A DNA stretch of 64,000 nucleotides from Caldalkalibacillus uzonensis (GTDB lineage: Bacteria; Bacillota; Bacilli; Caldalkalibacillales; Caldalkalibacillaceae): NCBI RefSeq assembly GCF_030814135.1, contig NZ_JAUSUQ010000005.1, positions 124,001 to 188,000 on the forward strand. The letters are read 5' to 3'. Shown in pieces: positions 1 through 64,000 of the stretch (positions are counted from its first letter, which is position 1; each line of letters opens with the position of its first letter). A model generated the notes under the pieces. That model searched no databases, was not told the origin of the DNA, and saw only the letters and a program-made list of their open reading frames with translations. A program made the position numbers and the translations under genes.

Positions 1-37
1 CCGCAAGACGGGCCAAGGGTTTTATGATTATAGCTAA
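1..37 (+). CDS. 3-hydroxyacyl-CoA dehydrogenase, C-terminal end only (partial)
   Basis: The window opens inside a gene. Reading from base 2 gives the 11 residues RKTGQGFYDYS and then a TAA stop at 35-37. The G-x-K-T-G-x-G-F-Y-D-Y ending is the usual C-terminus of 3-hydroxybutyryl/3-hydroxyacyl-CoA dehydrogenases, the NAD-dependent beta-oxidation step. The next gene, an acyl-CoA ligase, begins 20 bases later and an acyl-CoA dehydrogenase follows, which fits a fatty-acid or aromatic-acid degradation operon. The call rests only on this short tail and its context. Confidence 0.7.
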   Translation, partial: RKTGQGFYDYS

Positions 38-57
38 AAAAACGGGGGTAGATTATC

Positions 58-1629
58 ATGACTGCAACGGTGGGTCAAATGATAGAATGGGCCGCTCACA
101 ACTATCCTCATAAGACAGGGTTAGTTTATGAGGAGAAGGATCAGCGCTGGACTTTCGCTGAGTTAGATGCAAAAGTCAATCAGTTTGCAATTGCCTTACG
201 TACATTAGGCGTCTGTAAAGGTGATGTGGTCTCAACATTTCTTTACAACACAAGTGAATTTGTCATTGCTTTGTTTGCCTCCGCTAAGATTGGTGCGGTC
301 TTTAACCCTATCAACTATCGTTTATCGGCCAATGAGCTGCTCTTCATTCTGAATGACTGTCATTCTAAAGTCCTGCTTTATGAAGGAAGAGTAAAGGATT
401 GCGTAGAAAAGGTCAAACACCTGGGTTCTAATGTCAAACACTTTATATATGTAGATCATGATACACCGGAAGACACTTTAAATTTTTACAATATACTCGA
501 TTCCAGCCCGACTGACCGTCCCCAGGAATATGTGAGTGAGGATGACCCTTATATTATGATGTACACCAGTGGTACAACAGGGAAGCCAAAAGGGGTTGTA
601 CATGTTCACAAAAGCATGGTGCATCATAATTTACTGATGATGCAGTGTATGGGCATCAATAAAAATGATGTAGGTCTTTCTGTTGCGCCTCTTAACCATA
701 CAGCTGAGTTGCACACGTCTTTCTTGCCCCGCTTACAAGCAGGTGCTACAAATGTACTCCTACCTTATTTTAATGCAGAAAAGGTACTTGCCACTATTGA
801 AAAAGAAAACGTTACCCACATCTTTGCTGCCCCAACAATGGTCAATATGATGTTAAATGTTCCGAACTTTGAAATGTATGATTTATCAACGTTAAGATTG
901 CTGGGGTATGGGGGGGCTTCAATGGCCCCGGCCCTCATTCGAAAGTTTCAGCAAATGGTTGGTGCAGAATTGGTGCAAATGTATGGCACAACGGAGATGG
1001 GGCCAGTCATGTCGGTGATGTTTTCAGATGAACATGAAACAAAAGCAGGCTCTGCCGGTAAAACAATTTTGAACCATGAACTAAAAATAGTAAGAGTCAA
1101 AAGTGATGAAAGCCCCGCTCATCCTGATGATGAATGTGAGGTTGGTGAAGTCGGAGAGATTATTGTAAGAGGACCTTGTGTGATGAAGGGTTATCATAAC
1201 CGGCCAGAGGCCAATGAACAAGCACTCGCTTACGGCTGGTATCATACTGGAGATCTGGCTGAATATGATGAAGAAGGATATATTTGGATCAGAGATCGTA
1301 TGAATCATAAAATTGTGTCTGGAGCTGAAAATATTTACCCAAGAGAGGTAGAAGACGCCTTGATTGAACATCCAGCCGTGTTAGAAGTTGCTGTTGTTGG
1401 CAAACCCGATGACAAGTGGGGTGAGATTGTGGTCGCTTTCGTCGTATTGAAGGACGGCAGCCAGGTAAGTGAAGAACAATTAGACCAATTTTTAATCGAT
1501 GGAGAAAAACTGGCCAAGTTTAAACGTCCTCGACAGTACTATTTTGTCCATGAACTTCCTAAAACGGCAAGTGGAAAAATCCAAAAATTCGTACTTGTGA
1601 ATAAATTTAAAGTGGAAGAGAAAGCATAG
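58..1629 (+). CDS. AMP-dependent acyl-CoA synthetase (acid:CoA ligase)
   Basis: A 523-residue ANL-superfamily adenylating enzyme that activates a carboxylic acid to its acyl-AMP and then its CoA thioester, in the cytosol. Seen: the P-loop-like YTSGTTGKPKG near residue 168, YGTTEMG near 310, the YHTGDL hinge region near 397, the GAENIYPREVED segment near 423, and the catalytic lysine in PKTASGKIQK near 500. Length is normal for medium/long-chain or aromatic acid CoA ligases. The start ATG follows a GGGGG-containing ribosome site. It lies between a beta-oxidation dehydrogenase tail and an acyl-CoA dehydrogenase, so it probably primes their substrate. The substrate cannot be named from sequence alone. 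Confidence 0.9.
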   Translation: MTATVGQMIEWAAHNYPHKTGLVYEEKDQRWTFAELDAKVNQFAIALRTLGVCKGDVVSTFLYNTSEFVIALFASAKIGAVFNPINYRLSANELLFILNDCHSKVLLYEGRVKDCVEKVKHLGSNVKHFIYVDHDTPEDTLNFYNILDSSPTDRPQEYVSEDDPYIMMYTSGTTGKPKGVVHVHKSMVHHNLLMMQCMGINKNDVGLSVAPLNHTAELHTSFLPRLQAGATNVLLPYFNAEKVLATIEKENVTHIFAAPTMVNMMLNVPNFEMYDLSTLRLLGYGGASMAPALIRKFQQMVGAELVQMYGTTEMGPVMSVMFSDEHETKAGSAGKTILNHELKIVRVKSDESPAHPDDECEVGEVGEIIVRGPCVMKGYHNRPEANEQALAYGWYHTGDLAEYDEEGYIWIRDRMNHKIVSGAENIYPREVEDALIEHPAVLEVAVVGKPDDKWGEIVVAFVVLKDGSQVSEEQLDQFLIDGEKLAKFKRPRQYYFVHELPKTASGKIQKFVLVNKFKVEEKA

Positions 1630-1640
1630 GAGGGACTACG

Positions 1641-2777
1641 ATGGGGTTTGAACTAAGCCAAGAGCAGCGGGTAATTCAAGAGGTGATTCACCGCCTCGCA
1701 CAGGACAAAATAAAACCTAGAGCGGCCGAAATTGATGAGAAAGGCGAGTATCCCTTTGATGTGAAAGACATGTTGGCTGAACATGGTTTTATTGGTGTCA
1801 CAATCCCGGAAGAGTACGGCGGTGCAGGTTTAGACTTACTCACCTACTGCCTTATTGTTGAGGAAGTTGCCAGGGTATGTGCCTCATCTTCTCAAGTTGT
1901 TACAGTTCAAGAACTTGGCTCATTACCCATTTTAATAGGTGGTTCTGAGGAACTTAAGCAACGCTATCTGCCTGATCTTGTCAGTGGTAAAAAAATTGCT
2001 GCCTTCGGATTAACTGAACCCAGTGCAGGATCAGATGTTAAAAGTATGAAGACAAGGGCAGAGCTTAAAGGAGACCATTATGTTATTAATGGCCAAAAAT
2101 GTTTCATAAGCAATGGTGGTGTTGCCGACGTTTACAGTTTGTTTGCTAAAACCGACAAGGGAATTACTGCCTATGTGATAGAGAAAAATGCACCAGGATT
2201 TATAATTGGAAAATTAGAGAAAAAAATGGGGATTAAGGGTTCCCCGACGGCAGAAATCATTCTGGATAATTGCGAAGTACCTGTGGAAAATCGTATCGGG
2301 CAGGAGGGTGAGGGCTGGCTGATCGCGATGAAAACACTTGATAAGACCCGACCGGGTATTGGTGCTCAAGCATTAGGGATTGCCCAAGGAGCACTCGATG
2401 TCTGTTTAGGATATGTTCAGGAACGTGAACAGTTTGGAAGACCTATTGGTTCGTTTCAAGCAATTCAGTTTATGTTGGCTGACATGGCTACGCAGATCGA
2501 GGCAGCCCGCGGGCTGGTTTACAGAGCCGCCACAATGGTCAATAAGCTGGACTTTGACAAGAAAAACAAAGAAATCATAAAGATGGCCTCTATGGCTAAA
2601 GTGTTTGCGTCTGATGTGGCCATGAAGGTAACGACAGATGCTGTTCAAATATTTGGTGGATATGGTTACATTCAAGACTTCCCTGTAGAGCGGATGATGC
2701 GGGATGCCAAAATTACTCAAATTTACGAAGGGACCAACCAAATTCAACGGATCATAATAAATCGGTCGCTTTTTTAG
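1641..2777 (+). CDS. acyl-CoA dehydrogenase
   Basis: A 378-residue FAD-dependent acyl-CoA dehydrogenase that introduces the alpha,beta double bond of an acyl-CoA and passes electrons to ETF. Seen: the FAD-contact motif GLTEPSAGSD around residue 131, the REQFGRPIGSFQAIQ signature around 260, the FGGYGY motif near 340, and IYEGTNQIQR close to the C-terminus, whose Glu is at the catalytic-base position of the short/medium-chain branch. AGGAGG lies 7 bases before the ATG, and the gene starts 11 bases after the ligase, so the two are co-transcribed. The chain-length preference is not determined. Confidence 0.92.
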   Translation: MGFELSQEQRVIQEVIHRLAQDKIKPRAAEIDEKGEYPFDVKDMLAEHGFIGVTIPEEYGGAGLDLLTYCLIVEEVARVCASSSQVVTVQELGSLPILIGGSEELKQRYLPDLVSGKKIAAFGLTEPSAGSDVKSMKTRAELKGDHYVINGQKCFISNGGVADVYSLFAKTDKGITAYVIEKNAPGFIIGKLEKKMGIKGSPTAEIILDNCEVPVENRIGQEGEGWLIAMKTLDKTRPGIGAQALGIAQGALDVCLGYVQEREQFGRPIGSFQAIQFMLADMATQIEAARGLVYRAATMVNKLDFDKKNKEIIKMASMAKVFASDVAMKVTTDAVQIFGGYGYIQDFPVERMMRDAKITQIYEGTNQIQRIIINRSLF

Positions 2778-2791
2778 AAGGAGAGATGGCC

Positions 2792-3487
2792 ATGACTATT
2801 AATTCACCTGAGTTCCTATTTATACATGGTGCGGGAGGCACAAGCAGTAAGTGGAGAAAACAAAAAGAGCGCCTGGAGCTGGTTTCTGCCCGCTATATCG
2901 ACTTGCCTGGACATGGAAATAATAAGGCCGCTATTCCTGTGACAATAGAAAGCTATGCTGAGTGGATTAATCAAACACTTGAAGATGATGTTATCGTCGT
3001 CGGACATTCAATGGGAGGTTTAATAGGATTAGAATTGGCTGCTAGGAGTCAAAGGGTTAAAGGGCTCATTCTTGTAGCCAGTCATTACCGTTTACCTGTC
3101 CATCCCAAAATATTGCAGCAACTTTCGGAAGGTATCTTGCCTGATTCTTTCTTCTATGCTTCTTATGCCGGAGACGTTGACCCAATGCTGATTGAGGAGG
3201 AGAAAAAAGAGAGAAATATGGTTCCGGTCAACGTAGTTAAAGCAGATCTGAAGGCTTGCGATCAATACCAGAGAGGTAAATCGGTGGTTCAATCAGTAGA
3301 GATCCCCATTCTGGCGATTTACGGTGAAGAAGATAAGCTGCTGCCCAAAGATGCCATGGAGAAGTTAATAGCTTTAAATGACTCTATCAAGGCAATTGTT
3401 TTAGAAGGTGCAGGACATTATGTCATGTTGGAAAATGCAGATACATTTACAGATGAGATTTTAAGATTCAGACAGGAAGTTGAATGA
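2792..3487 (+). CDS. alpha/beta-fold hydrolase
   Basis: About 231 residues. It has the oxyanion-hole HGAGG near the N-terminus, the nucleophile elbow GHSMGG near residue 74, the acid in IYGEEDKLLP near 179, and the base His in GAGHYVML near 210. This is a complete Ser-Asp-His triad layout. I chose ATG 2792 because AGGAG at 2779-2783 sits 8 bases upstream; the ATG at 2786 would be only 2 bases from that site. It is the third gene of the ligase/dehydrogenase operon and may be an esterase or thioesterase acting on the same substrate. The exact reaction is unknown. Confidence 0.8.
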   Translation: MTINSPEFLFIHGAGGTSSKWRKQKERLELVSARYIDLPGHGNNKAAIPVTIESYAEWINQTLEDDVIVVGHSMGGLIGLELAARSQRVKGLILVASHYRLPVHPKILQQLSEGILPDSFFYASYAGDVDPMLIEEEKKERNMVPVNVVKADLKACDQYQRGKSVVQSVEIPILAIYGEEDKLLPKDAMEKLIALNDSIKAIVLEGAGHYVMLENADTFTDEILRFRQEVE

Positions 3488-3584
3488 CTTTCATTTAACA
3501 GCTCTATTCTTGTCACGAGGCTCAACGTATATAAAATATTATTTATTTTTACAATAGTAAATAAAGAGGAGGGTGGCGGTAATT

Positions 3585-4940
3585 ATGGCTTTGTATTTTG
3601 GTAAAAAAAGGGAATATGGGAGTGAACAACCCTATATTCTTGGCCCGCTGAAGCTGAGATTGCCTTCTATACATTATGGAATGGAATTTCCAGATTGGAT
3701 TCAGGGCGCCATTCTTTGTGTGGTGCCGATGTCAATTACTGCGATTATGATGGACTCTTTAGGGATTCCATTTGAATTGGCAATTGCTTTTGTGATTATT
3801 AATAATTTTTTGTATCTTTTACACACGCATTTTGGGGACCCTTCTATAGCAGGTTGGATTACGGCAGGTATACCATTATATGTAAGTTTCTTAGCAGGTT
3901 TTCCCGAAGGGGATGCCCGTATCCAAGCCTTGATCGCTCTGCAACTAATGGTTGCTTTTATATTCCTCTTTATGGGACTCTTTAAAGGTGCAGACACGCT
4001 GGTGAAGAAAGTTCCTGTATCATTAAAGGCTGGTATCCTTCTTGGTGCAGGTATGGCTGCAGTGTATGGTCAGTTTGCAGAGGGTGGCAGAGTGTGGAGT
4101 ATGCCGATTACAATCTTAACAGGTGCAGCACTTGGGTTTTTTATGATGTTCTCAAAAACAGCTGCCCCATTGCGGGAAAAATATGGTTTTTTTCGCTATA
4201 TAGCTCAATTCGGGATTGCCGTACCATTTTTCATTGCATATATGTTTGGAATCATGATCGGTGAGGTGACCCCGCCAAGAATAGACTGGAGTTTTGTTTC
4301 GCTGCCCCTGGGAGAAATTTTTGCCACTTATAGTATATTTGCTGTTGGTATGCCACCTGTTGAGTATTTTGTTCAAGCATTTCCTTTGGCGTTAGCAGCC
4401 TATATCATTGCGTTTGGTGATATTCTCGTAGTTAATTCGCTCTTGAAAAATGCTGATGAAGTACGCAAGGATGAAAAGCTTGTTTTTAGTCCTAACCGTA
4501 ATAGCATCATTTGCTCCATTCGTAACTTTTTCATGGGTTCGTTTATGCCATTCTTGGGATTGTGTGGCCCACAGTGGACAGGAGGTCAAGTTTTGGTTTT
4601 AAATCGTTATATGCACAATAGTAGAGAACAAGTAGATAGTTATTGGGGTGGTGCAACCGGCTTATTCTGGGGCATGAGCATCGCTTTGATGATTGGGCCA
4701 ATTGTTACCCTCTTTCAACCAGGTGTAAATATTGGTATGACATTAACCATGTTGATTCAGGGCTATATTTGTGGCTACTTGGCTATGACCATGCTCAAGA
4801 CTGAAGGCAACTTGCAAAAAGGAATTGCAGCGATTACTGGAGCAGTACTAGCAAGTAAAGGAGCGAGTTGGGGATTAGGTGTCGGGATTGTCTTATTCTT
4901 GCTGCTTGAAAGAAACTGGGTTAATCTAGGAAGAGGATGA
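3585..4940 (+). CDS. multi-pass membrane permease (NCS2/SulP-like fold)
   Basis: About 451 residues, strongly hydrophobic throughout, with roughly 12-14 predicted membrane segments and glycine-rich half-helices. One such stretch reads GAGMAAVYGQ and another is near GLCGPQWTGGQ. The pattern resembles uracil/xanthine/benzoate-type or related uncharacterised solute permeases. ATG 3585 is preferred: GAGGAGGG at 3566-3573 is 11 bases upstream, whereas the in-frame GTG at 3573 overlaps the ribosome site. It follows the acyl-CoA genes after about 100 bases and may import their acid substrate. The substrate is not identifiable here. Confidence 0.65.
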   Translation: MALYFGKKREYGSEQPYILGPLKLRLPSIHYGMEFPDWIQGAILCVVPMSITAIMMDSLGIPFELAIAFVIINNFLYLLHTHFGDPSIAGWITAGIPLYVSFLAGFPEGDARIQALIALQLMVAFIFLFMGLFKGADTLVKKVPVSLKAGILLGAGMAAVYGQFAEGGRVWSMPITILTGAALGFFMMFSKTAAPLREKYGFFRYIAQFGIAVPFFIAYMFGIMIGEVTPPRIDWSFVSLPLGEIFATYSIFAVGMPPVEYFVQAFPLALAAYIIAFGDILVVNSLLKNADEVRKDEKLVFSPNRNSIICSIRNFFMGSFMPFLGLCGPQWTGGQVLVLNRYMHNSREQVDSYWGGATGLFWGMSIALMIGPIVTLFQPGVNIGMTLTMLIQGYICGYLAMTMLKTEGNLQKGIAAITGAVLASKGASWGLGVGIVLFLLLERNWVNLGRG

Positions 4941-5117
4941 CTGTTTTTTCTCATCCGCCTCTTTTTTCAGCACCCGCGCCCGGAAGGCAAAGATGCGCTT
5001 AAGCAGCCAGATAAACAGGCCAAACCGTGAGGCCAAAACAACAGCTATTAACTGAATGCACAGCATGATGAAAGCTATGGTTAAGATTTTCAGTAAGTTT
5101 TGTGCCAACCAAGCCAT
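4926..5117 (-). CDS. small single-pass membrane protein, unrecognised
   Basis: A 63-residue protein that starts MAWLAQNLLK, has one or two hydrophobic stretches over residues 10-40 and ends in a basic then polar tail (RVLKKEADEKKQSSSS). On the minus strand a GGGGGG-rich ribosome site lies about 8 bases before ATG 5117; longer in-frame extensions upstream lack one. Its last 15 bases overlap the end of the permease gene tail-to-tail. No family recognised. The clean TM-plus-charged-tail layout and ribosome site are the only support. Confidence 0.5.
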   Translation of the reverse strand: MAWLAQNLLKILTIAFIMLCIQLIAVVLASRFGLFIWLLKRIFAFRARVLKKEADEKKQSSSS

Positions 5118-5176
5118 AAAACACGCCCCCCTAGTATGACAGTATGAACTGAAACCAATCTTTGTATGCACGATAT

Positions 5177-5205
5177 TTGTTTTAGACAGCCGAACGAGTT
5201 ATAAT
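5177..5205 (+). promoter_or_regulatory. putative sigma-A promoter of the selenoprotein gene
   Basis: A perfect TATAAT at 5200-5205 is preceded, with a 17-base spacer, by a weak -35 TTGTTT at 5177-5182. It lies 32 bases before the start codon of the SelW-like gene. Confidence 0.5.
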
Positions 5206-5237
5206 AAAAAAACAAGCAATTAAGGGAGGCAGTGAGA

Positions 5238-5501
5238 ATGAGTAAGAAAAAATTGTCAATTGAGTTTTGTATGATGTGAAATTTTCTGCCTAAAGCCGTC
5301 AGTTTGACGGAGGAATTAATGGAGAACTTTAAGGGCCAAATTGAAAGTATTACCTTGATCCCTTCCGGCGGTGGCGTGTTTGAAGTGGATGTGGAAGGCA
5401 GCCGGGTCTTTTCCAAGAAAGAAACGGACCGTTTCCCTGAAAAAGATGAGGTTAGTAAAATTATTGAGGACAAAAATTTAATGCAACGTGTGGAAGAGTA
5501 G
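5238..5501 (+). CDS. SelW/Rdx-family selenoprotein with in-frame UGA (Sec14)
   Basis: Read from ATG 5238, with GGGAGG 8 bases upstream, the frame reaches TGA at 5277-5279 as codon 14 and then continues in the same frame to TAG at 5499-5501, giving 87 residues. With TGA read as selenocysteine the N-terminus is LSIEFCMMU-NFLPKA, the C-x-x-U redox motif on a beta-strand/loop typical of the SelW/SelT/Rdx thioredoxin-like family. The remainder (ITLIPSGGGVFEVDVEG, FSKKETDRFPEK) carries the family's G-G-x-F-E-V and F-P-E signatures. A perfect hairpin follows the TGA, and the window also encodes SelB and tRNA-Sec. Automated callers will probably truncate it to the part after the TGA. The role is likely thiol redox; the partner is unknown. 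Confidence 0.88.
5296..5310 (+). promoter_or_regulatory. bacterial SECIS-like hairpin
   Basis: CCGTCA-GTT-TGACGG forms a perfect 6-bp stem with a 3-base GTT apical loop inside the coding sequence. The loop begins 22 bases after the TGA Sec codon. Bacterial SECIS elements are known to sit about 16-37 bases downstream of UGA with a small apical loop that starts with G, so both distance and loop fit. Confidence 0.75.
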
Positions 5502-5510
5502 ATACATCTC

Positions 5511-5554
5511 AGACAGGCAAACCCTATTTTTGTCACGGGTTTGTCTATTTTTTT
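5511..5554 (+). terminator. rho-independent terminator after the selenoprotein gene
   Basis: CAAACCC (5518-5524) pairs with GGGTTTG (5537-5543). The stem extends outward with AGA/TCT around a small bulge and is followed by a T-rich tract. Confidence 0.65.
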
Positions 5555-5633
5555 GTGCGAGAGGTGACTGTCCATTTGGGAGTCCCTGCTTTTTCTCTAG
5601 TTGTTTACAGCTGAAGAGCGTTAATGCATGTGC

Positions 5634-5674
5634 TTGCACGGAATGGCCGTTTTTCTTTACAATAGTATTGTAAA
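5634..5674 (+). promoter_or_regulatory. putative promoter with palindromic operator for the homogentisate operon
   Basis: A -35-like TTGCAC (5634-5639) and -10-like TACAAT (5658-5663) are 18 bases apart. The -10 is embedded in a perfect palindrome, TTTACAATA-G-TATTGTAAA at 5656-5674. An 11-base direct repeat TTAATGCATGT occurs at 5621-5631 and 5687-5697, flanking this site. A dimeric repressor binding the palindrome is inferred; the regulator is not identified. Confidence 0.5.
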
Positions 5675-5711
5675 AGTTTTGAAAATTAATGCATGTCCAG
5701 GAGGAATGCCT

Positions 5712-6803
5712 GTGCGCGATTTTTTTCCAATCAAGCGCATTGATTATGTGGAGCTGTATGTGAGCAATGCCAAACAGGCTATGCATTATTTTATGAAGGG
5801 GTACGGCTTTAAGCCGGTCGCTTATTCGGGACTAGAGACCAATAACAGAGAGACCACATCCTATGTGTTAAAGCAAAAAAATATCACCTTAGTTGTTTCA
5901 TCAGCTTTGTCTCCTGACCACCCCATCGCAGACTATGTCAAACAGCACGGGGATGGGGTAAAGGATATTGCTTTAACTGTGGACAATGTTGAAAGCGCTT
6001 ACCAAGAGGGGGTCAAACGGGGAGGTATAGGCATTCAGGAGCCACAGACGGTGGAGGACGAGCATGGCACTTATAAGCGGGCAGTGATCGGTACGTATGG
6101 GGACGTGGTGCACTCGCTGATTCAACGGGAACAGTATCAAGGCGTGTTTGCACCCGGTTTTGAACGATATGAGAATGATTATGACGTTCAGTCCAGCGGT
6201 TTATTGGGGATTGATCATATTGTGGGCAATGTGGAACTAAATAAGATGGAGGAATGGGTGCGTTATTACAAACGGGTGTTTGGTTTTGAACAATTGGTTC
6301 ATTTTGATGATGAAGCCATTAGCACCGAGTATTCGGCCTTAATGTCCAAAGTGATGCAAGATGGCTCCGGGCGGATCAAGTTCCCCATTAATGAGCCTGC
6401 TGAAGGTAAACGCAAGTCCCAAATCCAAGAATATCTCGATTTTCACTACGGACCGGGTGTGCAGCATATGGCCCTGACCACCCCCAACATTATTGAGACA
6501 GTGACAAAGCTGAGAGCGGCGGGTATTGATTTTCTGCAGGTGCCGGATACGTATTACGATGATTTGAAAGACAGGGTGGGGGAGATTGATGAAGAAGTGG
6601 AGCAGCTGAGGAAGCTGGGAATTCTGGTAGACCGGGATGAGGAAGGGTATTTGCTGCAGTTGTTTACCAAGCCCATAGTGGACCGGCCCACCTTGTTCAT
6701 TGAGATTATTCAGCGCAAAGGCAGCCGCGGATTTGGTGTGGGCAACTTTAAAGCATTATTTGAGGCCATCGAAAGAGAACAGGCCAAGAGAGGGAACCTA
6801 TAA
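5712..6803 (+). CDS. hpd: 4-hydroxyphenylpyruvate dioxygenase
   Basis: A 363-residue Fe(II)-dependent dioxygenase converting 4-hydroxyphenylpyruvate to homogentisate in tyrosine/phenylalanine breakdown. It has two vicinal-oxygen-chelate domains. The facial triad is visible: His near 169 (GIDHIVG), His near 252 (GVQHMAL) and Glu near 331 (LFIEIIQRKG). Length is normal for the family. I chose GTG 5712 because AGGAGG at 5699-5704 is 7 bases upstream, while the in-frame ATG at 5706 nearly touches it. The stop overlaps the next start as TAATG, so it is translationally coupled to the downstream FAH-fold gene. Confidence 0.93.
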   Translation: MRDFFPIKRIDYVELYVSNAKQAMHYFMKGYGFKPVAYSGLETNNRETTSYVLKQKNITLVVSSALSPDHPIADYVKQHGDGVKDIALTVDNVESAYQEGVKRGGIGIQEPQTVEDEHGTYKRAVIGTYGDVVHSLIQREQYQGVFAPGFERYENDYDVQSSGLLGIDHIVGNVELNKMEEWVRYYKRVFGFEQLVHFDDEAISTEYSALMSKVMQDGSGRIKFPINEPAEGKRKSQIQEYLDFHYGPGVQHMALTTPNIIETVTKLRAAGIDFLQVPDTYYDDLKDRVGEIDEEVEQLRKLGILVDRDEEGYLLQLFTKPIVDRPTLFIEIIQRKGSRGFGVGNFKALFEAIEREQAKRGNL

Positions 6804-7747
6804 TGAAATTTCTGGCTTATGAGCACCCCAGGCTGGCGGAGGTGCGGGCTGGGGTGCTGCTGCATCATCACGTGGTGGATCTCTCTTTTTTGCTTGAGCT
6901 GACTGAGCCTCAAGCAGCGCCCCCGTCTAAACTGCTAGACTATTTGCAAAACTATGAGTCCTGGAAAGACCGTTGTTATGAGGCTTATCGCCTGTTGAGC
7001 AACAAATGGGAGCTGGCTGATGAACAATGGGTCTTTCCTTCTGAGACAGCCAGGCTGAAGGCCCCTTTGCCCAGGCCGGCCAGTGTGCGTGATTTTTACG
7101 CTTTTGAAGCACATGTCAAAACGTGCCGCCAGAAGCGGGGGTTGTCCATGGTGGAGGAATGGTATCAATTTCCGGTGTTCTACTTCAGTAATCACCAGGC
7201 GATTATCGGACCCTATGAGACTGTTTCTTTTCCTCACGAGTCGGCCCGCTGGGACTTTGAGTTGGAAGTGGCCGTGATCATCGGCCGCAAAGGGCGCAAT
7301 ATTCCCAGGTCGGAAGCGTTTCATTATATCTTTGGTTTAACAATGATGAACGACTGGAGCGCCAGGGATATTCAGGCTCAAGAGGTAAAAGTAGGTTTAG
7401 GGCCGGCCAAAGGCAAAGATTTTGCTACCTCACTGGGGCCTTTTGTGGTTACTGCGGAAGAATGGTGGGATAAAAAGGACGGGGAAACACTTGATCTCAC
7501 CATGGAAGCTTACCGCAATGGCCAGCGAATGACCAAGGGGAACTTAAAGGAACTGTATTTTTCCATTCCGCAGCTGATTGAGCGTGCTTCCCAAGATTGT
7601 ACATTGTATCCCGGTGATGTCCTGGGGACAGGTACCGTAGGCGGAGGTTGCCTATTAGAACAGGACAATCCAGAATGGCTCAAGCCGGGCGATGAAATCA
7701 GTCTCAGGGTTGAACGGCTGGGTGTTCTGACCAATACGGTTGGCTGA
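6803..7747 (+). CDS. fumarylacetoacetate hydrolase-family protein
   Basis: A 314-residue FAH-fold enzyme. The C-terminal domain carries the metal-site pattern with DFELEVAVIIG and the family signatures MNDWSARDIQ and GKDFATSLGP. In this operon it most likely cleaves fumarylacetoacetate (or maleylacetoacetate) to fumarate/maleate and acetoacetate, the last homogentisate step. It overlaps hpd by one base and is followed 16 bases later by hmgA. No maleylacetoacetate isomerase gene is adjacent, so direct hydrolysis of maleylacetoacetate or an unlinked isomerase is implied. FAH-superfamily enzymes also include other diketone hydrolases and decarboxylases. Confidence 0.85.
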   Translation: MKFLAYEHPRLAEVRAGVLLHHHVVDLSFLLELTEPQAAPPSKLLDYLQNYESWKDRCYEAYRLLSNKWELADEQWVFPSETARLKAPLPRPASVRDFYAFEAHVKTCRQKRGLSMVEEWYQFPVFYFSNHQAIIGPYETVSFPHESARWDFELEVAVIIGRKGRNIPRSEAFHYIFGLTMMNDWSARDIQAQEVKVGLGPAKGKDFATSLGPFVVTAEEWWDKKDGETLDLTMEAYRNGQRMTKGNLKELYFSIPQLIERASQDCTLYPGDVLGTGTVGGGCLLEQDNPEWLKPGDEISLRVERLGVLTNTVG

Positions 7748-7763
7748 GAAAGGAGGAGAACAG

Positions 7764-8918
7764 ATGCCCTTTTATCATCGCTTGGGGCATGTTCCCCACA
7801 AGCGGCACACTCAATTTCGCAAAGCAGACGGTTCCTTGTATTTTGAGGAAGTCATGGGTACAAAAGGATTTTCCGGCATTCAATCCATTTTGTATCATCA
7901 TTACCCTCCAACCCGGGTGCAAGAAGCGGTCCTTGGGGAAAAGATGGAGATCGAGCTGGAAGAAACAACGGCTCTGCGCCACCGCCATTTTAAAACAGGG
8001 GCGATGACCACGGGCCAGGATGCCATCCGGGGCAGACGCTATTTGTTAGTTAATGAGGATGTTCAAATCGGCATCTGCACACCGACGAAAAGCATGACTT
8101 ACTTTTACCGCAATGGGTTAAAGGATGAGTTAATTTTTGTCCATGAAGGGGAAGGGGTGCTGGAAAGTGTGTTTGGAGAGCTTCCTTTCCGGGCGGGAGA
8201 TTATATCGTTATCCCTATCGGCACCACTTACCGTATGCATTTGACAGGAAATAATCACCGTCTGCTCATTGTGGAAGCAAACAGCCGTATTGAGGTTCCC
8301 AAACGCTACCGTAATGAATACGGCCAGTTGCTTGAGCATTCCCCGTTTTGTGAGCGGGATATCCGCATTCCTGAACGGTTAAACACATATGTGGAAGAGG
8401 GGCAGTATGACGTTTGGGTCAACGTGGATAATCAGCTGTATGTCTACCGTTTTAACCACCATCCTTTTGACGTGGTGGGCTGGGACGGTTATTTGTACCC
8501 CTGGATTTTTAATATTGGTGATTTTGAACCGGTCACTGGGCGGATTCACCAGCCTCCTCCGGTTCACCAAACGTTTGCCGGTCACAACTTCGTGGTTTGT
8601 TCCTTTGTGCCGCGCCTGTTTGATTATCATCCAGAGGCCATTCCAGCACCTTATCACCACAGCAACGTGAACAGTGATGAAGTGCTCTATTATGTGGATG
8701 GCCGTTTTATGAGTCGTAAGGGAATTGAAAAAGGGTCGATCACACTGCACCCCTCAGGCATCCCCCACGGTCCTCATCCGGGCACCATCGAAGCCAGTAT
8801 CGGTCAGAAAGAAACCCAGGAGTGTGCGGTGATGATCGACACCTTCCGCCCGCTCTCCGTAACCAGCTTTGCGTTAGCCTATGAGGATGAACAGTATATG
8901 CAAAGCTGGAGCAAATGA
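7764..8918 (+). CDS. hmgA: homogentisate 1,2-dioxygenase
   Basis: A 384-residue ring-cleaving Fe(II) dioxygenase opening homogentisate to maleylacetoacetate. Cupin-type architecture is seen: FRAGDYIVIPIGTTYR near the middle, then histidine-rich iron-site sequence in the C-terminal half (PPPVHQTFAGHNF, DYHPEAIPAPYHHSN, HPSGIPHGPHPG). ATG 7764 is chosen because AGGAGG at 7751-7756 is 7 bases upstream; the TTG at 7740 is inside the preceding gene. It completes the hpd-FAH-hmgA operon. Length is slightly shorter than the roughly 430-440 residues of proteobacterial and animal HmgA, as is common in bacilli. Confidence 0.92.
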   Translation: MPFYHRLGHVPHKRHTQFRKADGSLYFEEVMGTKGFSGIQSILYHHYPPTRVQEAVLGEKMEIELEETTALRHRHFKTGAMTTGQDAIRGRRYLLVNEDVQIGICTPTKSMTYFYRNGLKDELIFVHEGEGVLESVFGELPFRAGDYIVIPIGTTYRMHLTGNNHRLLIVEANSRIEVPKRYRNEYGQLLEHSPFCERDIRIPERLNTYVEEGQYDVWVNVDNQLYVYRFNHHPFDVVGWDGYLYPWIFNIGDFEPVTGRIHQPPPVHQTFAGHNFVVCSFVPRLFDYHPEAIPAPYHHSNVNSDEVLYYVDGRFMSRKGIEKGSITLHPSGIPHGPHPGTIEASIGQKETQECAVMIDTFRPLSVTSFALAYEDEQYMQSWSK

Positions 8919-8950
8919 ACCAGATGTTGTTCGGCAGTGGATCTGGCTGC

Positions 8951-9256
8951 TTAACTCTCCACTCTTAACACATGTCCGGTATCTGCATCCACCTTAAACT
9001 CCAAATAGTGCGGCTCCCCATCCACCAAGCCGGTCAGCCCGCACTGGTAGATGCGGTACTGGACACCCTCCATTTCCTCTGTTTGTGGTTCCACATGAAT
9101 CCAGCTTCCCACAATGGCCATGTGTTCTCTGTACTGTTTCTTCAGTGTCTCCACAATTGTTTCCGGTCGGATGGGTGCGTCCTGCGTTTGTTTGTACAAC
9201 AGGTAACCTCCTAAAGCTCCGGCAGCCATGCCCAGTAAAAAGCGGCCCCATTTCAT
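8951..9256 (-). CDS. small membrane-anchored PepSY-like protein
   Basis: A 101-residue protein: an N-terminal membrane anchor (LLGMAAGALGGYLLYK), then a soluble domain ending HYLEFKVDADTGHVLRVES, which has the strand pattern and D-x-x-T-G turn of PepSY domains. ATG 9256 has AGGAGGG 7 bases upstream on the minus strand. Monocistronic, convergent with hmgA and divergent from queE. A role in restraining proteases or binding ligands outside the membrane is known for some PepSY proteins; none is shown here. Confidence 0.65.
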   Translation of the reverse strand: MKWGRFLLGMAAGALGGYLLYKQTQDAPIRPETIVETLKKQYREHMAIVGSWIHVEPQTEEMEGVQYRIYQCGLTGLVDGEPHYLEFKVDADTGHVLRVES

Positions 9257-9458
9257 GGTCAAGCCCTCCTTAGTGTGATTTTCCCTTTCAAGATGACTTG
9301 GTTCTTATTGTATCTGTTTTGTATGGTAAAATCTATCCTGTCCAGGCAGACAGGGATTTAGTATTCCTAGTATGTAGTGTATACTATCTATGGGCAAAGA
9401 AAACAGAGCCTGACGTCTTGAGTGGTCGCCCTGGATTTTGAAAGTGGAGGCAGTTGAC

Positions 9459-10211
9459 GTGACATTCACATTACCGTCATTGGTTTGGAAGGAAACAACA
9501 TACACACCGCAGGAGATGGCCCGGTTCTCTGTCCCTATGGTGGAAATCTTTGAAACAGTGGAAGGGGAAGGGCTGAGAGCCGGTTTTCCAACCGTGTTTG
9601 TGCGTGTGTTCCATTGTAATCTGAGATGTGTGTGGTGTGATACCCCCTACAGTTATGCGCCGGCCAAACCGGAATTTGAGGCGACAGTTGAAGAGATCGT
9701 CCACAAGGTAAAGGGTTTTGCCAGCCGGGCGATCTGCCTGACGGGGGGAGAACCGCTGATCCATGGTCATAAATCTGCCGCCCTGATTCATGGTCTCAGC
9801 TATGTGGACTCGTTCGAGGACATCCATATTGAGACGAACGGGGCCATTGATCTTCAACCTTTTGCGAGAATAAGGGAGCAGGACCCAGTGTGGGACAAGA
9901 AAGTGCGCTTTATTATGGATTATAAACTGCCAGCCAGCGGGGAAATGGAGCGGATGATCCACTCCAACTTTGAATATCTGCGGAATGGGGACGAAATTAA
10001 GTTTGTCATTGGTTCGGATGAAGACTTTGAATGTGCCCTGAAGGTGATGGAACGTTATCACCGGCGGGGAACGGTGTTGATGAGTCCGGTGTGGGAGACG
10101 ATGCCGCCCATGAAGCTGGTGGAAAAAGTGTTGAGCCATGGTCTGGCCCATGTGAAAGTCAACCTGCAGCTGCATAAAATCATTTGGGACCCGGACCAAA
10201 GGGGAGTCTGA
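9459..10211 (+). CDS. queE: 7-carboxy-7-deazaguanine synthase
   Basis: A 250-residue radical-SAM enzyme of queuosine/preQ0 synthesis, turning 6-carboxytetrahydropterin into 7-carboxy-7-deazaguanine. The cluster ligands are C53-x3-C57-x2-C60 (FHCNLRCVWCDT); EIFETVEGEG precedes them and LTGGEPLI follows. GTG 9459 is chosen, with GGAGG 8 bases upstream. The in-frame TTG at 9438 lies before that ribosome site. queC follows 35 bases later. I looked for a preQ1 riboswitch in the leader and found none. Confidence 0.92.
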   Translation: MTFTLPSLVWKETTYTPQEMARFSVPMVEIFETVEGEGLRAGFPTVFVRVFHCNLRCVWCDTPYSYAPAKPEFEATVEEIVHKVKGFASRAICLTGGEPLIHGHKSAALIHGLSYVDSFEDIHIETNGAIDLQPFARIREQDPVWDKKVRFIMDYKLPASGEMERMIHSNFEYLRNGDEIKFVIGSDEDFECALKVMERYHRRGTVLMSPVWETMPPMKLVEKVLSHGLAHVKVNLQLHKIIWDPDQRGV

Positions 10212-10246
10212 ACGTTAAAGGTCTGAATGTGAAAGGAAGGAAGAGC

Positions 10247-10930
10247 ATGAAAAAAGCAGTGATTGTTTTGAGCGGAGGTTTGGATAGCACCACATGCATG
10301 GGCATTGCCCAGAGCCAAGGCTATGCGTTATATCCCCTTACGTTCCATTATGGACAGCGGCATAGCCGTGAAGTGGAACAGGCCAAACAAATTGCCGCTT
10401 ATTATCAGGCGGCTGATCACCGCATTGTGAATATTGGCTTTTTACGGGACATCGGGGGCAGCGCCTTGACCGATGACGCCATTAACGTGCCTGATCAAGG
10501 AGAAGAAAATGGGATTCCGCCCACTTATGTGCCGGCCCGCAACCTGATATTCCTGTCACTGGCTGCCGCTTATGCCGAAGTGGTGGGGGCGGAGAAGATT
10601 GTGATAGGGGTTAGTGCAGTCGATTACAGCGGATATCCAGATTGCCGTCCGGAATTTATTGACAGTCTGTCCCGCACCATCCAATTGGGCACCAAAGCGG
10701 GGGCGGAGGGACAAGCCATTTCCATCGATACACCGATCATTCATTTGAGCAAAGCCGAAACCATTGCCTGGGGGATGAAACTGGGTGTTCCCTATCACTT
10801 GACCACTTCCTGTTATAAAGGAGGCGAAGTGGCCTGCGGGCAATGTGACAGTTGCCGTTTGCGCATCAAAGGCTTTAAAGAAGCCGGTTACCGCGATCCT
10901 TTGCCATATGCCATCACCATTGATTGGTAA
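10247..10930 (+). CDS. queC: 7-cyano-7-deazaguanine synthase
   Basis: A 227-residue ATP-dependent amidoligase/nitrile synthase making preQ0. It shows the PP-loop SGGLDSTT near residues 9-16, the YVPARNLIFLS motif, and a C-terminal zinc site C189, C197, C200, C203 (CYKGG...CGQCDSC). ATG 10247 has GGAAGG about 7 bases upstream. Co-transcribed with queE; queD and queF are not adjacent, unlike the four-gene que operon of Bacillus subtilis. An imperfect tandem repeat (GTCTGAACGTTAAAG / GTCTGAATGTGAAAG) sits between the two genes. Confidence 0.93.
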   Translation: MKKAVIVLSGGLDSTTCMGIAQSQGYALYPLTFHYGQRHSREVEQAKQIAAYYQAADHRIVNIGFLRDIGGSALTDDAINVPDQGEENGIPPTYVPARNLIFLSLAAAYAEVVGAEKIVIGVSAVDYSGYPDCRPEFIDSLSRTIQLGTKAGAEGQAISIDTPIIHLSKAETIAWGMKLGVPYHLTTSCYKGGEVACGQCDSCRLRIKGFKEAGYRDPLPYAITIDW

Positions 10931-10984
10931 CGTTTCCTCCAACCCCCTATTGCCCCATTGGGAGATCCCTTATATACTCATGGT

Positions 10985-11016
10985 AGTCTTTTTCACAATG
11001 AAAAAGACTTTTTTTA
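10985..11016 (+). terminator. terminator after queC
   Basis: A perfect 10-bp stem, AGTCTTTTTC / GAAAAAGACT, with loop ACAAT is followed by a run of T. Confidence 0.85.
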
Positions 11017-11093
11017 TTTTGCAGGGAAAAAACAGGGGATCGTCTTTGTGTAAGCCCTGCTTTTGATAGACACCAATTAAGGGAGGAGAAACT

Positions 11094-11753
11094 ATGTGGA
11101 AATCATATAAAGTACTATTTGTAGCTGCGCTTGGTTTGGCCTTTATGCTTGGCTTCACCTTGACAGCTGCCGATCAGGCCGAAGCGTCAGGCGTGATTGT
11201 CGACCAGGGCGACCGGGGCGGAGTGGTTTGGGATGTGCAACACCGCCTGCAACAATTAGGTTTGTACCAGATTAAAATGGATGGCGTATTTGGCTCCCAA
11301 ACCCGTCAGGCTGTTACTCAATTTCAACGTCAGTATGGTCTTCCTGCCACTGGTACAGTAGATTTGCAAACTTTGCGCACCTTGCGTGCCAATACCTTTA
11401 CAGCAGATGAGATTGAGATGATGGCCAAATTGGTGTACGGTGAAGCACGCGGTGAGTCATTTGAGGGCCAGGTGGCTGTTGCCGCTGTCGTATTAAACCG
11501 TGTGAACTCTCCAAAATTTCCCAATACCGTTAAAGGGGTTATCTTTGAACCCCGGGCCTTTACTGCAGTCGCTGACGGACAATATTACCAGCGTCCTAAT
11601 CGTGATGCATACCGTGCTGTTTATCACGCCATTCGCGGTTGGGATCCGTCAGAAGGGGCCTTGTATTACTTTAACCCGGACGTAGCCACATCCGGCTGGA
11701 TCTGGACTCGTCCGCAAATCAAGCGCATTGACAAGCATATCTTTGCCAAATAA
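11094..11753 (+). CDS. sleB: spore cortex-lytic enzyme SleB-like hydrolase
   Basis: A 219-residue secreted protein: signal peptide at residues 1-32 (hydrophobic core then AEASG), a peptidoglycan-binding type 1 domain at about 40-97 (VWDVQHRLQQLGLY, DGVFGSQTRQAVTQFQ), and a C-terminal hydrolase_2 domain with the catalytic glutamate in LVYGEARGES and the VAAVVLNRV helix. It hydrolyses cortex muramic-lactam peptidoglycan during spore germination. GGGAGG lies 8 bases before the ATG. The usual partner ypeB is not adjacent, so a vegetative SleB/CwlJ-family hydrolase is the alternative. Confidence 0.82.
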   Translation: MWKSYKVLFVAALGLAFMLGFTLTAADQAEASGVIVDQGDRGGVVWDVQHRLQQLGLYQIKMDGVFGSQTRQAVTQFQRQYGLPATGTVDLQTLRTLRANTFTADEIEMMAKLVYGEARGESFEGQVAVAAVVLNRVNSPKFPNTVKGVIFEPRAFTAVADGQYYQRPNRDAYRAVYHAIRGWDPSEGALYYFNPDVATSGWIWTRPQIKRIDKHIFAK

Positions 11754-11812
11754 ACGGGGTGGGTGCACCCTGTTTGACCGATATATCAAATCGGTAGAGT
11801 ATGGTCATAGTA

Positions 11813-11843
11813 GAAGGAGCACTGTAACGGTGCTTCTTCTTTC
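11813..11843 (+). terminator. probable terminator after the sleB-like gene
   Basis: A 10-bp stem (GAAGGAGCAC with GTGCTTCTTC, one G-T pair) and a 7-base loop, followed by a short T-rich tail. Confidence 0.55.
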
Positions 11844-11975
11844 ATTGATTAGAAACAGACGTGAAATATGAACCATACAGATGTATAATAATAAGAAACC
11901 CGAAAAAAAGGAAATATAAAGACAACGTTTGGTGTAAAATGGTAATCAAAGAGGGGAAAGAGAGGAGAAGCGGGC

Positions 11976-13046
11976 ATGAACGAGGAACTTTTGCAACTGT
12001 TTAAGCGTCTGACAGAAACACCGGGTGCACCAGGATTTGAGCATGACGTGCGGGCGATCATGAGAGAAGAGTTAAGCAAGTATAGTGATGAGATCATCCA
12101 AGACAATTTGGGCAGCATTTTTGGTGTGAAGCAGGGAGAAAAAGCGGGCCCCCGCATTATGGTGGCCGGTCATATGGACGAAGTTGGCTTTATGGTGACT
12201 CATATTACGGACGAAGGCTTTATCCGTTTTCAGCCTCTGGGCGGCTGGTGGAGTCAAGTCCTGCTGGCACAGCGTGTACATATTATAACAGACAGCTGTC
12301 CGGTTGAAGGGGTTGTCGGTTCGATCCCTCCTCATGTTTTGTCTGAAGAGCAGCGTCAAAAGCCGATGGAGATTAAACAGATGTTTATTGACATCGGTGC
12401 TGACGATAAAGAAGACGCCGAACAGATTGGCGTGCGCCCTGGGCAGCCAATTGTCCCTGTTTGTCCGTTTACCCCCCTGGCTAATGGAAAAAAGATTATG
12501 GCCAAAGCATGGGACAACCGCTACGGTTGTGGTCTGGCCATCGAATTGCTCAAAGAATTGCAAGAAGAAAAATTGCCTAACCACGTCTATTCGGGAGCGA
12601 CGGTGCAGGAAGAAGTGGGTCTGCGGGGAGCGCAAACGGCGACTCATTTGATCGATCCAGATATTGGTTTTGCCCTTGATGCCGGTCCGGCTAACGATCT
12701 GCCGGGCACCAAAGACGGGTTTGGTAAAATTGGCCAAGGTGTTCTGTTGCGCATCTATGACCGTTCTATGATCGCTCACCCTGAGTTGCGTGACTTTATT
12801 TTAGATATTGCGGAGGCGGAAGGAATCCCGTATCAGTTTTTTGTTTCCCAGGGAGGAACAGATGCCGGCCGTATTCATACCAGTGGCAGCGGTGTGCCCA
12901 GTGCGGTGATCGGGATTTGTGCCCGCTATATCCACAGCCATGCGGCCATTGCCCATACCGATGATATTTTAGCCGCCAAAAAGCTGTTGGTTGCTTTGGT
13001 GAAAAAATTAGATAAGAGCACTGTGGAATCTATTAAACAGAGGTAA
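11976..13046 (+). CDS. ytoP: M42-family metallo-aminopeptidase
   Basis: A 356-residue co-catalytic zinc aminopeptidase of the M42 (glutamyl/deblocking aminopeptidase, FrvX/YsdC/YtoP) group. Metal and catalytic motifs are seen in order: AGHMDEVG near 66, KAWDNRYGC near 179, [12 protein letters not shown] near 211, ALDAG near 235 and YIHSHAA near 318. The neighbouring ytoQ-family gene matches the ytoP-ytoQ pairing of B. subtilis, which supports the symbol. GAGAGGAG precedes the ATG. It releases N-terminal residues from cytosolic peptides. Confidence 0.88.
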
Positions 13047-13053
13047 GATCGGG

Positions 13054-13635
13054 ATGCTGAACCAAAAAGTGATCTACGTTGGCAGTGAAAACCCAGCTAA
13101 AATTAAGGCGGTAGAGCTGGCCATTGCCCACATCATCAGTGTCGAGAAGCAACATGATCATGCTGGAAATCCTGCGGCCCTGGAGGGGGTCAAGGTATTG
13201 GGGCGGTCCGTTCCTTCAGGTGTGTCTGCCCAGCCCCGCTCCGATGAGGAGACAATCCAGGGTGCGCTTAATCGCTGCAGGGTTTTGAAAAAGGAATCTC
13301 CCGGGGCGATTTGCATCGGACTGGAAGGGGGCGTGCAGGAGAGTTCTCATGGCTTATTACTGACCAATTGGGGAGCGCTGATCGATGAAAAGGGACAAAC
13401 CTATATTGCCGGCGGCCTCCGTCTGCCTTTGCCTGCTGCCATAGCAGATGAGATACGGGCAGGACAGGAATTGGGCACCGTGATCGACGGGTATGCTCGG
13501 CAAACCAATGTGCGGCAAAAAGAAGGAGCCGTCGGCATCCTCACCCAAGGATACATCGACCGCTCCCAGCTCTTTTGTGATATTGTTTTACTTCTGTTTG
13601 GACAGATGAAACATTATTCGGCAGCGAAGATATAA
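13054..13635 (+). CDS. DUF84 inosine/xanthosine triphosphatase-like protein
   Basis: A 193-residue DUF84 protein related to YjjX/Maf-type non-canonical purine NTP phosphatases that clean ITP/XTP from the pool. Seen: an N-terminal VGSENPAKIKAVE nucleotide-binding turn, QPRSDEETIQGALNR near 69 and GLEGGVQE near 90. It starts 7 bases after the aminopeptidase gene, so it shares that transcript. Its end overlaps the convergent ytoQ-like gene by 22 bases. Substrate is inferred from family. Confidence 0.8.
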   Translation: MLNQKVIYVGSENPAKIKAVELAIAHIISVEKQHDHAGNPAALEGVKVLGRSVPSGVSAQPRSDEETIQGALNRCRVLKKESPGAICIGLEGGVQESSHGLLLTNWGALIDEKGQTYIAGGLRLPLPAAIADEIRAGQELGTVIDGYARQTNVRQKEGAVGILTQGYIDRSQLFCDIVLLLFGQMKHYSAAKI

Positions 13636-14060
13636 GCCAAGGCCTCGATCGCTTGCTCCGGTGTCTCCACAACCACCTGGGCGTTGTTGGCGATTTCCTT
13701 TAAAGCGTGATGCAACTCTTTGGCCCGCACCAGGATAAGGGGTTTATTTAAGGCGATGGCGATGCCGGCATCCATGGCGGCATTCCACTGCTTGTATTTT
13801 TCTCCAAATACAGCAACCACCACGTCGGCTTTATTCATTAAGACACGGGTGCGCAAATTATTGATTTGGGATGCCGCTTCATCCTTCAGAATGGCGTTGG
13901 GCTGCGGACCTAAAATTTCTTCACCAATATCGTCCGAACGGTCATGGTTATCCATGGGACCGACGAAATCTAAAGGGAGATTTCTCTTTTCAGCCAGCTG
14001 TTTAAATTCCTCACGCCACGGACTGTGGATTTGACCTGCCAGATACACGGTGAGTCTCAT
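13614..14060 (-). CDS. ytoQ: YtoQ-family protein
   Basis: A 148-residue protein with the YtoQ start MRLTVYLAGQIHSPWREEF, then NNLRTRVLMNKADVVVAVFGEKYKQWNAAMDAG, giving the Rossmann-like layout of nucleoside 2-deoxyribosyltransferase relatives. Two consecutive ATGs (14063 and 14060) follow AGGAGG; 14060 gives the better 8-base spacing. Function is not established in the family. Its adjacency to the M42 peptidase gene matches other bacilli. Confidence 0.82.
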   Translation of the reverse strand: MRLTVYLAGQIHSPWREEFKQLAEKRNLPLDFVGPMDNHDRSDDIGEEILGPQPNAILKDEAASQINNLRTRVLMNKADVVVAVFGEKYKQWNAAMDAGIAIALNKPLILVRAKELHHALKEIANNAQVVVETPEQAIEALAYIFAAE

Positions 14061-14263
14061 CATTATCTCCTCCTTGTGCATTGTCATTTCCTAATCCATT
14101 TCTTCTGGCCTCCATAAATAATAGTTCCCTTTGCCCCGCAAAAATCCTCCAAAACTTGAAATTTTTTTGGGGTGTTTTGATCCTCATAAACTAGGCAAGT
14201 GCTTCGAAATAAGGTATGATATCTTTTGATGTCATGTGATTTGGTCGATGAGGAGGGACCATC

Positions 14264-16849
14264 ATGAATGAAGCAGCAGATTCCAAAGAGAAAAGAAACC
14301 GAAAAAGAAAACGCAAAATTAACTATAAATCTGTGGCTTTATCCTTGCTTGTTTTATGTCTTGTTTTAGCTTTTGCCTTGTTGGCTTTTATTGGCGTCAC
14401 TTTGGCCAAAAACTACGAGATTGATGAAGCACTGCTCGATATGCGGCAAACCTCGAAGATCTTTGACCGCGAAGGCAACCAAGTGGATCAGCTGTACTTT
14501 GAAAACAGGGAGTATGTGCCCATTGAAGAGATTCCTGACATGGTTCGCAGTGCGTTTATTGCGGTGGAGGACCAACGTTTCTATGAGCATAACGGGGTCG
14601 ACATACGGGGGATTGCCCGTGCCTTTTTCCGGAACTTGCTGGCGGGGGGAACCGTTGAGGGAGGCAGCACGATTACCCAGCAGCTGGCCAAGAATGTTTT
14701 TCTCTCCCATGAACGGACCTATATGCGCAAGCTGCAAGAGGCTCTGATTGCCATCAACTTGGAGCGGCGCTATACCAAAGATGAGATTTTAGAGATGTAT
14801 TTGAACTATATTTATTTGGGAGCGGGGGCACATGGAATTAAAGCCGCCTCCAAAACATACTTTGGCAAAGATGACTTGAACGACTTAACGATCAGCGAAG
14901 TGGCCTTGCTGGCTGCCTTGCCAAAAGCGCCTAACCATTATAACCCGTTGGAGGAAGAAAACCGTGAGCGCAGCGAACAGCGCCGCCAGCTGGTGTTGCG
15001 TATCATGCAAGAGCAGGGCATTATTACTGAAGAAGAACGTGAGGTTGCTGCCAGCCAGGAGTTGGAGCTCAACCCTCAACGTTCAACCAAGAACGCAGCG
15101 TTCAACACTTTTGTAGATATGGTGTTGGAAGAAGCGAAGGAATTGTATGGTTTGACCATTGATGATATTTACACAGGCGGTTACGAGATTCACACCACCC
15201 TGGACGTCCGGGCTCAGGAGATTATGCATGAAGCACTCCGGGCAGACGGGCCAATGGCTGACCAGTTGTTTCCGCCGAACGGTCCCGAGCAAATTGTGCA
15301 AGGCAGCATGGTGATCCTGGATCATCATACGGGTGCGGTTCTGGCCGTTACCGGCGGACGTGACTATGAGCCGAGGGGATTAAACCGGGCCAACCGGGAT
15401 TCCCGCTCTCCGGGCTCGGCCATTAAACCGATTACTGTTTATGCACCTGCCTTGGAGGCAGGTTGGAATCCTTATGCCACGGTCCGGGATGAGCAGAGGG
15501 ATTATAACGGATATACTCCTCGGAATTATACCAGACGTTATTATGGCCCAGTCACCATGATGTACGCGTTGGAGCAGTCGCTTAATGCTGGAGCGGTCTG
15601 GTTGCTAAACGAAATCGGGTTGAGCAAAGGATTGCAGTCAGCTGAGGCCTTTGGCATCAAAACAGAACCCAATGTGGGCTTGGCAGTTGCACTGGGAGGA
15701 GGGGTCCAGACCTCGCCCATGTCTATGGCCAGGGCGTATTCTGCCTTTGCTAACCAGGGCGTGATTATGGAGCCTTACTTCATCGAGAAAATCGTTGACC
15801 AGCGTGGTGACACTGTGGCGGTTCACCAACCCAAGCATGAGCGTGTGATCAGTGACCAAACGGCTTGGTACATGACTGAAATGCTGGTCAATGTGGTTAA
15901 GAACGGAACGGGACGCAATGCCCAGTTTGCTCATCCTGTCGCCGGAAAAACAGGAACAAATCAATATGAACCTGCGGATGGAAACCAGGATGCCTGGTTT
16001 GTAGGCTATACGCCCTACTTTACTGCCGCGGTGTGGATGGGCTTTGACCAGACCGATGTGCAGCATACCATTAACACGACTGGTGGAGGACTGCCAGCCC
16101 AGCTGTATAAACATGTGATGTCGCAAGTGCTGGAGAACTATCCGGTTAAACAGTTTGAGCGCCCGGCAGGTGTTGAGGAGTTAAAACCCCCAATCCGCTT
16201 GCAGCAAATTACAGACTTAAAAGCCTTCTTACGTCTCACAGGTGACTTTACTTTTGCAGTTGATCTGGAATTTACCCAGCAGCAAGATGAACGGGTAGCT
16301 TACAACATTTACCGTATCAGTGAAGTGAGTGGTTCACGTTCACTGGTGGCCACGATCAGCAAGGGTGAAACATGGAGCGATCATAATGTCCAGCTAAACG
16401 AAAGCTACAGCTATGAAGTGGCACCTGTCAATACGGAAACAGGTGAAGAAGGCCCTGTCTCCAACCGGGCTACAGTGGTGATCTCTTTAGAGTATCCGTT
16501 CTTCAGACGACCGGAAGATATGGATGAAGAAGCATTTGAAAAATGGTTGCGTGAAATGCTTGGCGATGAAGAGGAAGAACCGGCAGAGGAAGAAGTTGAG
16601 GAAGAACAAGAAGAGCAGGAAGATAATGAAGAGGATAAAAGGAACAAAGAGAATCAAGAGAAAGGTAAGGAAAAACGGGAGGAGAAAAAGCCTGAAAAAG
16701 ATAAAAAAGAAGATGGCGATCAAGGATCACCGGACGGAGGCGATGATGACGGCGACGACGGCCAAGGAGACGGTGATGGTGACGACAGTGACAATGAATC
16801 CGATTCCGCCGAGGCGGGGCGCATCCGGATTGTTGTCTCCAGTCCCTAA
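14264..16849 (+). CDS. class A penicillin-binding protein (PBP1A type) with charged tail
   Basis: An 861-residue bifunctional peptidoglycan synthase. A basic N-terminus is followed by one TM helix (about 27-48). The glycosyltransferase domain has EDQRFYEHNGVD near 101 and GGSTITQQLAKN near 137. The transpeptidase domain has the active serine in SPGSAIKP near 385, SLN near 440 and KTGT near 562. A fibronectin-III-like domain follows, then about 100 residues made almost wholly of Glu, Lys, Asp and Gly. Such a low-complexity polyanionic tail on the outer face is unusual in length and would suit the wall of an alkaliphile. GAGGAGGG precedes the ATG. Confidence 0.93.
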   Translation: MNEAADSKEKRNRKRKRKINYKSVALSLLVLCLVLAFALLAFIGVTLAKNYEIDEALLDMRQTSKIFDREGNQVDQLYFENREYVPIEEIPDMVRSAFIAVEDQRFYEHNGVDIRGIARAFFRNLLAGGTVEGGSTITQQLAKNVFLSHERTYMRKLQEALIAINLERRYTKDEILEMYLNYIYLGAGAHGIKAASKTYFGKDDLNDLTISEVALLAALPKAPNHYNPLEEENRERSEQRRQLVLRIMQEQGIITEEEREVAASQELELNPQRSTKNAAFNTFVDMVLEEAKELYGLTIDDIYTGGYEIHTTLDVRAQEIMHEALRADGPMADQLFPPNGPEQIVQGSMVILDHHTGAVLAVTGGRDYEPRGLNRANRDSRSPGSAIKPITVYAPALEAGWNPYATVRDEQRDYNGYTPRNYTRRYYGPVTMMYALEQSLNAGAVWLLNEIGLSKGLQSAEAFGIKTEPNVGLAVALGGGVQTSPMSMARAYSAFANQGVIMEPYFIEKIVDQRGDTVAVHQPKHERVISDQTAWYMTEMLVNVVKNGTGRNAQFAHPVAGKTGTNQYEPADGNQDAWFVGYTPYFTAAVWMGFDQTDVQHTINTTGGGLPAQLYKHVMSQVLENYPVKQFERPAGVEELKPPIRLQQITDLKAFLRLTGDFTFAVDLEFTQQQDERVAYNIYRISEVSGSRSLVATISKGETWSDHNVQLNESYSYEVAPVNTETGEEGPVSNRATVVISLEYPFFRRPEDMDEEAFEKWLREMLGDEEEEPAEEEVEEEQEEQEDNEEDKRNKENQEKGKEKREEKKPEKDKKEDGDQGSPDGGDDDGDDGQGDGDGDDSDNESDSAEAGRIRIVVSSP

Positions 16850-16894
16850 ATTCAGTTTTATTTAAGTGCATATTGAACATCAAATGCAGGCACA

Positions 16895-16929
16895 TAAAAG
16901 AGCCCCCAACATGATGTGGGGCTCTTTTA
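16895..16929. terminator. bidirectional terminator between the PBP gene and selB
   Basis: A perfect 12-bp stem, TAAAAGAGCCCC / GGGGCTCTTTTA, has A and T runs on its two sides, so it can end transcription from both directions. The selB stop codon lies inside its right arm. Confidence 0.8.
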
Positions 16930-18855
16930 TGATTTCCAGTACCGTTTGTTTTCTTTGCGTGTGGTGTAACCCAATTTATCCAGTGTTTCTAAAAAGGGAA
17001 TCAGGTATTTACGGGTAGTGCCAAATACATCTTTGGCTTCTTGGATCGTGAACGATTCGCCTGTGTTGTTTTTAAGCAGCTGAACAGCCTCCTCAAAGGT
17101 TTCCCGGTTGAGGAAACGGCCGTCATCGAGGGGGACGATATACCCATGGCGCACCAACCATTGTTGCAGGTCCAGCTGCACATCCTGCGGCATGTGCTGG
17201 GGCATCAGTTCCTGCCAAGCTGGCACTTCCAATTGTTTCTCGGCCATAACCGCCTGGGCTTTGTACCAAATGTCTTCATCTTTCGGCCGGAGTACCGACT
17301 CAAAATCAGGTTTGGCCAATGCCTCGTTTTTCAGTTGGACCCGCCCCTCGGCTTCAGCCTGTTGAAGGACCAAATTCCACTGAGCTGTGTTTAACTGCGA
17401 AAAGTATTTGTGTTGTGCTTGCTTGCGGTCCAGTCCTTCCCGGAGCGGATAACGCTGGTGATACTTCTCCAGTTCATCCAACAGATTCTCCCACGTTGTT
17501 TCCCACCAGTCGGTGGTTGTAACTAGAACCAAGGAGCTTGATGGGCTTACGATCTGTTTTAGTCCATGATGAGCCGCATCAGCGATGTCCTGCTCCCAAT
17601 CTGAGAGGGAGATGCCCAGTTGGTGGGTCAGCTCATCTAAGGCGAGGATGCCAGCTTGCTCCAGGATGTGTTTGGCTCTGGCAGCCACGTCTTTATCTTT
17701 TTTGGCAGCAATAAGTTCGATGGTTTGCTGGCCAAAGCGGTGTTTCGTTGCATAAGGATCGATCACCATACCCCCGCCGATGGTAGTCATCGGAGTGGGA
17801 CGACGCAAGACAAAGCGATCTTCAAACAATGTGGTGACCGGTTCATTTAATTCCAGTTGAGCAAAACATGTCTCCCCAGGCTGACATTCGTTACGGTCAA
17901 AGAAAATGATGCGCCCCAGAATATCCGAGGTACCAAGGTGCAGGCGGATGTCACTGCGTTGTTTGATGGTGAAATCCAGATGGTCTAAGATCGTGACCTC
18001 CACATCAATCCGCTGCGTACTTTCAATGCTGCCAGGGGTGGCCAGCACATCACCGCGAGTAAGCTCTTCTCTATCAACGCCGGAAAGGTTGACAGCCACC
18101 CGTTGGCCCGCATAGGCATGTTCCTGAGGAGAGCCATGCACCTGTAACTGACGGACTTTTGCTTTCAGTCCATGAGGAAGAATGTCTAACTCGTCCCCTG
18201 CACTGATTTTTCCCTGATACAATGTGCCTGTCACAATCGTGCCAAACCCTTTTTTGGAAAAGACCCGGTCAATGGGCAGTCTGGCAATGCCCGATGTGGG
18301 CCGGGATGGGAGACTGGCCAAAAGCTGCTCGATCTCCTGTTTTAAGCGGTCAATGCCGCGGCCGCTCAAGCTGTCTACCTCGATGATAGGGCTGCCGTTC
18401 AAGAAGGTGTTCGCTGTTTCTTCCTCTACCTGTTCTTTGACCAGCTCGATAAACTCTTCATCCACCTTGTCTGCCTTTGTTAAAACGATCAATCCGCGGT
18501 TCACGTTCAAGAGATTTAAGATATCTAGGTGTTCTTTTGTTTGCGGCATAACACCTTCATCAGCCGCCACAACAAGCAGCACCATATCAATACCGGCCAC
18601 ACCGGCGACCATTTGCCGGATAAACCGCTCATGCCCAGGCACATCAACTACACTGACGATGTTGCCGTTCGAAAGGGAGAAGGAAGCAAAGCCTAATTCG
18701 ATGGAGATGTTGCGTTCTTTCTCTTCTTTGAGACGGTCCGTATCTTTTCCGGTTAGTGCTTTGGTCAGCGTTGTTTTACCATGATCGATATGACCGGCAA
18801 TACCAATGGTGTAATGGGGTTGTTCATTCCTGTTGTTTATTTCGGTCATGCTCAT
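16927..18855 (-). CDS. selB: selenocysteine-specific elongation factor SelB
   Basis: A 642-residue translation GTPase that delivers Sec-tRNA-Sec to UGA codons marked by a SECIS hairpin. G1 GHIDHGKTT near residue 20, G3 DVPGHERF near 71 and G4 TKAD near 127 are intact, followed by EF-Tu-like domains II/III and about 250 C-terminal residues in winged-helix repeats that bind SECIS RNA. Length is typical. GGAG sits 9 bases before ATG 18855. The upstream hydrolase gene ends 5 bases before it. No selA or selD is in the window. tRNA-Sec lies about 1.1 kb away on the other strand. Confidence 0.95.
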   Translation of the reverse strand: MSMTEINNRNEQPHYTIGIAGHIDHGKTTLTKALTGKDTDRLKEEKERNISIELGFASFSLSNGNIVSVVDVPGHERFIRQMVAGVAGIDMVLLVVAADEGVMPQTKEHLDILNLLNVNRGLIVLTKADKVDEEFIELVKEQVEEETANTFLNGSPIIEVDSLSGRGIDRLKQEIEQLLASLPSRPTSGIARLPIDRVFSKKGFGTIVTGTLYQGKISAGDELDILPHGLKAKVRQLQVHGSPQEHAYAGQRVAVNLSGVDREELTRGDVLATPGSIESTQRIDVEVTILDHLDFTIKQRSDIRLHLGTSDILGRIIFFDRNECQPGETCFAQLELNEPVTTLFEDRFVLRRPTPMTTIGGGMVIDPYATKHRFGQQTIELIAAKKDKDVAARAKHILEQAGILALDELTHQLGISLSDWEQDIADAAHHGLKQIVSPSSSLVLVTTTDWWETTWENLLDELEKYHQRYPLREGLDRKQAQHKYFSQLNTAQWNLVLQQAEAEGRVQLKNEALAKPDFESVLRPKDEDIWYKAQAVMAEKQLEVPAWQELMPQHMPQDVQLDLQQWLVRHGYIVPLDDGRFLNRETFEEAVQLLKNNTGESFTIQEAKDVFGTTRKYLIPFLETLDKLGYTTRKENKRYWKS

Positions 18856-18860
18856 GATGA

Positions 18861-19718
18861 TTAGCTCCTTTGTAGTATGGACTTAATGGCTTCTTCTGTG
18901 TGTTTGATTGCTTCATATAAGGGTTTGGTTTCACCTGCAAAGGGATGGATTGCATTAAAGGTGTGATTTCCATCCTCAATTTTTACCCACTGGACCTGGG
19001 GACTAGCGTTGACCAGTCTTTTGGAACCTTCAATCAGTCGCGGGTGATCGTCCGTTCCTTGAATCAAGAAAATAGGCACTGTGGCTGTTTTCGCCCTTTC
19101 CACGATATTAAAGCGTTGCTGATTAGCTTCTATATCTTCAATGATTTCCCGGTCCAAGGGCATGTGCTGTCCCGTGCGGGCGTTAACGATATAGGTGCGC
19201 CCGTTCTGTTTCATTTCCTGCTTCTGCTCCTCAGTGAACAGATCAACGTTGGTAATGCCGTTCCAGCTGATCACACCCGAGACCAGCTCCGGGTGGTCAA
19301 AAGCGTAGATCAGGCTAACGCCTCCTCCTCGGCTGTGACCGAGCAGATAGAGGGGTTCTGGCATCATTTCCACTCTCTCACCTTGATCTTCCAGCGGAAG
19401 TGTGTTCGAGCGGATTGCTTTAACGATCGTGTCTAAATCTTCCAGTTCCCGTGTGTATGTATTCTTAGCGAATTTCTCCAGTTCTGTAAACTCAAGAGGG
19501 TTGTCACCCACGCCGTTATGGGAAAAGTTAAATGTGATGACGTTCAGTGAAAGCGAAGATGAAAGGGTCTCAGCAACATGAGGAAAAAAGCCCCAATCTT
19601 TAAAGCCTTTAAAACCGTGACAGATGATTAGCGTTCCTTGAGGATGATATTCAGCAGGGAAAAGCTCACCCCGGATGACTCTATCTTGTGCAACTTCTAT
19701 TCTGAAAGATATTGACAT
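18861..19718 (-). CDS. alpha/beta hydrolase (acyl-esterase/peptidase-like)
   Basis: A 285-residue hydrolase with CHGFKGFKDWGFF as an oxyanion/cap segment, the nucleophile elbow GHSRGGG near 143, the acid in IQGTDDHPR near 225, and the base His in DGNHTF near 252. It resembles bacilli esterases of the dienelactone-hydrolase-like group. It lies directly upstream of selB with 5 bases between them, so they form an operon. No selenium-related role is evident from sequence. Ribosome site GGGGGG is 7-8 bases before the ATG. Confidence 0.78.
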   Translation of the reverse strand: MSISFRIEVAQDRVIRGELFPAEYHPQGTLIICHGFKGFKDWGFFPHVAETLSSSLSLNVITFNFSHNGVGDNPLEFTELEKFAKNTYTRELEDLDTIVKAIRSNTLPLEDQGERVEMMPEPLYLLGHSRGGGVSLIYAFDHPELVSGVISWNGITNVDLFTEEQKQEMKQNGRTYIVNARTGQHMPLDREIIEDIEANQQRFNIVERAKTATVPIFLIQGTDDHPRLIEGSKRLVNASPQVQWVKIEDGNHTFNAIHPFAGETKPLYEAIKHTEEAIKSILQRS

Positions 19719-19907
19719 ACCATGCCCCCCTTTGTTAGTAACATTCTCCTTTCCTCATTGTACTAGAAGGGTGTACGTTCGTTCAAATGATATAGACCTG
19801 GTCAGGATACAGACAGTTCCACTAGATCCCACTTGATTTTTCAACAACATTTTTGTAATATAGATCATGCTTGCCCATGTTGTTAACTATAAAGACAAAA
19901 TTCACTT

Positions 19908-20004
19908 GGGAGCGGATGCGAACCTGGTGGTCGCCCCGGTCTTCAAAACCGAGTGGGGGGCACGTGCTGTCCCTGGTGGGTTCGATTCCCACACGCTCCC
20001 GCCA
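19908..20004 (+). tRNA. selC: tRNA-Sec (anticodon UCA), CCA encoded
   Basis: 97 bases. The acceptor arm pairs GGGAGCG (19908-19914) with CGCTCCC (19994-20000), followed by discriminator G and an encoded CCA. The anticodon loop CTTCAAA sits on a CGGT/ACCG stem and presents TCA. The T arm is GTGGG-TTCGATT-CCCAC, with a long GC-rich variable arm between. The long variable arm, UCA anticodon and size identify a selenocysteine tRNA. It lies divergent from the selB operon. Confidence 0.93.
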
Positions 20005-20322
20005 TACATACTTCGTGAACAATCATCATCGAGTAGCTACATGTAGTGGGATGAGAACCCACCACAGGGTTCGACCGCCCGCAGCATCATTGAGCAACAA
20101 CCATGTCAGGGCGAGCGTCCCATTCATCCATAAAATAGGTGAGCGAAGCGAATAATAAGATAAAGAATGGGAGAATTCCCACACGCTCCCGCCATACATA
20201 CGATAATGATCATCATAAATAGAGCAAGCTGTGGGATGAGAACCTGTCACAGGGTTCCTGCCCACAGCTTTGTTATTCAGCAAACTTTGCCCCGCACTGG
20301 TACTCTCTGCGAGATGTCTTCC
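19985..20322. repeat. partial tandem duplication of the tRNA-Sec 3' end with two related hairpins
   Basis: The 27 bases ending the tRNA and running just past it (19985-20011) recur exactly at 20175-20201, 190 bases downstream. Each copy is followed after about 55-60 bases by a related hairpin sharing GTGGGATGAGAACC and CACAGGGTTC. The first (20046-20082) has GAACCC/GGGTTC inside GTGGG/CCCGC. The second (20226-20270) has a perfect outer 10-bp stem AAGCTGTGGG/CCCACAGCTT. No protein gene is supported in this 318-base stretch. The unit looks like a diverged tandem duplication or a remnant of insertion at a tRNA end. Confidence 0.75.
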
Positions 20323-21390
20323 CTATAGTACTTCTTCAGCCACTTCGATCCCAAGCAGTGAACGGACATTTTCAATTTGATTCAAAACCGTTGCTTGGGC
20401 CGATCCGGCAAAAAGCAAGCCAATCGCAATATTATCCAGTGTGGTCACAAGTGATCCTGAATCACCGCCAGCGGAGATATTAGTGGTCACAATTTGATCT
20501 TTGAAACGGGCCACTTTACCACCTCCAAAGCCCACGTCGATGGTGGTGTCAACAGACATAATGCGTCCGGTGGTATAGCACGTGGTTCGCCCAGTTTTTT
20601 GCACCAGCATGCCCACGGTCACATTCTCCTTTCTGCGCCAGCCCCGGACCCTGCCGATCCAGTGGATCTCTCTGTCCAGTTCATGGAATGGTGCTTCGGC
20701 AATCGCCGCATCAACTAAATTGGCATGTTGTCCTCTTGGCGTGGGCGGGTCCAGTTGAATGGGAATAAAACGCGACAAGTGGGCGACCGTGTCCTCTTCC
20801 TGCTTCCCTCCATCATAAGGGCCGGGTTGCAAAATGGCATCGCCTAAGGAAGCTTCATTGCTGTTAGCCAAAACATGGTTGTTGCTCAAAATATAATACT
20901 TGGCTGGTATGCCGAGGCCTGGTTCAGCCGGTGTTTTCCGGGCACCTGGCAGCAGTTCGTAGACACAAGTGGCTACTGTACCTGCTGTGATCGCTTTATG
21001 ACCGACGCTCCATCCTCCCTTAACCGGGCGTACACGGGAATTGAGCACGTTGCCCGAAGATTGTGCGAGTGGATGGGTAACTGTCAAACGTTCACTTTCA
21101 ATGACAGGGGTTCCAATGGATACCACATCAGTTTGCATGTCAGCCAACTTGTCTGGAATTAAATCTTTTGCGCTTAGCTGGCTTTTATCAACTTTATGTG
21201 TGACAAATACAAGTAATGAGGGTTCGCCGGTTGCCTGTCCATCTTTCCATTTGACGCCTACCCCCATGCCCACCACGTGGGCGGGGGGTTCAATTTTACC
21301 AAGAAAGTCCTCTTCAACCTGTACTTTGGCTTCTCTTACTTCCTCTACTTCCTGCTTGTTGAGTGTGAAACGATTGTATTGAGGCACCAC
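20323..21390 (-). CDS. trypsin-like serine protease with N-terminal GVG domain
   Basis: A 355-residue protein without a signal peptide. A first domain of about 95 residues (VVGMGVGVKWKDG, LLVFVTHKVDKSQL) is followed by a chymotrypsin-fold peptidase. The triad candidates are His in LSNNHVLAN near 172, Asp in VDAAIAEAP near 228 and Ser in SAGGDSGSLV near 312. A short protein homologous to the first domain is encoded 48 bases upstream on the same strand. The lack of an export signal suggests cytoplasmic action or non-classical release. Substrate unknown. Confidence 0.78.
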   Translation of the reverse strand: MVPQYNRFTLNKQEVEEVREAKVQVEEDFLGKIEPPAHVVGMGVGVKWKDGQATGEPSLLVFVTHKVDKSQLSAKDLIPDKLADMQTDVVSIGTPVIESERLTVTHPLAQSSGNVLNSRVRPVKGGWSVGHKAITAGTVATCVYELLPGARKTPAEPGLGIPAKYYILSNNHVLANSNEASLGDAILQPGPYDGGKQEEDTVAHLSRFIPIQLDPPTPRGQHANLVDAAIAEAPFHELDREIHWIGRVRGWRRKENVTVGMLVQKTGRTTCYTTGRIMSVDTTIDVGFGGGKVARFKDQIVTTNISAGGDSGSLVTTLDNIAIGLLFAGSAQATVLNQIENVRSLLGIEVAEEVL

Positions 21391-21438
21391 TCTTCCCCTC
21401 CTATCAATATGAATCTGGCCAGCCTTTATTGTTCTGCT

Positions 21439-21690
21439 TTAATCCTCTTGCACCGGATAACAAATCACTTCCACATCAGTTTCAAAGCCTTCCAAACGGT
21501 CCGGAATTTTTTCCAGCTGTTTTAACTGGGCTTCCGGCACTTTTTGAGAGACAAAGACCTTAATAACAGCATTTCCTCCCTTCAGGCCAATACCAACGCC
21601 AACGACATTGGGCAAGGCAAGCAATTGTTGCTCATACTTCTTTTTGACGTGTAAAATGCTTATTTTGTTCCCATCCCGATGAATAGACAT
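21439..21690 (-). CDS. stand-alone paralogue of the protease N-terminal domain
   Basis: An 83-residue protein. VVGVGIGLKGG, VKVFVSQKVPEAQL-type and IPDRLEGFETDVEVI segments align in order with VVGMGVGVKWKDG, LLVFVTHKVDKSQL and IPDKLADMQTDVVSIG of the downstream protease. It is transcribed first and the protease follows 48 bases later, so the pair is likely an operon. It could act as an inhibitor, chaperone or substrate mimic for the protease; this is inference from the shared domain. A weak GGAAGTGAG ribosome site precedes the ATG. Confidence 0.65.
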   Translation of the reverse strand: MSIHRDGNKISILHVKKKYEQQLLALPNVVGVGIGLKGGNAVIKVFVSQKVPEAQLKQLEKIPDRLEGFETDVEVICYPVQED

Positions 21691-21899
21691 TAGCTATCTC
21701 ACTTCCAAATTGCATAGAAATTAGAAGATTCATTCTATTGAGATTTATATATAAATATTTCGTCTTTCATACGGATTTTCCTTCCAGGTTTGTTCACTTA
21801 ACCCAAAAATGAGTCTCAGGGCCTAAGTGATAAAGGAAATAGTGTTTCTCGTGGAACAATTCAGAATTTTGGTAGGATAGAAATGTAAAAATAAAATAT

Positions 21900-21941
21900 T
21901 CAAATATATATTTGACAATATGTTTGTACGCAGTATATTAT
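21900..21941 (+). promoter_or_regulatory. CadC/SmtB-type operator overlapping the cad promoter
   Basis: The perfect palindrome TCAAATATATATTTGA (21900-21915) overlaps a consensus -35 TTGACA (21912-21917). -10 candidates TATATT (21934-21939) and TATTAT (21936-21941) give 16-18 base spacing. The palindrome closely resembles the known Staphylococcus cad operator (TCAAATA...TATTTGA), which supports repression by the adjacent ArsR-family gene. Confidence 0.82.
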
Positions 21942-21982
21942 AATAATAAAATAATCGTTTGAATGTAAAGGGATGACAACCA

Positions 21983-22348
21983 ATGGTCGAAAAAGATCAA
22001 TGTGAGATTTTTTGCTACGATGAGGAAAAGGTTAATCGTTTGAAACAAGGTTTGGAAACAAAAGATATACAGGAGATGGCCCGCATTTTTAAGGCACTGG
22101 CCGATGATACGCGGATGAAAATCGCCTATGCGTTAAGTCAGGAAGACGAATTGTGTGTCTGTGATGTGGCCAATATTATCGGCTCCTCCACAGCAACAGC
22201 TTCACACCACCTGCGTTTGTTGCGTCATATGGGTTTAGCTAAATACCGGAAGGAAGGGAAATTGGTGTTTTACTCATTGGATGATGATCATGTCAAGCAG
22301 CTGATCATGATCGCCCATGAACATAGCCGGGAAAAGAAGGGAAGCTAA
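21983..22348 (+). CDS. cadC: ArsR/SmtB-family metal-responsive repressor (CadC-like)
   Basis: A 121-residue winged-helix repressor. The recognition region ELCVCDVANIIGSSTATASHHLRLLRHMG carries the C-V-C metal-site pair of CadC/ArsR proteins. An extra Cys pair lies in the N-terminal arm (QCEIFCYDEE), matching the CadC four-cysteine Cd/Pb site. It is encoded 5 bases before the Cd/Zn ATPase, with a palindromic operator over its promoter. Metal binding is expected to release DNA and switch on efflux. Confidence 0.9.
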   Translation: MVEKDQCEIFCYDEEKVNRLKQGLETKDIQEMARIFKALADDTRMKIAYALSQEDELCVCDVANIIGSSTATASHHLRLLRHMGLAKYRKEGKLVFYSLDDDHVKQLIMIAHEHSREKKGS

Positions 22349-22353
22349 CTATC

Positions 22354-24501
22354 ATGGCTGAAAAACGAACATATCGGGTTCAGGGCTTTACCTGTGCGGG
22401 TTGTGCCGCTCAGTTTGAGCGCAATGTGAAAAAATTACCCAGTGTACACGACGCTAAAGTTAACTTTGCCACATCAAAAATAACAGTGTATGGGAACCCC
22501 TCTATCGCTGAACTGGAAAAAGCGGGATCATTCGAGAACTTAAGAGTGAGTCCTGAAAACGAGGAGATGACCCGTATTCCATTGTGGAAAAATAAGGGTG
22601 CGATTAGAACGCTGATCTCCGGAATCCTATTGGTCCTGGGATGGATATTTTACTTGGTATATGGTGAAGGAAACCCTTATTCCTTGTTTGCCTTTGCCTC
22701 TTCAATTGTCATTGGCGGTTATACATTATTTGTTCAGGGCATTAAAAATCTCTTTCACTTACGGTTTGATATGAAAACCTTAATGACAGTAGCGATACTG
22801 GGGGCAGCGGCCATTGGAGAATGGGGAGAAGGAGCTACAGTGGTGTTCCTTTTTGCCATTAGTGAAGCATTGGAAACATACTCCATGGATAAAGCCCGCC
22901 AATCCATCCGCTCTTTAATGGAAATAGCACCTAAGGAAGCCATCATTCGCCGTAACGGCGGGGAAATGCAGGTTTCAGTGGAGGAGATCCAGATTGGTGA
23001 TATTATGATCGTCAAACCTGGTCAAAAAATCGCCATGGACGGCAGGGTGGTCAAAGGGCATTCAGCGGTTAATCAGGCGGCGATTACCGGTGAATCCCTT
23101 CCTGTGGAAAAATCCAGTGGGGATGAAGTATTTGCCGGAACATTGAATGAAGAAGGACTGCTGGAAGTGGAAGTCACCAAAAGGAGTGAAGACACAACTA
23201 TTGCCAAAATCATTCATCTGGTGGAAGAAGCACAGTCGGAACGGGCGCCCTCCCAAGCTTTTATCGACCGCTTTGCCAAATATTATACACCGGTGGTCAT
23301 GCTCATTGCTGTGGGGATCGCCACCATTCCTCCTCAATTTATCGGAGGAGTGTGGCAAGACTGGATTTACCGCGGTTTAGCCTTGTTAGTTGTGGCCTGC
23401 CCTTGTGCACTGGTCATTTCTACGCCGGTCTCCATTGTGACTGCTATTGGTAATGCCGCACGTCATGGGGTTTTGATTAAAGGCGGTGTCTATTTGGAAA
23501 AAGCAGGGGCCTTATCTGCCATTGCTTTTGACAAAACGGGGACTTTAACCAAAGGTGTTCCGCAAGTGACAGACATTATCTCTTATGATGGTACAGGGTT
23601 TAAAACAGAAGCGCTGAATCAAGAAAACCCGGCCTGGTTCGGGATGGCTGCGGCGATTGAGAAAGGGTCACAGCACCCCTTGGGCGCGGCCATTGTCCGC
23701 CACGCAGAACAAGCAGGGTGTGATCTCTCACCCTATGAAGTGGAAGATTTTCAATCTCTTACTGGGAAAGGTGTTCAAGCAACCCTTTACGGTCAGGCAT
23801 ATTATATCGGCAGTCCGGGCCTGCTTCAAGAAAAGCTGGCAACAGGATTATCCGAAGATATTCTCAAACAAATCCGAACGTTGCAGGAAGAAGGAAAGAC
23901 AGCCATACTGGTGGGTAACAAGGAAAGAGTGTTAGGGCTCATTGCTGTGCGTGATGAAATCCGCGAGAGCAGCCGGAGCATTATTGACCAGCTTCATCAG
24001 TTAGGAATCAAGAGAACGGTGATGCTGACAGGGGATAACCGGGTGACGGCAACAGCAATAAGCAAGCAAGTGGGTATACCTGACGTGAAAGCAGAACTGT
24101 TACCTCAAGACAAGCTGGAAGTGATTAAGCACTTAAAACGGCATGACCATAAAGTTGCTATGGTGGGAGACGGGGTGAATGATGCTCCGGCACTGGCTGC
24201 AGCCGATATCGGTATGGCCATGGGCGGAGCCGGAACGGATACAGCCATGGAAACGGCTGATATTGTCTTCATGGCTGATGACATCAGCAGATTGCCTTTT
24301 ACCATACGCTTAAGCCGCAAAGCTTTGCAAATTATTAAGCAAAATGTGGCTTTTTCCCTTGGCATCAAGTTGGCAGCGATTCTGCTGATTATCCCGGGCT
24401 GGTTAACCTTGTGGCTGGCCATACTGGCTGACGTCGGCGCCACCCTGCTCGTTACCCTCAATGGCATGAGATTAATCAGAATGAAAGAGGACATATCTTA
24501 A
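22354..24501 (+). CDS. cadA: Cd2+/Zn2+/Pb2+-exporting P1B-type ATPase
   Basis: A 715-residue heavy-metal pump in the cytoplasmic membrane. It has an N-terminal HMA domain with GFTCAGC (Cys13, Cys16) and transmembrane helices. The transport-site motif C349-P-C351 lies in VACPCALVIS, the phosphorylated Asp393 in DKTGTLTKG, and the hinge is MVGDGVNDAPALAAADIG. The CPC plus cadC partner and cad-type operator point to Cd/Zn/Pb rather than copper. Co-transcribed with cadC. Confidence 0.94.
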   Translation: MAEKRTYRVQGFTCAGCAAQFERNVKKLPSVHDAKVNFATSKITVYGNPSIAELEKAGSFENLRVSPENEEMTRIPLWKNKGAIRTLISGILLVLGWIFYLVYGEGNPYSLFAFASSIVIGGYTLFVQGIKNLFHLRFDMKTLMTVAILGAAAIGEWGEGATVVFLFAISEALETYSMDKARQSIRSLMEIAPKEAIIRRNGGEMQVSVEEIQIGDIMIVKPGQKIAMDGRVVKGHSAVNQAAITGESLPVEKSSGDEVFAGTLNEEGLLEVEVTKRSEDTTIAKIIHLVEEAQSERAPSQAFIDRFAKYYTPVVMLIAVGIATIPPQFIGGVWQDWIYRGLALLVVACPCALVISTPVSIVTAIGNAARHGVLIKGGVYLEKAGALSAIAFDKTGTLTKGVPQVTDIISYDGTGFKTEALNQENPAWFGMAAAIEKGSQHPLGAAIVRHAEQAGCDLSPYEVEDFQSLTGKGVQATLYGQAYYIGSPGLLQEKLATGLSEDILKQIRTLQEEGKTAILVGNKERVLGLIAVRDEIRESSRSIIDQLHQLGIKRTVMLTGDNRVTATAISKQVGIPDVKAELLPQDKLEVIKHLKRHDHKVAMVGDGVNDAPALAAADIGMAMGGAGTDTAMETADIVFMADDISRLPFTIRLSRKALQIIKQNVAFSLGIKLAAILLIIPGWLTLWLAILADVGATLLVTLNGMRLIRMKEDIS

Positions 24502-24597
24502 AGTTCAATCTCTTTAACTTGGCTGATCTGTAAAATTATGTCACCAATGGGCTTTTTCTACCGTTAACACCAACAAATAAGGCAGATATAAGACTGC

Positions 24598-24621
24598 AAC
24601 CCCCATTAAGGGGGTTTTTTT
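24598..24621 (+). terminator. terminator of the cadCA operon
   Basis: AACCCCC-ATTAA-GGGGGTT is followed by seven T. Confidence 0.85.
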
Positions 24622-24700
24622 GGTGTTTTTTGCAGCGAAAGAAATGTGTGGCCAGCCGGCAAACTAATAAGGACAAATGACGATAGAAGGAGGCAGAAGC

Positions 24701-24844
24701 GTGTCTTATCTCTGTTTCTACTGTGATTATGAAGTAGACCCTGAGGAGGTTCATTTTGTCATGTTTCAGATTATGGATGCAGAACGGGAAGAGGCGTTGT
24801 GCGAGCATTGTTATGCAGAGTGGCTGGAAGGTATAAAAGAGTAA
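24701..24844 (+). CDS. 47-residue zinc-finger-like protein
   Basis: GTG 24701 follows AGAAGGAGG by 7 bases and reads to TAA at 24842-24844. The product begins MSYLCFYCDYEVDPEEV and ends ALCEHCYAEWLEGIKE. Two C-x2-C pairs about 27 residues apart form a plausible zinc knuckle. It ends 4 bases before the next gene and probably shares its transcript. No family recognised. Confidence 0.68.
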   Translation: MSYLCFYCDYEVDPEEVHFVMFQIMDAEREEALCEHCYAEWLEGIKE

Positions 24845-24848
24845 GACC

Positions 24849-25577
24849 ATGCGGTTAAATGTGATGACATTTAACATCCATCATGGGCGGGGAATAGATG
24901 GGAAATTAAATTTGGACAGGATTGCCAAGACAATCCACCAAACAGGTGCTGATCTAATTGGTTTAAACGAGGTGGACCGCCGATTTTCAAAACGAAGTCA
25001 ATATCAGGATCAAATAACGGAACTGGCGAAGCGGTTGAAAATGGAATATGCTTTTGGTTCTTCCATCGCGATTGACCAAACTAGGGCTGGAACAAAAGGT
25101 GAATATGGTAACGGCCTCTTATCCCGTTTTCCAATTATGAAGTGGGAAAACCATCTTTTTCAATCGATCAAGGGTATAGAAAACAGAGGGGTTCTTCACG
25201 TTACGGTGAACATAGAGGGATTATCCATCAACGTTTTTGTTACACAACTCAGCTTATACCCACCATTACATAAACAACAGGTGAATCATGTGCTTGATTT
25301 GCTTCAAGACTGCCGCGGACCGGCAATTGTATTAGGGGATTGGAACATGAGACCTTATGGTCACCGATGGCGGAAGATGACCTGCCATGTGCAAGACGTG
25401 TGGGATGTAAAGGGAGAAGGAAAAGGAGCCACTTTTCCATCTAGGCAGCCCCGCTTCAGAATAGACTACATCTTTGTCAGCTCACATTTTTCGGTTGAAG
25501 CGGTTCAGGTTGTCCACATCAACAGGGAAGCATCAGACCATCTTCCTGTTCTGGCTGTATTGCGGCTCATAGATTAG
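24849..25577 (+). CDS. endonuclease/exonuclease/phosphatase-fold hydrolase
   Basis: A 242-residue EEP-superfamily protein (DNase I/phosphodiesterase fold). Motifs: MTFNIHHGRGIDGK near the start, GLNEVDRR (metal-ligand Glu) near 37, GDWNMRP near 162, RIDYIFVS near 203 and the terminal SDHLPVLAVL with the catalytic Asp-His. No signal peptide, so it is cytosolic. The family acts on nucleic acid, phosphoinositide-like or sphingolipid phosphodiesters; the substrate is open. Confidence 0.83.
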   Translation: MRLNVMTFNIHHGRGIDGKLNLDRIAKTIHQTGADLIGLNEVDRRFSKRSQYQDQITELAKRLKMEYAFGSSIAIDQTRAGTKGEYGNGLLSRFPIMKWENHLFQSIKGIENRGVLHVTVNIEGLSINVFVTQLSLYPPLHKQQVNHVLDLLQDCRGPAIVLGDWNMRPYGHRWRKMTCHVQDVWDVKGEGKGATFPSRQPRFRIDYIFVSSHFSVEAVQVVHINREASDHLPVLAVLRLID

Positions 25578-25655
25578 ATTCGACCAAAAGTATTGAGCGA
25601 TATTTTTCGCCAACACGGATTCAGTGTTGAATTGGTGTGATGCTTATTCAATGAT

Positions 25656-25700
25656 TTGCAACGTTATATACACTGATGATATAATATACCTATACGGGTA
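25656..25700 (+). promoter_or_regulatory. promoter with CsoR/CstR-type operator
   Basis: -35 TTGCAA (25656-25661) and consensus -10 TATAAT (25680-25685) are 18 bases apart. Overlapping the start site is TACC-TATACG-GGTA (25687-25700), an inverted repeat of the TACC/GGTA half-sites known for CsoR-family repressors. Autoregulation is inferred. Confidence 0.65.
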
Positions 25701-25718
25701 GTGGGGGTTGATATAGGG

Positions 25719-25979
25719 ATGAAATATACAGACGATATGAAGAACCGTTTGAAGCGCGTGGAAGGACAAGTCAGAGGCGTTCTACGCATGATGGAAGAAG
25801 AAAAAGATTGTAAAGAAGTCATTTATCAATTGACAGCCGTGCGTACGGCAATAGATAAAGCCACTGCTTACATTATTGGTAAGAACATGGAACAATGTAT
25901 GCTAGAGCAGATGAAAAAAGGAGAAAGTCCTGAAGAAGTGATTCAGGAAGCAATTAAACTTCTTGTCAAAAGCAGATAA
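25719..25979 (+). CDS. CsoR-family metal/persulfide-sensing repressor
   Basis: An 86-residue all-helical DUF156 repressor beginning MKYTDDMKNRLKRVEGQVRGVLRMM. Two cysteines lie at the conserved positions (EKDCKEV and NMEQCM). The histidine found four residues before the second Cys in copper-sensing CsoR is Asn here, which favours a CstR-like persulfide/thiol sensor or another metal over Cu(I). GTGGGGG lies about 10 bases before ATG 25719. A CsoR-type inverted repeat overlaps its own promoter. No copper ATPase or rhodanese gene is adjacent. Confidence 0.85.
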   Translation: MKYTDDMKNRLKRVEGQVRGVLRMMEEEKDCKEVIYQLTAVRTAIDKATAYIIGKNMEQCMLEQMKKGESPEEVIQEAIKLLVKSR

Positions 25980-26574
25980 CCATACATTATGACCGGAATC
26001 TTTTAGTATGACCGATGTGTATAATCGGGTGTATCATCCCTTGAGATATGATTGATGTTGTTAAGGGGGCCTTACAGGGGTCCTTTTTTGTTAGTGATGA
26101 TGTTAGCGTGAAGTATTTCCTGCTCCAAAGAAGGATGTTCCGAAATATAAAATATTTCCAGGTCCGAACCGTTGTGCCGCTCATCATACCGCATAAGGGG
26201 AACTAAACAATGTCTTTCTCACAACCACTGAACAAATGTAAATAAGTGTCGAGATTTTGCCACTTGTTTCTTCTTTTGTTCATTAAATCTTCACATTTAT
26301 GGTTTACAATAAAAAGTAGGATTAAAAGGGACGAGCAATCCAATCTGAATGGTTAAAACGGTGCTTCATCTGGATCAGCACGCTGTTCATATTTATCAAT
26401 TAACGTTGCATACACTATTATTACTCTGGGTATTATGGAAAGGATTTCCGATTAACTTTAGGGTTTGGATGGGGCAAATGCTGACAGGATATGGAGCAGA
26501 GCACATGTTAATCAGTTATGTTGACGGCCAACTGCAACGATTATAATCACCTATCACATGAAGGAGATGTTAGA
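25980..26574. other. 595-base intergenic stretch without a supported gene
   Basis: A weak terminator-like hairpin (AAGGG...TCCTT followed by T6, 26063-26089) can close the CsoR-family gene. A 65-codon open frame at 26349-26546 has no ribosome site and no recognisable composition. I see no convincing -35/-10 pair for the ccdA-like gene that follows. Confidence 0.45.
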
Positions 26575-27318
26575 ATGGTTGATCCCACCGATGTCACCAT
26601 CTGGCTTGCCCTGTGGGCGGGCGTACTATCATTTATCTCGCCGTGTACATTGCCGTTATTCCCGGTTTATCTCTCTTACATCACCGGCATTTCCGTACAG
26701 GATTTGCAACAAAGCAAGAATCCCACAATAAGAGCCAGGGTGATGACGCATTCCCTCTTTTTTCTGCTGGGAGTTTCCTCCATTTTCCTGGCCCTTGGGG
26801 TTGGGGCCAGCTTTGTGGGGCAGTTTATCAGTGACTTTTTGAGAGGCAGTTCAGGTCTATTCATTCAAAAGATAAGCGGGATTTTGATTGTCCTGATCGG
26901 TTTGTTTTTAATCGGATTTTTGAAAGTGGACTGGCTGATGCAAGAACGGCGCTTTCAGTTCGCCACCAAACCAGCGGGGTATGTGGGGACTACCCTGGTG
27001 GGCATGGGTTTTGCTGCCGGCTGGACCCCGTGTATTGGACCGATCTTTGCTGCCATACTAATATTGGCAGCCAATAATCCTGCACAAGGATTGACTTATA
27101 CCTCTTTTTATATTGTGGGTTTTGCCCTGCCGTTTTTGATTCTCTCTTTTTATATCAGCACTTCAAAATGGATTATGAAATATTCAACAAAGATCATGAA
27201 GATTGGCGGGGCCATCATGATTGTGATGGGCATCTTGCTGTATGCCGGCCAAATGGCCCGGCTGTCAAGCTGGATTTTCCAACTAATAGACGGAACCTGG
27301 TTCTCTAGACTGGGTTAA
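26575..27318 (+). CDS. ccdA: CcdA-type thiol-disulfide electron carrier
   Basis: A 247-residue six-TM protein of the CcdA/DsbD-transmembrane family, carrying reducing equivalents from cytosolic thioredoxin across the membrane. The redox cysteines are in the paired motifs SPCTLPLFPVYLSY (TM1, near 24) and GWTPCIGPIF (TM4, near 155). ATG 26575 has AAGGAG 7 bases upstream. It sits 61 bases before a membrane-anchored thioredoxin-like gene, its usual partner in cytochrome c maturation or spore-cortex disulfide reduction. Confidence 0.9.
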   Translation: MVDPTDVTIWLALWAGVLSFISPCTLPLFPVYLSYITGISVQDLQQSKNPTIRARVMTHSLFFLLGVSSIFLALGVGASFVGQFISDFLRGSSGLFIQKISGILIVLIGLFLIGFLKVDWLMQERRFQFATKPAGYVGTTLVGMGFAAGWTPCIGPIFAAILILAANNPAQGLTYTSFYIVGFALPFLILSFYISTSKWIMKYSTKIMKIGGAIMIVMGILLYAGQMARLSSWIFQLIDGTWFSRLG

Positions 27319-27379
27319 TTTCTTGGCTGGTTACAGAATCAAGTGGCTTGAACTTTAAACAGACCTGAGGTGATGAAGC

Positions 27380-27979
27380 GTGAAAAAAGTAATGATGGGG
27401 GCTATTTTGCTCCTGGTCCTCGGTTGGACTGTTTTTGATACACTGTATGCAGATCAAAAACAAGAAGCGGCCCAAGAGAGAAACGAGGGCTCCCTTCACG
27501 AGCTGGTCGTAGCCACAGATACGGAAGAGCAACCCGCTGAAGCCGAAAGTGTCGGTCTGGCGTACGGAGACATAGCGCCTGACTTTAAGCTGGCCACCTT
27601 GTCTGGTGAGGAAATCACTTTATCTGATTTAAGGGGGAAAAAAGTGATCCTCAATATCTGGGCCAGCTGGTGTCCGCCGTGCCGGGCCGAAATGCCGGAT
27701 ATGCAGCAATTTTACGAAGAGTATCAGGACGAAGTTGAAATATTGGCGGTTAATTTATTTGAATCTGAAGCTTCTCTTGAAAGCGTTAAGAGGTTTGTGG
27801 AGGAGTATGAGCTGACCTTCCCGGTCTTGCTGGATGAAAACAGTGAGGTGGCAGCCAAATATCAAGCGCTTACCATTCCAACCAGCTATGTGATTGATTC
27901 AAACGGTGTCATCCAGCACAAAATGGTAGGCCCTATGAGTTATGACTGGATGAAAAACGCCACCAGCAAGCTGGAGTAA
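27380..27979 (+). CDS. membrane-anchored thioredoxin-like protein (ResA/TlpA type)
   Basis: A 199-residue protein with an N-terminal anchor (residues 2-21), a charged linker, and an AhpC/TSA-thioredoxin domain with active site W-C98-P-P-C101 in NIWASWCPPCRAEMP, plus the cis-Pro TIPTSYVID. It should reduce disulfides outside the membrane (apocytochrome c, or StoA-like in spores) using electrons from the adjacent CcdA. GTG start with GAGGTGAT upstream. ResA versus StoA cannot be decided from sequence. Confidence 0.88.
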   Translation: MKKVMMGAILLLVLGWTVFDTLYADQKQEAAQERNEGSLHELVVATDTEEQPAEAESVGLAYGDIAPDFKLATLSGEEITLSDLRGKKVILNIWASWCPPCRAEMPDMQQFYEEYQDEVEILAVNLFESEASLESVKRFVEEYELTFPVLLDENSEVAAKYQALTIPTSYVIDSNGVIQHKMVGPMSYDWMKNATSKLE

Positions 27980-28003
27980 AGCGGTTCCCATATACTATTC
28001 TTG

Positions 28004-29053
28004 TTATTCTTTCAACCGCCTGTAGACGGCACACACATATTCAAATGGAATACGGTTGCGCTTCACTTTCACCTGTTTACGAAAGGGTCTGAAGTTGGCT
28101 TCCAGAAGCCAGATCTTCTCGTCCTGGTCTACGGCAAAATCCAGGCCCATGTCTATCATGTACGGAAAGCGTTGTTCCAAAGCCTGGGCAATCAGCAGGC
28201 TCAGGCGGTGAATCTCTTTTTTTGTCTTCATGCTGAGCAGCCGTTTTAATGTGTATTTCGCCTTTCCTCCTTTATCCAAATTAGTCACATCCCACCCTTC
28301 TTTAGCCACCCGGGCAAACATTCCTGTGATTTGCCATCTTTCCATCTTGTTTTTTTGGGGAGACACGCGGATATCGAACTTACGTCCTTGGTATGTCTTT
28401 AAGGGAATCCCCTGTTGAACAATGTAACGGGAGGGACGGGAAAACGTCTCGGAGTAGAACGTTTTTAACTCTTTGTCATGAACGATACGACTGTCTTTGG
28501 TTTGTCTGTAAAAGTAATCGATGGTGTAGTGATTAGATTTTCTTCTGATGATATAAATATGATTGCCTTTTCCACCGAATTTTGGCTTGACAAAAACGGT
28601 TTCATATCTTTTTAACATGCCTAGCAGTGAGTTCCATGACAGCGAGGCTGTTTCAGGCAGACAGGGCCTGATCTCCTTAAAAGAATTTAAAAATAAATAG
28701 TCATGATATTTACTCCGTTCCCTTTTGGTGCAGGCGTTAAAAAAAATGATACCGTCTTCTTCACTTAACTGTCTTACCTTTTGTATGGCTGCTTTTTTTT
28801 TCAAACTGGCGTTCAGCCGGTATAAGTTAAGGCGGGGGATTGGTACGTTTTTTGGCATCAGTACGTTTGTACGATAGTCATAAACAAAGCCATCTACCGT
28901 TTTATTGTGCACATTAATATGATCAATGGAGTAAATACAAAGGTCAACCTTGTTTTTTCTGGCCTGGGTTGTATAAAAAGAAAAATAGTCATCAGTGAAA
29001 TAATGGCGGGCAGCGTTATTAATCCTCCTTGTTGACAATATAAGTCCAATCAT
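28004..29053 (-). CDS. YheC/YheD-family ATP-grasp protein (spore coat associated)
   Basis: A 349-residue protein. The N-terminal half contains PRLNLYRLN, and the ATP-grasp half has VFVKPKFGGKGNHIY, GRKFDIRVSPQK, GMFARVAKEGWDVTNLDKGGKA and LDFAVDQDEKIWLLEANFRP. This order is typical of the YheC/YheD (endospore coat-associated) family. GLD(F/V)..D..WLLE.N supplies the Mg-ATP ligands. Monocistronic and convergent with the thioredoxin-like gene. Substrate ligated is unknown. Confidence 0.85.
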   Translation of the reverse strand: MIGLILSTRRINNAARHYFTDDYFSFYTTQARKNKVDLCIYSIDHINVHNKTVDGFVYDYRTNVLMPKNVPIPRLNLYRLNASLKKKAAIQKVRQLSEEDGIIFFNACTKRERSKYHDYLFLNSFKEIRPCLPETASLSWNSLLGMLKRYETVFVKPKFGGKGNHIYIIRRKSNHYTIDYFYRQTKDSRIVHDKELKTFYSETFSRPSRYIVQQGIPLKTYQGRKFDIRVSPQKNKMERWQITGMFARVAKEGWDVTNLDKGGKAKYTLKRLLSMKTKKEIHRLSLLIAQALEQRFPYMIDMGLDFAVDQDEKIWLLEANFRPFRKQVKVKRNRIPFEYVCAVYRRLKE

Positions 29054-29180
29054 GATCTCCCATCCCTTTGATTCTCCGTTAGTTGATCAAACTAAACCAC
29101 TTTGATCTAATGTATGCCCAGAATGCACTACCGGTGCATGGAGAGAAATGGAAAATAGAGTGATCAGGGAGCCGGCCTAA

Positions 29181-29211
29181 AAAAAGAAAAGATGTAGCCG
29201 GGGCTACATCC
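29181..29211 (-). terminator. terminator after the small membrane protein (minus strand)
   Basis: On the minus strand a perfect stem GATGTAGCC / GGCTACATC (29202-29210 with 29191-29199) is followed by TTTTCTTTTTTT. Confidence 0.8.
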
Positions 29212-29235
29212 AAAAGTTCTTGTTGCCTATTCTTA

Positions 29236-29556
29236 TTATTTGCTGTGGTTTATGCTACTGGTGGCCAGGATCAGACCAATTTGAAGGAAAATAAAAACAA
29301 GCTTAGCTGTTGAGAGAACGAGGCCGACGATTCCGGCTATAATTACGGGAACAGCGAAAGGTTCAGTTCCAAGCAAGGATAAAAGGCCAAAACCGATAAG
29401 GAAAACAGACAGTCCGGCCAGGCCAATAAACCAGTGAGTAGATGTCATTTCTTTTAACCGGCGTACGTTTTTCACAACCACCCCCACAAAAGCCAAGCAT
29501 AATCCCACCAAGCTAAGTCCCAATTCCAATAAAACGTTACTGATATTCTCTTTCAA
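29236..29556 (-). CDS. three-TM small membrane protein, unrecognised
   Basis: A 106-residue protein with about three hydrophobic helices (LGLSLVGLCLAFVGVVV; FIGLAGLSVFLIGFGLLSLL; VPVIIAGIVGLVLSTAKLVFIFLQIG). TTG 29556 is preferred because a GGTGGAG ribosome site sits about 5 bases upstream. In-frame ATGs further upstream lack one. A perfect U-tailed terminator follows. No family recognised; a structural or stress-related membrane role is possible but unsupported. Confidence 0.6.
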   Translation of the reverse strand: MKENISNVLLELGLSLVGLCLAFVGVVVKNVRRLKEMTSTHWFIGLAGLSVFLIGFGLLSLLGTEPFAVPVIIAGIVGLVLSTAKLVFIFLQIGLILATSSINHSK

Positions 29557-29648
29557 GTGATCTCCACCCCTTCTTAGAGCTCTTTCACTTCTTTTGCTAT
29601 TATAGTATGTTTTAACGTGGAAAAAAAGATGCAATTCTTATGTAGAAA

Positions 29649-29690
29649 ACGATGCCCTGGGGATGTGGCCGCACTGTTCCCCAGGCATCT
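29649..29690 (-). terminator. probable minus-strand terminator after the 49-residue gene
   Basis: A long hairpin, GATGCCTGGGGA with TCCCCAGGGCATC (one bulge), is followed on the minus strand by GTTTTC. Confidence 0.5.
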
Positions 29691-29698
29691 CCTTCCTG

Positions 29699-29848
29699 TT
29701 ACGATTGACCAGGTTTTCGTCCAATTTCACCGTTGGTGACCGTGGGGTTGTCCGGATGAGAAGTGCTATGATCAAACTCTTTGATATGAGGATGTTCAAT
29801 TTCCGGGGTTATGGGTTTGTTTTCTTGTTTACGTTCTTTTTCAGGCAT
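29699..29848 (-). CDS. 49-residue hydrophilic protein, unrecognised
   Basis: ATG 29848 lies 7 bases after AAAGGAGGGAG, a near-perfect ribosome site. The frame runs to TAA at 29701-29699. The product starts MPEKERKQENKPITPEIEH and ends TVTNGEIGRKPGQS. It is rich in Lys/Glu/Pro/His with no Cys and no hydrophobic core, so it is probably unstructured. Many small bacilli spore or stress proteins look like this, but I do not recognise the family. Confidence 0.6.
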   Translation of the reverse strand: MPEKERKQENKPITPEIEHPHIKEFDHSTSHPDNPTVTNGEIGRKPGQS

Positions 29849-29938
29849 AGATAAACTCCCTCCTTTGGTTAAGTTTAGTTTGACCGTTTGGAGTCAACTT
29901 ATGCAGTCAGTGTAAATGGAGGGAGTTCATTAGGATTG

Positions 29939-30487
29939 TTATTTTTTACAATAATATACAAAAGCTGGCGGTATATTCAAAGGAATAAAATTCAACTCAA
30001 CTGAGCCAAACTTTTGTTTCAATGCTTTGCGCATGTGCCATGAGAATTGATACATGACAAGTGCACCGTCATCCGTTAGAGAGGAATAAATTAATTCGAA
30101 AAATTGATCTCTTAGCTCTTGAGGAAAGAGGGTAAAGGGCAACCCGCAGACAATGCAATCCACTTGCTTTTTCCCTTGTTTCTGCAGTACTTTGGGTAGA
30201 TGAAGGGCATCCGAGTAAATGGGAAGATGAGGAAATTGTTCGCTTAGGTAATCCCTTAATTTATCGTCCTTTTCAAAAATCATGAGCGTAGCCTGGTTTT
30301 CTTCGCAGTAGTGATTCAGCTCACGGGTAATCACCCCTGTTCCAGCACCAAACTCCACAACGGTTGATGGTGTACTTCTGGCAACAAGATCTGTAATTTT
30401 CCGCACCATAAAACTGGAACTGGGTACCACACTGCCAACTTGCGTGGGTGAGTGTAAGAACGTTTGTAAGAATAGTTTTCTGTCCAT
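29939..30487 (-). CDS. class I SAM-dependent methyltransferase (PmtA/KsgA-like)
   Basis: A 182-residue protein. LFLQTFLHSPTQVGSVVPSS is the start typical of phospholipid N-methyltransferase/rRNA dimethylase-like proteins, followed by the SAM motif VVEFGAGTGVITREL near 44 and the acidic loop MIFEKDD near 72. VCGLPFTLFP stands where KsgA-like enzymes have N-L-P-F/Y. GGGAG is 8 bases before ATG 30487. Substrate could be a phospholipid or RNA; undecided. Confidence 0.72.
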   Translation of the reverse strand: MDRKLFLQTFLHSPTQVGSVVPSSSFMVRKITDLVARSTPSTVVEFGAGTGVITRELNHYCEENQATLMIFEKDDKLRDYLSEQFPHLPIYSDALHLPKVLQKQGKKQVDCIVCGLPFTLFPQELRDQFFELIYSSLTDDGALVMYQFSWHMRKALKQKFGSVELNFIPLNIPPAFVYYCKK

Positions 30488-30665
30488 TTTTTTCACTCCC
30501 GTTTTTTCACTCCTATCTAGACTTTTTTATGCTTCCCATTTTATGCATCAAACTATACTCTGGACAAGACATTTATTTATTAATTTTACCCTTTTTTGTG
30601 GCATAAGGCCACCACAATTGGGGAAAATACATGACGTATAAACTGATAAGAAAGGAGTGGAACCC

Positions 30666-31094
30666 ATGGCTTTGATACCTTACGATCCGTTTCGGCGCTT
30701 GGCACATATGCGCAGAGACTTGGACCGGTTCTTTCACGATTTGCCGCTGTTTAACCAGGAACTGGATATGCCCCGCGTGGATGTATATGAAACGGAGACA
30801 GAGGTGATTGCCTCTTGCGAACTCCCGGGGCTGGAAAAAAAAGAGGATGTGGATATTGATGTACGCGATCAAATGCTGACTATCAGCGGAGTGATCAACC
30901 GGGTGAAAGAGGTGAAAGAAGAGCATATGTATCGCCGGGAGCGGTTCAGTGGCCGCTTTCAACGGTCCGTTCCCCTGCCGGCACCTGTGTCTGCAGAAGG
31001 AACCAGAGCCACATACAAACAAGGCATCTTGGAAATTCGTATGCCCAAACAGGAGCGCACCAACCAAAAGCGGATCGATGTGGAATTTCATTAA
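30666..31094 (+). CDS. Hsp20/alpha-crystallin small heat-shock protein
   Basis: A 142-residue ATP-independent holdase. It starts MALIPYDPFRRLAHMRRDLDRFF. The alpha-crystallin domain carries VDVYETETEVIASCELPGLEKKEDVDIDV and YRRERFSGRFQRSVPLP. It ends with the I-x-I-type tail LEIRMPKQ. ATG 30666 has AAGGAG 9 bases upstream. Monocistronic with a perfect terminator after it. A second, more divergent Hsp20 gene lies at 46185. Confidence 0.9.
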   Translation: MALIPYDPFRRLAHMRRDLDRFFHDLPLFNQELDMPRVDVYETETEVIASCELPGLEKKEDVDIDVRDQMLTISGVINRVKEVKEEHMYRRERFSGRFQRSVPLPAPVSAEGTRATYKQGILEIRMPKQERTNQKRIDVEFH

Positions 31095-31136
31095 ACTTGT
31101 CTCTTGTATGTCATGTCTTGTTCATATTATCACTAA

Positions 31137-31171
31137 GCAAAAGCGACCCGTAACATCAGGGTCGCTTTTGC
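31137..31171. terminator. bidirectional terminator
   Basis: A perfect 13-bp stem, GCAAAAGCGACCC / GGGTCGCTTTTGC, separates the Hsp20 gene from the convergent 3D-domain gene. Confidence 0.8.
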
Positions 31172-31182
31172 TAATGGTGTGA

Positions 31183-31959
31183 CTAGTCGAGGATTTCGAC
31201 TTTCACACCGGAGACACGTCCAAGTGATAAAAGTTGATTGGTTGGCGCATCCTTGTAAATATCGATTTTTCGTCCACGGACAGCGGCGCCGGTATCATCG
31301 GCTCTGCGTTTTTGAACCGTGCCGTCCGGAAAGGTTAGCTTAACCCATGTGCCTAGAGGAATGACGTTCGGGTCAACGGCAATGGTCACCCCGTCTTGGG
31401 TTGGACGCCCGCTCGCCGTTGTTCCGCTCGTATTGTACCAAGTGACTTCGAATCCTGTTAGGACATGTGAGGAAGAGGATTGCTTGCTTGATTGGTTATT
31501 CGCAGTTTGAGAAGCTTGACTGTTAGCGGTGCCAGAATCACGACTGCGGCTGGCTACTTGAACTTGGCGTTTTTCTTTTCGGGATTGAAGTTCACGTTGA
31601 AGTCGTTTGTTTTCCTGCTCTTTTTGCTGGTTGATCTGTTTTAACTGTTGTATCTCTTCATTGGACTGTTCCAAATCTTTTTCCAGTTCTTTGATGGTGC
31701 TTTCCAGTTCTTCTTTGGTTTCTTCAAAGCGTTCCTCTATGGATTGAAGCTGGTCTTTGAGCTCGAATAATTCAGACTCCATTTGGGTGTTTTCTTGCTC
31801 TAATGCGGCTTTCTCAGTCTCCAGCACTTCTTTTTCTTTCTTGATGGCGTCCATTTCTTCCGCGTAAGTTTGGGGAATCTCATACAGGGCATACAGCTGA
31901 AGACCAATGATGGTGAGCAAGATCAATCCGGCCAACACCCATTTGGTGTTTGAATTCAT
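31183..31959 (-). CDS. membrane-anchored coiled-coil 3D-domain protein
   Basis: A 258-residue protein with an N-terminal TM anchor (WVLAGLILLTIIGLQLYAL), a long Glu/Lys/Gln heptad coiled coil (about 35-130), a Ser/Gln-rich linker, and a C-terminal 3D (double-psi beta-barrel) domain with the family aspartates in ADDTGAAVRGRKIDIY. 3D domains occur in lytic transglycosylase-like, Rpf-type and spore (YabE/YocH) cell-wall proteins. The coil would project the domain into the wall. Monocistronic. Confidence 0.82.
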   Translation of the reverse strand: MNSNTKWVLAGLILLTIIGLQLYALYEIPQTYAEEMDAIKKEKEVLETEKAALEQENTQMESELFELKDQLQSIEERFEETKEELESTIKELEKDLEQSNEEIQQLKQINQQKEQENKRLQRELQSRKEKRQVQVASRSRDSGTANSQASQTANNQSSKQSSSSHVLTGFEVTWYNTSGTTASGRPTQDGVTIAVDPNVIPLGTWVKLTFPDGTVQKRRADDTGAAVRGRKIDIYKDAPTNQLLSLGRVSGVKVEILD

Positions 31960-32143
31960 GACATCACCTCTGGTTGTTTTCTACCTCTAGCATTATAACG
32001 GAAGCAGAAGTGATGTCAATGATAAAATAGGCCAATAAAGTTAATAAATGGAAAAATAGTGGCAGACGTTTACCTTGTAAACGCCGCCGCTGCGAAGGAT
32101 TGTGTTTAATACTGATAATGACGGTTTACGATGAAATTTTTTT

Positions 32144-32581
32144 TCAGCGAGCATCGAGAAATATGCTGTAACTGCCGGTTAGATCATCATACTGTCCCCA
32201 GTTGACATGAAGATTATAAAGGTAGAGCCCTGGATCTTCAGGGAGTACAAACTGGTTGCCCTCAATTGTTTTCCAGGTATGCTGTCCGCCGTGCCATTCC
32301 TGAACTCTCATGTGAGGATTTTGCGGAGCATATTCAAATTTGATCTCCACAGTCCCTCCAGCCTGGACGGGGGCAGGCTGCGTGTTTCCTGAGAGTTGTT
32401 CAGGGCGGATTTCACCCCGTAAAACAGGCACTTCTTGACCATTAACGGTAATGGTGGGGATTTGGCTTCGTTTTAATTCGGTTTGAGACTCAGCAAAGTA
32501 CTCCATCCCTTCATCCATGTTATTGAGGGTACAGCCCCCGATCAGGATCAGCATTGCCACAACACAACACAATCTTTTCAT
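32144..32581 (-). CDS. small lipoprotein, unrecognised
   Basis: A 145-residue precursor with a lipobox (LILIGGC, Cys16) after a short hydrophobic core, so the mature protein is lipid-anchored outside the membrane. The mature part has a beta-rich composition (GGTVEIKFEYAP, FVLPEDPGLYLYNLHVNWG) resembling immunoglobulin-like domains. ATG 32581 has GAGGTGG 6 bases upstream. It lies downstream of the gerABC-type operon on the same strand, 118 bases after gerC, but a link to germination is unproven. Confidence 0.7.
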   Translation of the reverse strand: MKRLCCVVAMLILIGGCTLNNMDEGMEYFAESQTELKRSQIPTITVNGQEVPVLRGEIRPEQLSGNTQPAPVQAGGTVEIKFEYAPQNPHMRVQEWHGGQHTWKTIEGNQFVLPEDPGLYLYNLHVNWGQYDDLTGSYSIFLDAR

Positions 32582-32699
32582 GGTAACCACCTCGTTCTGC
32601 AATTTAAATCGGTTGTTTTTAATCAGTGGAGGTTTTTTTATGAAAGCTTTTTTAGGTTACCTCCGCTCAGAAGTTATATGCGTCACTGGATGGTCAGAA

Positions 32700-33869
32700 T
32701 TAAAGTTTCATTTGCATCCCTGTCCGGCGGATTTTAACATCATAAGTCACATCAATGATGGCATGGGGAAACTCTTTTTCCCAGTCTATTTTTTCCCATG
32801 TTTTGTAATGATACGCTTTCAGCTTTAAGCCCAGTTTCAAGGCATCTACTCCGTATTCTGTCTGCAATTTGCTGATCAGTTCATGGGCCCTATTCTGCAG
32901 TTGCTCTTCTGCTTTTTTGGCTACATCTTCAAGCACAGCCGGATCGTTAAGTTGAATGTCAGCGTTTTTCTCCTTGACCTCTGCTTCAATCTCCACATGA
33001 TAACTGGCTTTGATTTGGCCGTTATTAACCTGAATACGGGTTTTGGTTTTTAAGTGTTCCGGATCGAGCAGGACCTGATGACGCTTGTCATTTTCGTTAA
33101 TGGAAACAAGAAACTCCCCGCCTGTGCCCATACCTTGGAGTTGCATAAGGATCCAGGCTTCACTGTCGGTAAGGGTACCGATCATTTTTGCTCCTTTAAA
33201 TAAGGCCACGCCCTTCCAGGCTACCTCATTCTTATCGGCCTTGATGTAATTCGTTTGCGGTTCAAATGTGGTGCTTGACAGAGCAATATAGAAATCTCCC
33301 AGTGAGATGTCCGGCAATTCTTCCATCCGTGCGCCGTTCTCAAGCATGAGCATGATATACACAATCGGCACTTGCTCCAGATCGGTGTACACACGTAAGA
33401 CGTCTTCTGCCTTGCCCTCTGAGATTAACAGCCACAGCAAGCGCCGTATTTGGGGATTGCGTCGGAAGCCGTCGATGATTTCCTTGATTCTCTCCCGGGC
33501 CACCTCCTCACTGATGACTAACACCCGGGTATGGCCCATAAACAGTTGCTGATTTAAGCGTTTTTGGAGATTGTCCAAGGCCTGGCTGACAGAGAAACCG
33601 GTGGCACTCATCACTTTGACGGATTCGGCGCCGCCGCCTCCTCCGCCCCCGCCTCCTTCAGCTCCGCCAGCAATGCGGATGGGGATCGGTACCTGAATGG
33701 TCACCTTGTACTTTTGGCCGGCATTTTGTTCCTCCTGGCTTGGTTTGTCGACGGCAATGGCCACCACAGAGATACGCTCTTCAAGGTCCCGCCGGTCCCA
33801 ACAGCCGGCTGTTGTCAGGAGCAGGGTAATGGTTAACGTCAGACAGAGAAGACGTTTTAGCACAGGCAT
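32700..33869 (-). CDS. gerKC: Ger(x)C-family germinant receptor lipoprotein (subunit C)
   Basis: A 389-residue lipoprotein with lipobox LLTTAGC followed by WDRRDLEE, the hallmark start of GerAC/GerKC proteins. Further family segments are GHTRVLVISEEVAR and the C-terminal YKTWEKIDWEKEFPHAIIDVTYDVKIRRTG. An uninterrupted run of nine glycines near residue 72 is unusual and may form a flexible loop. It is the last gene of the A-B-C operon. GerK versus other GerA paralogues is not resolved, so the symbol is approximate. Confidence 0.88.
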   Translation of the reverse strand: MPVLKRLLCLTLTITLLLTTAGCWDRRDLEERISVVAIAVDKPSQEEQNAGQKYKVTIQVPIPIRIAGGAEGGGGGGGGGAESVKVMSATGFSVSQALDNLQKRLNQQLFMGHTRVLVISEEVARERIKEIIDGFRRNPQIRRLLWLLISEGKAEDVLRVYTDLEQVPIVYIMLMLENGARMEELPDISLGDFYIALSSTTFEPQTNYIKADKNEVAWKGVALFKGAKMIGTLTDSEAWILMQLQGMGTGGEFLVSINENDKRHQVLLDPEHLKTKTRIQVNNGQIKASYHVEIEAEVKEKNADIQLNDPAVLEDVAKKAEEQLQNRAHELISKLQTEYGVDALKLGLKLKAYHYKTWEKIDWEKEFPHAIIDVTYDVKIRRTGMQMKL

Positions 33870-33909
33870 GCTGTCACCTTCTTCGTCAGCTTATTGGGAG
33901 CTGGTATTG

Positions 33910-35130
33910 TTATCTGGTTTGTCCCTTGTTTGTTGATTTGTTTGGTCTTGCTGGTTGGGGAGTCAGGCCAATTTTTCTGATACGGGCGATAATAAGCAAC
34001 AGGATCGGCACCCCTCCGCCGACTATCAACCCGGCATAGCCGGCATAGGTTTGCCAGTCGGACAAGGTATGCACGTTTTCGGGAATCGAAGCGATCCAGT
34101 ACACGATGGGCAGGAAAATGAGCGCATAGACGTGTGTTTTTCCCCGGGCGACATACTTTTTGGCTAAAAAGGAGGTGGCGTAGAACAAGTTGGCCGAGGA
34201 AGTGAACACGGCAGCCACCCACACCCCCAGAAAAGCGGACTCTACTCTTTCCAATATCACGCCTGGCACCTCTGTGGTTTTAACCAGCTCAAAGGTGGGC
34301 CAAAGGAGCACTTGCAACTCTTCTGTGCCGAACGTGCCCACAGCGACAACCACTACCGCCGTATAGATTAAGAGGGGAGTGGAAAAGCCAATCACATTGG
34401 CTGGCAGGGTTTCTTTGGTCACAAAAGTATAGCCGCCGAAAACGGTGATCACTTCATACCCCGCATAAGCAAAGGCGGAGATGACGACCCCGTACAGGAA
34501 ATCTTGCCAGCGCACGTCTGGCCACAGCGGCAGAAAATATTCCAGCTTGAAACTTTGCACAGCAAACAGAATGATTAAAATACTGGGAATCACAATGAGG
34601 GGCAGCAGTAATTCGTTGATCCTGGCCACCACCTCCACTTCGTACCATGTTAAAATGTAGGAAAGGAGCAACATGCTTATAATTATCACTTCGAGCGGCG
34701 TGTTTATTAAGACAGCAGAGACAACCACTTCACCAAAGGCCCGGACGACCATGGCCACGGCAAACAGCCAATACCCGATAAATCCCACAATGATGGGTGC
34801 AGCCAGCACCTTGCCAATCATATTGGGGTTATGTTTGGTGCCTAAAATCTCCGGGGCATAGGAAGCCAAGCTTTTCAAGGGAAAGCGAAAACTTAACCGG
34901 GTCAAGATGATCATGAAAAGTAAAGTGACCAAGCCGCCCAGAATGGTGGTCAGCCAGGCGGCTTCGCGGGCCGCTTCAGACATACCCCGGGGGAGGGTTA
35001 AAATCCCTACGCCAATCAGTGTGCTGGCGATGAGGGAACCGGATTGCCTGGGAGTGATGATCACTTTTTCTTGTTCAGCTTGAGGGGCTTTATTGGCCGT
35101 TGGCCTGCCCATGTCCTTGCGCAGTTGCAT
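33910..35130 (-). CDS. gerKB: GerAB-type spore germination permease (subunit B)
   Basis: A 406-residue integral membrane protein of the APC-like endospore permease family, with about ten TM helices. It opens with ITPRQSGSLIASTLIGVGILTLPRGM, the family's N-terminal signature. Subunit B binds nutrient germinants in the inner spore membrane. ATG 35130 is chosen, with GGAG 6 bases upstream. The start overlaps the end of subunit A by 41 bases, so the two are translationally coupled. Confidence 0.9.
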   Translation of the reverse strand: MQLRKDMGRPTANKAPQAEQEKVIITPRQSGSLIASTLIGVGILTLPRGMSEAAREAAWLTTILGGLVTLLFMIILTRLSFRFPLKSLASYAPEILGTKHNPNMIGKVLAAPIIVGFIGYWLFAVAMVVRAFGEVVVSAVLINTPLEVIIISMLLLSYILTWYEVEVVARINELLLPLIVIPSILIILFAVQSFKLEYFLPLWPDVRWQDFLYGVVISAFAYAGYEVITVFGGYTFVTKETLPANVIGFSTPLLIYTAVVVVAVGTFGTEELQVLLWPTFELVKTTEVPGVILERVESAFLGVWVAAVFTSSANLFYATSFLAKKYVARGKTHVYALIFLPIVYWIASIPENVHTLSDWQTYAGYAGLIVGGGVPILLLIIARIRKIGLTPQPARPNKSTNKGQTR

Positions 35131-36736
35131 GCTGCTCTCCACCTTGCTGCTGAGTTGTCTGTTGACGGTAGGTATTCTGTGTGTTAAAAGGCGTTGGCCG
35201 TTTTTCCAGATTATACAAAGGTGCCCGGAACACGGTGTCTTTCAGATCCGACAGGCGGGCAGGGCTAAACCCGGCCATATAAGGCACATTGAAAGACTTT
35301 AAAGAACAGAGATGGATGATGATGATAATGGCAAAAAACATAATGCCATACAGTCCAAACATACCTGCTGACAACATCATAGGGAAACGCAGCATCCTGA
35401 GGGCGATGGCGGCACTGTAATTGGGGATGACAAACGATGAAATAGTGGTTAATCCGACAACAATCACCATGATGGGACTGACCAGACCGGCAGTCACAGC
35501 CGCCTCACCGATAACCAGGGCACCTACAATGCCGATGGTTGGCCCAATTAATCCGGGCAGACGGACACTGGCTTCCCTCAAAATTTCAACCGCGATTTCC
35601 ATTAGGATCGCTTCCACAATGGCAGGAAAAGGCACGGTCGCCCGCCCTGCTGCCATGGCGATGACCAGTTTGGAGGGAATCATTTCCGGATGAAAGGAGG
35701 AAAAGGCAATATACAGAGAGGGAAGCAGTAAGGCAAAGAAGAAGCTGAGCACGCGGATAAAGCGTACCAAGCTGCCGATAATAAACCGCTCATAATAATC
35801 CTCTGGACTGTGATAAAACTGGATAAAGATAGCCGGAACGATCAGCGCGAAAGGAGAACCGTCCACCAGGATAATCACTTTGCCTTCCAGCAGGTGGGAG
35901 ACAGCTTTATCAGGACGTTCGGTGTACTGCACTTGCGGGAAAGGAGACCAGGGATGGTCTTCAATCAGCTGCTCAATATAGCCGCTCTCCAGGATGCCAT
36001 CGAAGGTAATGTTCTCCATTCTGTTTTTCACTTCTTGCAAGGTGTTTTTGTCCACCAAACCGTCTATATACATCAAGCCCACATCAGTTTGGGTGCGTTC
36101 GCCTATTTTATAATGAACCAGACGTAGCTGGGGATCTCTGATCCTGTGGCGGATCAAGGCGGTGTTGACCCGTATCGTTTCTGTAAATCCGTCACGGGGC
36201 CCCCTGATCACTTGTTCGTTACTGGGCTCTTCCACACCCCTCGTTTCCCAGCCCCGTGTGTCTACAATTAAAGCTTTATCGACCTGATCGATCAACAGGA
36301 CACTGTCCCCGACCAAGATGCTTTCCACGATCTGTTTCAATTCCAGCGCTTCTTCCACTTCACTGGCATAAAGTCCGGCGGTCTTCACCCATGCATACAT
36401 TTGTTTGTGATCGGTCAGCAGGTGATCAGGGATCCGGTCTATGATCTCTCTGGTTAAAGCGCCAATGACGTACTCATCAGTTACAAAATTATTGGTCAAT
36501 CCGTCAATAAAAAACATGACTGCTTTCAGATGTTGATGTCCCCCAATGTAAAATTCGCGTTCCACAAGATCTTCACAGTCTTTAAAAATGTCTTTCAGCC
36601 ACTTGACATTAACGTCCAAGGATTCATGCAGGCGGATGCCCTGTAAAGGTTCCAGCTGCTTTTTTTCATATTCCTGCTGCAGTTTCTTCTTCTTTAATTC
36701 TGCCACACTTAACGGCTTGATAAATTTTCGTTTCAT
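35090..36736 (-). CDS. gerKA: GerAA-type germinant receptor subunit A
   Basis: A 548-residue protein. A soluble N-terminal half (GDSVLLIDQVDKALIVDTRGWETRGVEEP, and the GPRDGFTETIRVNTALIRHRIRD signature) is followed by four or five TM helices and a proline/Gln-rich C-terminal tail of about 40 residues (QQTTQQQGGEQHATAQGHGQ). These receptors trigger ion release in response to nutrients. First gene of the operon, reading A-B-C on the minus strand. Forespore (sigma-G) control is usual for the family; I did not identify the promoter. Confidence 0.92.
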   Translation of the reverse strand: MKRKFIKPLSVAELKKKKLQQEYEKKQLEPLQGIRLHESLDVNVKWLKDIFKDCEDLVEREFYIGGHQHLKAVMFFIDGLTNNFVTDEYVIGALTREIIDRIPDHLLTDHKQMYAWVKTAGLYASEVEEALELKQIVESILVGDSVLLIDQVDKALIVDTRGWETRGVEEPSNEQVIRGPRDGFTETIRVNTALIRHRIRDPQLRLVHYKIGERTQTDVGLMYIDGLVDKNTLQEVKNRMENITFDGILESGYIEQLIEDHPWSPFPQVQYTERPDKAVSHLLEGKVIILVDGSPFALIVPAIFIQFYHSPEDYYERFIIGSLVRFIRVLSFFFALLLPSLYIAFSSFHPEMIPSKLVIAMAAGRATVPFPAIVEAILMEIAVEILREASVRLPGLIGPTIGIVGALVIGEAAVTAGLVSPIMVIVVGLTTISSFVIPNYSAAIALRMLRFPMMLSAGMFGLYGIMFFAIIIIIHLCSLKSFNVPYMAGFSPARLSDLKDTVFRAPLYNLEKRPTPFNTQNTYRQQTTQQQGGEQHATAQGHGQANGQ

Positions 36737-36879
36737 GATCAGGGCTCCTTAAACATGCTAAAATGAACATGGAAAGAACATATAGAACATGCTTAGTAAG
36801 ATAGTTTTTGGCATTTGGGCCATTTTATGCGCACCTTTGACGTGGTGAAGAGATCATATTCATAGAGGAGCGGAGCAAT

Positions 36880-37500
36880 GTGAAATGGACAAGCATTATT
36901 TTGGCTGGGGGAGCCAGCCGCCGCATGGGCCAGACCAAAGCATTGCTTACGATTCAGAATCAGACCATGGTTGAGCGGCTGTCAGAATTGTTAAGCCCCT
37001 TTTCAACGGATATCGTCATTGTTGTTCGCCAAGAGGATCATGACCAAATAGCTTCCCTTTTTAGGGAGGGTAAATCTGTTCATCTTGTACAGGATGACCC
37101 GCGCTATAAGGGATATGGCCCCTTGGCGGGCATGTATACTGGGATGAAGGCCGTTTTTTCTCCGTATTATTTTGTATGTGCCTGTGATATGCCTTGTTTG
37201 GATAAGGATTATCTGCACGGGTTAAAACAACTCATTCAGGAACAGCCGGGACATGAAGCCTACGTGCCGTTATCTGGCGGAAAGTATCAACCTTTTGCCG
37301 GGGTATATCGGAATCTGGCTGCCCAAATTGAGGAATTGCTGGAGCGGGGGGAAAAGCGGTGGAGTGATCTTTTTTCCAAATTGAAAAAAGGCTATTTGAT
37401 CCAAGAAGAAGAATGGCAAACCTGGACCAAACAGCCGGATCCTTTTTTCAATATGAATACACCCCAGGATTATAACAAGATTCGCTCAGGATGGGTATAA
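36880..37500 (+). CDS. mobA: molybdenum cofactor guanylyltransferase
   Basis: A 206-residue enzyme transferring GMP to Mo-molybdopterin. The N-terminal nucleotide-binding motif IILAGGASRRMGQTKALL, the GYGPLAGMYTGM segment near 83, the CACDMPCL metal-site motif near 104 and the C-terminal NMNTPQDY are seen. GTG start with a GGAG site. Its end overlaps convergent fdhD by 31 bases. It supports the molybdo-enzyme at 39589. Confidence 0.92.
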   Translation: MKWTSIILAGGASRRMGQTKALLTIQNQTMVERLSELLSPFSTDIVIVVRQEDHDQIASLFREGKSVHLVQDDPRYKGYGPLAGMYTGMKAVFSPYYFVCACDMPCLDKDYLHGLKQLIQEQPGHEAYVPLSGGKYQPFAGVYRNLAAQIEELLERGEKRWSDLFSKLKKGYLIQEEEWQTWTKQPDPFFNMNTPQDYNKIRSGWV

Positions 37501-38264
37501 ACGTTCATTTGATTGCCCCGGATAAAACCAGCCGTGGTGATATTAAGCTCGTCCGCCATCCGTAAGGCCAATTCAGTCGGGGCTGATTTGGAGAGCAGAA
37601 TGCCTATGCCCATCTTGGAAACTTTCAGCAACACCTCTGAGGATATTCGGCCGCTGAAGGTGATAATTTTATCACCAACAGGAATACGCTGCATCAGACA
37701 ATAGCCGTATAATTTATCTAGAGTGTTGTGGCGGCCGATATCCGTCCGGGTGACTAGAATGCCCTCTGGGGAACATAAAGCAGCGTTGTGCACCCCGCCG
37801 GTTGTTTTAAAAGTGTTGCTTTGGTTTTGCATCTCAGCCATTAAAGCCAAGCATGTTTCGGCCGTAATGGCAAGTTTGGTGACAGCTGTTTTAGCTGTGC
37901 GCACATCATTATAAAAATAAAATGACTGGCGGCTTTTCCCGCAACAGGAACCGATAAAGCGTTTGGAATGGAACGTCTGTGCAGGTGTAGAGCAATGATG
38001 CAATTCAACATAGGCCAGCCCTTGGTCATCATCAATATGAAGTGACTTGATTTCAGTGTAACGGCAGATCACACCTTCTGAAGCCAAAAAACCAACGGTC
38101 ATTTCCTCCAGGTGAGTTGGTGTACACACCAAAGTGGCAAACTCGTCTCCGTTCAGGTAAATGGTTAAAGGATATTCAGTGACAATCTGGTCCTCACAAG
38201 AGACAACACACTTATCCTTGTATTTCATCATGCGCCAGCCTGTGGTGATCTCTGGTGTGGTCAT
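37470..38264 (-). CDS. fdhD: formate dehydrogenase accessory sulfurtransferase FdhD
   Basis: A 264-residue protein that transfers sulfur from IscS/NifS-type desulfurases to the Mo cofactor of formate-dehydrogenase-like enzymes. Seen: PLTIYLNGDEFATLVCTP, GFLASEGVI, the active cysteine region FIGSCCGKSRQ near 106, GGVHNAALC near 157, TRTDIGRHNTLDKL near 172 and SKSAPTELA. The cysteines are adjacent (C-C-G-K-S) rather than the C-x-x-C of E. coli. Convergent with mobA. Confidence 0.92.
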   Translation of the reverse strand: MTTPEITTGWRMMKYKDKCVVSCEDQIVTEYPLTIYLNGDEFATLVCTPTHLEEMTVGFLASEGVICRYTEIKSLHIDDDQGLAYVELHHCSTPAQTFHSKRFIGSCCGKSRQSFYFYNDVRTAKTAVTKLAITAETCLALMAEMQNQSNTFKTTGGVHNAALCSPEGILVTRTDIGRHNTLDKLYGYCLMQRIPVGDKIITFSGRISSEVLLKVSKMGIGILLSKSAPTELALRMADELNITTAGFIRGNQMNVYTHPERILL

Positions 38265-38413
38265 TTTTTTCTCTCCTTCACAGGGGTTTCAAAAAAACAA
38301 AAAAGATATTGTCATGTATACGTTATCATGATAATATTGTTTCAGACAACGTTTTGTAAGAAATCTGTCACAATTAATGATTACATCAGTGATTTTCGTC
38401 ACTGACACACTTA

Positions 38414-38590
38414 CTACCGGTGCTCTGTTCCTTATTGATACGAGACAGCGGCCCTGTCATCGGTTAATAGGGGGGTGGAGCCAGTCAGATCAGCACTGAC
38501 CGTTGGCACTTGGTAGTGGCCCTGCTAAAGGCTAACCGTCGTAAACCATTTGCAGCGTAAAACTGCAAAGTGTTTACGACGGTTTTTTGT
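38414..38590 (+). ncRNA. structured leader with strong terminator (candidate riboswitch or attenuator)
   Basis: A closing helix CTACC-G-GTGC (38414-38423) pairs with GCAC-TT-GGTAG (38506-38516) and encloses three small hairpins: CTGT/ACAG (38425-38448), CCCT/AGGG (38452-38472) and GTCAG/CTGAC (38484-38500). A very strong terminator follows: 13-bp AACCGTCGTAAAC / GTTTACGACGGTT (38534-38584) with an inner TTTGCAG/CTGCAAA stem and T6. No + strand gene lies upstream since 37500, so the terminator is best explained as leader control of the downstream locus. Moco-type control would suit the context, but I cannot match a known class. Confidence 0.5.
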
Positions 38591-38645
38591 GTGAAAACGA
38601 ATTCACAATGAAGCAAGGGACAAAGTTGAAAGGAGATGGGGAAGG

Positions 38646-38908
38646 ATGGCGAAACAGAAAAACCGCTGGCTAATTGCTGCCTCTATGGGCTTGTTTAACG
38701 GTCTGGGCCGCATTATGTGGGCCTCTATTTCCGATTACATTGGCCGTCCCAATGTATATACTGCTTTTTTTGTGATTCAGCGTATATTTTTGGCGGTATG
38801 TTCGTTATCGCTTTGGCCGTATCCCTCTTCATCCGCCTTGACATTCGACGCTTGCGCGTCCGTAATACCAAAGAAGCCAAGCAGGGCAACATGGAGCTGG
38901 CCGGTTAA
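38646..38908 (+). pseudogene. decayed OFA-family (oxalate/formate antiporter-like) MFS transporter
   Basis: After GGAG and an ATG the frame gives [15 protein letters not shown], the N-terminus of OFA transporters, and then jumps straight to the mid-protein segment [21 protein letters not shown] (at 38686-38750). The true C-terminal part ([18 protein letters not shown], ending KQGNMELAG) is in another frame at about 38780-38908. An intact OFA protein has about 400 residues, so two internal deletions, one frame-shifting, are implied. It cannot form a transporter. Its position suggests that it once moved formate or oxalate for this locus. Confidence 0.75.
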
Positions 38909-39004
38909 GCTGGCAGAAGAGAATAGCTGAGTTGTATGTTGAGTTATTTACCGTTCCAAGCAGTCGTGCTAATATTAAATAAAGACTGAAGAAGGTTGGA
39001 CAGA

Positions 39005-39379
39005 ATGAACAAGTATGAAGCCGAGTTTAGCAATCTGGTCAGAGCTTTCCGCAAGAAACATATGGGCAAAGGGCCACGCAAGATTGTGACCACCTTCTGT
39101 AAAAATTGGGCGATTTGTGAATTGGAAGGGAACCTGTCTCCTGTGGAAAAATTTATTGCCAATTACGATGAAGGCAAGCAAATGTTGCGTGCCGCCCGCA
39201 CTGAGATGGTCAAAGAGATGTACCGGCAAAACCATCCGGTTGAAATGGAAGAATTCTTGGGGGCTAAGTTTGTTGACCTGTTTGTGGATATTGATATAGA
39301 ACGGGATTTTGGTATGTCCATCTTTGTCTTTGATCAGGATATTGAGGCTAAGTTTTGTAAGCATAAACGAGAAGAATAG
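39005..39379 (+). CDS. DUF2294 (MpsC-like) family protein
   Basis: A 124-residue cytosolic protein: MNKYEAEFSNLVRAFRKKHMGKGPRKI, then AICELEGNLSPVEKFIA and the C-terminal FVDLFVDIDIERDFGMSIFVFD. This is the layout of the DUF2294 family, sometimes named MpsC after a proposed Na+/membrane-potential system. ATG 39005 is preferred over TTG 38996. It lies between the decayed transporter and the molybdo-enzyme. DUF2294 genes often neighbour formate-dehydrogenase-like loci in bacilli, but its function is not known. Confidence 0.75.
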   Translation: MNKYEAEFSNLVRAFRKKHMGKGPRKIVTTFCKNWAICELEGNLSPVEKFIANYDEGKQMLRAARTEMVKEMYRQNHPVEMEEFLGAKFVDLFVDIDIERDFGMSIFVFDQDIEAKFCKHKREE

Positions 39380-39461
39380 GGATCAGCTACATTTGGGAAA
39401 CAGATTCAGTCGCCTATTGCAGTTGTTGGCTCTTCGGTAGCGCTCCTGCTGGAAGGGCAAC

Positions 39462-39516
39462 ACGCCGTAGTATCGTTGTTCCAGGTGAACGAACAAACGA
39501 TATACGGCGTTTTTTT
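39462..39516 (+). terminator. strong terminator upstream of the oxidoreductase
   Basis: ACGCCGTA/TACGGCGT closes an extended hairpin with inner ATCGTT/AACGAT and further pairing, followed by T6. It either ends the DUF2294 transcript or acts as an attenuator for the next gene 73 bases on. Confidence 0.8.
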
Positions 39517-39588
39517 CAACATAGAAAGTGAGTACAGCAGAAAAACAGGTCAGCACAGCACAACATATTGTTAAGGGAGAGGATTGTC

Positions 39589-41940
39589 ATGGGTAAAACC
39601 AAACATACAGGACCGATCAAACTGGACACATCCCCAACCCCTTCCCTGTGGGTCAGCAAGGTGCCGATGGGGCTGGGCAAAATCAAACCGAAACATATTC
39701 GGGACACCCTTAAAGTGGTGTGGGAAAACCGGGATAACCTGCCTTATGCCTACAGGATCCTGACCCAAGGCGTGTGCGATGGCTGTGCCTTGGGGGTGGG
39801 GGGGTTATACGACCAGACCCTGACAGGGCCCCATTTGTGCACCACCCGCCTCAATGTATTGCGCTTAAATACCATGCCGGCTTTAAATCCAGCCGTGTTG
39901 GAGGATGTCGAGGCGTTAAGGAAACTGGACAGCACCGAGTTGCGCAAGCTGGGCCGGATCCCGTTTCCCATGTCAAGAAAGCCGGGAGAAAACAAGTTTA
40001 CCCGCCTCAGCTGGGATGAGGCCCTGAACCGCATTGCAACCAAAATCAGAAGCATTGACCCCAAACAGCTGGCCTTTTACCTCACATCCCGCGGCATTAC
40101 CAATGAGGTGTATTACACAGCGACCAAAGTGGCCCGTTTTCTGGGCACCAACAATATTGACAATGCTTCACGCATTTGTCATTCGCCCAGCAAAACGGCC
40201 CTGAAACGTTCCTTGGGCATTGCGGCTTCCAGCTGCAGTTATAAGGATTGGATCGGCACCGATGTGCTGATTTTCTGGGGCTCCGTTCCTTCCAACAACC
40301 AGCCTGTCTCCACCAAGTATATGTATGCGGCCAAGAAGAAGGGGACCAAAATTATCCTCATTAATCCTTACCGTGAACCGTCTATGGAAAATTACTGGAT
40401 TCCCTCCATCCCTGAGAGTGCCTTATTTGGCACTAAATTGGTGGATGATGTCTACCAAGTGAACATTGGCGGGGACATTGCCTTTATGAACGGGGTGATG
40501 AAACACTGGTTTGAAATGGAAGAGCAAGAAACCGGCTCAGCCATTGATCTTGCCTTTGTCCGTGAACATACCAATGGTTTCGAAGAGTTGAAAGCCCATG
40601 TGCTGAAACAAGACTGGGCCTCACTGGAGAAGTCGGCCGGTGTGTCCCGCGAGCGGATGAAAGCGTTCGCCGATCTGTTGGCCAAGGCCAAGTCAGGCGT
40701 TTTTGTGTGGAGCATGGGCCTGACCCAGCACCGCTTTGGCACAGACAACGTCTCCCAAGTGGCGAACCTGGCCATGCTGCGCGGGTTTATCGGGCGTGAA
40801 CATTGCGGTGTCATGCCCATTCGCGGTCACAGCGGCGTCCAAGGAGCAGGTGAGATGGGGGCCGAACCCATGTCACTTCCTGGCGGCGGTCCCTTGGATG
40901 AGGAGAATGTCAAGCGCATGGAAGAGATTTGGGGCTTTGAGATCCCCAGATGGCCTGGCGATATTGTGGGTGTCTCCCTGGAAAATGCCTTGCTGCCCGA
41001 TGGCCATGAGCGCAAAACAAAACTGTTCTACACCAGCGGCGGCAATTTCTTGGAAACCATGCCTGACCCTGATTTTGTGAAGAAATGTCTTGAGGCCGTC
41101 GAGTTACGGGTGCATCAGGATATTATTCTTAATACCTCCACATTGGTGGATGCCAAAGAAGAGGTGATTGTGCTGCCGGCCATGACCCGCTTTGAACAGC
41201 CGGGGGGAAGCACCTCCACTAGCACGGAACGCATGGTTTATTTCAGTCCGGAAATCAAAGGGCCGCGTATTGAAGAGGCCAGAGCCGAATGGCAGATTTA
41301 TATCGACCTTGCTTCCAGGGTATATCCGGAAAAGGCGCACCTGATTCAGTTTAAAGATGCCCAGGCCATCCGGGAGGAGATTGCTAAAGCTAACCCTAAT
41401 TATGACGGCATCCAGCATTTGAAAAAACAAGGAGACTTCTTTCAATGGGGCGGGGCCTGGCTGTGCGAAGACGGGATTTGCCCCACCCCGGACGGGAAAG
41501 GCAATTTGATTCCCATAGAGATTCCGGAGCTGCGCAAAACAGAAGGACAATTCTACGTCACCACCCGGCGGGGCAAGCAATTTAACTCCATGATTTTCAG
41601 TGAAAAAGACCCCGCGACAGGGGGAGAGCGGCACGATATCTTTATCAATCCGGAAGATGCCAAAAAGCTGAATATTGAAGAGGGTGAGGCCATTGTGGTC
41701 TATAACCAGTTTGGCTTCTTACAAGGACGGGCCAAATATGAGGATGTCCGTCCTGGCAATATTCAGGTTTATTGGCCGGAAGGCAATGTGCTCCTGGAAA
41801 AAGGAGTCTATGAAGAATTTGCGGGTGTGCCCGAATACAATGTGGCTGCCGTGGTGGAAAAAGCAGACACGTACTATGCCCATAAAGATACCCGTTATGT
41901 AGAGAAGCGCATTGAGGATCTGGAAACGGAAGTGAGTTAA
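39589..41940 (+). CDS. FdhF/YdeP-family molybdopterin oxidoreductase
   Basis: A 783-residue Mo-bisMGD enzyme related to the formate dehydrogenase H catalytic chain. An N-terminal cysteine region (GVCDGCALG) precedes the molybdopterin domains. SRICHSPSKTALKRSLG near 196 marks the metal-site region, with Cys, not Sec. GQTQHRFG-like MGLTQHRFGTDNVSQVANLAM and RGHSGVQGAGEMG follow, and the C-terminal dinucleotide-binding domain has TRRGKQFNSMIFSEKDPATGGERHDIFINPEDA. YdeP-family members have roles in acid resistance in E. coli, and their substrate is uncertain. mobA, fdhD and mobB nearby supply its cofactor. Confidence 0.88.
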   Translation: MGKTKHTGPIKLDTSPTPSLWVSKVPMGLGKIKPKHIRDTLKVVWENRDNLPYAYRILTQGVCDGCALGVGGLYDQTLTGPHLCTTRLNVLRLNTMPALNPAVLEDVEALRKLDSTELRKLGRIPFPMSRKPGENKFTRLSWDEALNRIATKIRSIDPKQLAFYLTSRGITNEVYYTATKVARFLGTNNIDNASRICHSPSKTALKRSLGIAASSCSYKDWIGTDVLIFWGSVPSNNQPVSTKYMYAAKKKGTKIILINPYREPSMENYWIPSIPESALFGTKLVDDVYQVNIGGDIAFMNGVMKHWFEMEEQETGSAIDLAFVREHTNGFEELKAHVLKQDWASLEKSAGVSRERMKAFADLLAKAKSGVFVWSMGLTQHRFGTDNVSQVANLAMLRGFIGREHCGVMPIRGHSGVQGAGEMGAEPMSLPGGGPLDEENVKRMEEIWGFEIPRWPGDIVGVSLENALLPDGHERKTKLFYTSGGNFLETMPDPDFVKKCLEAVELRVHQDIILNTSTLVDAKEEVIVLPAMTRFEQPGGSTSTSTERMVYFSPEIKGPRIEEARAEWQIYIDLASRVYPEKAHLIQFKDAQAIREEIAKANPNYDGIQHLKKQGDFFQWGGAWLCEDGICPTPDGKGNLIPIEIPELRKTEGQFYVTTRRGKQFNSMIFSEKDPATGGERHDIFINPEDAKKLNIEEGEAIVVYNQFGFLQGRAKYEDVRPGNIQVYWPEGNVLLEKGVYEEFAGVPEYNVAAVVEKADTYYAHKDTRYVEKRIEDLETEVS

Positions 41941-41973
41941 ACGGTCCATCGTTGTTACAGAATATGACCTCTT

Positions 41974-42008
41974 AAGCCCTGTTTCACGCTGGAACAGGGC
42001 TTTGTTTA
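41974..42008 (+). terminator. terminator after the oxidoreductase
   Basis: AAGCCCTGTT (41974-41983) pairs with AACAGGGCTT (41993-42002), followed by a T-rich tail. Confidence 0.75.
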
Positions 42009-42057
42009 AGTTAAGATATCAGCAAAGAAATGAATCTGAACGGGAGTTGGAACAGCC

Positions 42058-42343
42058 ATGAACCAAAACCGAGTGCCCCTTGATGTATCCGCAGCGATCA
42101 ACCGGATTATGGCCAGGGTTGAGTTGGGTGAAACGGAAGTGGTTCCCCTTGCGGAAGCCAATGGCCGTTACCTGGCTGAAGATTTGATTGCCGATCACCC
42201 GGTTCCCTCCTTTAACCTGGATCGAGGTCAAACGGCCGGTTAAACCAGGGGAAAATATTGCCCGGAGGGGAGAAGATACACTGCAAGGAGAAGTGGAAGT
42301 GTTGTGGCTGGAGCGGCCGGATGAGGGGAATTTTTATGTCTAA
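42058..42343 (+). pseudogene. moeA: moeA (molybdopterin molybdenumtransferase), internally deleted
   Basis: The first about 52 codons are a normal MoeA N-terminus (VPLDVSAAINRIMARV, VPLAEANGRYLAEDLIADHPVPSFN). At about 42219 the reading jumps: the shifted frame carries the mid-MoeA motif VKPGENIARRGEDT and then VEVLWLERPDEGNFYV up to TAA 42341-42343. The MPT-binding core and most of the remaining 300-plus residues are absent. The first frame itself stops at 42243. Remnants of both ends of a roughly 400-residue gene survive, so this is a deletion-derived pseudogene. Functional moeA must be elsewhere if the Mo enzyme is active. Confidence 0.75.
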
Positions 42344-42887
42344 ACAACAAAACCAGATCCCGGTATTACAGATAGTCGGGTATAAAAACAGCGGCAAAAC
42401 CACATTGATCACCAAGGTGGTTCGCCACCTCGTCCATGGGTATGGCCTGCGCATTTTAACGGTCAAACATGATCATGGCCATTTTGATATGGACCGGGAG
42501 GGAACCGATACCTGGGCTCACCGCCAGGCAGGTGCACAGTCCATTCTGATTCAGTCTCCACATGGAATAGGATTGACAATGGCACATGATCAGGAAAAAT
42601 CTTTAGACCAGTTACTCCGGCTGGTCCAACATGCAGGTGATTATGATTTGGCTCTTGTGGAAGGATTTAAACAAGCTGATTTTCCTAAGCTGGTTCTGAT
42701 CCGTCATGAGAAAGATTTGCCTTTGCTTGAACAGCTGTCTAACATTAAGTGGGCCGTGTTCTGGCAGGAAGCCGACCGGCAGCACTATGTCCATCAGTGT
42801 GATCGCAGGGGGATTGCCCCTTTTCCAACAGGATTGTTGGTTGAGACGGACAAACTGCTGACATGGGTAGAAACAATCGTGCTGTAA
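42336..42887 (+). CDS. mobB: molybdopterin-guanine dinucleotide biosynthesis adaptor MobB
   Basis: A 183-residue P-loop GTPase aiding MobA. The Walker A motif GYKNSGKTTLITK is near residue 15; TVKHDHGHFDMDREGTDTWAHRQAGA and LALVEGFKQADFPKLVLIR are the family's switch and Walker B regions. ATG 42336 overlaps the last codons of the moeA remnant (ATGTCTAA), reflecting the original moeA-mobB coupling. The upstream in-frame extension belongs to the moeA remnant in another frame. Confidence 0.9.
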   Translation: MSKQQNQIPVLQIVGYKNSGKTTLITKVVRHLVHGYGLRILTVKHDHGHFDMDREGTDTWAHRQAGAQSILIQSPHGIGLTMAHDQEKSLDQLLRLVQHAGDYDLALVEGFKQADFPKLVLIRHEKDLPLLEQLSNIKWAVFWQEADRQHYVHQCDRRGIAPFPTGLLVETDKLLTWVETIVL

Positions 42888-42907
42888 CAACGAAAGCTCC
42901 ACAAAAA

Positions 42908-42938
42908 GCCCCATGCGTCATAGAGACGTACGGGGCTC
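42908..42938 (+). terminator. hairpin after mobB, probable terminator
   Basis: AAAGCCCC...GACG/CGTC...GGGGCTC forms an imperfect but GC-rich stem-loop. The T tract is poor on the + strand, so confidence is modest; on the minus strand the complementary AAAAAGCC supplies T5. Confidence 0.45.
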
Positions 42939-42971
42939 TACCATAAGGAGAATGAACCTTCATAAGAGGAC

Positions 42972-43202
42972 TCAACCTTGAATCATTACTTCGATCTTGG
43001 CATTTCGGGCTTGTTGCTCTTCAGCTGAAGCCAGATCATATTTTTTTAATAAATGAAATGCTTCGTTTAAAGTCGCTTGATCCACATCGGAAGTTAAAAA
43101 GGCTTTGAACCGGCTGTACAAGTCCTCAGGTAAAAACGGCGCTTGTTCTTCCAACTTTTTTTGCACATCCTCCAAAGAATGGTCCAGTTTACATTCACTC
43201 AT
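42972..43202 (-). CDS. 76-residue helical protein, unrecognised
   Basis: MSECKLDHSLEDVQKKLEE is followed by APFLPEDLYSRFKAFL, LNEAFHLLKKYDLAS and a final NAKIEVMIQG. It is highly helical, soluble and acidic, with one Cys. GGGAGGG lies 7-8 bases before ATG 43202. It resembles small bacilli group-specific proteins of unknown role. Monocistronic. Confidence 0.6.
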   Translation of the reverse strand: MSECKLDHSLEDVQKKLEEQAPFLPEDLYSRFKAFLTSDVDQATLNEAFHLLKKYDLASAEEQQARNAKIEVMIQG

Positions 43203-43349
43203 CTGTGACACCCTCCCACTCTTTTTCTCTATCATAATACAGAAAATATTAAATGTGAAATATATATGGTGACCTGTACAGAGGTCACCATTTAAAATGT
43301 TGCTGAACTTTTTTGGGCTCTTCTACCATGTTTCTACTCTAGACACCAT

Positions 43350-43730
43350 TCAATAAAAGAAGCCTCTGCGGGCGAAGGGCCGTGGGAAGAAAGGACGGCG
43401 GAAGAATGGTCTTCTAAATCCAGCAAACGGGAAAAAGGCAGCTGCGAAGGCAATAGCAGCAATCGCAGCAAGAGCTACCGCCACTGGAAAGAAAAAGAAC
43501 AAAACTTCTTCTCCTTTTTCCTTTGATGTGGTTGTTATGGCGTGCTTAGCGTCAGGTGTCCCTTCTTCAACTTTCGGCTCAAGTGAGACACCCTGTCCGA
43601 GGGGGGTAATATAAACATGAGTAGGTGTAACCCTGTCAACACGACCGGATATTCTTCTCCCATCTCTTGTCCGGATATATGCGATACGCCCTATATTAGC
43701 CCGGCAAAGGTGATAATACGGGTGGGCCAT
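43350..43730 (-). CDS. small spore-surface-like protein, family A (member 1)
   Basis: 126 residues. The N-terminal domain (YYHLCRANIGRIAYIRTRDGR, then SGRVDRVTPTHVYITPLG) is shared with the genes at 44643 and 45361. Its C-terminus is an alanine-rich hydrophobic helix followed by a repetitive Arg/Pro/Phe tail (RRPFFRRPFFPRPFARRGFF). AAGGAGG lies 7 bases before ATG 43730. CATACACTA at 43773-43781 (minus strand) matches the shared sigma-E/sigma-K -10 core, but no -35 is clear. A spore coat or germination role is suggested by composition and neighbours. Not a family I can name. Confidence 0.7.
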   Translation of the reverse strand: MAHPYYHLCRANIGRIAYIRTRDGRRISGRVDRVTPTHVYITPLGQGVSLEPKVEEGTPDAKHAITTTSKEKGEEVLFFFFPVAVALAAIAAIAFAAAFFPFAGFRRPFFRRPFFPRPFARRGFFY

Positions 43731-43937
43731 AACCATACCTCCTTTAATTATAGTAATAAGCAGACTCAAAATTAGTGTATGTATTTTAATTTTTGAAAGA
43801 TTGGACATGTGTATATAGACTCTCAAAAGATTTTGTAAGGAAAAGGTTGTCCAATTATGAGTTCTATTTCCTTGGTACAGGCCATAAGCTGTACTAACGG
43901 ATGTGCAATCAGTGAGGTATTTAAGGAGAGGTGCCGT

Positions 43938-44048
43938 ATGGATAGTGTGATTGCCTGGACAGACGGGATATTAGCGTTTATATTGTGGGCCATCGGTTTG
44001 TCTGCGTTGGTCATGTTGTACAGGGATCAACCTCATTTAACGGAGTAG
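43938..44048 (+). CDS. 36-residue single-TM peptide
   Basis: AAGGAGAGG lies about 6 bases before ATG 43938. The product is MDSVIAWTDG, then the hydrophobic helix ILAFILWAIGLSALVML, then YRDQPHLTE. A perfect hairpin (AACGGAGTAGA...TCTACTCCGTT, 44039-44062) ends the transcript. Small membrane peptides of this type are common in sporulating bacilli. Function unknown. Confidence 0.5.
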   Translation: MDSVIAWTDGILAFILWAIGLSALVMLYRDQPHLTE

Positions 44049-44054
44049 ATGTTT

Positions 44055-44357
44055 CTACTCCGTTTGTTTGTTGTTGGCCGCTTGGTTTTCCTCCAAATCG
44101 TTGATTTGAACCCCTTCCTTGCCATCCTCATTGAACCACTTTTGAATCTCTTCGGCATCAGCTTCTGCCGTAAAGCCAATATTGAGTGTTCCGCTCAGTT
44201 CCTGGACCACCAATTCTTGAATCTTGTAATTGATGTTTTCAATATGGACCGGTTTGATGTTTTCCAGCTTCTGTCTCAATTCCTCATTATCTTTCTCCAG
44301 TTTTTGAAGGCGCTCTTCCAGGTGTTGAATATATTCCGGGGGTAAATAAACGTACAT
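44055..44357 (-). CDS. GerPC-like spore germination protein
   Basis: 100 residues. An N-terminal coiled coil (YIQHLEERLQKLEKDNEELRQKLEN) is followed by IKPVHIENINYKIQELVVQELSGTLNIGFT, which matches the GerPC core (hydrophobic-K-I-x-x-I-x-Y-K...L-x-G-T-L-N-I-G). GerPC is usually about 200 residues, so this is a short form. ATG 44357 has GAGGTGG 6 bases upstream. CATACACTA upstream of the start (minus strand, near 44437) again resembles a sporulation -10. GerP proteins help germinants cross the coat. Confidence 0.72.
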   Translation of the reverse strand: MYVYLPPEYIQHLEERLQKLEKDNEELRQKLENIKPVHIENINYKIQELVVQELSGTLNIGFTAEADAEEIQKWFNEDGKEGVQINDLEENQAANNKQTE

Positions 44358-44642
44358 GTGGACCACCTCAACGGATAGTGTCAGCCACAGTCCATGTGAC
44401 AGAGGCCAGCTTATAACCTTAGGCTCATACTATAGTGTATGACAAAGTGTGTGGGCGATTGCCACATGATTGAGCCATTTGACCAATTATGAACGTGCAA
44501 GGCAGGTGCCTCGTCCAGATGAAATCCCCTGACATATCTATATAGTAAGCCTTAGACACAGACGAACGTCGATATAACTGGGCTAAATTTGTTTTTTATG
44601 ATTAACACAAAAAGGAAGTTTATCGAGAGGAGGGATCGGTGC

Positions 44643-44945
44643 ATGTCCTATTATTACCATCTGTGCAGAAGGAACATTGGCCGGGGGGCAATAATTCGAA
44701 CCAGAGACGGCAGGGAGTTCCGCGGAATTATTTCCCGTGTGACACCGACACACGTTCTGTTAACGCCTATGAGCAGAAGGGTGTCGGGAAAAACGGCTGA
44801 AGGGGTACGCTATGAAGCTCAAACTGCAAAAACAGACAACCGCCAGCCGGAAGGTACCGAAATCTTGTGGGGATGGTGGCTCCCGTTTTTGGCTATTTCT
44901 TCTCTAGCCTTTCTTCCCTTTTTCCTTTTCCCATTCTGGTGGTAA
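44643..44945 (+). CDS. small spore-surface-like protein, family A (member 2)
   Basis: 100 residues. YYHLCRRNIGRGAIIRTRDGR, then RGIISRVTPTHVLLTPMSRR is clearly paralogous to the genes at 43730 (minus) and 45361. The C-terminus is a short hydrophobic, tryptophan-rich segment (LWGWWLPFLAISSLAFLPFF) ending FPFWW. The N-terminal part has the look of a small Sm/SH3-like barrel. AGGAGGG lies 8 bases before ATG 44643. Function unknown; a spore-envelope location is inferred from neighbours and composition. Confidence 0.7.
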   Translation: MSYYYHLCRRNIGRGAIIRTRDGREFRGIISRVTPTHVLLTPMSRRVSGKTAEGVRYEAQTAKTDNRQPEGTEILWGWWLPFLAISSLAFLPFFLFPFWW

Positions 44946-44946
44946 G

Positions 44947-44972
44947 TAAAAAGCCCCTTGAACGGAAGGGGC
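44947..44972 (-). terminator. terminator serving the minus-strand Pro/His-rich gene
   Basis: GCCCCTT-GAACGG-AAGGGGC is symmetrical and has TTTTT immediately after it on the minus strand. It also follows the + strand gene ending at 44945. Confidence 0.7.
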
Positions 44973-44981
44973 CTGGTAAGG

Positions 44982-45194
44982 TTATTCAGAGCGAAACATG
45001 GTATAGGGGTAAGCAGGAAACGGTACAGGATGCACAGGAATAACGGGATGGGGAAAAAGCGGATGGGGTGACACAGGGTTTATGGATGGGTGATACACCA
45101 TGCCCCACTCCAGGGGGTGAGTAAGATCATCCCCTGCTGGCCAGCTGGGTGTATAAATGTGGGCATGTGAAACATGGGACCAATATGGATACAT
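44982..45194 (-). CDS. Pro/His/Tyr-rich spore-coat-like protein
   Basis: A 70-residue protein beginning MYPYWSHVSHAHIYTPSW. A run of short repeats follows in which proline alternates with His, Val, Phe and Tyr (SPHPLFPHPVIPVHPVPFP). AAAGGAGG lies 8 bases before ATG 45194. Low complexity, high His/Tyr/Pro and a short length are typical of CotD-like coat proteins. The assignment is by composition and neighbourhood only. Confidence 0.6.
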   Translation of the reverse strand: MYPYWSHVSHAHIYTPSWPAGDDLTHPLEWGMVYHPSINPVSPHPLFPHPVIPVHPVPFPAYPYTMFRSE

Positions 45195-45360
45195 GAGGCT
45201 TCCTCCTTTGTGTTGCATAAGGTAAAAGGCAAGGCACTCAACCAATTTCTTCATTATATGCATGTGTACAATCCCATGGTGAATTTGTGTCATAAGATAT
45301 ATGACGCAAGTGAAAAAATTGGTCGAGAAATTAAATAAGGTTTTGTGAGGAGGATAAATT

Positions 45361-45669
45361 GTGCCGCAACATCTGTATCGGTTGTGTTGCTCCTGCATCG
45401 GAAAAACGGCAAGGATACGGACTCGAGACGGTCGGGTATTGACGGGGCGTATTTGTTGGGTGACGCCATCCCATGTTCACCTCATTCCTGTTGGGAGACC
45501 GGTTAATCAGGAGAATGAAAAGGTTACGGTTCAGCACGCCCTAGCGGATCATATGCTGCAACGGGGAACCGAAATATGGTTTTTTGGTGGCCGGATTATT
45601 GTCCCCTTAATCGCAATTATGGGTTTAACGATTGTAGGCACAGCACCGTTTTGGGGAGGGCCGTTTTAA
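45361..45669 (+). CDS. small spore-surface-like protein, family A (member 3)
   Basis: 102 residues. LYRLCCSCIGKTARIRTRDGR, then TGRICWVTPSHVHLIPVGRP is the same domain as at 43730 and 44643, here with three cysteines near the start. A C-terminal hydrophobic helix (IIVPLIAIMGLTIVGTAPF) ends GGPF. GTG start with AGGAGG 7 bases upstream. Conserved across the three copies are LCR/LCC, IRTRDGR, V-T-P-(T/S)-H-V and a C-terminal aromatic/hydrophobic anchor. Confidence 0.7.
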   Translation: MPQHLYRLCCSCIGKTARIRTRDGRVLTGRICWVTPSHVHLIPVGRPVNQENEKVTVQHALADHMLQRGTEIWFFGGRIIVPLIAIMGLTIVGTAPFWGGPF

Positions 45670-45740
45670 AGGGCCCTATGATAAACATACTGTTAAGGAT
45701 TAACGCCTAGCCCCTTGTTAGCTCAGCGTTTTAATGCTTG

Positions 45741-45771
45741 AAAAGACCTCTTTTACGGGAGGTCTTTTTTT
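45741..45771 (+). terminator. terminator after family A member 3
   Basis: AAAAGACCT (45741-45749) pairs with AGGTCTTTT (45760-45768), followed by T. Confidence 0.8.
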
Positions 45772-45806
45772 GTGGCTCTGTACAGTGGTGTTTCACCATG
45801 AGATCA

Positions 45807-46100
45807 TCAGGCGTCTTTGAAGAAGCGGTGAGAAAAATGTTTCAGCTCATCTAAGTCGTCAATCTCTACCTTGGTGCCTTGCTCATAGGGGGACATAATC
45901 AGTCCTGCTTTTTTAAATACAGTAGGGGAGCCACACTGGGCGCAAAAAGCAGCCTGGGGATGGTTCATCTTTTTGCAGGGATCTCCCATAGGTCCGCCGT
46001 CATTGGTACATTTGTTTTGCAGAGGAGCCCCGCAATGAGTACAATACTGGTCTTTCTCATCCGGTTGACGCCCACAGCGAATGCAATACTCCACTTTCAT
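45807..46100 (-). CDS. zinc-ribbon protein
   Basis: A 97-residue soluble protein with repeated C-x2-C pairs: YCIRCG, YCTHCG, then KCTNDGGPMGDPCKK and FCAQCG. It has two treble-clef/zinc-ribbon-like units and an acidic C-terminal tail (VEIDDLDELKHFSHRFF). ATG 46100 has GGAAGGTG 5-6 bases upstream. Divergent from the Hsp20-like gene. Partner and role unknown. Confidence 0.7.
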   Translation of the reverse strand: MKVEYCIRCGRQPDEKDQYCTHCGAPLQNKCTNDGGPMGDPCKKMNHPQAAFCAQCGSPTVFKKAGLIMSPYEQGTKVEIDDLDELKHFSHRFFKDA

Positions 46101-46184
46101 TCTTTCACCTTCCATCTTTGCTCACCAATTGAATACGGGCTCATATGATAAGATATGAAGACCGTGTGAGGAGGGTTCATCGCC

Positions 46185-46613
46185 ATGATTCCGAATGACA
46201 TGGATCTCAATCAATGGAAGACTTATGCCCAAAGACTGCTGGGCAGGGATTTTTTTGCCGATTTTGCCGCTGATTTTGATATGCACAATACGGAACCAAA
46301 ATATAATATCTATCGAAGTGCCTCCGAGATCATTGTATTAATTAACCTTCCTTACGTCCGGGATCTCTCTCAAATCAAATTAAATGTCCGGGAACAGGAA
46401 CTCTTTATTAAAGGAAAAATTGATTTGGGTTATGAGCACATGGAAACGGTTCAAAACCAGATCTTTTCGGGCAGTTTTGAAAAAACCATCTCACTGCCTG
46501 CTCTGGTCAATACTAAAAGAGTGAATGCCCAGTATCAACGGGGAATATTGAAAGTACAGCTGTTCCCTAAGTTAAGAGGAGAGGGAAAAGCTGTTAACAT
46601 TGAAGACATTTAA
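46185..46613 (+). CDS. divergent Hsp20-like (CotM/CotP-type) protein
   Basis: A 142-residue protein. The alpha-crystallin core is recognisable in YRSASEIIVLINLPYVRDLSQIKLNVREQELFIKG and SGSFEKTISLPALVNTKRVNAQYQRGILKVQLFPK. The N-terminus is acidic and phenylalanine-rich (FFADFAADFD). It is more divergent than the Hsp20 at 30666 and lies among spore genes. A coat-associated small heat-shock protein like CotM/CotP is likely but not certain. GAGGAGG precedes the ATG. Confidence 0.7.
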   Translation: MIPNDMDLNQWKTYAQRLLGRDFFADFAADFDMHNTEPKYNIYRSASEIIVLINLPYVRDLSQIKLNVREQELFIKGKIDLGYEHMETVQNQIFSGSFEKTISLPALVNTKRVNAQYQRGILKVQLFPKLRGEGKAVNIEDI

Positions 46614-46653
46614 TATACGGCTATTATTTTTGATAATTTACACATGTCGTAAA

Positions 46654-46678
46654 AAAATCCCACCAGGTGTGGGATTTT
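46654..46678. terminator. bidirectional terminator
   Basis: AAAATCCCAC pairs with GTGGGATTTT around a 5-base loop. It lies between the convergent Hsp20-like and GerPF-like genes. Confidence 0.75.
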
Positions 46679-46680
46679 AG

Positions 46681-46905
46681 CTATAATTGGACTTGAGGCT
46701 GATCAACAAGATCAGGATCCTTGACTACATTTAAATCAAACTTTGTGACAGGTCTGTTAAAAGCGTCACCAAAAATTTCCTGTCCGCCAACCGATTGATC
46801 GTTACCGGCATATCCTTTGTGGATAGCATCGCCAAAGTTGACGGTTCCGTTAAAGGATACATTGAGAACGCTTATAAAGCAGATGCGGTTAAAATGGGTG
46901 AACAA
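46681..46905 (-). CDS. GerPA/GerPF-like spore germination protein (copy 2)
   Basis: 74 residues. SFNGTVNFGDAIHKGYAGNDQSVGGQEIFGDAFNRPVTKFD, then VVKDPDLVDQP follows the GerPA/GerPF pattern (N-G-x-h-N-F-G, a Ser/Gly-rich turn, G-D-x-x-N, D-x-D-x-D/x-x-Q). It is a close paralogue of the gene at 47478. TTG 46905 is selected, with AAGGAGGG 8 bases upstream on the minus strand. It is the third gene of a minus-strand trio and probably acts in germinant passage through the coat. Confidence 0.75.
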   Translation of the reverse strand: MFTHFNRICFISVLNVSFNGTVNFGDAIHKGYAGNDQSVGGQEIFGDAFNRPVTKFDLNVVKDPDLVDQPQVQL

Positions 46906-46946
46906 CTCTTTATCCCTCCTTGTGCTGGATGAAATAGGACAGAGGA

Positions 46947-47216
46947 CTAAGGCAACCCATCTGATTCGGATGCTGCCCCAGGGGATAGATCTTCATCATC
47001 TACAGCCGGACGCGGGACTGCCACCTGTCCGGGGTCAGGGATTTCTCCCAGAGCCACCTCCTCATCCGCGGACACTGCTTCTTCCTCTCTCTCCTCAAGC
47101 TGTGGAAAATAGGTGGTGGCAGTGGCTCGGTTATGGCAAATAATCGTTTTACCAATGTTAAGCGAACCAATATTCGTAATCGCGTTCACTCTGATATTCG
47201 TAATCCTGATGTGCAT
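46947..47216 (-). CDS. GerPB/GerPE-like small spore protein
   Basis: About 89 residues. ITNIRVNAITNIGSLNIGKTIICHN resembles the N-terminal core of GerPB/GerPE proteins (I-N-x-I-x-V-x-x-I-x-N-x-S/G-x-L-x-I-G). An acidic, Pro/Ala-rich tail of about 50 residues follows (EEREEEAVSADEEVA...). ATG 47216, with GAAAGGAC about 8 bases upstream, is preferred over ATG 47252, which has no ribosome site. It lies between two GerPF-like paralogues on one strand. Confidence 0.65.
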   Translation of the reverse strand: MHIRITNIRVNAITNIGSLNIGKTIICHNRATATTYFPQLEEREEEAVSADEEVALGEIPDPGQVAVPRPAVDDEDLSPGAASESDGLP

Positions 47217-47256
47217 CAGCGACAGTCCTTTCGTTAAGGGTTCTCTGTTCATGGGT

Positions 47257-47478
47257 TTACAATTGTTTTTGAGGCTGATCGATCAGGTCAGGATCTTTGA
47301 CCAGATTTTTATCAAAGTTGGTGGCCGGCCCATTCACAGCATCCCCGATAACCGTCTGCCCGCCGACTGATTTGGAGTTGGCCGAATGCCCCTTGTGGAT
47401 GACATTACCAAAGTTGACTGATCCGTTACTGGAAATGTTGTTGATTCTGATCCCAAATATATTGTTAATGTGTGTCAC
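47257..47478 (-). CDS. GerPA/GerPF-like spore germination protein (copy 1)
   Basis: About 73 residues. THINNIFGIRINNISSNGSVNFGNV, then IHKGHSANSKSVGGQTVIGDAVNGPATNFD and LVKDPDLIDQP aligns without gaps to the gene at 46905. GTG 47478 makes the two N-termini match and has GGGTGAT just upstream. The ATG at 47508 is the alternative but has no ribosome site. A sigma-K-like promoter precedes it. It is the first gene of the trio. Confidence 0.75.
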   Translation of the reverse strand: MTHINNIFGIRINNISSNGSVNFGNVIHKGHSANSKSVGGQTVIGDAVNGPATNFDKNLVKDPDLIDQPQKQL

Positions 47479-47516
47479 TGGAATCACCCGAATCACCTTT
47501 TTTGGCATGTTTGTTT

Positions 47517-47543
47517 TATTGTATGTTTAAGGGTATGACGCGT
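47517..47543 (-). promoter_or_regulatory. sigma-K-type sporulation promoter
   Basis: On the minus strand CATACAATA (47525-47517) matches the sigma-K -10 consensus CATANNNTA, and the minimal -35 AC lies exactly 16 bases upstream (47543-47542). It would start transcription about 30 bases before the GerPF-like gene, in the mother cell late in sporulation. Confidence 0.6.
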
Positions 47544-47893
47544 GAGTTCTTTTCTCTTCTTACATTTCATGGAAAAACATGAAATGGATTAAAAGACCGG
47601 GAGCCAATTCCCCCGGTTTTTGGCGAGATTGTCAGTTAGGCCTAGATACTACATTCTATGCACAGAAAGGAGAGATGCCATCACTTAGAGAGACCGTTCT
47701 AGTTTAGTTTGTTAATTTGTATTTATTTTTTCCTGATGAACAGATTCCTGGCCCACTCCATCCTCTGACCAGCCTGGATAAATTGCCTAAACGGAATAAA
47801 AATTAAAAAAAACTTGTTTTTCTGACCTCTTTTGACTAAAATAAGATATAGAACATAAAACATAGTTGTTTAATAGGAAAAGGAGGAATATGC
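47544..47893. other. intergenic stretch with palindrome, orphan hairpin and peroxiredoxin promoter
   Basis: A perfect 9-bp inverted repeat, CATTTCATG-GAAAAA-CATGAAATG, lies at 47563-47586. An orphan terminator-like hairpin (ACCGGG/CCCGGT then TTTTT) is at 47596-47621. TTGACT (47832-47837) with ATAAAA 17 bases on (47855-47860) is a plausible promoter for the peroxiredoxin gene. No coding frame with a ribosome site extends beyond about 10 codons. Confidence 0.45.
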
Positions 47894-48559
47894 ATGTCCA
47901 ATCAAACGCTTGAAACGGCTCAAACAGCACCAAGTTTGCCTCGTATCGGCGATCCTGCACCTCAGTTTGAAGCGCCAACGACCCATGGTCCTGTTAAATT
48001 GGAGGATTACAAAGGCTCTTGGCTGGTCTTGTTCTCCCATCCGGCAGATTTTACACCGGTGTGCACGACAGAATTTATTGCCTTCCAAGAGATTTATCCC
48101 CGGCTAAAAGAACTAAACACTGAGTTGCTCGGTTTAAGTGTCGACAGCTTGCCGGCTCACATTGCCTGGATGAGAAATATTGAGGAAAAAACAGGCGTAA
48201 AGATTGAATTCCCGGTCATTGCCGATTTGAGCCGAGAGGTGGCGACCAAATACGGCATGATCCATCCCAATGAAAGCACAACAGAAACAAACAGAGCGGT
48301 ATTTGTCATTGATGACAAACAAAAAATTCGCGCACTGATCTATTATCCGTTGACCACCGGCCGCAACATAGAAGAAATTGTCAGACTGGTGGAAGCTTTG
48401 CAAACAACAGACAAACACCAGGTGTCTACTCCTGCTAACTGGAAAAAAGGTGACAAAGTGGTTGTGCCACCGCCGCAAACACAGCAAGCGGCTGAAGAGA
48501 GAGCCAAAGATCCTAATCTTGAAGTGACCGACTGGTATTTGTCCAAAAAAGAGCTGTAA
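47894..48559 (+). CDS. 1-Cys (Prx6-type) peroxiredoxin
   Basis: A 221-residue cytosolic peroxidase reducing H2O2 and organic peroxides. The peroxidatic Cys57 is in HPADFTPVCTTEFI, with conserved Thr and Pro; a Prx6-type C-terminal dimerisation arm follows (TPANWKKGDKVVVPP). Length is normal for Prx6. AAGGAGG precedes the ATG. A small winged-helix gene begins 12 bases later and probably shares the transcript. Confidence 0.92.
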   Translation: MSNQTLETAQTAPSLPRIGDPAPQFEAPTTHGPVKLEDYKGSWLVLFSHPADFTPVCTTEFIAFQEIYPRLKELNTELLGLSVDSLPAHIAWMRNIEEKTGVKIEFPVIADLSREVATKYGMIHPNESTTETNRAVFVIDDKQKIRALIYYPLTTGRNIEEIVRLVEALQTTDKHQVSTPANWKKGDKVVVPPPQTQQAAEERAKDPNLEVTDWYLSKKEL

Positions 48560-48571
48560 GGAGGCATGGTG

Positions 48572-48817
48572 ATGCCTTGCATACAGCCTGATAGTTTTTT
48601 GTCTCCTGCCGAAATTAAGTCCTATTTGGGAACTCTTGCCGATCAGCCCTTGACTGAAGCCGAATTATCCAAGCAGATTCAGCAGCCGCTGTTTAAAGTG
48701 CGCAGTACGGTACGTGAACTGGTCAGACTCGGGTATGTGCGGCAGAAAGATAACGTCGCTCTGACGGAGAAAGGATTAACCTATTTGCATGACATATATG
48801 GTACGCAAGGAACCTAA
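48572..48817 (+). CDS. small winged-helix DNA-binding protein
   Basis: An 81-residue protein. FLSPAEIKSYLGTLADQPLTEAELSKQI, then FKVRSTVRELVRLGYVRQKDNVALTEKGLTYL is a winged helix-turn-helix: helix, recognition helix, beta-wing. ATG 48572 has AAGGAGG 7 bases upstream; the ATG at 48566 is too close. Downstream of the peroxiredoxin gene in the same direction. It may regulate it or be a stand-alone HTH; no effector domain is present. Confidence 0.68.
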   Translation: MPCIQPDSFLSPAEIKSYLGTLADQPLTEAELSKQIQQPLFKVRSTVRELVRLGYVRQKDNVALTEKGLTYLHDIYGTQGT

Positions 48818-48889
48818 GCTGCAAACAGATTTAGCTCAATAATAGCTTCAAACATTTGGGCTTTTAAAATGAATCCACTTGCTTCTTAA

Positions 48890-48920
48890 CCGTGTAGATA
48901 CTTTTTCTGCACGGATTTTT
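48890..48920 (+). terminator. terminator after the peroxiredoxin operon
   Basis: CCGTGTAG (48890-48897) pairs with CTGCACGG (48907-48914, one T-G pair), followed by ATTTTTAT. Confidence 0.8.
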
Positions 48921-49018
48921 ATTACGAATATTATCGTAATATTTTATATTGTAGTAAAAACAAAAATGTATTAAAATATAGGAGAACATATCAGAGCATG
49001 TCAGCTTTGCCTTATGAA

Positions 49019-49047
49019 TTGACATATTTATCATACACCAGTAACAT
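49019..49047 (+). promoter_or_regulatory. putative paaX promoter
   Basis: A consensus -35 TTGACA (49019-49024) and -10 TAACAT (49042-49047) are 17 bases apart, 94 bases before the chosen paaX start. The flanking stretch 48921-49140 is AT-rich and otherwise holds no gene. Confidence 0.55.
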
Positions 49048-49140
49048 ATAACTGCATGTTAATTAATTATACGCGTTTGTTTGAGTTCGAGAAAAAGACG
49101 TCACATTTGTACAAATAGAAGGTTTAAAAAGGGGATGGGG

Positions 49141-50025
49141 ATGATGTCTAATACAATCAATACACGGTCTATGATTTTTACGCTGTACGGAGATTATATT
49201 CAATATTATGGTGGTGAAATTTGGATTGGCAGCCTCATTCGCCTATTGGAGGAATTTGGCCATAATGCACAGTCAGTACGTGCAGCCATGTCCCGTATGC
49301 AAAAGCAAGGATGGGTAAAAGCGAGAAAAGAAGGAAATAAAAGTTACTATTATTTGACTGAACGAGGAAAAAAACGTATGGAAGACGCAGCTAAACGGAT
49401 TTATAAACTGAAAGCTGAGGAGTGGGATGGTAAATGGCGCATACTAATCTATACCATACCGGAAACCATGCGTCATGTACGTGACGAGCTAAGACAAGAA
49501 TTGATCTGGAGCGGGTTTGGTTCTCTGACGCATAGTTGCTGGATCTCTCCTAATCCACTGGAAGAGCAAGTGGAAGAGATGATAGACCGATATGAGATCA
49601 GGGAATATGTTGATTTTTTTCAAGCACAATACCAGGGACCCCATGAAAATAGAAATTTGGTAGAACGTTGTTGGGACTTGGACGACATTAATCAGCGATA
49701 TCAGGAATTCATCGATCATTATAGTAAGCGTTTTGTCATCGATAGGAACAAAATTGAAAAGCAAACGATTTCTGACGGGGAGTGCTTTGTGGAACGTACA
49801 CGCCTCGTTCATGAGTATCGAAAATTTTTATTCATTGATCCCGGACTTCCTCATGAGTTGTTGCCTGATAACTGGTTAGGGGAGCATGCGGCGGCTCTGT
49901 TTCGTGATTATTACCAAATATTAGCAAAACCGGCCAGTCGTTTCTTTGAAAGCGTGTTTCAAGAGGGACAGGAGTTAAATAAGGATCGATCGTTTAATAT
50001 TCTTAAACACCCACTAATGACTTAA
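49141..50025 (+). CDS. paaX: PaaX-family phenylacetate repressor
   Basis: A 294-residue regulator. An N-terminal winged helix (TRSMIFTLYGDYIQYYGGEIWIGSLIRLLEEFG, then RAAMSRMQKQGWVKARKEG) is followed by the PaaX central domain (WDGKWRILIYTIPE, GFGSLTHSCWISPNP) and C-terminal domain (HEYRKFLFIDPGLPHELLPDNWLG). PaaX represses paa genes and is released by phenylacetyl-CoA. The start is set at ATG 49141 after AAGGGG. It heads the paa region, in the same direction as the catabolic genes. Confidence 0.92.
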   Translation: MMSNTINTRSMIFTLYGDYIQYYGGEIWIGSLIRLLEEFGHNAQSVRAAMSRMQKQGWVKARKEGNKSYYYLTERGKKRMEDAAKRIYKLKAEEWDGKWRILIYTIPETMRHVRDELRQELIWSGFGSLTHSCWISPNPLEEQVEEMIDRYEIREYVDFFQAQYQGPHENRNLVERCWDLDDINQRYQEFIDHYSKRFVIDRNKIEKQTISDGECFVERTRLVHEYRKFLFIDPGLPHELLPDNWLGEHAAALFRDYYQILAKPASRFFESVFQEGQELNKDRSFNILKHPLMT

Positions 50026-50049
50026 ACTTCCATAAGAAGAGGAGATATC

Positions 50050-50475
50050 ATGATGAACCGAAAATATACCATGTCAGCTCTGCAACAGGTGGCCAAGCAA
50101 AAGCTAGATCCCCCGCCATGCGATACAACATTGGGAGTGAGGGTCTCAGCTGCTCATGATGGAGTAGCAAAAGGGGTATGGCAGGTTGATTCTTCCTTCG
50201 TCAATGGTCTTGGGGTGGTGATGGGAGGATTTCTTTCGGCTGCCGCTGACATTATGATGGCCTATGCTATTTCATCTGTTCTAGCCGATGAGCAAAGTTT
50301 TGCCTCTATCGATCTTCATACCACCTATCACCGACCAACATTGCCTGGTGAGGTACATATTGAAGCACGAGTGGAACGCTTAGGCAAACAAGTGGCTTAT
50401 CTTGTGGCTGATCTGGAGCAAAACGGGAAAAAAGTGGCATCTGCTGTCTCATCGGTAATGATTCAAACAGTCTGA
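50050..50475 (+). CDS. paaI: PaaI-type hotdog-fold thioesterase
   Basis: A 141-residue hotdog-fold acyl-CoA thioesterase. The GLGVVMGGFLSAAADIMMAYA helix carries the catalytic-site signature of PaaI/YbgC relatives (H-G-G replaced by M-G-G), followed by ASIDLHTTYHRPTLPGEVHIEA. It is thought to rescue CoA from dead-end ring-hydroxylated phenylacetyl-CoAs. GGAG lies 7 bases before ATG 50050. It is 24 bases after paaX and ends at a terminator. Confidence 0.82.
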   Translation: MMNRKYTMSALQQVAKQKLDPPPCDTTLGVRVSAAHDGVAKGVWQVDSSFVNGLGVVMGGFLSAAADIMMAYAISSVLADEQSFASIDLHTTYHRPTLPGEVHIEARVERLGKQVAYLVADLEQNGKKVASAVSSVMIQTV

Positions 50476-50555
50476 AACGTGAAGTGCAAGAGCAGTGTAT
50501 GATTAAAGTAGTAACACTTTTTTTACGTTATGCGTTACGAAAAGCTAAATATGGT

Positions 50556-50597
50556 AAAAAAGAGTGCGTTCAGATTTGTAACGCACTTTTTTCTTTT
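50556..50597 (+). terminator. terminator after paaX-paaI
   Basis: GTGCGTT (50564-50570) pairs with AACGCAC (50580-50586). The stem is extended by flanking A and T runs and has a long T tract. Confidence 0.85.
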
Positions 50598-50689
50598 TTC
50601 TAAAGACAAGAAGTTAAGCTTCATTATTAAAATTATATGTCCTTATATTCTTGAGAAAATTATTGGCAAGATCAATTTTCGTAATTTTA

Positions 50690-50755
50690 TTGACAGGTTG
50701 GGCTGGAAGCGTTATCATTTTACTAACAACATATTTAACGAATTTTTAACGTTAT
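50690..50755 (+). promoter_or_regulatory. promoter and candidate PaaX operator of the transport/paaK operon
   Basis: TTGACA (50690-50695), a 17-base spacer and TATCAT (50713-50718) form a good sigma-A promoter. Just downstream, TAACG recurs at 50736-50740 and 50747-50751, the second as the palindrome TAACGTTA. The same AACGTT core forms the repeat downstream of the paaA promoter, so it is a candidate repressor site. Confidence 0.6.
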
Positions 50756-50795
50756 ATTTAAAAATGTTTTATTTTGCAAGGTGGAGGGTGATGTG

Positions 50796-51674
50796 ATGGG
50801 TGATTTTTTGCAATTTATTGTGACCGGTATGACGATAGGAAGTATTTATGCCATTGTGGCCTTGGGGTTTGTCACCATTTATAGTGTGACCAAGGTGATT
50901 AACCTGGCTCAGGGAGAATTTGTCATGTTGGGTGGCATGCTGATGTTTACGTTTACCGCTGCGGGCATACCCTATTGGCTTAGCTTTCTTTTGACCCTCA
51001 TCGTTGTCAGTCTTTTTGGAATGTTAATGGAATCCACGGTCATCCGCCGGGCTGGGGGAGCAGATCCGGTAAGCTTAATTATCTTAACCATCGGAGCTGC
51101 CATTTTTATTCGTGGTGTGGCCAGTATGATCTGGGGGAAAGGTTCAGTGAGAATCGATCCTTTTACCAGTAATCAATCCTTTCAGTTCGCCGGTGCTTCG
51201 ATCAGTCCCCAAAGCATTTGGATTATGCTGATTATGTTCTTCATAGTAATCAGTTTGTATATCTTGATCGAACGAACCATATTAGGAAAGGCGTTTCAAG
51301 CTTGTTCGGTTAATCCAAAGGCTGCTCGGCTCATGGGAATCAATCCTAAGAAGATGTCATCCTTATCATTTACATTGAGTGCGGGATTGGGTGCCCTGGC
51401 AGGACTGGCCATTGCACCGATTATGTTCCCCTCATACGATGTGGGTATCATGCTTGGAGTGAAAGGATTCTCTGCCGCGATACTTGGCGGATTGGGGAGT
51501 GCACCAGGCGCTGTTCTGGGAGGGATTGTAATTGGGCTGGTCGAAGCATTCGGGGCTGGTTATATCAGCTCTGGCTTAAAAGATGCCATCGCGTTTACGT
51601 TTGTATTGCTTATTCTACTGATTCGTCCGAGCGGAATCCTGGGTGAACGAAGTGTTGGAAAAGGAGGACTATAA
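50796..51674 (+). CDS. LIV-type ABC transporter permease (LivH-like)
   Basis: A 292-residue inner-membrane permease of the branched-chain amino-acid (HAAT) family with about eight TM helices. LivH signatures are GSIYAIVALGFVTIYSVTKVINLAQGEFVMLGG at the start and the A-x-x-x-N-x-x-A-A-R-L-M-G-I cytoplasmic loop (SVNPKAARLMGI) near 178. ATG 50796 has GGAGGG 8 bases upstream. First gene of an H-M-G-F-SBP-paaK operon embedded in the paa cluster, so phenylacetate or a related aromatic acid is the likely cargo (inference). Confidence 0.88.
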   Translation: MGDFLQFIVTGMTIGSIYAIVALGFVTIYSVTKVINLAQGEFVMLGGMLMFTFTAAGIPYWLSFLLTLIVVSLFGMLMESTVIRRAGGADPVSLIILTIGAAIFIRGVASMIWGKGSVRIDPFTSNQSFQFAGASISPQSIWIMLIMFFIVISLYILIERTILGKAFQACSVNPKAARLMGINPKKMSSLSFTLSAGLGALAGLAIAPIMFPSYDVGIMLGVKGFSAAILGGLGSAPGAVLGGIVIGLVEAFGAGYISSGLKDAIAFTFVLLILLIRPSGILGERSVGKGGL

Positions 51675-52685
51675 GTGAAAGGTGTACAGCAGACCAACTG
51701 GCGAGGTTTTTTCATTTTTACCGCTCTTGTTCTAATCTTCCCCTTGCTCATCAGCAAATCGTTTTACATTACCCAGGCCACCTTTGCTGGCATCTATACC
51801 ATTGTGGCGATCGGCCTTGGCCTCTTAATGGGCTATGCCGGTCAGATCTCACTGGGACAAGCTGCATTTTATGGAGTGGGGGCCTATACCACAGCAGTGT
51901 TAACAGCCACCATGGGAGTTAGTCCTTGGTTAAGTTTGTTATTCGCCTTGCTGATCCCTGCTCTGTTGGCTTGGGTTATGGGCCACACCATGTCTCGCCT
52001 AAGTGGGTATTATTTGGCCATGGCCACCTTAGCCTTTGGAATCATCGTTAATGTGTTACTGGTGGAGTGGCGTTCTGTGACATACGGGGCTTCGGGATTT
52101 TATGGCATCCCCAACATTGAGCTATTTGGCCTGCGTCTGACCCAGGGAACGACCTACTATTATTTTGTTTGGACCATCGGTCTTCTGGTCCTTGCCGTTT
52201 CGCTCAACATTGTTCATTCACGGATAGGGCGAGCGCTCCGGTCCATTCATGATAGCGAAATCGCCTCTGGCGCGATGGGGGTAGACACAGGGAAGTATAA
52301 AATGCAGATCTTTATTCTGAGTGCCATGTTTGCCGGACTGGCAGGCTGGTTGTTTGCTCATATGAGCTACAGCATTTCACCCTCCTCATTCGGGTTGGAT
52401 GCCTCGATCTTGTTTTTGGTTATGGTCGTGCTGGGAGGAAGCACTAGTGTTTGGGGGGCAGTGATTGGTGCCCTCCTGATTACATCAATCAGTGTGCTGG
52501 TTCACAACTTGGGCTTGCGTTTCTCCTTTATATCAAGTGACTTTGAACACGTCCTTTATGGCTTGATTCTGATGCTTGTGATTATTTTTATGCCGCGTGG
52601 ATTATTCCCGACTTTGGTAGATTGGTTGAAGACGAAAGGTTGGACGACAAAAGTCAGTTCCAGGGCCGACAAAGTGCAATCCTAA
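51675..52685 (+). CDS. LIV-type ABC transporter permease (LivM-like)
   Basis: A 336-residue partner permease. YAGQISLGQAAFYGVGAYT near 56 is the LivM signature, with ALRSIHDSEIASGAMGVDTGKYKM near 194 as the coupling loop. GTG 51675 follows directly on the livH stop, with GGAGGA just upstream, so the two are coupled. About ten TM helices. Forms the heterodimeric channel with the LivH-like subunit. Confidence 0.88.
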   Translation: MKGVQQTNWRGFFIFTALVLIFPLLISKSFYITQATFAGIYTIVAIGLGLLMGYAGQISLGQAAFYGVGAYTTAVLTATMGVSPWLSLLFALLIPALLAWVMGHTMSRLSGYYLAMATLAFGIIVNVLLVEWRSVTYGASGFYGIPNIELFGLRLTQGTTYYYFVWTIGLLVLAVSLNIVHSRIGRALRSIHDSEIASGAMGVDTGKYKMQIFILSAMFAGLAGWLFAHMSYSISPSSFGLDASILFLVMVVLGGSTSVWGAVIGALLITSISVLVHNLGLRFSFISSDFEHVLYGLILMLVIIFMPRGLFPTLVDWLKTKGWTTKVSSRADKVQS

Positions 52686-52709
52686 GTCATGAAGAGAGGA
52701 GCGTTCGCT

Positions 52710-53486
52710 TTGACGTTATTAGAGGTACAGCGAGTCACGAAAAAATTCGGTGGTGTGGTGGCTAATAGAGATATTTCCTTCACGTTTGCGGAAGGGCAAA
52801 TCATGGGTTTGATCGGGCCGAACGGAGCAGGAAAAAGCACCTTGTTCAACATGATTTCAGCCATATTCCCGCCTTCCAGTGGTCAAATTTTCTTTAAAGG
52901 ACGGAAAATTAGCCACTTAACACCGCCAGAAATCGCTAAATTAGGCATTTCTAGAACATTCCAAAATTTGCAAGTGTTTAAAAACATGACTGTCATTGAA
53001 AACGTCATGGTGGGACAACACACACAGGGAAAGGCAGGAATGCTTTCAGCTGCTTTACGTCTACCTTCAGCGAAAAAAGAAGAACAACGTCTTCATGAAA
53101 AAGCAATGGAGTATTTGGCTTTCGTCGGGCTGGAGGACGTGTGTGAAGTGCGTGCGGGTCATCTGGCTCTTGGTCAGTTACGCTTGCTCGAGCTGGCTCG
53201 TGCGCTGGCCACTGAACCTGAGCTGCTTTTGTTAGACGAAATTGCTGCTGGTTTGAACCATAAGGAAACAAAAGAAATGGCGCAGTTGATCAGCAAAATC
53301 CGGGACATGGGGATCTCTGTCTTTGTGGTTGAGCACGATATGGATCTGGTGATGAGTATTTGTGATCGGATTATCGTGTTGGACCAAGGGGAGAAAATAG
53401 CGGAAGGCATCCCTCGGGAAGTGCAGACCAACGAACGTGTCGTTCGCGCCTATCTAGGAGCAGAGATTGACGAGGAAGCCGTCTAA
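52710..53486 (+). CDS. LIV-type ABC transporter ATP-binding protein (LivG-like)
   Basis: A 258-residue ABC ATPase: Walker A GPNGAGKST near 36, Q-loop SRTFQNLQVF, signature LALGQLRLLELARAL near 155 (a degenerate LSGGQ, as usual in LivG proteins), Walker B LLLLDEIAAGLNHKE near 172 and the H-loop VVEHDMD. TTG 52710 is selected because GAGGAG sits about 8 bases upstream; the ATG at 52689 has no ribosome site. Confidence 0.88.
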   Translation: MTLLEVQRVTKKFGGVVANRDISFTFAEGQIMGLIGPNGAGKSTLFNMISAIFPPSSGQIFFKGRKISHLTPPEIAKLGISRTFQNLQVFKNMTVIENVMVGQHTQGKAGMLSAALRLPSAKKEEQRLHEKAMEYLAFVGLEDVCEVRAGHLALGQLRLLELARALATEPELLLLDEIAAGLNHKETKEMAQLISKIRDMGISVFVVEHDMDLVMSICDRIIVLDQGEKIAEGIPREVQTNERVVRAYLGAEIDEEAV

Positions 53487-53510
53487 GCGGCTTGAACAGG
53501 GGGGAAAACC

Positions 53511-54248
53511 ATGGGTGATGTGTTGTTAACTGTGCACAATCTTCATGTCAGTTACGGGCCGATCAGAGCGCTCAAGGGGCTTGATCTAAATGTTAAAAAA
53601 GGAGAAATTGTTGCCCTGTTAGGTGCCAATGGAGCAGGAAAAACCACCTTGCTTCAATCGATCTCTGGCTTGCTTCAGCCAAGCGATGGCCAGATTTTCT
53701 TCAAGGAAGAGGAGATAACAGGAAAAGATCCGGCAAGTATTGTTAAGCGCAAGGTTATCCATGTACCCGAACACAGACAAGTTTTTGGCACGCTAACAGT
53801 TATCGATAACTTGTACTTGGGAGCTTACCATCATTATCGAACAACGGGAAAAAGGCAGATTGAAGAAGATCTCAAACGGGTATTTTCATTATTTCCTATT
53901 TTGGAAGAGAGAAAATATCAGCTTGCCGGGACGCTATCCGGCGGACAGCAACAAATGTTAGCAATCGCGAGGGGAGTGATGGCTAAACCTGAGGTCTTGC
54001 TTTTGGATGAGCCAACGCTAGGGTTAGCCCCAATCGTGGCCAAGGAAGTGCTTGAACTGATCAGGGAGCTCAACCAAACATTGGGAACCACTGTTTTGCT
54101 GATTGAACAAAATGTGGTGTCCTCATTGAAAATCGCTCATCGGGCATATGTTATTGCGCATGGAGCGATCGTTAAAGAGGGGCTTGCTCAAGAATTGCTT
54201 CATGACCATCAGGTACGGGAAGCATATTTAGGTCAATCTGTGGGTTAA
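53511..54248 (+). CDS. LIV-type ABC transporter ATP-binding protein (LivF-like)
   Basis: A 245-residue second ATPase: Walker A GANGAGKTT near 36, Q-loop VPEHRQVFG, signature LSGGQQQMLAIARGVM near 145, Walker B LLLDEPTLGLAP and the H-position replaced by the LivF-type LLIEQNV. ATG 53511 has a GGGGGG ribosome site. It pairs with the LivG-like ATPase to drive uptake. Confidence 0.88.
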   Translation: MGDVLLTVHNLHVSYGPIRALKGLDLNVKKGEIVALLGANGAGKTTLLQSISGLLQPSDGQIFFKEEEITGKDPASIVKRKVIHVPEHRQVFGTLTVIDNLYLGAYHHYRTTGKRQIEEDLKRVFSLFPILEERKYQLAGTLSGGQQQMLAIARGVMAKPEVLLLDEPTLGLAPIVAKEVLELIRELNQTLGTTVLLIEQNVVSSLKIAHRAYVIAHGAIVKEGLAQELLHDHQVREAYLGQSVG

Positions 54249-54296
54249 AAAAGGTCAAGGCGTCATGCAAAGTGAAACACGTAAGGAGGGTTTTCA

Positions 54297-55466
54297 ATGA
54301 TGAAAAAGGGATTGTTAAAGTTAATGCTTCTAACGCTTGTTTTGGTTGTGTCGGGCTGTGGGGGAGATACTGGAGGGGATGAACAAGACGTTTATAAAAT
54401 CGGAGCGATCTACTCCAAGACAGGACCCAACAGTCCTCTTGGGGAACCGGAATGGAACGCAACTAAACTATTGGAAGAGATGATCAACGAAGCGGGTGGC
54501 ATCAATGGGGTTCCGATTAAAGTGATTTTGGCTGATGATGAGTCATCGCAGGAAAAAGCGACTCAGGAAATGAATCGTCTCATCCATGATGAGAAGGTGT
54601 TGGCTGTCTTAGGTTCTTCGGGGAGTGGTGAGAGTCTGGCCATGAAAGGGATCGCCATGCAAAATGAAGTGCCCATGATTTCCGCAGGGGCGAGTGTACG
54701 CATCGTTGAGCCGGTGGAAGAGTCGTACTGGGTGTTTAAAACTCCCCAATCTGATGTTCATGCCGTGCAGCGTATTTATATGTATTTAAATCAAGAGGGC
54801 ATTAGTAAAATTGGGACATTGACAGACTCCAATGCGTTTGGAGAGAGTGGCCTTCAACAACTTGAAAAATGGGCGGACGAATACGATATCGAGATCGTCA
54901 GCAAGCAACAATACAATACTCAGGATCCTGACATGAGAAGTCAATTGACACGCATCAACAGCTCTGGTGCGGAAGCAGTTGTTGTATGGGGTACCAACCC
55001 TGGACCAGCTGTGATTGCCCGCAACATGAAAGAGCTGGGCATGGATATCCCGTTCATAGGCAGCCACGGGATCGCCAACCAAAGCTTTATTGGCCTGGCT
55101 GAAGATGCAGCCGAAGGTGTGATTATTCCTACAGGCCGACTGTTATTCCCGGATGAGATTCCCGCAGATGATCAACAGTATAACGTTCTTAACACGTTCT
55201 ATGATGCATACGTAGAAAAGTACGGCAGTGAGCCCACCAACTTCGGCTCTTATGGCCATGATAACCTGATGTTAATTGTGGAAGCGCTTCAAAATGGGGC
55301 CACCACCCGGGAAGACATTCGAGACTATCTGGAAAACAACATTAATGACTGGGTTGGTACTACCGGTATCTTCAATTTCTCACCTGAGGATCATAATGGT
55401 TTAACCGCTGACAGCTTGGTTATGGCTGTTGTGGAGAATGGGGAATGGAAGTTACTTGATCATTAA
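54297..55466 (+). CDS. LIV-type ABC substrate-binding lipoprotein
   Basis: A 389-residue extracellular binding protein. A lipoprotein signal with lipobox VVSGC (Cys21-22) precedes a Leu/Ile/Val-binding type periplasmic fold (YKIGAIYSKTGPNSPLG, IKVILADDESSQEKATQEMNRLI, VLAVLGSSGSGESLA, GTLTDSNAFGESG). Usual length. It supplies ligand specificity for the preceding ABC genes and lies immediately before paaK. The cargo is probably an aromatic acid rather than an amino acid; this is inferred from context. Confidence 0.88.
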   Translation: MMKKGLLKLMLLTLVLVVSGCGGDTGGDEQDVYKIGAIYSKTGPNSPLGEPEWNATKLLEEMINEAGGINGVPIKVILADDESSQEKATQEMNRLIHDEKVLAVLGSSGSGESLAMKGIAMQNEVPMISAGASVRIVEPVEESYWVFKTPQSDVHAVQRIYMYLNQEGISKIGTLTDSNAFGESGLQQLEKWADEYDIEIVSKQQYNTQDPDMRSQLTRINSSGAEAVVVWGTNPGPAVIARNMKELGMDIPFIGSHGIANQSFIGLAEDAAEGVIIPTGRLLFPDEIPADDQQYNVLNTFYDAYVEKYGSEPTNFGSYGHDNLMLIVEALQNGATTREDIRDYLENNINDWVGTTGIFNFSPEDHNGLTADSLVMAVVENGEWKLLDH

Positions 55467-55513
55467 AAATAAGTTGCAGAATTTCAGCTAACATGAGGGA
55501 GGAGAGAAGCATC

Positions 55514-56845
55514 ATGATTTTCAATCCTGAGATGGAAACGAACCAGCGTAAGGAACTGGAAAAAATACAATTAGAGCGGCTCACAAAGACAGTTGAGCTC
55601 GTCTATCATCGTGTTCCCTTCTATAAACAGAAGTTTGACGAGAAAGGCGTGAAGCCGGAGGATATTAAATCACTGGATGACATTCAAAAACTCCCTTTCA
55701 CCGTTAAGAAAGACCTGCGTGACCATTATCCTTTCGGGTTGTTTGCCGCTGAGCTGAAGGACGTAGTGCGTTTGCACGCCTCCTCTGGAACCAGCGGGAA
55801 ACCAACTGTTGTGGGTTATACACGCCATGACATAGAAAACTGGGCCGAAATTGTGGCCAGATGTATAGCCGCAGCCGGTGGACAACCGGGTGATGTGATG
55901 CACAATGCCTATGGATATGGTTTGTTTACAGGAGGATTGGGCTTGCATTACGGTGGAGAGAAACTGGGTGTGGCCACCGTGCCCATCTCAGGAGGAAATA
56001 CGGCGCGCCAAATCATGTTGATTGAAGACTTTCAGCCAAAAGTGATCTGTGGAACCCCATCTTATGTCTTAAGAATAGCGGAAACCATGGAAGAGATGGG
56101 CAAAGACCCGCGCCAAACCAGTCTCAAATATGGGATCTTCGGGGCAGAACCTTGGTCTGAAGAAATGCGTCGCACCTTAGAAGAGAAATTTGGTATTAAA
56201 GCGGTTGATATCTACGGATTAAGTGAAGTGATTGGACCTGGTGTAGGGATTGAGTGTCATGAGGCCCAAGATGGTTTGCATCTGGCCGAGGATCATTTCT
56301 TGGTGGAAGTGATCGATCCGAAGACACTTGAACCCGTCCCGGAAGGAGAAGAAGGTGAGCTTGTCTTCACCAGTTTAACAAAAGAAGCCTTCCCAGTGAT
56401 CCGTTATCGGACAGGTGATATTGCCTCGATTACCCGGGAAAGGTGCATCTGTGGACGCACAACCACAAGGATGTCCCGTGTCAAAGGACGCATTGACGAT
56501 ATGCTCATCATTCGAGGCGTTAATGTTTTCCCTTCGGAAATGGAGCGCTGTCTGTTGCAAGTGAAAGAATTAGCACCGCATTATCAGGTCTATATCAAAA
56601 AGCAAGGTCATTTGGATGCTGTTGAATTACTTGTGGAGCTGGATGAACACGTATATCAGCAAGTGAATCAAGATCTGCAGCATGATTTCGTGAAGAAGAT
56701 AAAGGCAAGGGTGCAAAGCTTGATCAAACAAGAGTGCCTGGTTAACATTGATGTGCAAGTCCAGAAGCCGAAAACGATTCCCCGCTCAGAAGGCAAAGCC
56801 GTGCGGATCATCGATGGACGCAAACACCAATCCTGTTCGGCATAA
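55514..56845 (+). CDS. paaK: phenylacetate-CoA ligase
   Basis: A 443-residue ANL-superfamily ligase forming phenylacetyl-CoA from phenylacetate, CoA and ATP, the first committed step. ATP-binding loop SSGTSGKPTVVGYT near 91, IFGAEPWSEEMR near 211, DIYGLSEVIGPGVG near 231 and YRTGDIA near 300, with RIDDMLIIRGVNVFPSEME as the hinge/C-domain. ATG 55514 has GGGAGGAGAG upstream; the ATG at 55493 precedes that site. It ends the transport operon; a terminator follows. Confidence 0.94.
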   Translation: MIFNPEMETNQRKELEKIQLERLTKTVELVYHRVPFYKQKFDEKGVKPEDIKSLDDIQKLPFTVKKDLRDHYPFGLFAAELKDVVRLHASSGTSGKPTVVGYTRHDIENWAEIVARCIAAAGGQPGDVMHNAYGYGLFTGGLGLHYGGEKLGVATVPISGGNTARQIMLIEDFQPKVICGTPSYVLRIAETMEEMGKDPRQTSLKYGIFGAEPWSEEMRRTLEEKFGIKAVDIYGLSEVIGPGVGIECHEAQDGLHLAEDHFLVEVIDPKTLEPVPEGEEGELVFTSLTKEAFPVIRYRTGDIASITRERCICGRTTTRMSRVKGRIDDMLIIRGVNVFPSEMERCLLQVKELAPHYQVYIKKQGHLDAVELLVELDEHVYQQVNQDLQHDFVKKIKARVQSLIKQECLVNIDVQVQKPKTIPRSEGKAVRIIDGRKHQSCSA

Positions 56846-56857
56846 CAGATGTAGTTC

Positions 56858-56890
56858 AAACCGCTCTATCGCCAGATGGAGCGGTTTCTT
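56858..56890 (+). terminator. terminator after paaK
   Basis: AAACCGCTC (56858-56866) pairs with GAGCGGTTT (56879-56887) and is followed by a short T-rich end. Confidence 0.65.
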
Positions 56891-56966
56891 GCGAGGTCGT
56901 CTTGCTATCTTGGGTATATATTTAATATTAAATGCTTCGCCAACAGCATTAATTTTATAAAAATTA

Positions 56967-57014
56967 TTGCAAACGATATGATGATATTATATAATAACGT
57001 TAATAAAACGTTAT
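56967..57014 (+). promoter_or_regulatory. paaA promoter with candidate repressor operator
   Basis: TTGCAA (56967-56972), a 17-base spacer and consensus TATAAT (56990-56995). The perfect inverted repeat ATAACGTT-AATAA-AACGTTAT (56994-57014) starts within the -10. It is well placed to block RNA polymerase. The core AACGTT also occurs downstream of the transport promoter at about 50748. Confidence 0.7.
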
Positions 57015-57050
57015 ACTGTTTTATTTATATATAATGTGGGAGGGAAGGGT

Positions 57051-58019
57051 ATGACAACTCAGGTTGGGTTCGAATCGCTAACCGAACAGGAAAAATACCA
57101 GGCTTTCCTGGAGCGTTTGGATCGGGGTGAGAAAATCGAGGTCGATGATTGGATGCCCGATGATTATCGTCAGGCACTGATTCGCTTGATCGCTATGCAT
57201 GGCATCAGTGAGATTATGGGTGCTCTGCCTGAAAAAGAATGGGTACCGAAAGCACCAACACTGCATCGTAAGATGGCAATTATGGCCAAAGTGCAGGATG
57301 AGATGGGACACGGCCAATTACTGTTACGTGTAGCTGAGGATCTCATGGCTTATTATGGCAAGGATCGCGATGATATTTACCAAGATCTGTTCAGCGGCCG
57401 CTTGAAATTTCATAATGTCTTTCATATGACCGCACCAACCTGGGCCGATGCAGGTGTGATTGCTTGGTTGGTTGACGGTGCTGCCATCGTGACTCAGAAA
57501 TCGTTGCTTGATACCTCTTATGGGCCTTATGGCCGTGTGTTGCAACGGATCTGTGCAGAAGAAGTTTTCCACATGCAGCATGGAGAAAGTATTATTTTAG
57601 AGCTGGCTGAAGGAACTGAAGCACAGCGGCAAGCCCTCCAGGAAGCGGTTAACCGCTGGTGGCCGGCCTTGTTGATGTTCTTCGGTCCACCTGAAGGGAA
57701 TCAGCTGACTAAACACCAAGAAAAAAATCTCAGATATAAGATTCGTACCAAAACCAATGAAGGACTGAGACAAGAGTTTTTAGATAAATATGTGCCTCGC
57801 ATTTGGGCGTTAGGCTTAACCGTTCCGGATGAGACGATTCACTATGATGAAAAACAGCAGAAATGGATCTATCAGCAGCCTGACTGGGATGAGTTCCGGG
57901 CCATCGTCAACAACAATGGTCCTAAGTCCCAAGAACGTTTAAGATTGCGTAAATCCGTATTTGAAAATGCTGGATGGGTACGCGACATTCTTGCCGTTCG
58001 CACATTGGCTACAGGGTAA
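57051..58019 (+). CDS. paaA: 1,2-phenylacetyl-CoA epoxidase subunit A (catalytic)
   Basis: A 322-residue di-iron subunit that epoxidises the ring of phenylacetyl-CoA with O2. Ferritin-like helices carry the E/D-x-x-H pairs DEMGHGQLLLR near 84 and AEEVFHMQHGES near 172, the iron ligands. ATG 57051 is selected with GGGAGGGAA upstream. First gene of the paaABCD operon, 13 bases before paaB. Acts with PaaC as scaffold. Confidence 0.94.
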   Translation: MTTQVGFESLTEQEKYQAFLERLDRGEKIEVDDWMPDDYRQALIRLIAMHGISEIMGALPEKEWVPKAPTLHRKMAIMAKVQDEMGHGQLLLRVAEDLMAYYGKDRDDIYQDLFSGRLKFHNVFHMTAPTWADAGVIAWLVDGAAIVTQKSLLDTSYGPYGRVLQRICAEEVFHMQHGESIILELAEGTEAQRQALQEAVNRWWPALLMFFGPPEGNQLTKHQEKNLRYKIRTKTNEGLRQEFLDKYVPRIWALGLTVPDETIHYDEKQQKWIYQQPDWDEFRAIVNNNGPKSQERLRLRKSVFENAGWVRDILAVRTLATG

Positions 58020-58031
58020 GGAGGGGAGATC

Positions 58032-58370
58032 ATGAGCAACCAACAAACCAAAGAGACACACTATCCTATCTACGAAGTGTTTATTCAGCGCGATGCAAAT
58101 ACCCCCTTTGTTTATCAGGGTAGTCTGCTCGCTCCTAATCAAGAAGTGGCCCTGTTTTTGGCCAAAGAAAACTTTGCTCGCCGCATTCCTTGCTATAACA
58201 TTTGGGTGGTTAATCGCGAAGATATTGGTCAGCTCCCTTCTGAGGAAAGAGAGAGTCTCAACCGCATGGATAACAAAGACTATCGTGAAACCAAGGGATA
58301 TGGTTACTTGAAAAAGAGATGGCGCAAGTATGATCAAGTGCAATTAACGAAGAGGCACTTACTGTCATGA
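58032..58370 (+). CDS. paaB: 1,2-phenylacetyl-CoA epoxidase subunit B
   Basis: A 112-residue small subunit. YPIYEVFIQRDANTPFVYQGSLLAPNQEVALFLAKENFARR is the PaaB core, followed by IWVVNREDI. It bridges PaaAC heterodimers in the multicomponent oxygenase. Slightly longer than the E. coli form because of a basic C-terminal tail. GGAGGGGAG lies before the ATG. Confidence 0.93.
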   Translation: MSNQQTKETHYPIYEVFIQRDANTPFVYQGSLLAPNQEVALFLAKENFARRIPCYNIWVVNREDIGQLPSEERESLNRMDNKDYRETKGYGYLKKRWRKYDQVQLTKRHLLS

Positions 58371-58385
58371 AGAGGGGGCATCACA

Positions 58386-59213
58386 ATGGTAAACAAGATA
58401 TCTACCGCAGAAGAAGTAAAACAACATCCTGCTTTTCGAGAAGCACTTGTTTCTCTTCTCTATCAGCTGGCCGATGACAATTTTATTCTCAGCTTCAGAG
58501 GCTCAGAGTGGCTGGGGCTTGCCCCCCAGTTAGAATCAGATGTTGCGTTTAGCTCAATCTGGCAGGATCACATGGGGCATGCCGCATTATTTTACCGTAT
58601 GCTCGAAGAGCTTGGTGAAGGTAGGGCAGATGACCTGGCCCATCTCCGCACCCCGCATGAGATGCGTAATGCCATCCTTACTGAACGGTCAAACGGTCCT
58701 GGCGACTATATTGTCAACCCGCAATATGACTGGGCTTATGCTGTTGTGCGACAATTTATCTTTGATTTGTTTGAAAGCGTTCGCATGACATCCCTGCAGC
58801 AATCCTCCTATCTTCCATTAGCACAGGCTGCAGCCAAAGTAGCCAGAGAAAAGCCTTATCATGTTCTGCATGGAGAAAGCTGGCTCGGTCAAATGATCAA
58901 AACGGAAGAGGGGCAGGTCAGGTTAAAAAAGGCCTTGACTAACGTATGGCACGATCTGGGGGATCTGTTTAGCCTGGGGGAGATGGGAGAGAAAATGGTT
59001 GAATATGGCTTGACTGAAAGTGAGGATTTTTTACGGCAACGGTTTGTAGACCGATTAAGAAAAGTTTTTGACACGTATAACATCAACTGGCCAGGGGAAC
59101 TCCCCAAACAGATGGAGCTAAATGGGCGGTTAGGTGAGCATACGGATGAATTAGCTCAGGCACTCGATATCCTTTCCGAAGTTTATCGTCAAGACCCGGC
59201 AGCTAACTGGTAA
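58386..59213 (+). CDS. paaC: 1,2-phenylacetyl-CoA epoxidase subunit C (structural)
   Basis: A 275-residue ferritin-like partner of PaaA. LYQLADDNFILSFRGSEWLGLAPQLESDVAFSSIWQDHMGHA and KPYHVLHGESWLGQM are the family's helix motifs. The di-iron site is degenerate in this subunit, which holds PaaA and binds CoA. 15 bases after paaB and 13 before paaD; clearly one operon. Confidence 0.93.
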   Translation: MVNKISTAEEVKQHPAFREALVSLLYQLADDNFILSFRGSEWLGLAPQLESDVAFSSIWQDHMGHAALFYRMLEELGEGRADDLAHLRTPHEMRNAILTERSNGPGDYIVNPQYDWAYAVVRQFIFDLFESVRMTSLQQSSYLPLAQAAAKVAREKPYHVLHGESWLGQMIKTEEGQVRLKKALTNVWHDLGDLFSLGEMGEKMVEYGLTESEDFLRQRFVDRLRKVFDTYNINWPGELPKQMELNGRLGEHTDELAQALDILSEVYRQDPAANW

Positions 59214-59226
59214 ATGGGTGATCCAT

Positions 59227-59694
59227 ATGAATACCTCAGCCGTTTGGGAGAAGTTAAAACAAGTCAAAGATCCTGAGCTGCCTACCGTCAGTATTGTGGA
59301 CATGGGTATGGTTAAGGATGTCTCGGTGAGAGAGAAACAAATGGAGATTCAACTCATTCCTACTTTTGTCGGATGTCCAGCTTTGGAGATCATTAAACAG
59401 GAGGTACTTAAGCAACTTCAGCCAGAATTTGAAGGGGAGATCAAGATTAAATTTGTGCTGGATATTCCCTGGACATCCGATCGCATTAATGATGAGGGGC
59501 GTGAGAATCTGAAAAAGATGGGCATCGCTCCGCCGCCAAAACACTTTAATATAGGAGAACCTTGGGTGGCTGAATGTCCATACTGTGGCTCCCCAAAAAC
59601 GGTTATGGATAACCTTTTTGGGCCCACCGCTTGTCGAAGCATTCTCTATTGCACCCATTGTAAAAACCCGTTTGAAGCGATTAAGCCGATTTAA
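59227..59694 (+). CDS. paaD: PaaD, iron-sulfur/maturation protein of the epoxidase
   Basis: A 155-residue protein: an N-terminal DUF59/MIP18-like domain (VKDPELPTVSIVDMGMVKDV, GCPALEIIKQEVL) and a C-terminal zinc-ribbon with ECPYCGSPKTVMDN, then ACRSILYCTHCKNPFE. PaaD is required for epoxidase activity, probably in metal-centre assembly. ATG 59227 has GGGTGAT 4-5 bases upstream. No paaE reductase gene follows it here. Confidence 0.92.
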   Translation: MNTSAVWEKLKQVKDPELPTVSIVDMGMVKDVSVREKQMEIQLIPTFVGCPALEIIKQEVLKQLQPEFEGEIKIKFVLDIPWTSDRINDEGRENLKKMGIAPPPKHFNIGEPWVAECPYCGSPKTVMDNLFGPTACRSILYCTHCKNPFEAIKPI

Positions 59695-59734
59695 TGACCG
59701 GATGTCGATCCGAACATAAACAGGGAGGAATCAA

Positions 59735-61237
59735 ATGATGACTACGCAAACAACGGTTCATGTTAAAGAGATGTACCCCATGTTCATTAACGGTCAGTTT
59801 GTTACAAGTGAATCAGGTGAAACGTTTACAGTCTACAATCCGGCAACAGGCCAACCCCTTACCCAAGTGGCCAAAGGAACGAAGGCCGATGTTGATGCCG
59901 CCGTTGCTGCGGCCCGCAAAGCCTTCGACCACAGCCGTTGGCCCTCCATGCCCTTCAGTAAAAGAGCACGTTTGTTAAACAAGATTGCCGGCATCATGAG
60001 AAAGCGGTTTGATGAGCTGGTTCAAATAGAGGTTTTAAACACCGGTAAAACCATCGGGACTGCCCAAGGTCAAGTGATGCAGGCCATTGAGGACTTTGAA
60101 TTCTTTGCTGGTGCGATTGTTGCGCACACAGGAGAAACGAAACCGGTTCCTCCAGGCTTCTTTAACTATACCCAAAAAGAACCAGTCGGTGTTTGTGCCC
60201 AGATCATTCCCTGGAATTATCCTTTTATGATGGCAGCGTGGAAAGTGGCGCCTGCTTTAGCTGCAGGATGTACCATTGTACTTAAACCGGCAAGCTTAAC
60301 ACCGCTTACCGCGTTAGTGATGGCTGAAATTTGCCATGAAGCTGGTGTACCGGAAGGGGTTCTCAACGTGATCACTGGACCGGGCGGGGAGATTGGTTCG
60401 TATTTGGTTGAACATCCTGATGTGGATAAAGTGGCCTTTACCGGTGAGACCTTAACCGGGAAGGACATCATGGCTAAAGCTTCGGACACTTTAAAACGTG
60501 TCACGCTGGAATTAGGTGGGAAATCAGCCAACATCGTCTTTGAAGACGCTGATCTTGAAGCGGCCGTTAATGGCTCTTTATTTGGCATTTATTATAATAC
60601 TGGTCAATCTTGCGAAGCCCGCTCCCGCCTCTTTGTGCATGAATCGGTTTACGATCAATTCTTAAACCTTTTTATAGAAAAAGCCAAAAAACTGAAAGTA
60701 GGGGATCCGTTCTCTACTGACACACACGTAGGTGCCGTGATATCACGAGGACAATTAGAAACGATCGACAGCTATGTTCAAGAGGCTGTTCAAGAAGGTG
60801 CTGAAATTGCCTTTGGCGGTTACTCACCGACCATTGAGGGTTTTGAAAACGGGCATTGGTATATGCCAACGGTGCTTACTCATGTCACCAATGACATGAA
60901 AGTGGCCCAGGAAGAAATCTTTGGACCAGTGGTCGTGATCATGCCGTTTAAGGATGAAAAAGAAGTGATTCAACTAGCCAATGATACCAAATACGGCTTG
61001 GCTGGCGCGGTATGGACCAAAGATCATGCTCGGGCACACCGCGTCGCCAGTGGCATCCGCGCGGGTATTATCATGGTTAACTGTCCATTCTCTGTTTTCC
61101 CCGGATTACCGTTTGGTGGGTACAAACAATCTGGTTTCGGTCGTGAACTCGCTTTGGAAACGCTTGATCTCTATTCTGAAACAAAAAGTGTTCTCTCTTA
61201 CGTGGGACCCAAACCACTTAATCCTTTTGGAGTATAA
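59735..61237 (+). CDS. aldehyde dehydrogenase of the phenylacetate pathway (PaaZ-ALDH role proposed)
   Basis: A 500-residue NAD(P)-dependent aldehyde dehydrogenase. [28 protein letters not shown] is the cofactor site, catalytic Glu in LELGGKSAN near 260 and nucleophile Cys293 in [22 protein letters not shown] near 393. It has no hydratase (MaoC-like) domain, so unlike E. coli PaaZ it is a stand-alone dehydrogenase. In this cluster it may oxidise 3-oxo-5,6-dehydrosuberyl-CoA semialdehyde; phenylacetaldehyde oxidation is the main alternative. GGGAGG precedes tandem ATGs at 59735/59738. Confidence 0.82.
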
Positions 61238-61254
61238 ATAGGGGGCTATCGATT

Positions 61255-62454
61255 GTGAAAGAGGTTGTCATTGTCGATGCGGTGAGAACGCCAATTGGAC
61301 GTTATAAGGGGGCACTTAAATCAGTGCGCCCCGACGATTTGGCTGCACACGTGATCAAGGCCTTGATCGATCGTAATCCACAGTTGCCGACCGAGGAAAT
61401 TGATGATGTCATCATGGGCTGTGCCAACCAGGCGGGAGAAGATAACCGTAACGTGGCCCGCATGGCACTCTTATTGGCCGGTCTTCCCCAAGAAGTGGGC
61501 GGCAGCACCGTGAACCGTTTATGCGGATCGGGTTTGGATGCCGTTAACCAAGCGGCCCGGGCCATCAAAGCAGGTGAGGGAGAGATCTATATTGCCGGCG
61601 GGGTTGAAAGTATGACGCGGGCCCCGCTGGTCATGGCTAAACCGGATACGGAGTTTCCCCGCGGCAATCATGAATTATTTGACACGACAATCGGTTGGCG
61701 GTTTATCAATCCGCTCATGGACGAACAATATGGCACACTCTCTATGCCTGAGACAGCAGAAGAGGTTGCCAAGCGCTTTGGGATCAGCCGGGAGGATCAG
61801 GATGCCTTTGCCTTCCGGAGTCAGATGCGCTATAGACAGGCTCATGAAGCAGGAAAATTTAAAGATGAACTTGTTCCGATCACGCTAACCGACCGGAAGG
61901 GAAACCAAACTGTGGTGGCTGAAGATGAACATCCCCGTCCCACCACCACCCTAGAAAAGCTGGCGGGTCTCAAACCGTTGTTCCCCAATGGAACCGTGAC
62001 AGCGGGTAATGCCTCAGGCATCAATGACGGGGCCGCGGCTCTGATTCTGATGGATGCTGAAAAAGCAGAAGAGTTAGGGTATAAGCCTTTGGCACGCTAT
62101 GTTACTTCTGCTGTTGCGGGTGTTGAACCCAATATTATGGGTATTGGTCCCGTTCCTGCCACTCAAAAAGCATTAAAACGCGCCGGGTTTAATATTGAAG
62201 ATATAGAGCTGATCGAATTGAATGAAGCGTTTGCTGCCCAGGCCTTGGCTTGTATTCGTCAGTTGGAAGTGGACCAGGAAATCGTCAACGTGAATGGGGG
62301 CGCCATTGCTTTGGGACATCCCCTAGGGGCCAGCGGGGCGCGTATCTTGACGACCCTCCTCTATGAGATGAACCGTAGTGGGGTGAAGCGTGGACTGGCA
62401 ACCATGTGTATTGGGGTTGGGCAGGGAATTGCCACCATTGTGGAGAGAGGTTAA
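61255..62454 (+). CDS. paaJ: acetyl-CoA acyltransferase (3-oxoadipyl-/3-oxo-dehydrosuberyl-CoA thiolase)
   Basis: A 399-residue degradative thiolase. Acylated Cys90 in [27 protein letters not shown] near 324, His in [17 protein letters not shown] near 352 and the second Cys in TMCIGVGQG near 384. Length and motifs fit PaaJ/PcaF, which releases acetyl-CoA twice in the phenylacetate route. GTG start, 17 bases after the aldehyde dehydrogenase gene. Confidence 0.88.
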
Positions 62455-62505
62455 CGTGAATCTTTTATATCAAAAATTTTATATAAAAATCAGGAGGTAT
62501 AAAAA

Positions 62506-62811
62506 ATGGTTAAGTTAATTGCCCTGTATAAGAAACCTGAAAACCCACAAGCGTTTGATGAGCATTATGGGAATGTTCATGCTCCCCTGGCTAGAAAGAT
62601 GCCTGGCCTTAAAAAGCTAGAAGTGACAAAGATTTATGGTGCTCCAATGGGAGAAAGCCCTTACTATCTGCTGGCTGAGATGTATTTTGAATCAAAGGAA
62701 GCGTTAAATGCAGCCATGGCATCTGCTGAAGGCAAAGCAGCGGCAAAAGATTTGATGGGTTTTGCCGGCAATCTCGTGACGATGATGCTGGGTGAAGTGA
62801 CAGAAGAATAG
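62506..62811 (+). CDS. EthD-domain protein
   Basis: A 101-residue dimeric ferredoxin-like (alpha/beta barrel) protein: VKLIALYKKPENPQAFDEHYGNVHAPLARKMPGLKKLEVT and YLLAEMYFESKEALNAAMAS are the EthD signature. EthD-family proteins assist oxidative catabolism, sometimes as isomerases or lyases; the role here is unknown. AGGAGG lies about 9 bases before the ATG. Between the thiolase and enoyl-CoA hydratase genes, so most likely part of the pathway. Confidence 0.8.
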   Translation: MVKLIALYKKPENPQAFDEHYGNVHAPLARKMPGLKKLEVTKIYGAPMGESPYYLLAEMYFESKEALNAAMASAEGKAAAKDLMGFAGNLVTMMLGEVTEE

Positions 62812-62821
62812 GAGGATAGTG

Positions 62822-63595
62822 ATGAGCGAGCCCCTCATTGTGAAGAAAATGGAAGGACCTGTGGCCGTGTTGCAACTTAACCGGCCGCATGTCCTTAACG
62901 CGCTTAACTTGGCTTTAATGGATGAATTGGTTGAGCAGCTGAAACAATTGCAGGCAGATCAGGATGTGCGGTGCATTATTTTGACCGGGAATCACAAAGC
63001 CTTTGCCGCAGGAGCAGATATAGATGAAATGGCCGGTGTATCACTAGCTGAGATGAAGATGAGAAATCAGTTTATGTTATGGGATCTGATTCCCCGATTC
63101 ACCAAACCGCTGATTGCAGCAGTACAAGGTTATGCATTGGGTGGAGGCTGTGAATTAGCCATGAGCTGTGATCTGATTATTGCCTCGGAAAAAGCGGTTT
63201 TTGGGCAACCGGAAATTAATCTGGGAGCCATGCCCGGAGCAGGAGGAGCTCAGCGTCTGGTAAAAGCAATGGGCAAAGCCCGAGCGATGGCGTATTTATT
63301 AACGGGGCGTTCTTTTACCGCCCAGGAGGCGTATGAGTGTGGTTTGGTCACCAAGGTGGTCCCGGATGAGCTTGTTTTAGAGGAAGCAAAAAAGCTGGCT
63401 TTAGAGATTGCCCATAAAGCGCCGGTGGCAGCCACGTTGATTAAAGAAGCCGTATATAAGGCATTGGACACGCCTACACAAGTCGGCATGGATTTTGAAC
63501 GTAATGCCTTCTATATGTGCTTTGGAACTGAGGATTGCAGAGAGGGTATGAAAGCCTTTCAGGAAAAACGCAAACCATCTTTTAAGGGAAGATAG
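62822..63595 (+). CDS. paaF: enoyl-CoA hydratase (PaaF-like)
   Basis: A 257-residue crotonase-fold hydratase. KAFAAGADIDEM near 58 and YALGGGCELAMSCDLIIASEKAVFGQPEINLGAMPGAGGAQRL near 99-146 supply the oxyanion hole and the two catalytic glutamates (GCELA and PEINLG) of true hydratases. It should hydrate 2,3-dehydroadipyl-CoA. ATG 62822 has AGGAGGA 5 bases upstream. Confidence 0.85.
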   Translation: MSEPLIVKKMEGPVAVLQLNRPHVLNALNLALMDELVEQLKQLQADQDVRCIILTGNHKAFAAGADIDEMAGVSLAEMKMRNQFMLWDLIPRFTKPLIAAVQGYALGGGCELAMSCDLIIASEKAVFGQPEINLGAMPGAGGAQRLVKAMGKARAMAYLLTGRSFTAQEAYECGLVTKVVPDELVLEEAKKLALEIAHKAPVAATLIKEAVYKALDTPTQVGMDFERNAFYMCFGTEDCREGMKAFQEKRKPSFKGR

Positions 63596-63604
63596 GTGAA
63601 AGCG

Positions 63605-64000
63605 GTGTTTGAAACAATCATATTCGAGGTACAGGAGAACGTTGCCATCCTGACGCTCAACCGTCCCGATAAATTAAATGCATTTACGGAACAGATGAAT
63701 GAAGAAATCATGAAGGCTTGCCAGCAGGCAGGCCAAGATCCATCCATCCGCGCTTTAATCATTACTGGGGCCGGACGGGCGTTTTGTGCTGGTGAAGATT
63801 TGGCAAGTGTCAGTGGAGATCAAGCGGTTGATCATGGTGAGTTTCTTCGCAAACGGTATAATCCGATGATCATGGCTATCCATCAGTCAGAGAAGCCGGT
63901 GATTGCCGCAGTGAACGGTGCTGCAGCTGGTGCAGGATGCAGTCTTGCCCTCGCTTGTGATTTTCGCATCGCCTCTAGTAAGGCCAGTTTTATTGAGGCT
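63605..64000 (+). CDS. paaG: enoyl-CoA hydratase/isomerase (PaaG-like), 3' end cut by the window
   Basis: 132 residues are visible, ending inside the fold at the window edge. Crotonase motifs VAILTLNRPDKLNAFTEQM, GAGRAFCAGEDL near 57 and NGAAAGAGCSLALACDFRIAS near 101 are present. A-G-A-G-C-S-L-A, lacking the first hydratase glutamate, matches PaaG-type isomerases (ring-1,2-epoxyphenylacetyl-CoA isomerase). GTG 63605 has AGGTGA upstream; GTG 63596 is an alternative. Confidence 0.8.
   Translation, partial: MFETIIFEVQENVAILTLNRPDKLNAFTEQMNEEIMKACQQAGQDPSIRALIITGAGRAFCAGEDLASVSGDQAVDHGEFLRKRYNPMIMAIHQSEKPVIAAVNGAAAGAGCSLALACDFRIASSKASFIEA

Follow-up and report, generated by a model that had tools for sequence, protein, structure and literature searches.

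Comparative evidence for a SelW-type selenoprotein gene with a bacterial SECIS hairpin in Caldalkalibacillus uzonensis

In a 64,000-nucleotide stretch of the Caldalkalibacillus uzonensis genome (G000:C5:124001-188000; here called the window), we found a selW-like gene of the Rdx family that contains an in-frame TGA, and we conclude that this codon is almost certainly decoded as selenocysteine (Sec) in a SelB-dependent, hairpin-guided manner. Under this explanation, SelB would bring Sec-tRNA to a ribosome paused at the UGA, and a hairpin 3' of the codon would position SelB so that the UGA is read as Sec. The outcome would be an 87-residue thioredoxin-fold protein with the redox motif C11-M-M-U14. 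That such read-through takes place in the cell is something we infer from conservation among related sequences. An earlier note on this DNA had proposed a UGA-encoded SelW/Rdx-type selenoprotein with a SECIS element, and our results support that overall reading. The features of the locus are collected in Table 1.

Table 1. Coordinates of selW, its associated signals, and the Sec-decoding genes within the window
Feature	Position	Strand	Evidence
selW-like selenoprotein gene (Rdx family)	5238..5501	+	Pfam PF10262, NF041051, TIGR02174, PDB 2fa8, SelW fold
Ribosome binding site AGGGAGG	5223..5229	+	Sequence; GGAGG-type sites before the same start in many homologues
TGA as selenocysteine (U14; forms the CxxU redox motif with C11)	5277..5279	+	TGA or Cys in homologues, selA co-occurrence
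bSECIS apical hairpin CCGTCA-GTT-TGACGG	5296..5310	+	Covariation over 56 loci, synonymous-codon null, local fold
Probable intrinsic terminator immediately 3' of selW (9-bp stem, 12-nt loop, T run)	5516..5553	+	Fold
selB, selenocysteine-specific elongation factor	16927..18855	-	TIGR00475, 380.7 bits vs cut-off 242.25
tRNA-Sec (selC), UCA anticodon	19908..20000	+	ARAGORN; Rfam RF01852, 73.9 bits

Gene structure and predicted fold

The selW gene opens with an ATG (5238-5240) that has a good ribosome binding site 8 nt upstream, and its frame is interrupted solely by the TGA at codon 14, as had been described from the sequence. From there the frame is open to a TAG at 5499-5501. With the TGA read, the product is 87 amino acids long (MSKKKLSIEFCMMU NFLPKAV...RVEE), with Sec as residue 14 in the motif C-M-M-U. 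The terminator that follows the gene (fold of -16.4 kcal/mol, z -3.27) was missed by a consensus scan limited to loops of 3-8. Because this terminator-like hairpin comes after the stop codon, selW is probably its own, monocistronic transcription unit. Directly downstream on the same strand, and set off from selW by the hairpin, genes for a 4-hydroxyphenylpyruvate dioxygenase and a fumarylacetoacetate-hydrolase-family protein (5697-7747) make up a tyrosine degradation pair.

The claim that the frame continues past the TGA as an Rdx-family protein was confirmed by a family match that runs across the codon. Pfam PF10262 (Rdx) aligned its whole domain (profile positions 2-74) to product residues 6-78, with an E value of 8.7e-22 and a score of 77.6 bits (cut-off, 22.6). 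The NCBIfam SelT/SelW/SelH models NF041051 and TIGR02174 were also above cut-off for the read-through product, which additionally matched solved SelW-family structures such as PDB 2fa8 (4.9e-13); these NCBIfam and PDB matches also extend across the TGA. An AlphaFold2 model built from 17 homologues, with C put in place of Sec, had a pLDDT of 88.3. It placed a strand (residues 4-11) before the redox motif and a helix (17-30) after it, and both motif positions (11 and 14) are invariant as C or Sec in the 17-sequence alignment. The best PDB matches of this model in Foldseek were all SelW related (2fa8, 2obk, 2oka, 2p0g, and 3dex), with TM-scores of 0.80-0.87 by query length and of 0.84-0.87 against the 2fa8 SelW-family chains; mouse SelW ranked lower. 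Given the strand before the motif, the helix after it, and the matches to SelW structures, both halves split by the TGA are predicted to form one fold, and the modeled product has the SelW thioredoxin-like fold. Judging by its motif and fold, and in line with the rest of the family, the product would be a small cytosolic thiol/selenol redox protein acting through a reversible C11-U14 selenenylsulfide.

Distribution of the TGA form and of the Sec machinery

We examined a class-wide draw of 399 genomes and a separate set of 101 relatives. The Rdx family was present in 55 of the 399 genomes as 59 genes, 56 with the TGA and 3 without it. A search of genome contigs for related loci returned one distant relative only, in a Gemmatimonadales MAG (L001), which itself has the TGA. 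When the codon at the Sec position was read from the DNA for all 59 genes plus the Gemmatimonadales locus, it was TGA in 57 and Cys in 3, so that every homologue found fits the expectation of U or C at position 14. The TGA form occurred in 53 genomes, all 53 of which have selA over cut-off (compared with 85 of 399 overall), and was absent from all 314 genomes that lack selA. The Fisher P value for the TGA form with selA is about 6e-44 before correction for relatedness and is indicative only, as the homologues are phylogenetically related and both P and the cell counts overstate independence. Among the 101 relatives, 19 carry an Rdx gene and all 19 have the TGA form, one of them with an extra Cys copy. 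SelA and SelB were over cut-off in an identical 35 of these relatives, including all 19 Rdx genomes. Rfam matches to tRNA-Sec were left out of the co-occurrence analysis because tRNA-Ser-like genes cross the cut-off.

The three Cys copies of the class-wide draw occur in different settings: G124 (L057) lacks selA, G289 (L067) has selA but no Sec copy, and in G005 (L021) the Cys copy accompanies a Sec copy. The 399-genome sample is in line with the survey of 2006, according to which organisms that use Sec have few or no Cys homologues of SelW-like proteins (PMC1794560).

SelA, SelB, tRNA-Sec, and SelD are all encoded in the C. uzonensis genome. The selB and tRNA-Sec genes had been placed near selW, and curated models recognized both there (Table 1); selA falls outside the window, about 81 kb away from selW on the contig that carries both. 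In the two closest relatives that have selW, this gene, selB, and tRNA-Sec likewise fit within 20 kb. Further selenoproteins were sought by family, for SelD and formate dehydrogenase only, and both genes, which lie outside the window, contain an in-frame TGA: SelD (L022; G000:C9:182097-183026) at the usual position, KGGUGCKI, and formate dehydrogenase (L026; G000:C8:161298-162044) in RIUHSSTV. Therefore, this genome has at least three selenoprotein genes, selW included. Within the window, a formate-dehydrogenase-alpha-like molybdopterin protein (39568-41940) has Cys in ASRICHSP and no TGA.

The SECIS hairpin and selection around the TGA

The perfect 6-bp hairpin with a 3-nt GUU loop was found as the earlier note had described it; its loop starts 23 nt after the TGA, with 22 nt in between. 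Its local fold is -9.1 kcal/mol over 49 nt, and the bare 15-nt hairpin of a sister locus with the identical sequence (L003) gave -6.5. Published bSECIS rules give a loop of 3-9 nt, a stem of 4-16 bp, a G in the first two loop bases, a spacing of 16-37 nt, and an MFE of <= -7.5 (PMC13188914); the hairpin conforms to these with the 49-nt fold taken as the MFE. In a single sequence, such a hairpin is weak evidence because 2.0% of the TGA trinucleotides across the window have a perfect, bSECIS-like hairpin of 6 bp behind them and the chance of this exact hairpin given the protein sequence is ~4.5%. Its stability, taken alone, is not unusual (z -0.39 to +0.27).

A single-sequence finder of stabilizing hairpins chose the wrong partners in several loci, so the loci were compared in a fixed register. 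That register (+17..+22 / +26..+31) is common to 56 Sec loci, which are all the members aligning without an indel; in one Sec locus, L063, an indel shifts it. All 56 have C-G as the outermost stem pair and G at the start of the loop; the four positions inside the outermost pair are always paired, and 13 loci lack the innermost pair. At successive stem positions the pair types are CG/TA, GC/AT, TA/CG/TG, and CG/GC/AT/TA, with compensatory changes at three positions (TA/CG/TG; CG/GC/AT/TA; and CG/TA and GC/AT changing together). The mean number of pairs was 5.68 of 6, compared with 3.97 under synonymous recoding (maximum of 4.28 in 500 trials), and the stem was perfect in 75% of loci, compared with 3.4%. 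The Cys copies retain only 0, 2, and 3 of the 6 pairs, and the hairpin is lost in all three. On these alignments we identify the hairpin as a bacterial SECIS with a covarying stem, and it is the family comparison that is decisive.

The UGA could instead be suppressed in another way, by near-cognate Trp or Cys read-through or under a changed code, to give a product with Trp or Cys. Some UGA read-through is common in bacteria, and the sequence of the locus alone is compatible with it. However, the TGA form is limited to genomes with Sec machinery, a covarying SECIS that is lost in the Cys copies would be needless for such read-through, and homologues show Cys, not Trp, opposite the TGA. We consider this alternative highly improbable and favor decoding of the UGA as Sec.

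By the earlier note, a lack of conserved sequence before the TGA would have refuted the selenoprotein reading; this sequence proved to be conserved. When the two species of the genus are compared, the 13 codons that precede the TGA differ by 5 synonymous and 0 nonsynonymous changes and the downstream codons by 26 synonymous and 6 nonsynonymous changes, a pattern that indicates purifying selection both before and after the codon. This selection bears on whether the locus might yield two products, a peptide of 13 residues and, from a start of its own, an Rdx fragment encoded downstream. The TGA does formally divide the frame, and low-level termination at a Sec UGA is usual, but the downstream part would be without the first strand (4-11) and the redox C11 of the fold and the residues before the TGA are themselves selected, which leaves two products very hard to credit. 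A pseudogene or sequencing error, in which a mutation put the TGA into a Cys-type Rdx gene that is now decaying, has the interrupted frame as the sole point in its favor and a negligible probability, being refuted by a TGA common to 56/59 family members from many genera and families and by the purifying selection on both sides. All three alternatives were thus considered and rejected in favor of a Sec codon. With the protein conserved on both sides of the TGA, the TGA itself conserved, and the stem covarying, chance is removed as an explanation for the hairpin.

Known SelW proteins and variants in the class

SelW-like proteins (PF10262, CxxU) are on record as a bacterial selenoprotein family (PMC13188914, PMC9312934, PMC1794560, PMC2398784; first surveys, PMC1088965 and PMC1794560), which together with SelD is the most widespread in ocean surveys. 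The selW gene described here is a firmly supported further member of this established family and no surprise. It has the same family assignment (PF10262/TIGR02174), size, CxxU motif, Sec position, and bSECIS just 3' of the TGA as other bacterial SelW-like selenoproteins and shows no difference of substance from them; it is another sequence, from a lineage with few listed. The rarity of selenoproteins claimed in the earlier note holds for the 2006 survey, which has three in Bacillales (PMC1794560, Table 2), but is overstated for our sample, in which selA is present in roughly a fifth of the genomes.

The closest solved structure is that of Agrobacterium Atu0228 (PDB 2fa8; 34% identity, rmsd of 1.0), a Cys-type Rdx protein with CxxC where the product here has CxxU. 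Mouse selenoprotein W (PDB 2npb) has the thioredoxin-like fold and the CxxU motif in common with the product but just 25% identity to it in the structural alignment. The eukaryotic SECIS is located in the 3' UTR, unlike the bSECIS of bacterial selW. The Campylobacter-type SelTWH model NF041051, from a different phylum and named for where it was built, scored the product at 91.7 bits (cut-off, 88). Because this NCBIfam '(seleno)protein' model is over its cut-off, current annotation pipelines may well call selW in full, contrary to the view that standard gene callers would record a truncated fragment.

Two SelW-like genes on the minus strand, L029 (G169:C12:7800-9000) and L030 (G148:C30:400-1500), have two in-frame TGAs, U-T-G-U (UxxU), with an ATG start and an intact downstream frame. 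Their SECIS hairpin is intact, 22 and 31 nt past the two TGAs, a suitable spacing for both. The two genomes belong to one other genus, and each has an ordinary CxxU copy as well. A UxxU SelW is known in amphioxus and Ostreococcus (PMC7539508); we found no literature report of a bacterial one, and the bacterial catalogue consulted gives CxxU with one Sec only.

In 13 of the 53 genomes with the TGA form (G083, G095, G192, G232, G255, G300, G322, G330, G339, G344, G348, G353, and G389), selA lies directly 3' of selW on the same strand, with 49-689 nt between the domain matches. The window differs in this respect, its selW being far from selA. Where it occurs, the adjacency suggests that SelW and Sec synthesis are functionally connected. 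Given also the near absence of the Cys form and the near confinement of Rdx to selA genomes, the SelW-like protein of this class might be tied to selenium metabolism itself, for instance by carrying selenium or by sensing the Sec supply for selA, a proposal that we regard as speculative and rather unlikely. The UxxU SelW and the selW-selA arrangement are more interesting than the selW of the window.

With 56 loci in one register and three natural Cys revertants, the covarying SECIS set offers clean material for building a lineage-specific SECIS model, and the revertants, which have lost the hairpin, are usable as controls. For this group of Gram-positive bacteria, the locus adds a firmly supported SelW-type selenoprotein. 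Across the class, Rdx is kept essentially as the Sec form only, and only where the Sec machinery exists.

Follow-up and report, generated by a model that had tools for sequence, protein, structure and literature searches.

Sm and Hfq rings are held together like GerQ rings, by a continuous antiparallel sheet. GerQ, an inner-coat protein reported to recruit CwlJ, forms nine-subunit rings through such a sheet, each subunit having two helices and five strands; the text of that paper nowhere refers to Hfq, LSm, barrel, DALI or Foldseek (PMC11405398). For the GerP proteins, a deletion phenotype is reported: loss of gerP delays germination, and removal of the coat cures the delay (PMC2817736). A further coat protein of relevance here is YodI. 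In the literature, B. subtilis YodI (O34654) appears among the listed coat proteins, with a match of 95.181% in another strain; it is spore-associated, its level is constant through spore revival, a table places it under sigma-K control, and yodI, as a spore coat gene, is absent from Anoxybacillus flavithermus. Its function is given as not known in the papers that list it as a sigma-K-controlled coat protein. In the literature covered, mostly outside subscription journals and in part, YodI is nowhere assigned a fold, and no coat protein is described as Sm-like.

Here, we describe three genes, A, B, and C, located in a 64,000-nucleotide stretch of the Caldalkalibacillus uzonensis genome (the window). 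The family to which they belong is real, spore-linked, and uncurated; it has one known member, YodI, and a predicted Sm-like core.

Three family genes in a gerP cluster

The positions and layout of the three genes are as follows:

43350..43730, minus strand: gene A, YodI-type, 126 aa, putative Sm-like domain at approx. residues 1-46 (recovered in the whole-genome search)
44643..44945, plus strand: gene B, YodI-type, 100 aa, putative Sm-like domain at residues 1-43
45361..45669, plus strand: gene C, YodI-type, 102 aa, hydrophobic tail at approx. residues 79-95

For gene A, the ATG at 43730, which lies 7 nt after AAAGGAGG, is preferred over the TTG of the mechanical open reading frame. The three products have a common N-terminal domain of approx. 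45 residues with the motifs Y-x-LC, IG-R/K, IRTRDGR, and VTP-T/S-HV, followed by tails that differ from one another and are hydrophobic or aromatic (a hydrophobic segment at approx. 77-93 and then an R/F-rich end in A; approx. 80-96 in B, with PFWW as the final residues). A whole-genome search with B as the query recovered A with 48% identity (E 2e-19) and C with 43% (E 4e-11), so that the likeness among the three is far beyond chance. The reading frames of the original prediction, with their common domain and differing tails, are real, and so is their paralogy; the count of three has to be raised, as the genome has about eight copies. The same search returned pieces on contigs C1, C9, C20, C30, and C31, among which those on C9, C20, and C31 appear truncated or frameshifted.

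Between A, B, and C, silent sites are saturated, whereas protein identity over the first ~50 codons is 46-63%. The second genome of the genus has orthologues of A (90% identity, dN/dS 0.42) and C (86% identity, dN/dS 0.60). Because the silent sites are saturated and orthologues are present in that genome, A, B, and C are old paralogues. In a domain tree of 53 columns, too few to settle most forks, the three genes and further copies from the order form one group (9 rows, 100/87) within the YodI-like half, and the gerP-linked members of two further genomes of the order (G003 and G004) are placed elsewhere, without firm support. Two near-identical stretches on contigs C30 and C20 (L006 and L007) each carry a family copy, that of L007 with a frameshifted tail, as well as a CotF-like small gene (recognised by eye) and a YmaF-like His-rich gene. 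YmaF-like neighbours were found beside three family copies only in the 86 loci scanned.

Genes A, B, and C themselves do not match PF10676 or PF10737, whereas their neighbours do. The surrounding genes are:

44055..44345, minus strand: short GerPC-like gene (PF10737, E 1.2e-8, 35.6 bits, cut-off 22.4)
44982..45197, minus strand: small coat-like gene rich in Pro and His, situated between B and C and assigned by composition only; no Pfam or NCBIfam match
46185..46613, plus strand: Hsp20-type gene (PF00011, E 9.6e-9)
46681..46905, minus strand: gerPA/gerPF family gene (PF10676, 34.1 bits, over the cut-off)
46947..47252, minus strand: GerP-like small gene of the TNIGSLNIGKTI type, assigned from sequence only
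47257..47508, minus strand: gerPA/gerPF family gene (PF10676, 48.7 bits)

The two PF10676 genes are the only ones found in the genome; a look-alike of the gene between them, at locus L025, scores 0.0008 with the gerPA/F profile. The same cluster includes a double zinc-ribbon protein (45807-46115, minus strand), which adjoins C also in the second genome of the genus (L010). Farther away, at 42058-42343 (plus strand), a moeA-like gene in two fragments lies directly upstream of a mobB-like gene (42258-42887; both by eye).

A family member is located inside the gerP cluster in all five genomes of the order that were covered (G000-G004). As a general rule, gerP linkage fails: outside the order, it was met only in G169 (at ~5 kb) and on a Priestia megaterium plasmid among 86 loci that differ in length and partly overlap. 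On this plasmid (NZ_CP032531.1, L131), two YjcZ genes are accompanied by a methyltransferase gene, a YodI-type gene, and two gerPA/F-like genes, the last three items following in succession, with the final two annotated as 'spore germination protein'. Given the position in the gerP cluster and the gerP deletion phenotype, a role of A, B, and C in GerP-dependent coat permeability can reasonably be inferred from position only.

YodI as an anchor for the family

The link to a named protein comes from gene order. The family member of B. velezensis (WP_007612011.1, 83 aa, annotated as a hypothetical protein in the PLSDB record) is flanked by a SAM methyltransferase on one side and by an M15 peptidase, deoD, a YodL domain protein, and YozD on the other, an order that we take to be the yodH-yodI-yodJ-deoD-yodL region, as in B. 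subtilis. A similar arrangement is seen in G018, where the member lies between a methyltransferase and VanY-, DeoD-, and YodL-type genes (names by eye), and a methyltransferase cluster accompanies the family gene at 19 of 35 named loci and in 6 of 40 diverse regions. The published match of 95.181% fits 79 of 83 residues. Over the domain, B. velezensis YodI shares 52% identity with A (42 residues) and 53% with C (43 residues), and B is 40% identical to a YodI-locus member. Comparison of these sequences shows A, B, and C to be homologues of the spore coat protein YodI; since they are placed in the gerP cluster and the yodH-yodI-yodJ-deoD order is not found around them, they are paralogues or relocated copies rather than the yodI orthologue by position. 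By analogy with YodI, their products would be located in the spore coat.

Putative promoters of the mother-cell type

The regions upstream of the family show a strong enrichment of mother-cell -10 boxes (CATAnnnTA): 42 of 94 such regions of 150 nt, which are not mutually independent, contain one, compared with 64 of 622 regions before neighbouring genes and, over 200 shuffled sets, a mean of 6.2 (sd 2.1, maximum 11). Outside the named, closely related Bacillaceae loci, the box is found in 31 of 67 upstream regions. A sigma-A-like pattern is not enriched in the same regions (1 vs. 2.5). In the window, such boxes precede A, C, the GerPC-like gene, and the Hsp20 gene:

43773..43781, minus strand: mother-cell (sigma-K/E type) -10-like box CATACACTA, 51 nt before gene A
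44433-44441: -10-like box CATACACTA before the GerPC-like gene
45291..45299, plus strand: sigma-K type -10-like box CATAAGATA, 70 nt before gene C
46142-46150: -10-like box CATATGATA before the Hsp20-type gene

The G001 orthologues of A and C are likewise preceded by a -10 box, and no exact CATAnnnTA box was found upstream of gene B. The sigma-K type promoters of A and C are putative, being matches to the consensus. A GT[C/A]CA-type block, perhaps a -35 element or an activator site, lies approx. 18-25 nt before CATAnnnTA in many lineages, for example before A and C.

Distribution and link to sporulation

Family members were detected at E 0.001 or better in 174 of 398 Bacilli genomes (74 of 145 genera). 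SpoIVA is present in 268 of the same genomes and in 173 of the 174 that carry a family member (Fisher p 5e-41, from a cross-table compiled by hand from two genome tables). Sporulation can do without the family, since no member was detected in 95 of the 268 genomes with SpoIVA. In a phylum-wide search, 7 of 299 genomes matched at E 1e-4; six of them are Bacilli, and the seventh is unconvincing. This match outside Bacilli (G484, E 1.8e-5) was set aside as unsupported, as the open frames seen there are unlike the family. This is a Bacilli family that is nearly confined to genomes with sporulation genes.

The original prediction had called the three proteins spore-type and had named presence in non-sporulating lineages among the observations that would refute it. 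The spore assignment is strongly supported by the distribution of SpoIVA, by the enrichment of mother-cell promoters, and by the presence of YodI in spore proteomes. A single genome of the 174 departs from this picture: G324, which is 97% complete, carries a family member (L040, L097) and lacks both SpoIVA and SpoVAD. It may represent a lineage that lost sporulation, possibly recently, or a true exception. The description of the family as unrecognised holds for the databases, since no Pfam, NCBIfam, or PHROG model reached its cut-off or a convincing E-value for A, B, or C, but one member, YodI, already had a name as a coat protein. A phage origin was rejected: query B had no relative in the viral contigs, and there was no convincing PHROG match (best E 0.017, to the tail of C). 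Matches of the OrtA and RimP type (E 0.03-0.2) were judged to be small-barrel noise.

The counts in this work derive from 95 non-redundant members, of which 92 entered the tree, 93 the tail count, 94 the promoter count, and 91 the motif count. The alignments (A5, 84 rows; A7, 64 rows) were hand-picked, with short or broken copies left out, whereas the promoter and tail sets include the degenerate copies L007 and L008, and the promoter set also L005.

Predicted fold and proposed function

The core of the N-terminal domain is predicted, with fair support from profiles and models, to be Sm/LSm/Hfq-like, with a helix and three strands. In the search of the PDB with the 84-member profile, the best match was SmAP 1m5q (E 0.0038), and 12 of the top 20 rows were named Sm, LSm, or Hfq-like. 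AlphaFold placed a helix at residues 5-10 and strands at 15-19, 25-33, and 38-42 of B (pLDDT near 90), followed by a disordered linker, and gave the YodI-locus member the same helix-beta-beta-beta core; the overall confidence of the models is modest (mean pLDDT 72 and 64, respectively). Structural alignment of the B model with LSm and Hfq covered 43-51 residues (Z ~5), and the YodI-type model could be aligned with many Hfq chains across ~60 residues (Z 8-9); in Foldseek, where all E-values were above 0.001, Hfq ranked first for the latter model at E above 0.05. Among Pfam families, SM-ATX (PF14438) gave E 2e-6 for the best of the 84 members, and its score with gene B (15.8 of 29.8 bits) is below the cut-off. 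SM-ATX and DUF2642 are the top-scoring Pfam models for B. The suggestion of a Sm- or KOW-type barrel can be kept for Sm at the domain level; the KOW reading, with one match among the 84 members (E 0.087), was rejected, as was a Tudor reading based on weak matches. The loop position at which Sm proteins keep an Asn varies freely in the family (91 members).

We consider it most likely that A, B, and C encode structural small-barrel coat proteins. The full reading, to which we assign a probability of roughly 0.6, is that they are YodI-paralogous proteins that would be expressed late in the mother cell under sigma-K/sigma-E type promoters and become part of the spore coat. In each, a variable linker would join a Sm/Hfq-like small-barrel domain to a hydrophobic C-terminal segment with an aromatic end. 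By analogy with GerQ, the barrels most likely pair their edge strands into rings or sheets, and the hydrophobic segment would either complete the barrel or seat the protein in the inner coat or the outer forespore membrane. Because of their position in the gerP cluster in this order, these copies probably help to build the inner-coat layer through which germinants pass.

The tail is the part of the protein on which the strongest alternative depends. A hydrophobic 17-mer after residue 45 is present in 90 of 93 members (and in none within the first 48 residues), and 89 of 93 have an aromatic residue within the last two positions. It is possible, although we hold it to be about half as probable as the preferred reading, that the tail, as a transmembrane or amphipathic segment, anchors the protein in the outer forespore membrane and that coat proteins dock on the three-stranded domain, which would point towards the mother cell, with neither a ring nor a completed barrel. 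Such a tether is consistent with the membrane-segment-like hydrophobicity of the tails, with the helix at 79-95 in the B model (block pLDDT 81), with the profile matches to the PDB, which cover mainly the Sm1 half, and with the tails themselves, 88 of 91 of which lack the Sm2-like [IVL][RK]G (present in 3). However, in the YodI-type model the tail forms strands 4-5 of a full small barrel (pLDDT ~60), and hydrophobic ends are common among coat proteins that are not membrane proteins. The models thus differ, and the tail may either complete the barrel or anchor the protein in the membrane.

The barrel could also be a generic SH3/Tudor-like one that resembles Sm by convergence and has no ring-forming edge. 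Both models have a designed small barrel as their closest structural match, and weak Tudor and designed small-barrel matches occur among the Sm matches, but Sm, LSm, and Hfq dominate the profile and structure lists, N-terminal helix included, which makes this reading unlikely. Least probable is that the proteins bind RNA, acting on mother-cell mRNA or being stored with RNA in the coat: the Sm-like core, the positive charge of the first 48 residues (81 of 91 members, median +5), and the ribonuclease KapD, which is reported to act on mRNA and to be located in the spore crust, would fit, but none of the 91 tails has the Hfq-type YKH/FKH motif, the Asn position is free to vary, the tails and linkers are of the coat type, and YodI, with its constant level during revival, behaves as a structural protein might.

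Comparison with known systems

The preferred reading, that of assembling small-barrel coat proteins, bears on an open problem, namely how small germinants pass the coat and what the GerP proteins do physically. For an uncurated family that spans Bacilli (174 of 398 genomes), the analysis supplies a likely fold and an expression program, and it connects the family to a named model gene (yodI) and, genetically, to gerP. With a likely fold, a named gene, and this link, the germinant question becomes testable by simple deletions in laboratory strains.

Two other families share features with the domain. The YodI-type model matched the GerQ filament (8zra) at Z 8.2 over 64 residues, and the YodI and GerQ profiles aligned weakly over the same core (hhalign 5%, E 0.007). 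GerQ (PF09671) was not among the Pfam matches listed for the 84 members at E 0.1. In G005, two adjacent family genes are next to cwlJ-gerQ, the one case among the 86 scanned loci in which gerQ was found. The YodI and DUF2642 (PF10842) profiles aligned over 38 columns (77.7%, E 1.9e-5); gene B scored 13.0 of 22.7 bits, below the cut-off, and A and C had no match. The genome has one true DUF2642 member elsewhere, and the B. subtilis control also has DUF2642. These similarities suggest that GerQ is not alone as a Sm-like coat scaffold. It is rather doubtful, though worth stating, that the Bacilli spore coat uses the Sm/Hfq ring as a building material, with GerQ, DUF2642, and the YodI family forming one small-barrel coat group that assembles into rings or sheets through edge-strand pairing, and that in this order several YodI paralogues with differing tails make up mixed rings inside the GerP apparatus that serve as germinant pores or gates.

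GerQ is, like YodI, a mother-cell spore coat protein, but its N-terminal arm is long and it lacks a hydrophobic end. DUF2642 proteins have a second half of the FFIR..IVWVMP type and no tail of the kind seen in the family. With Sm, LSm, and Hfq proteins, the family has in common the predicted helix and three-strand Sm1-like core, and it is set apart from them by its hydrophobic, aromatic-ended tail and by its restriction to Bacilli, nearly all of them spore formers. YodI is the closest relative: it has the same N-terminal domain and the same layout with a hydrophobic C-terminal segment as A and C, whereas its linker is Gly/Tyr-rich and those of A, B, and C are charged or polar, and the three genes lie in a gerP-linked cluster, away from the yodH-yodJ locus of YodI.
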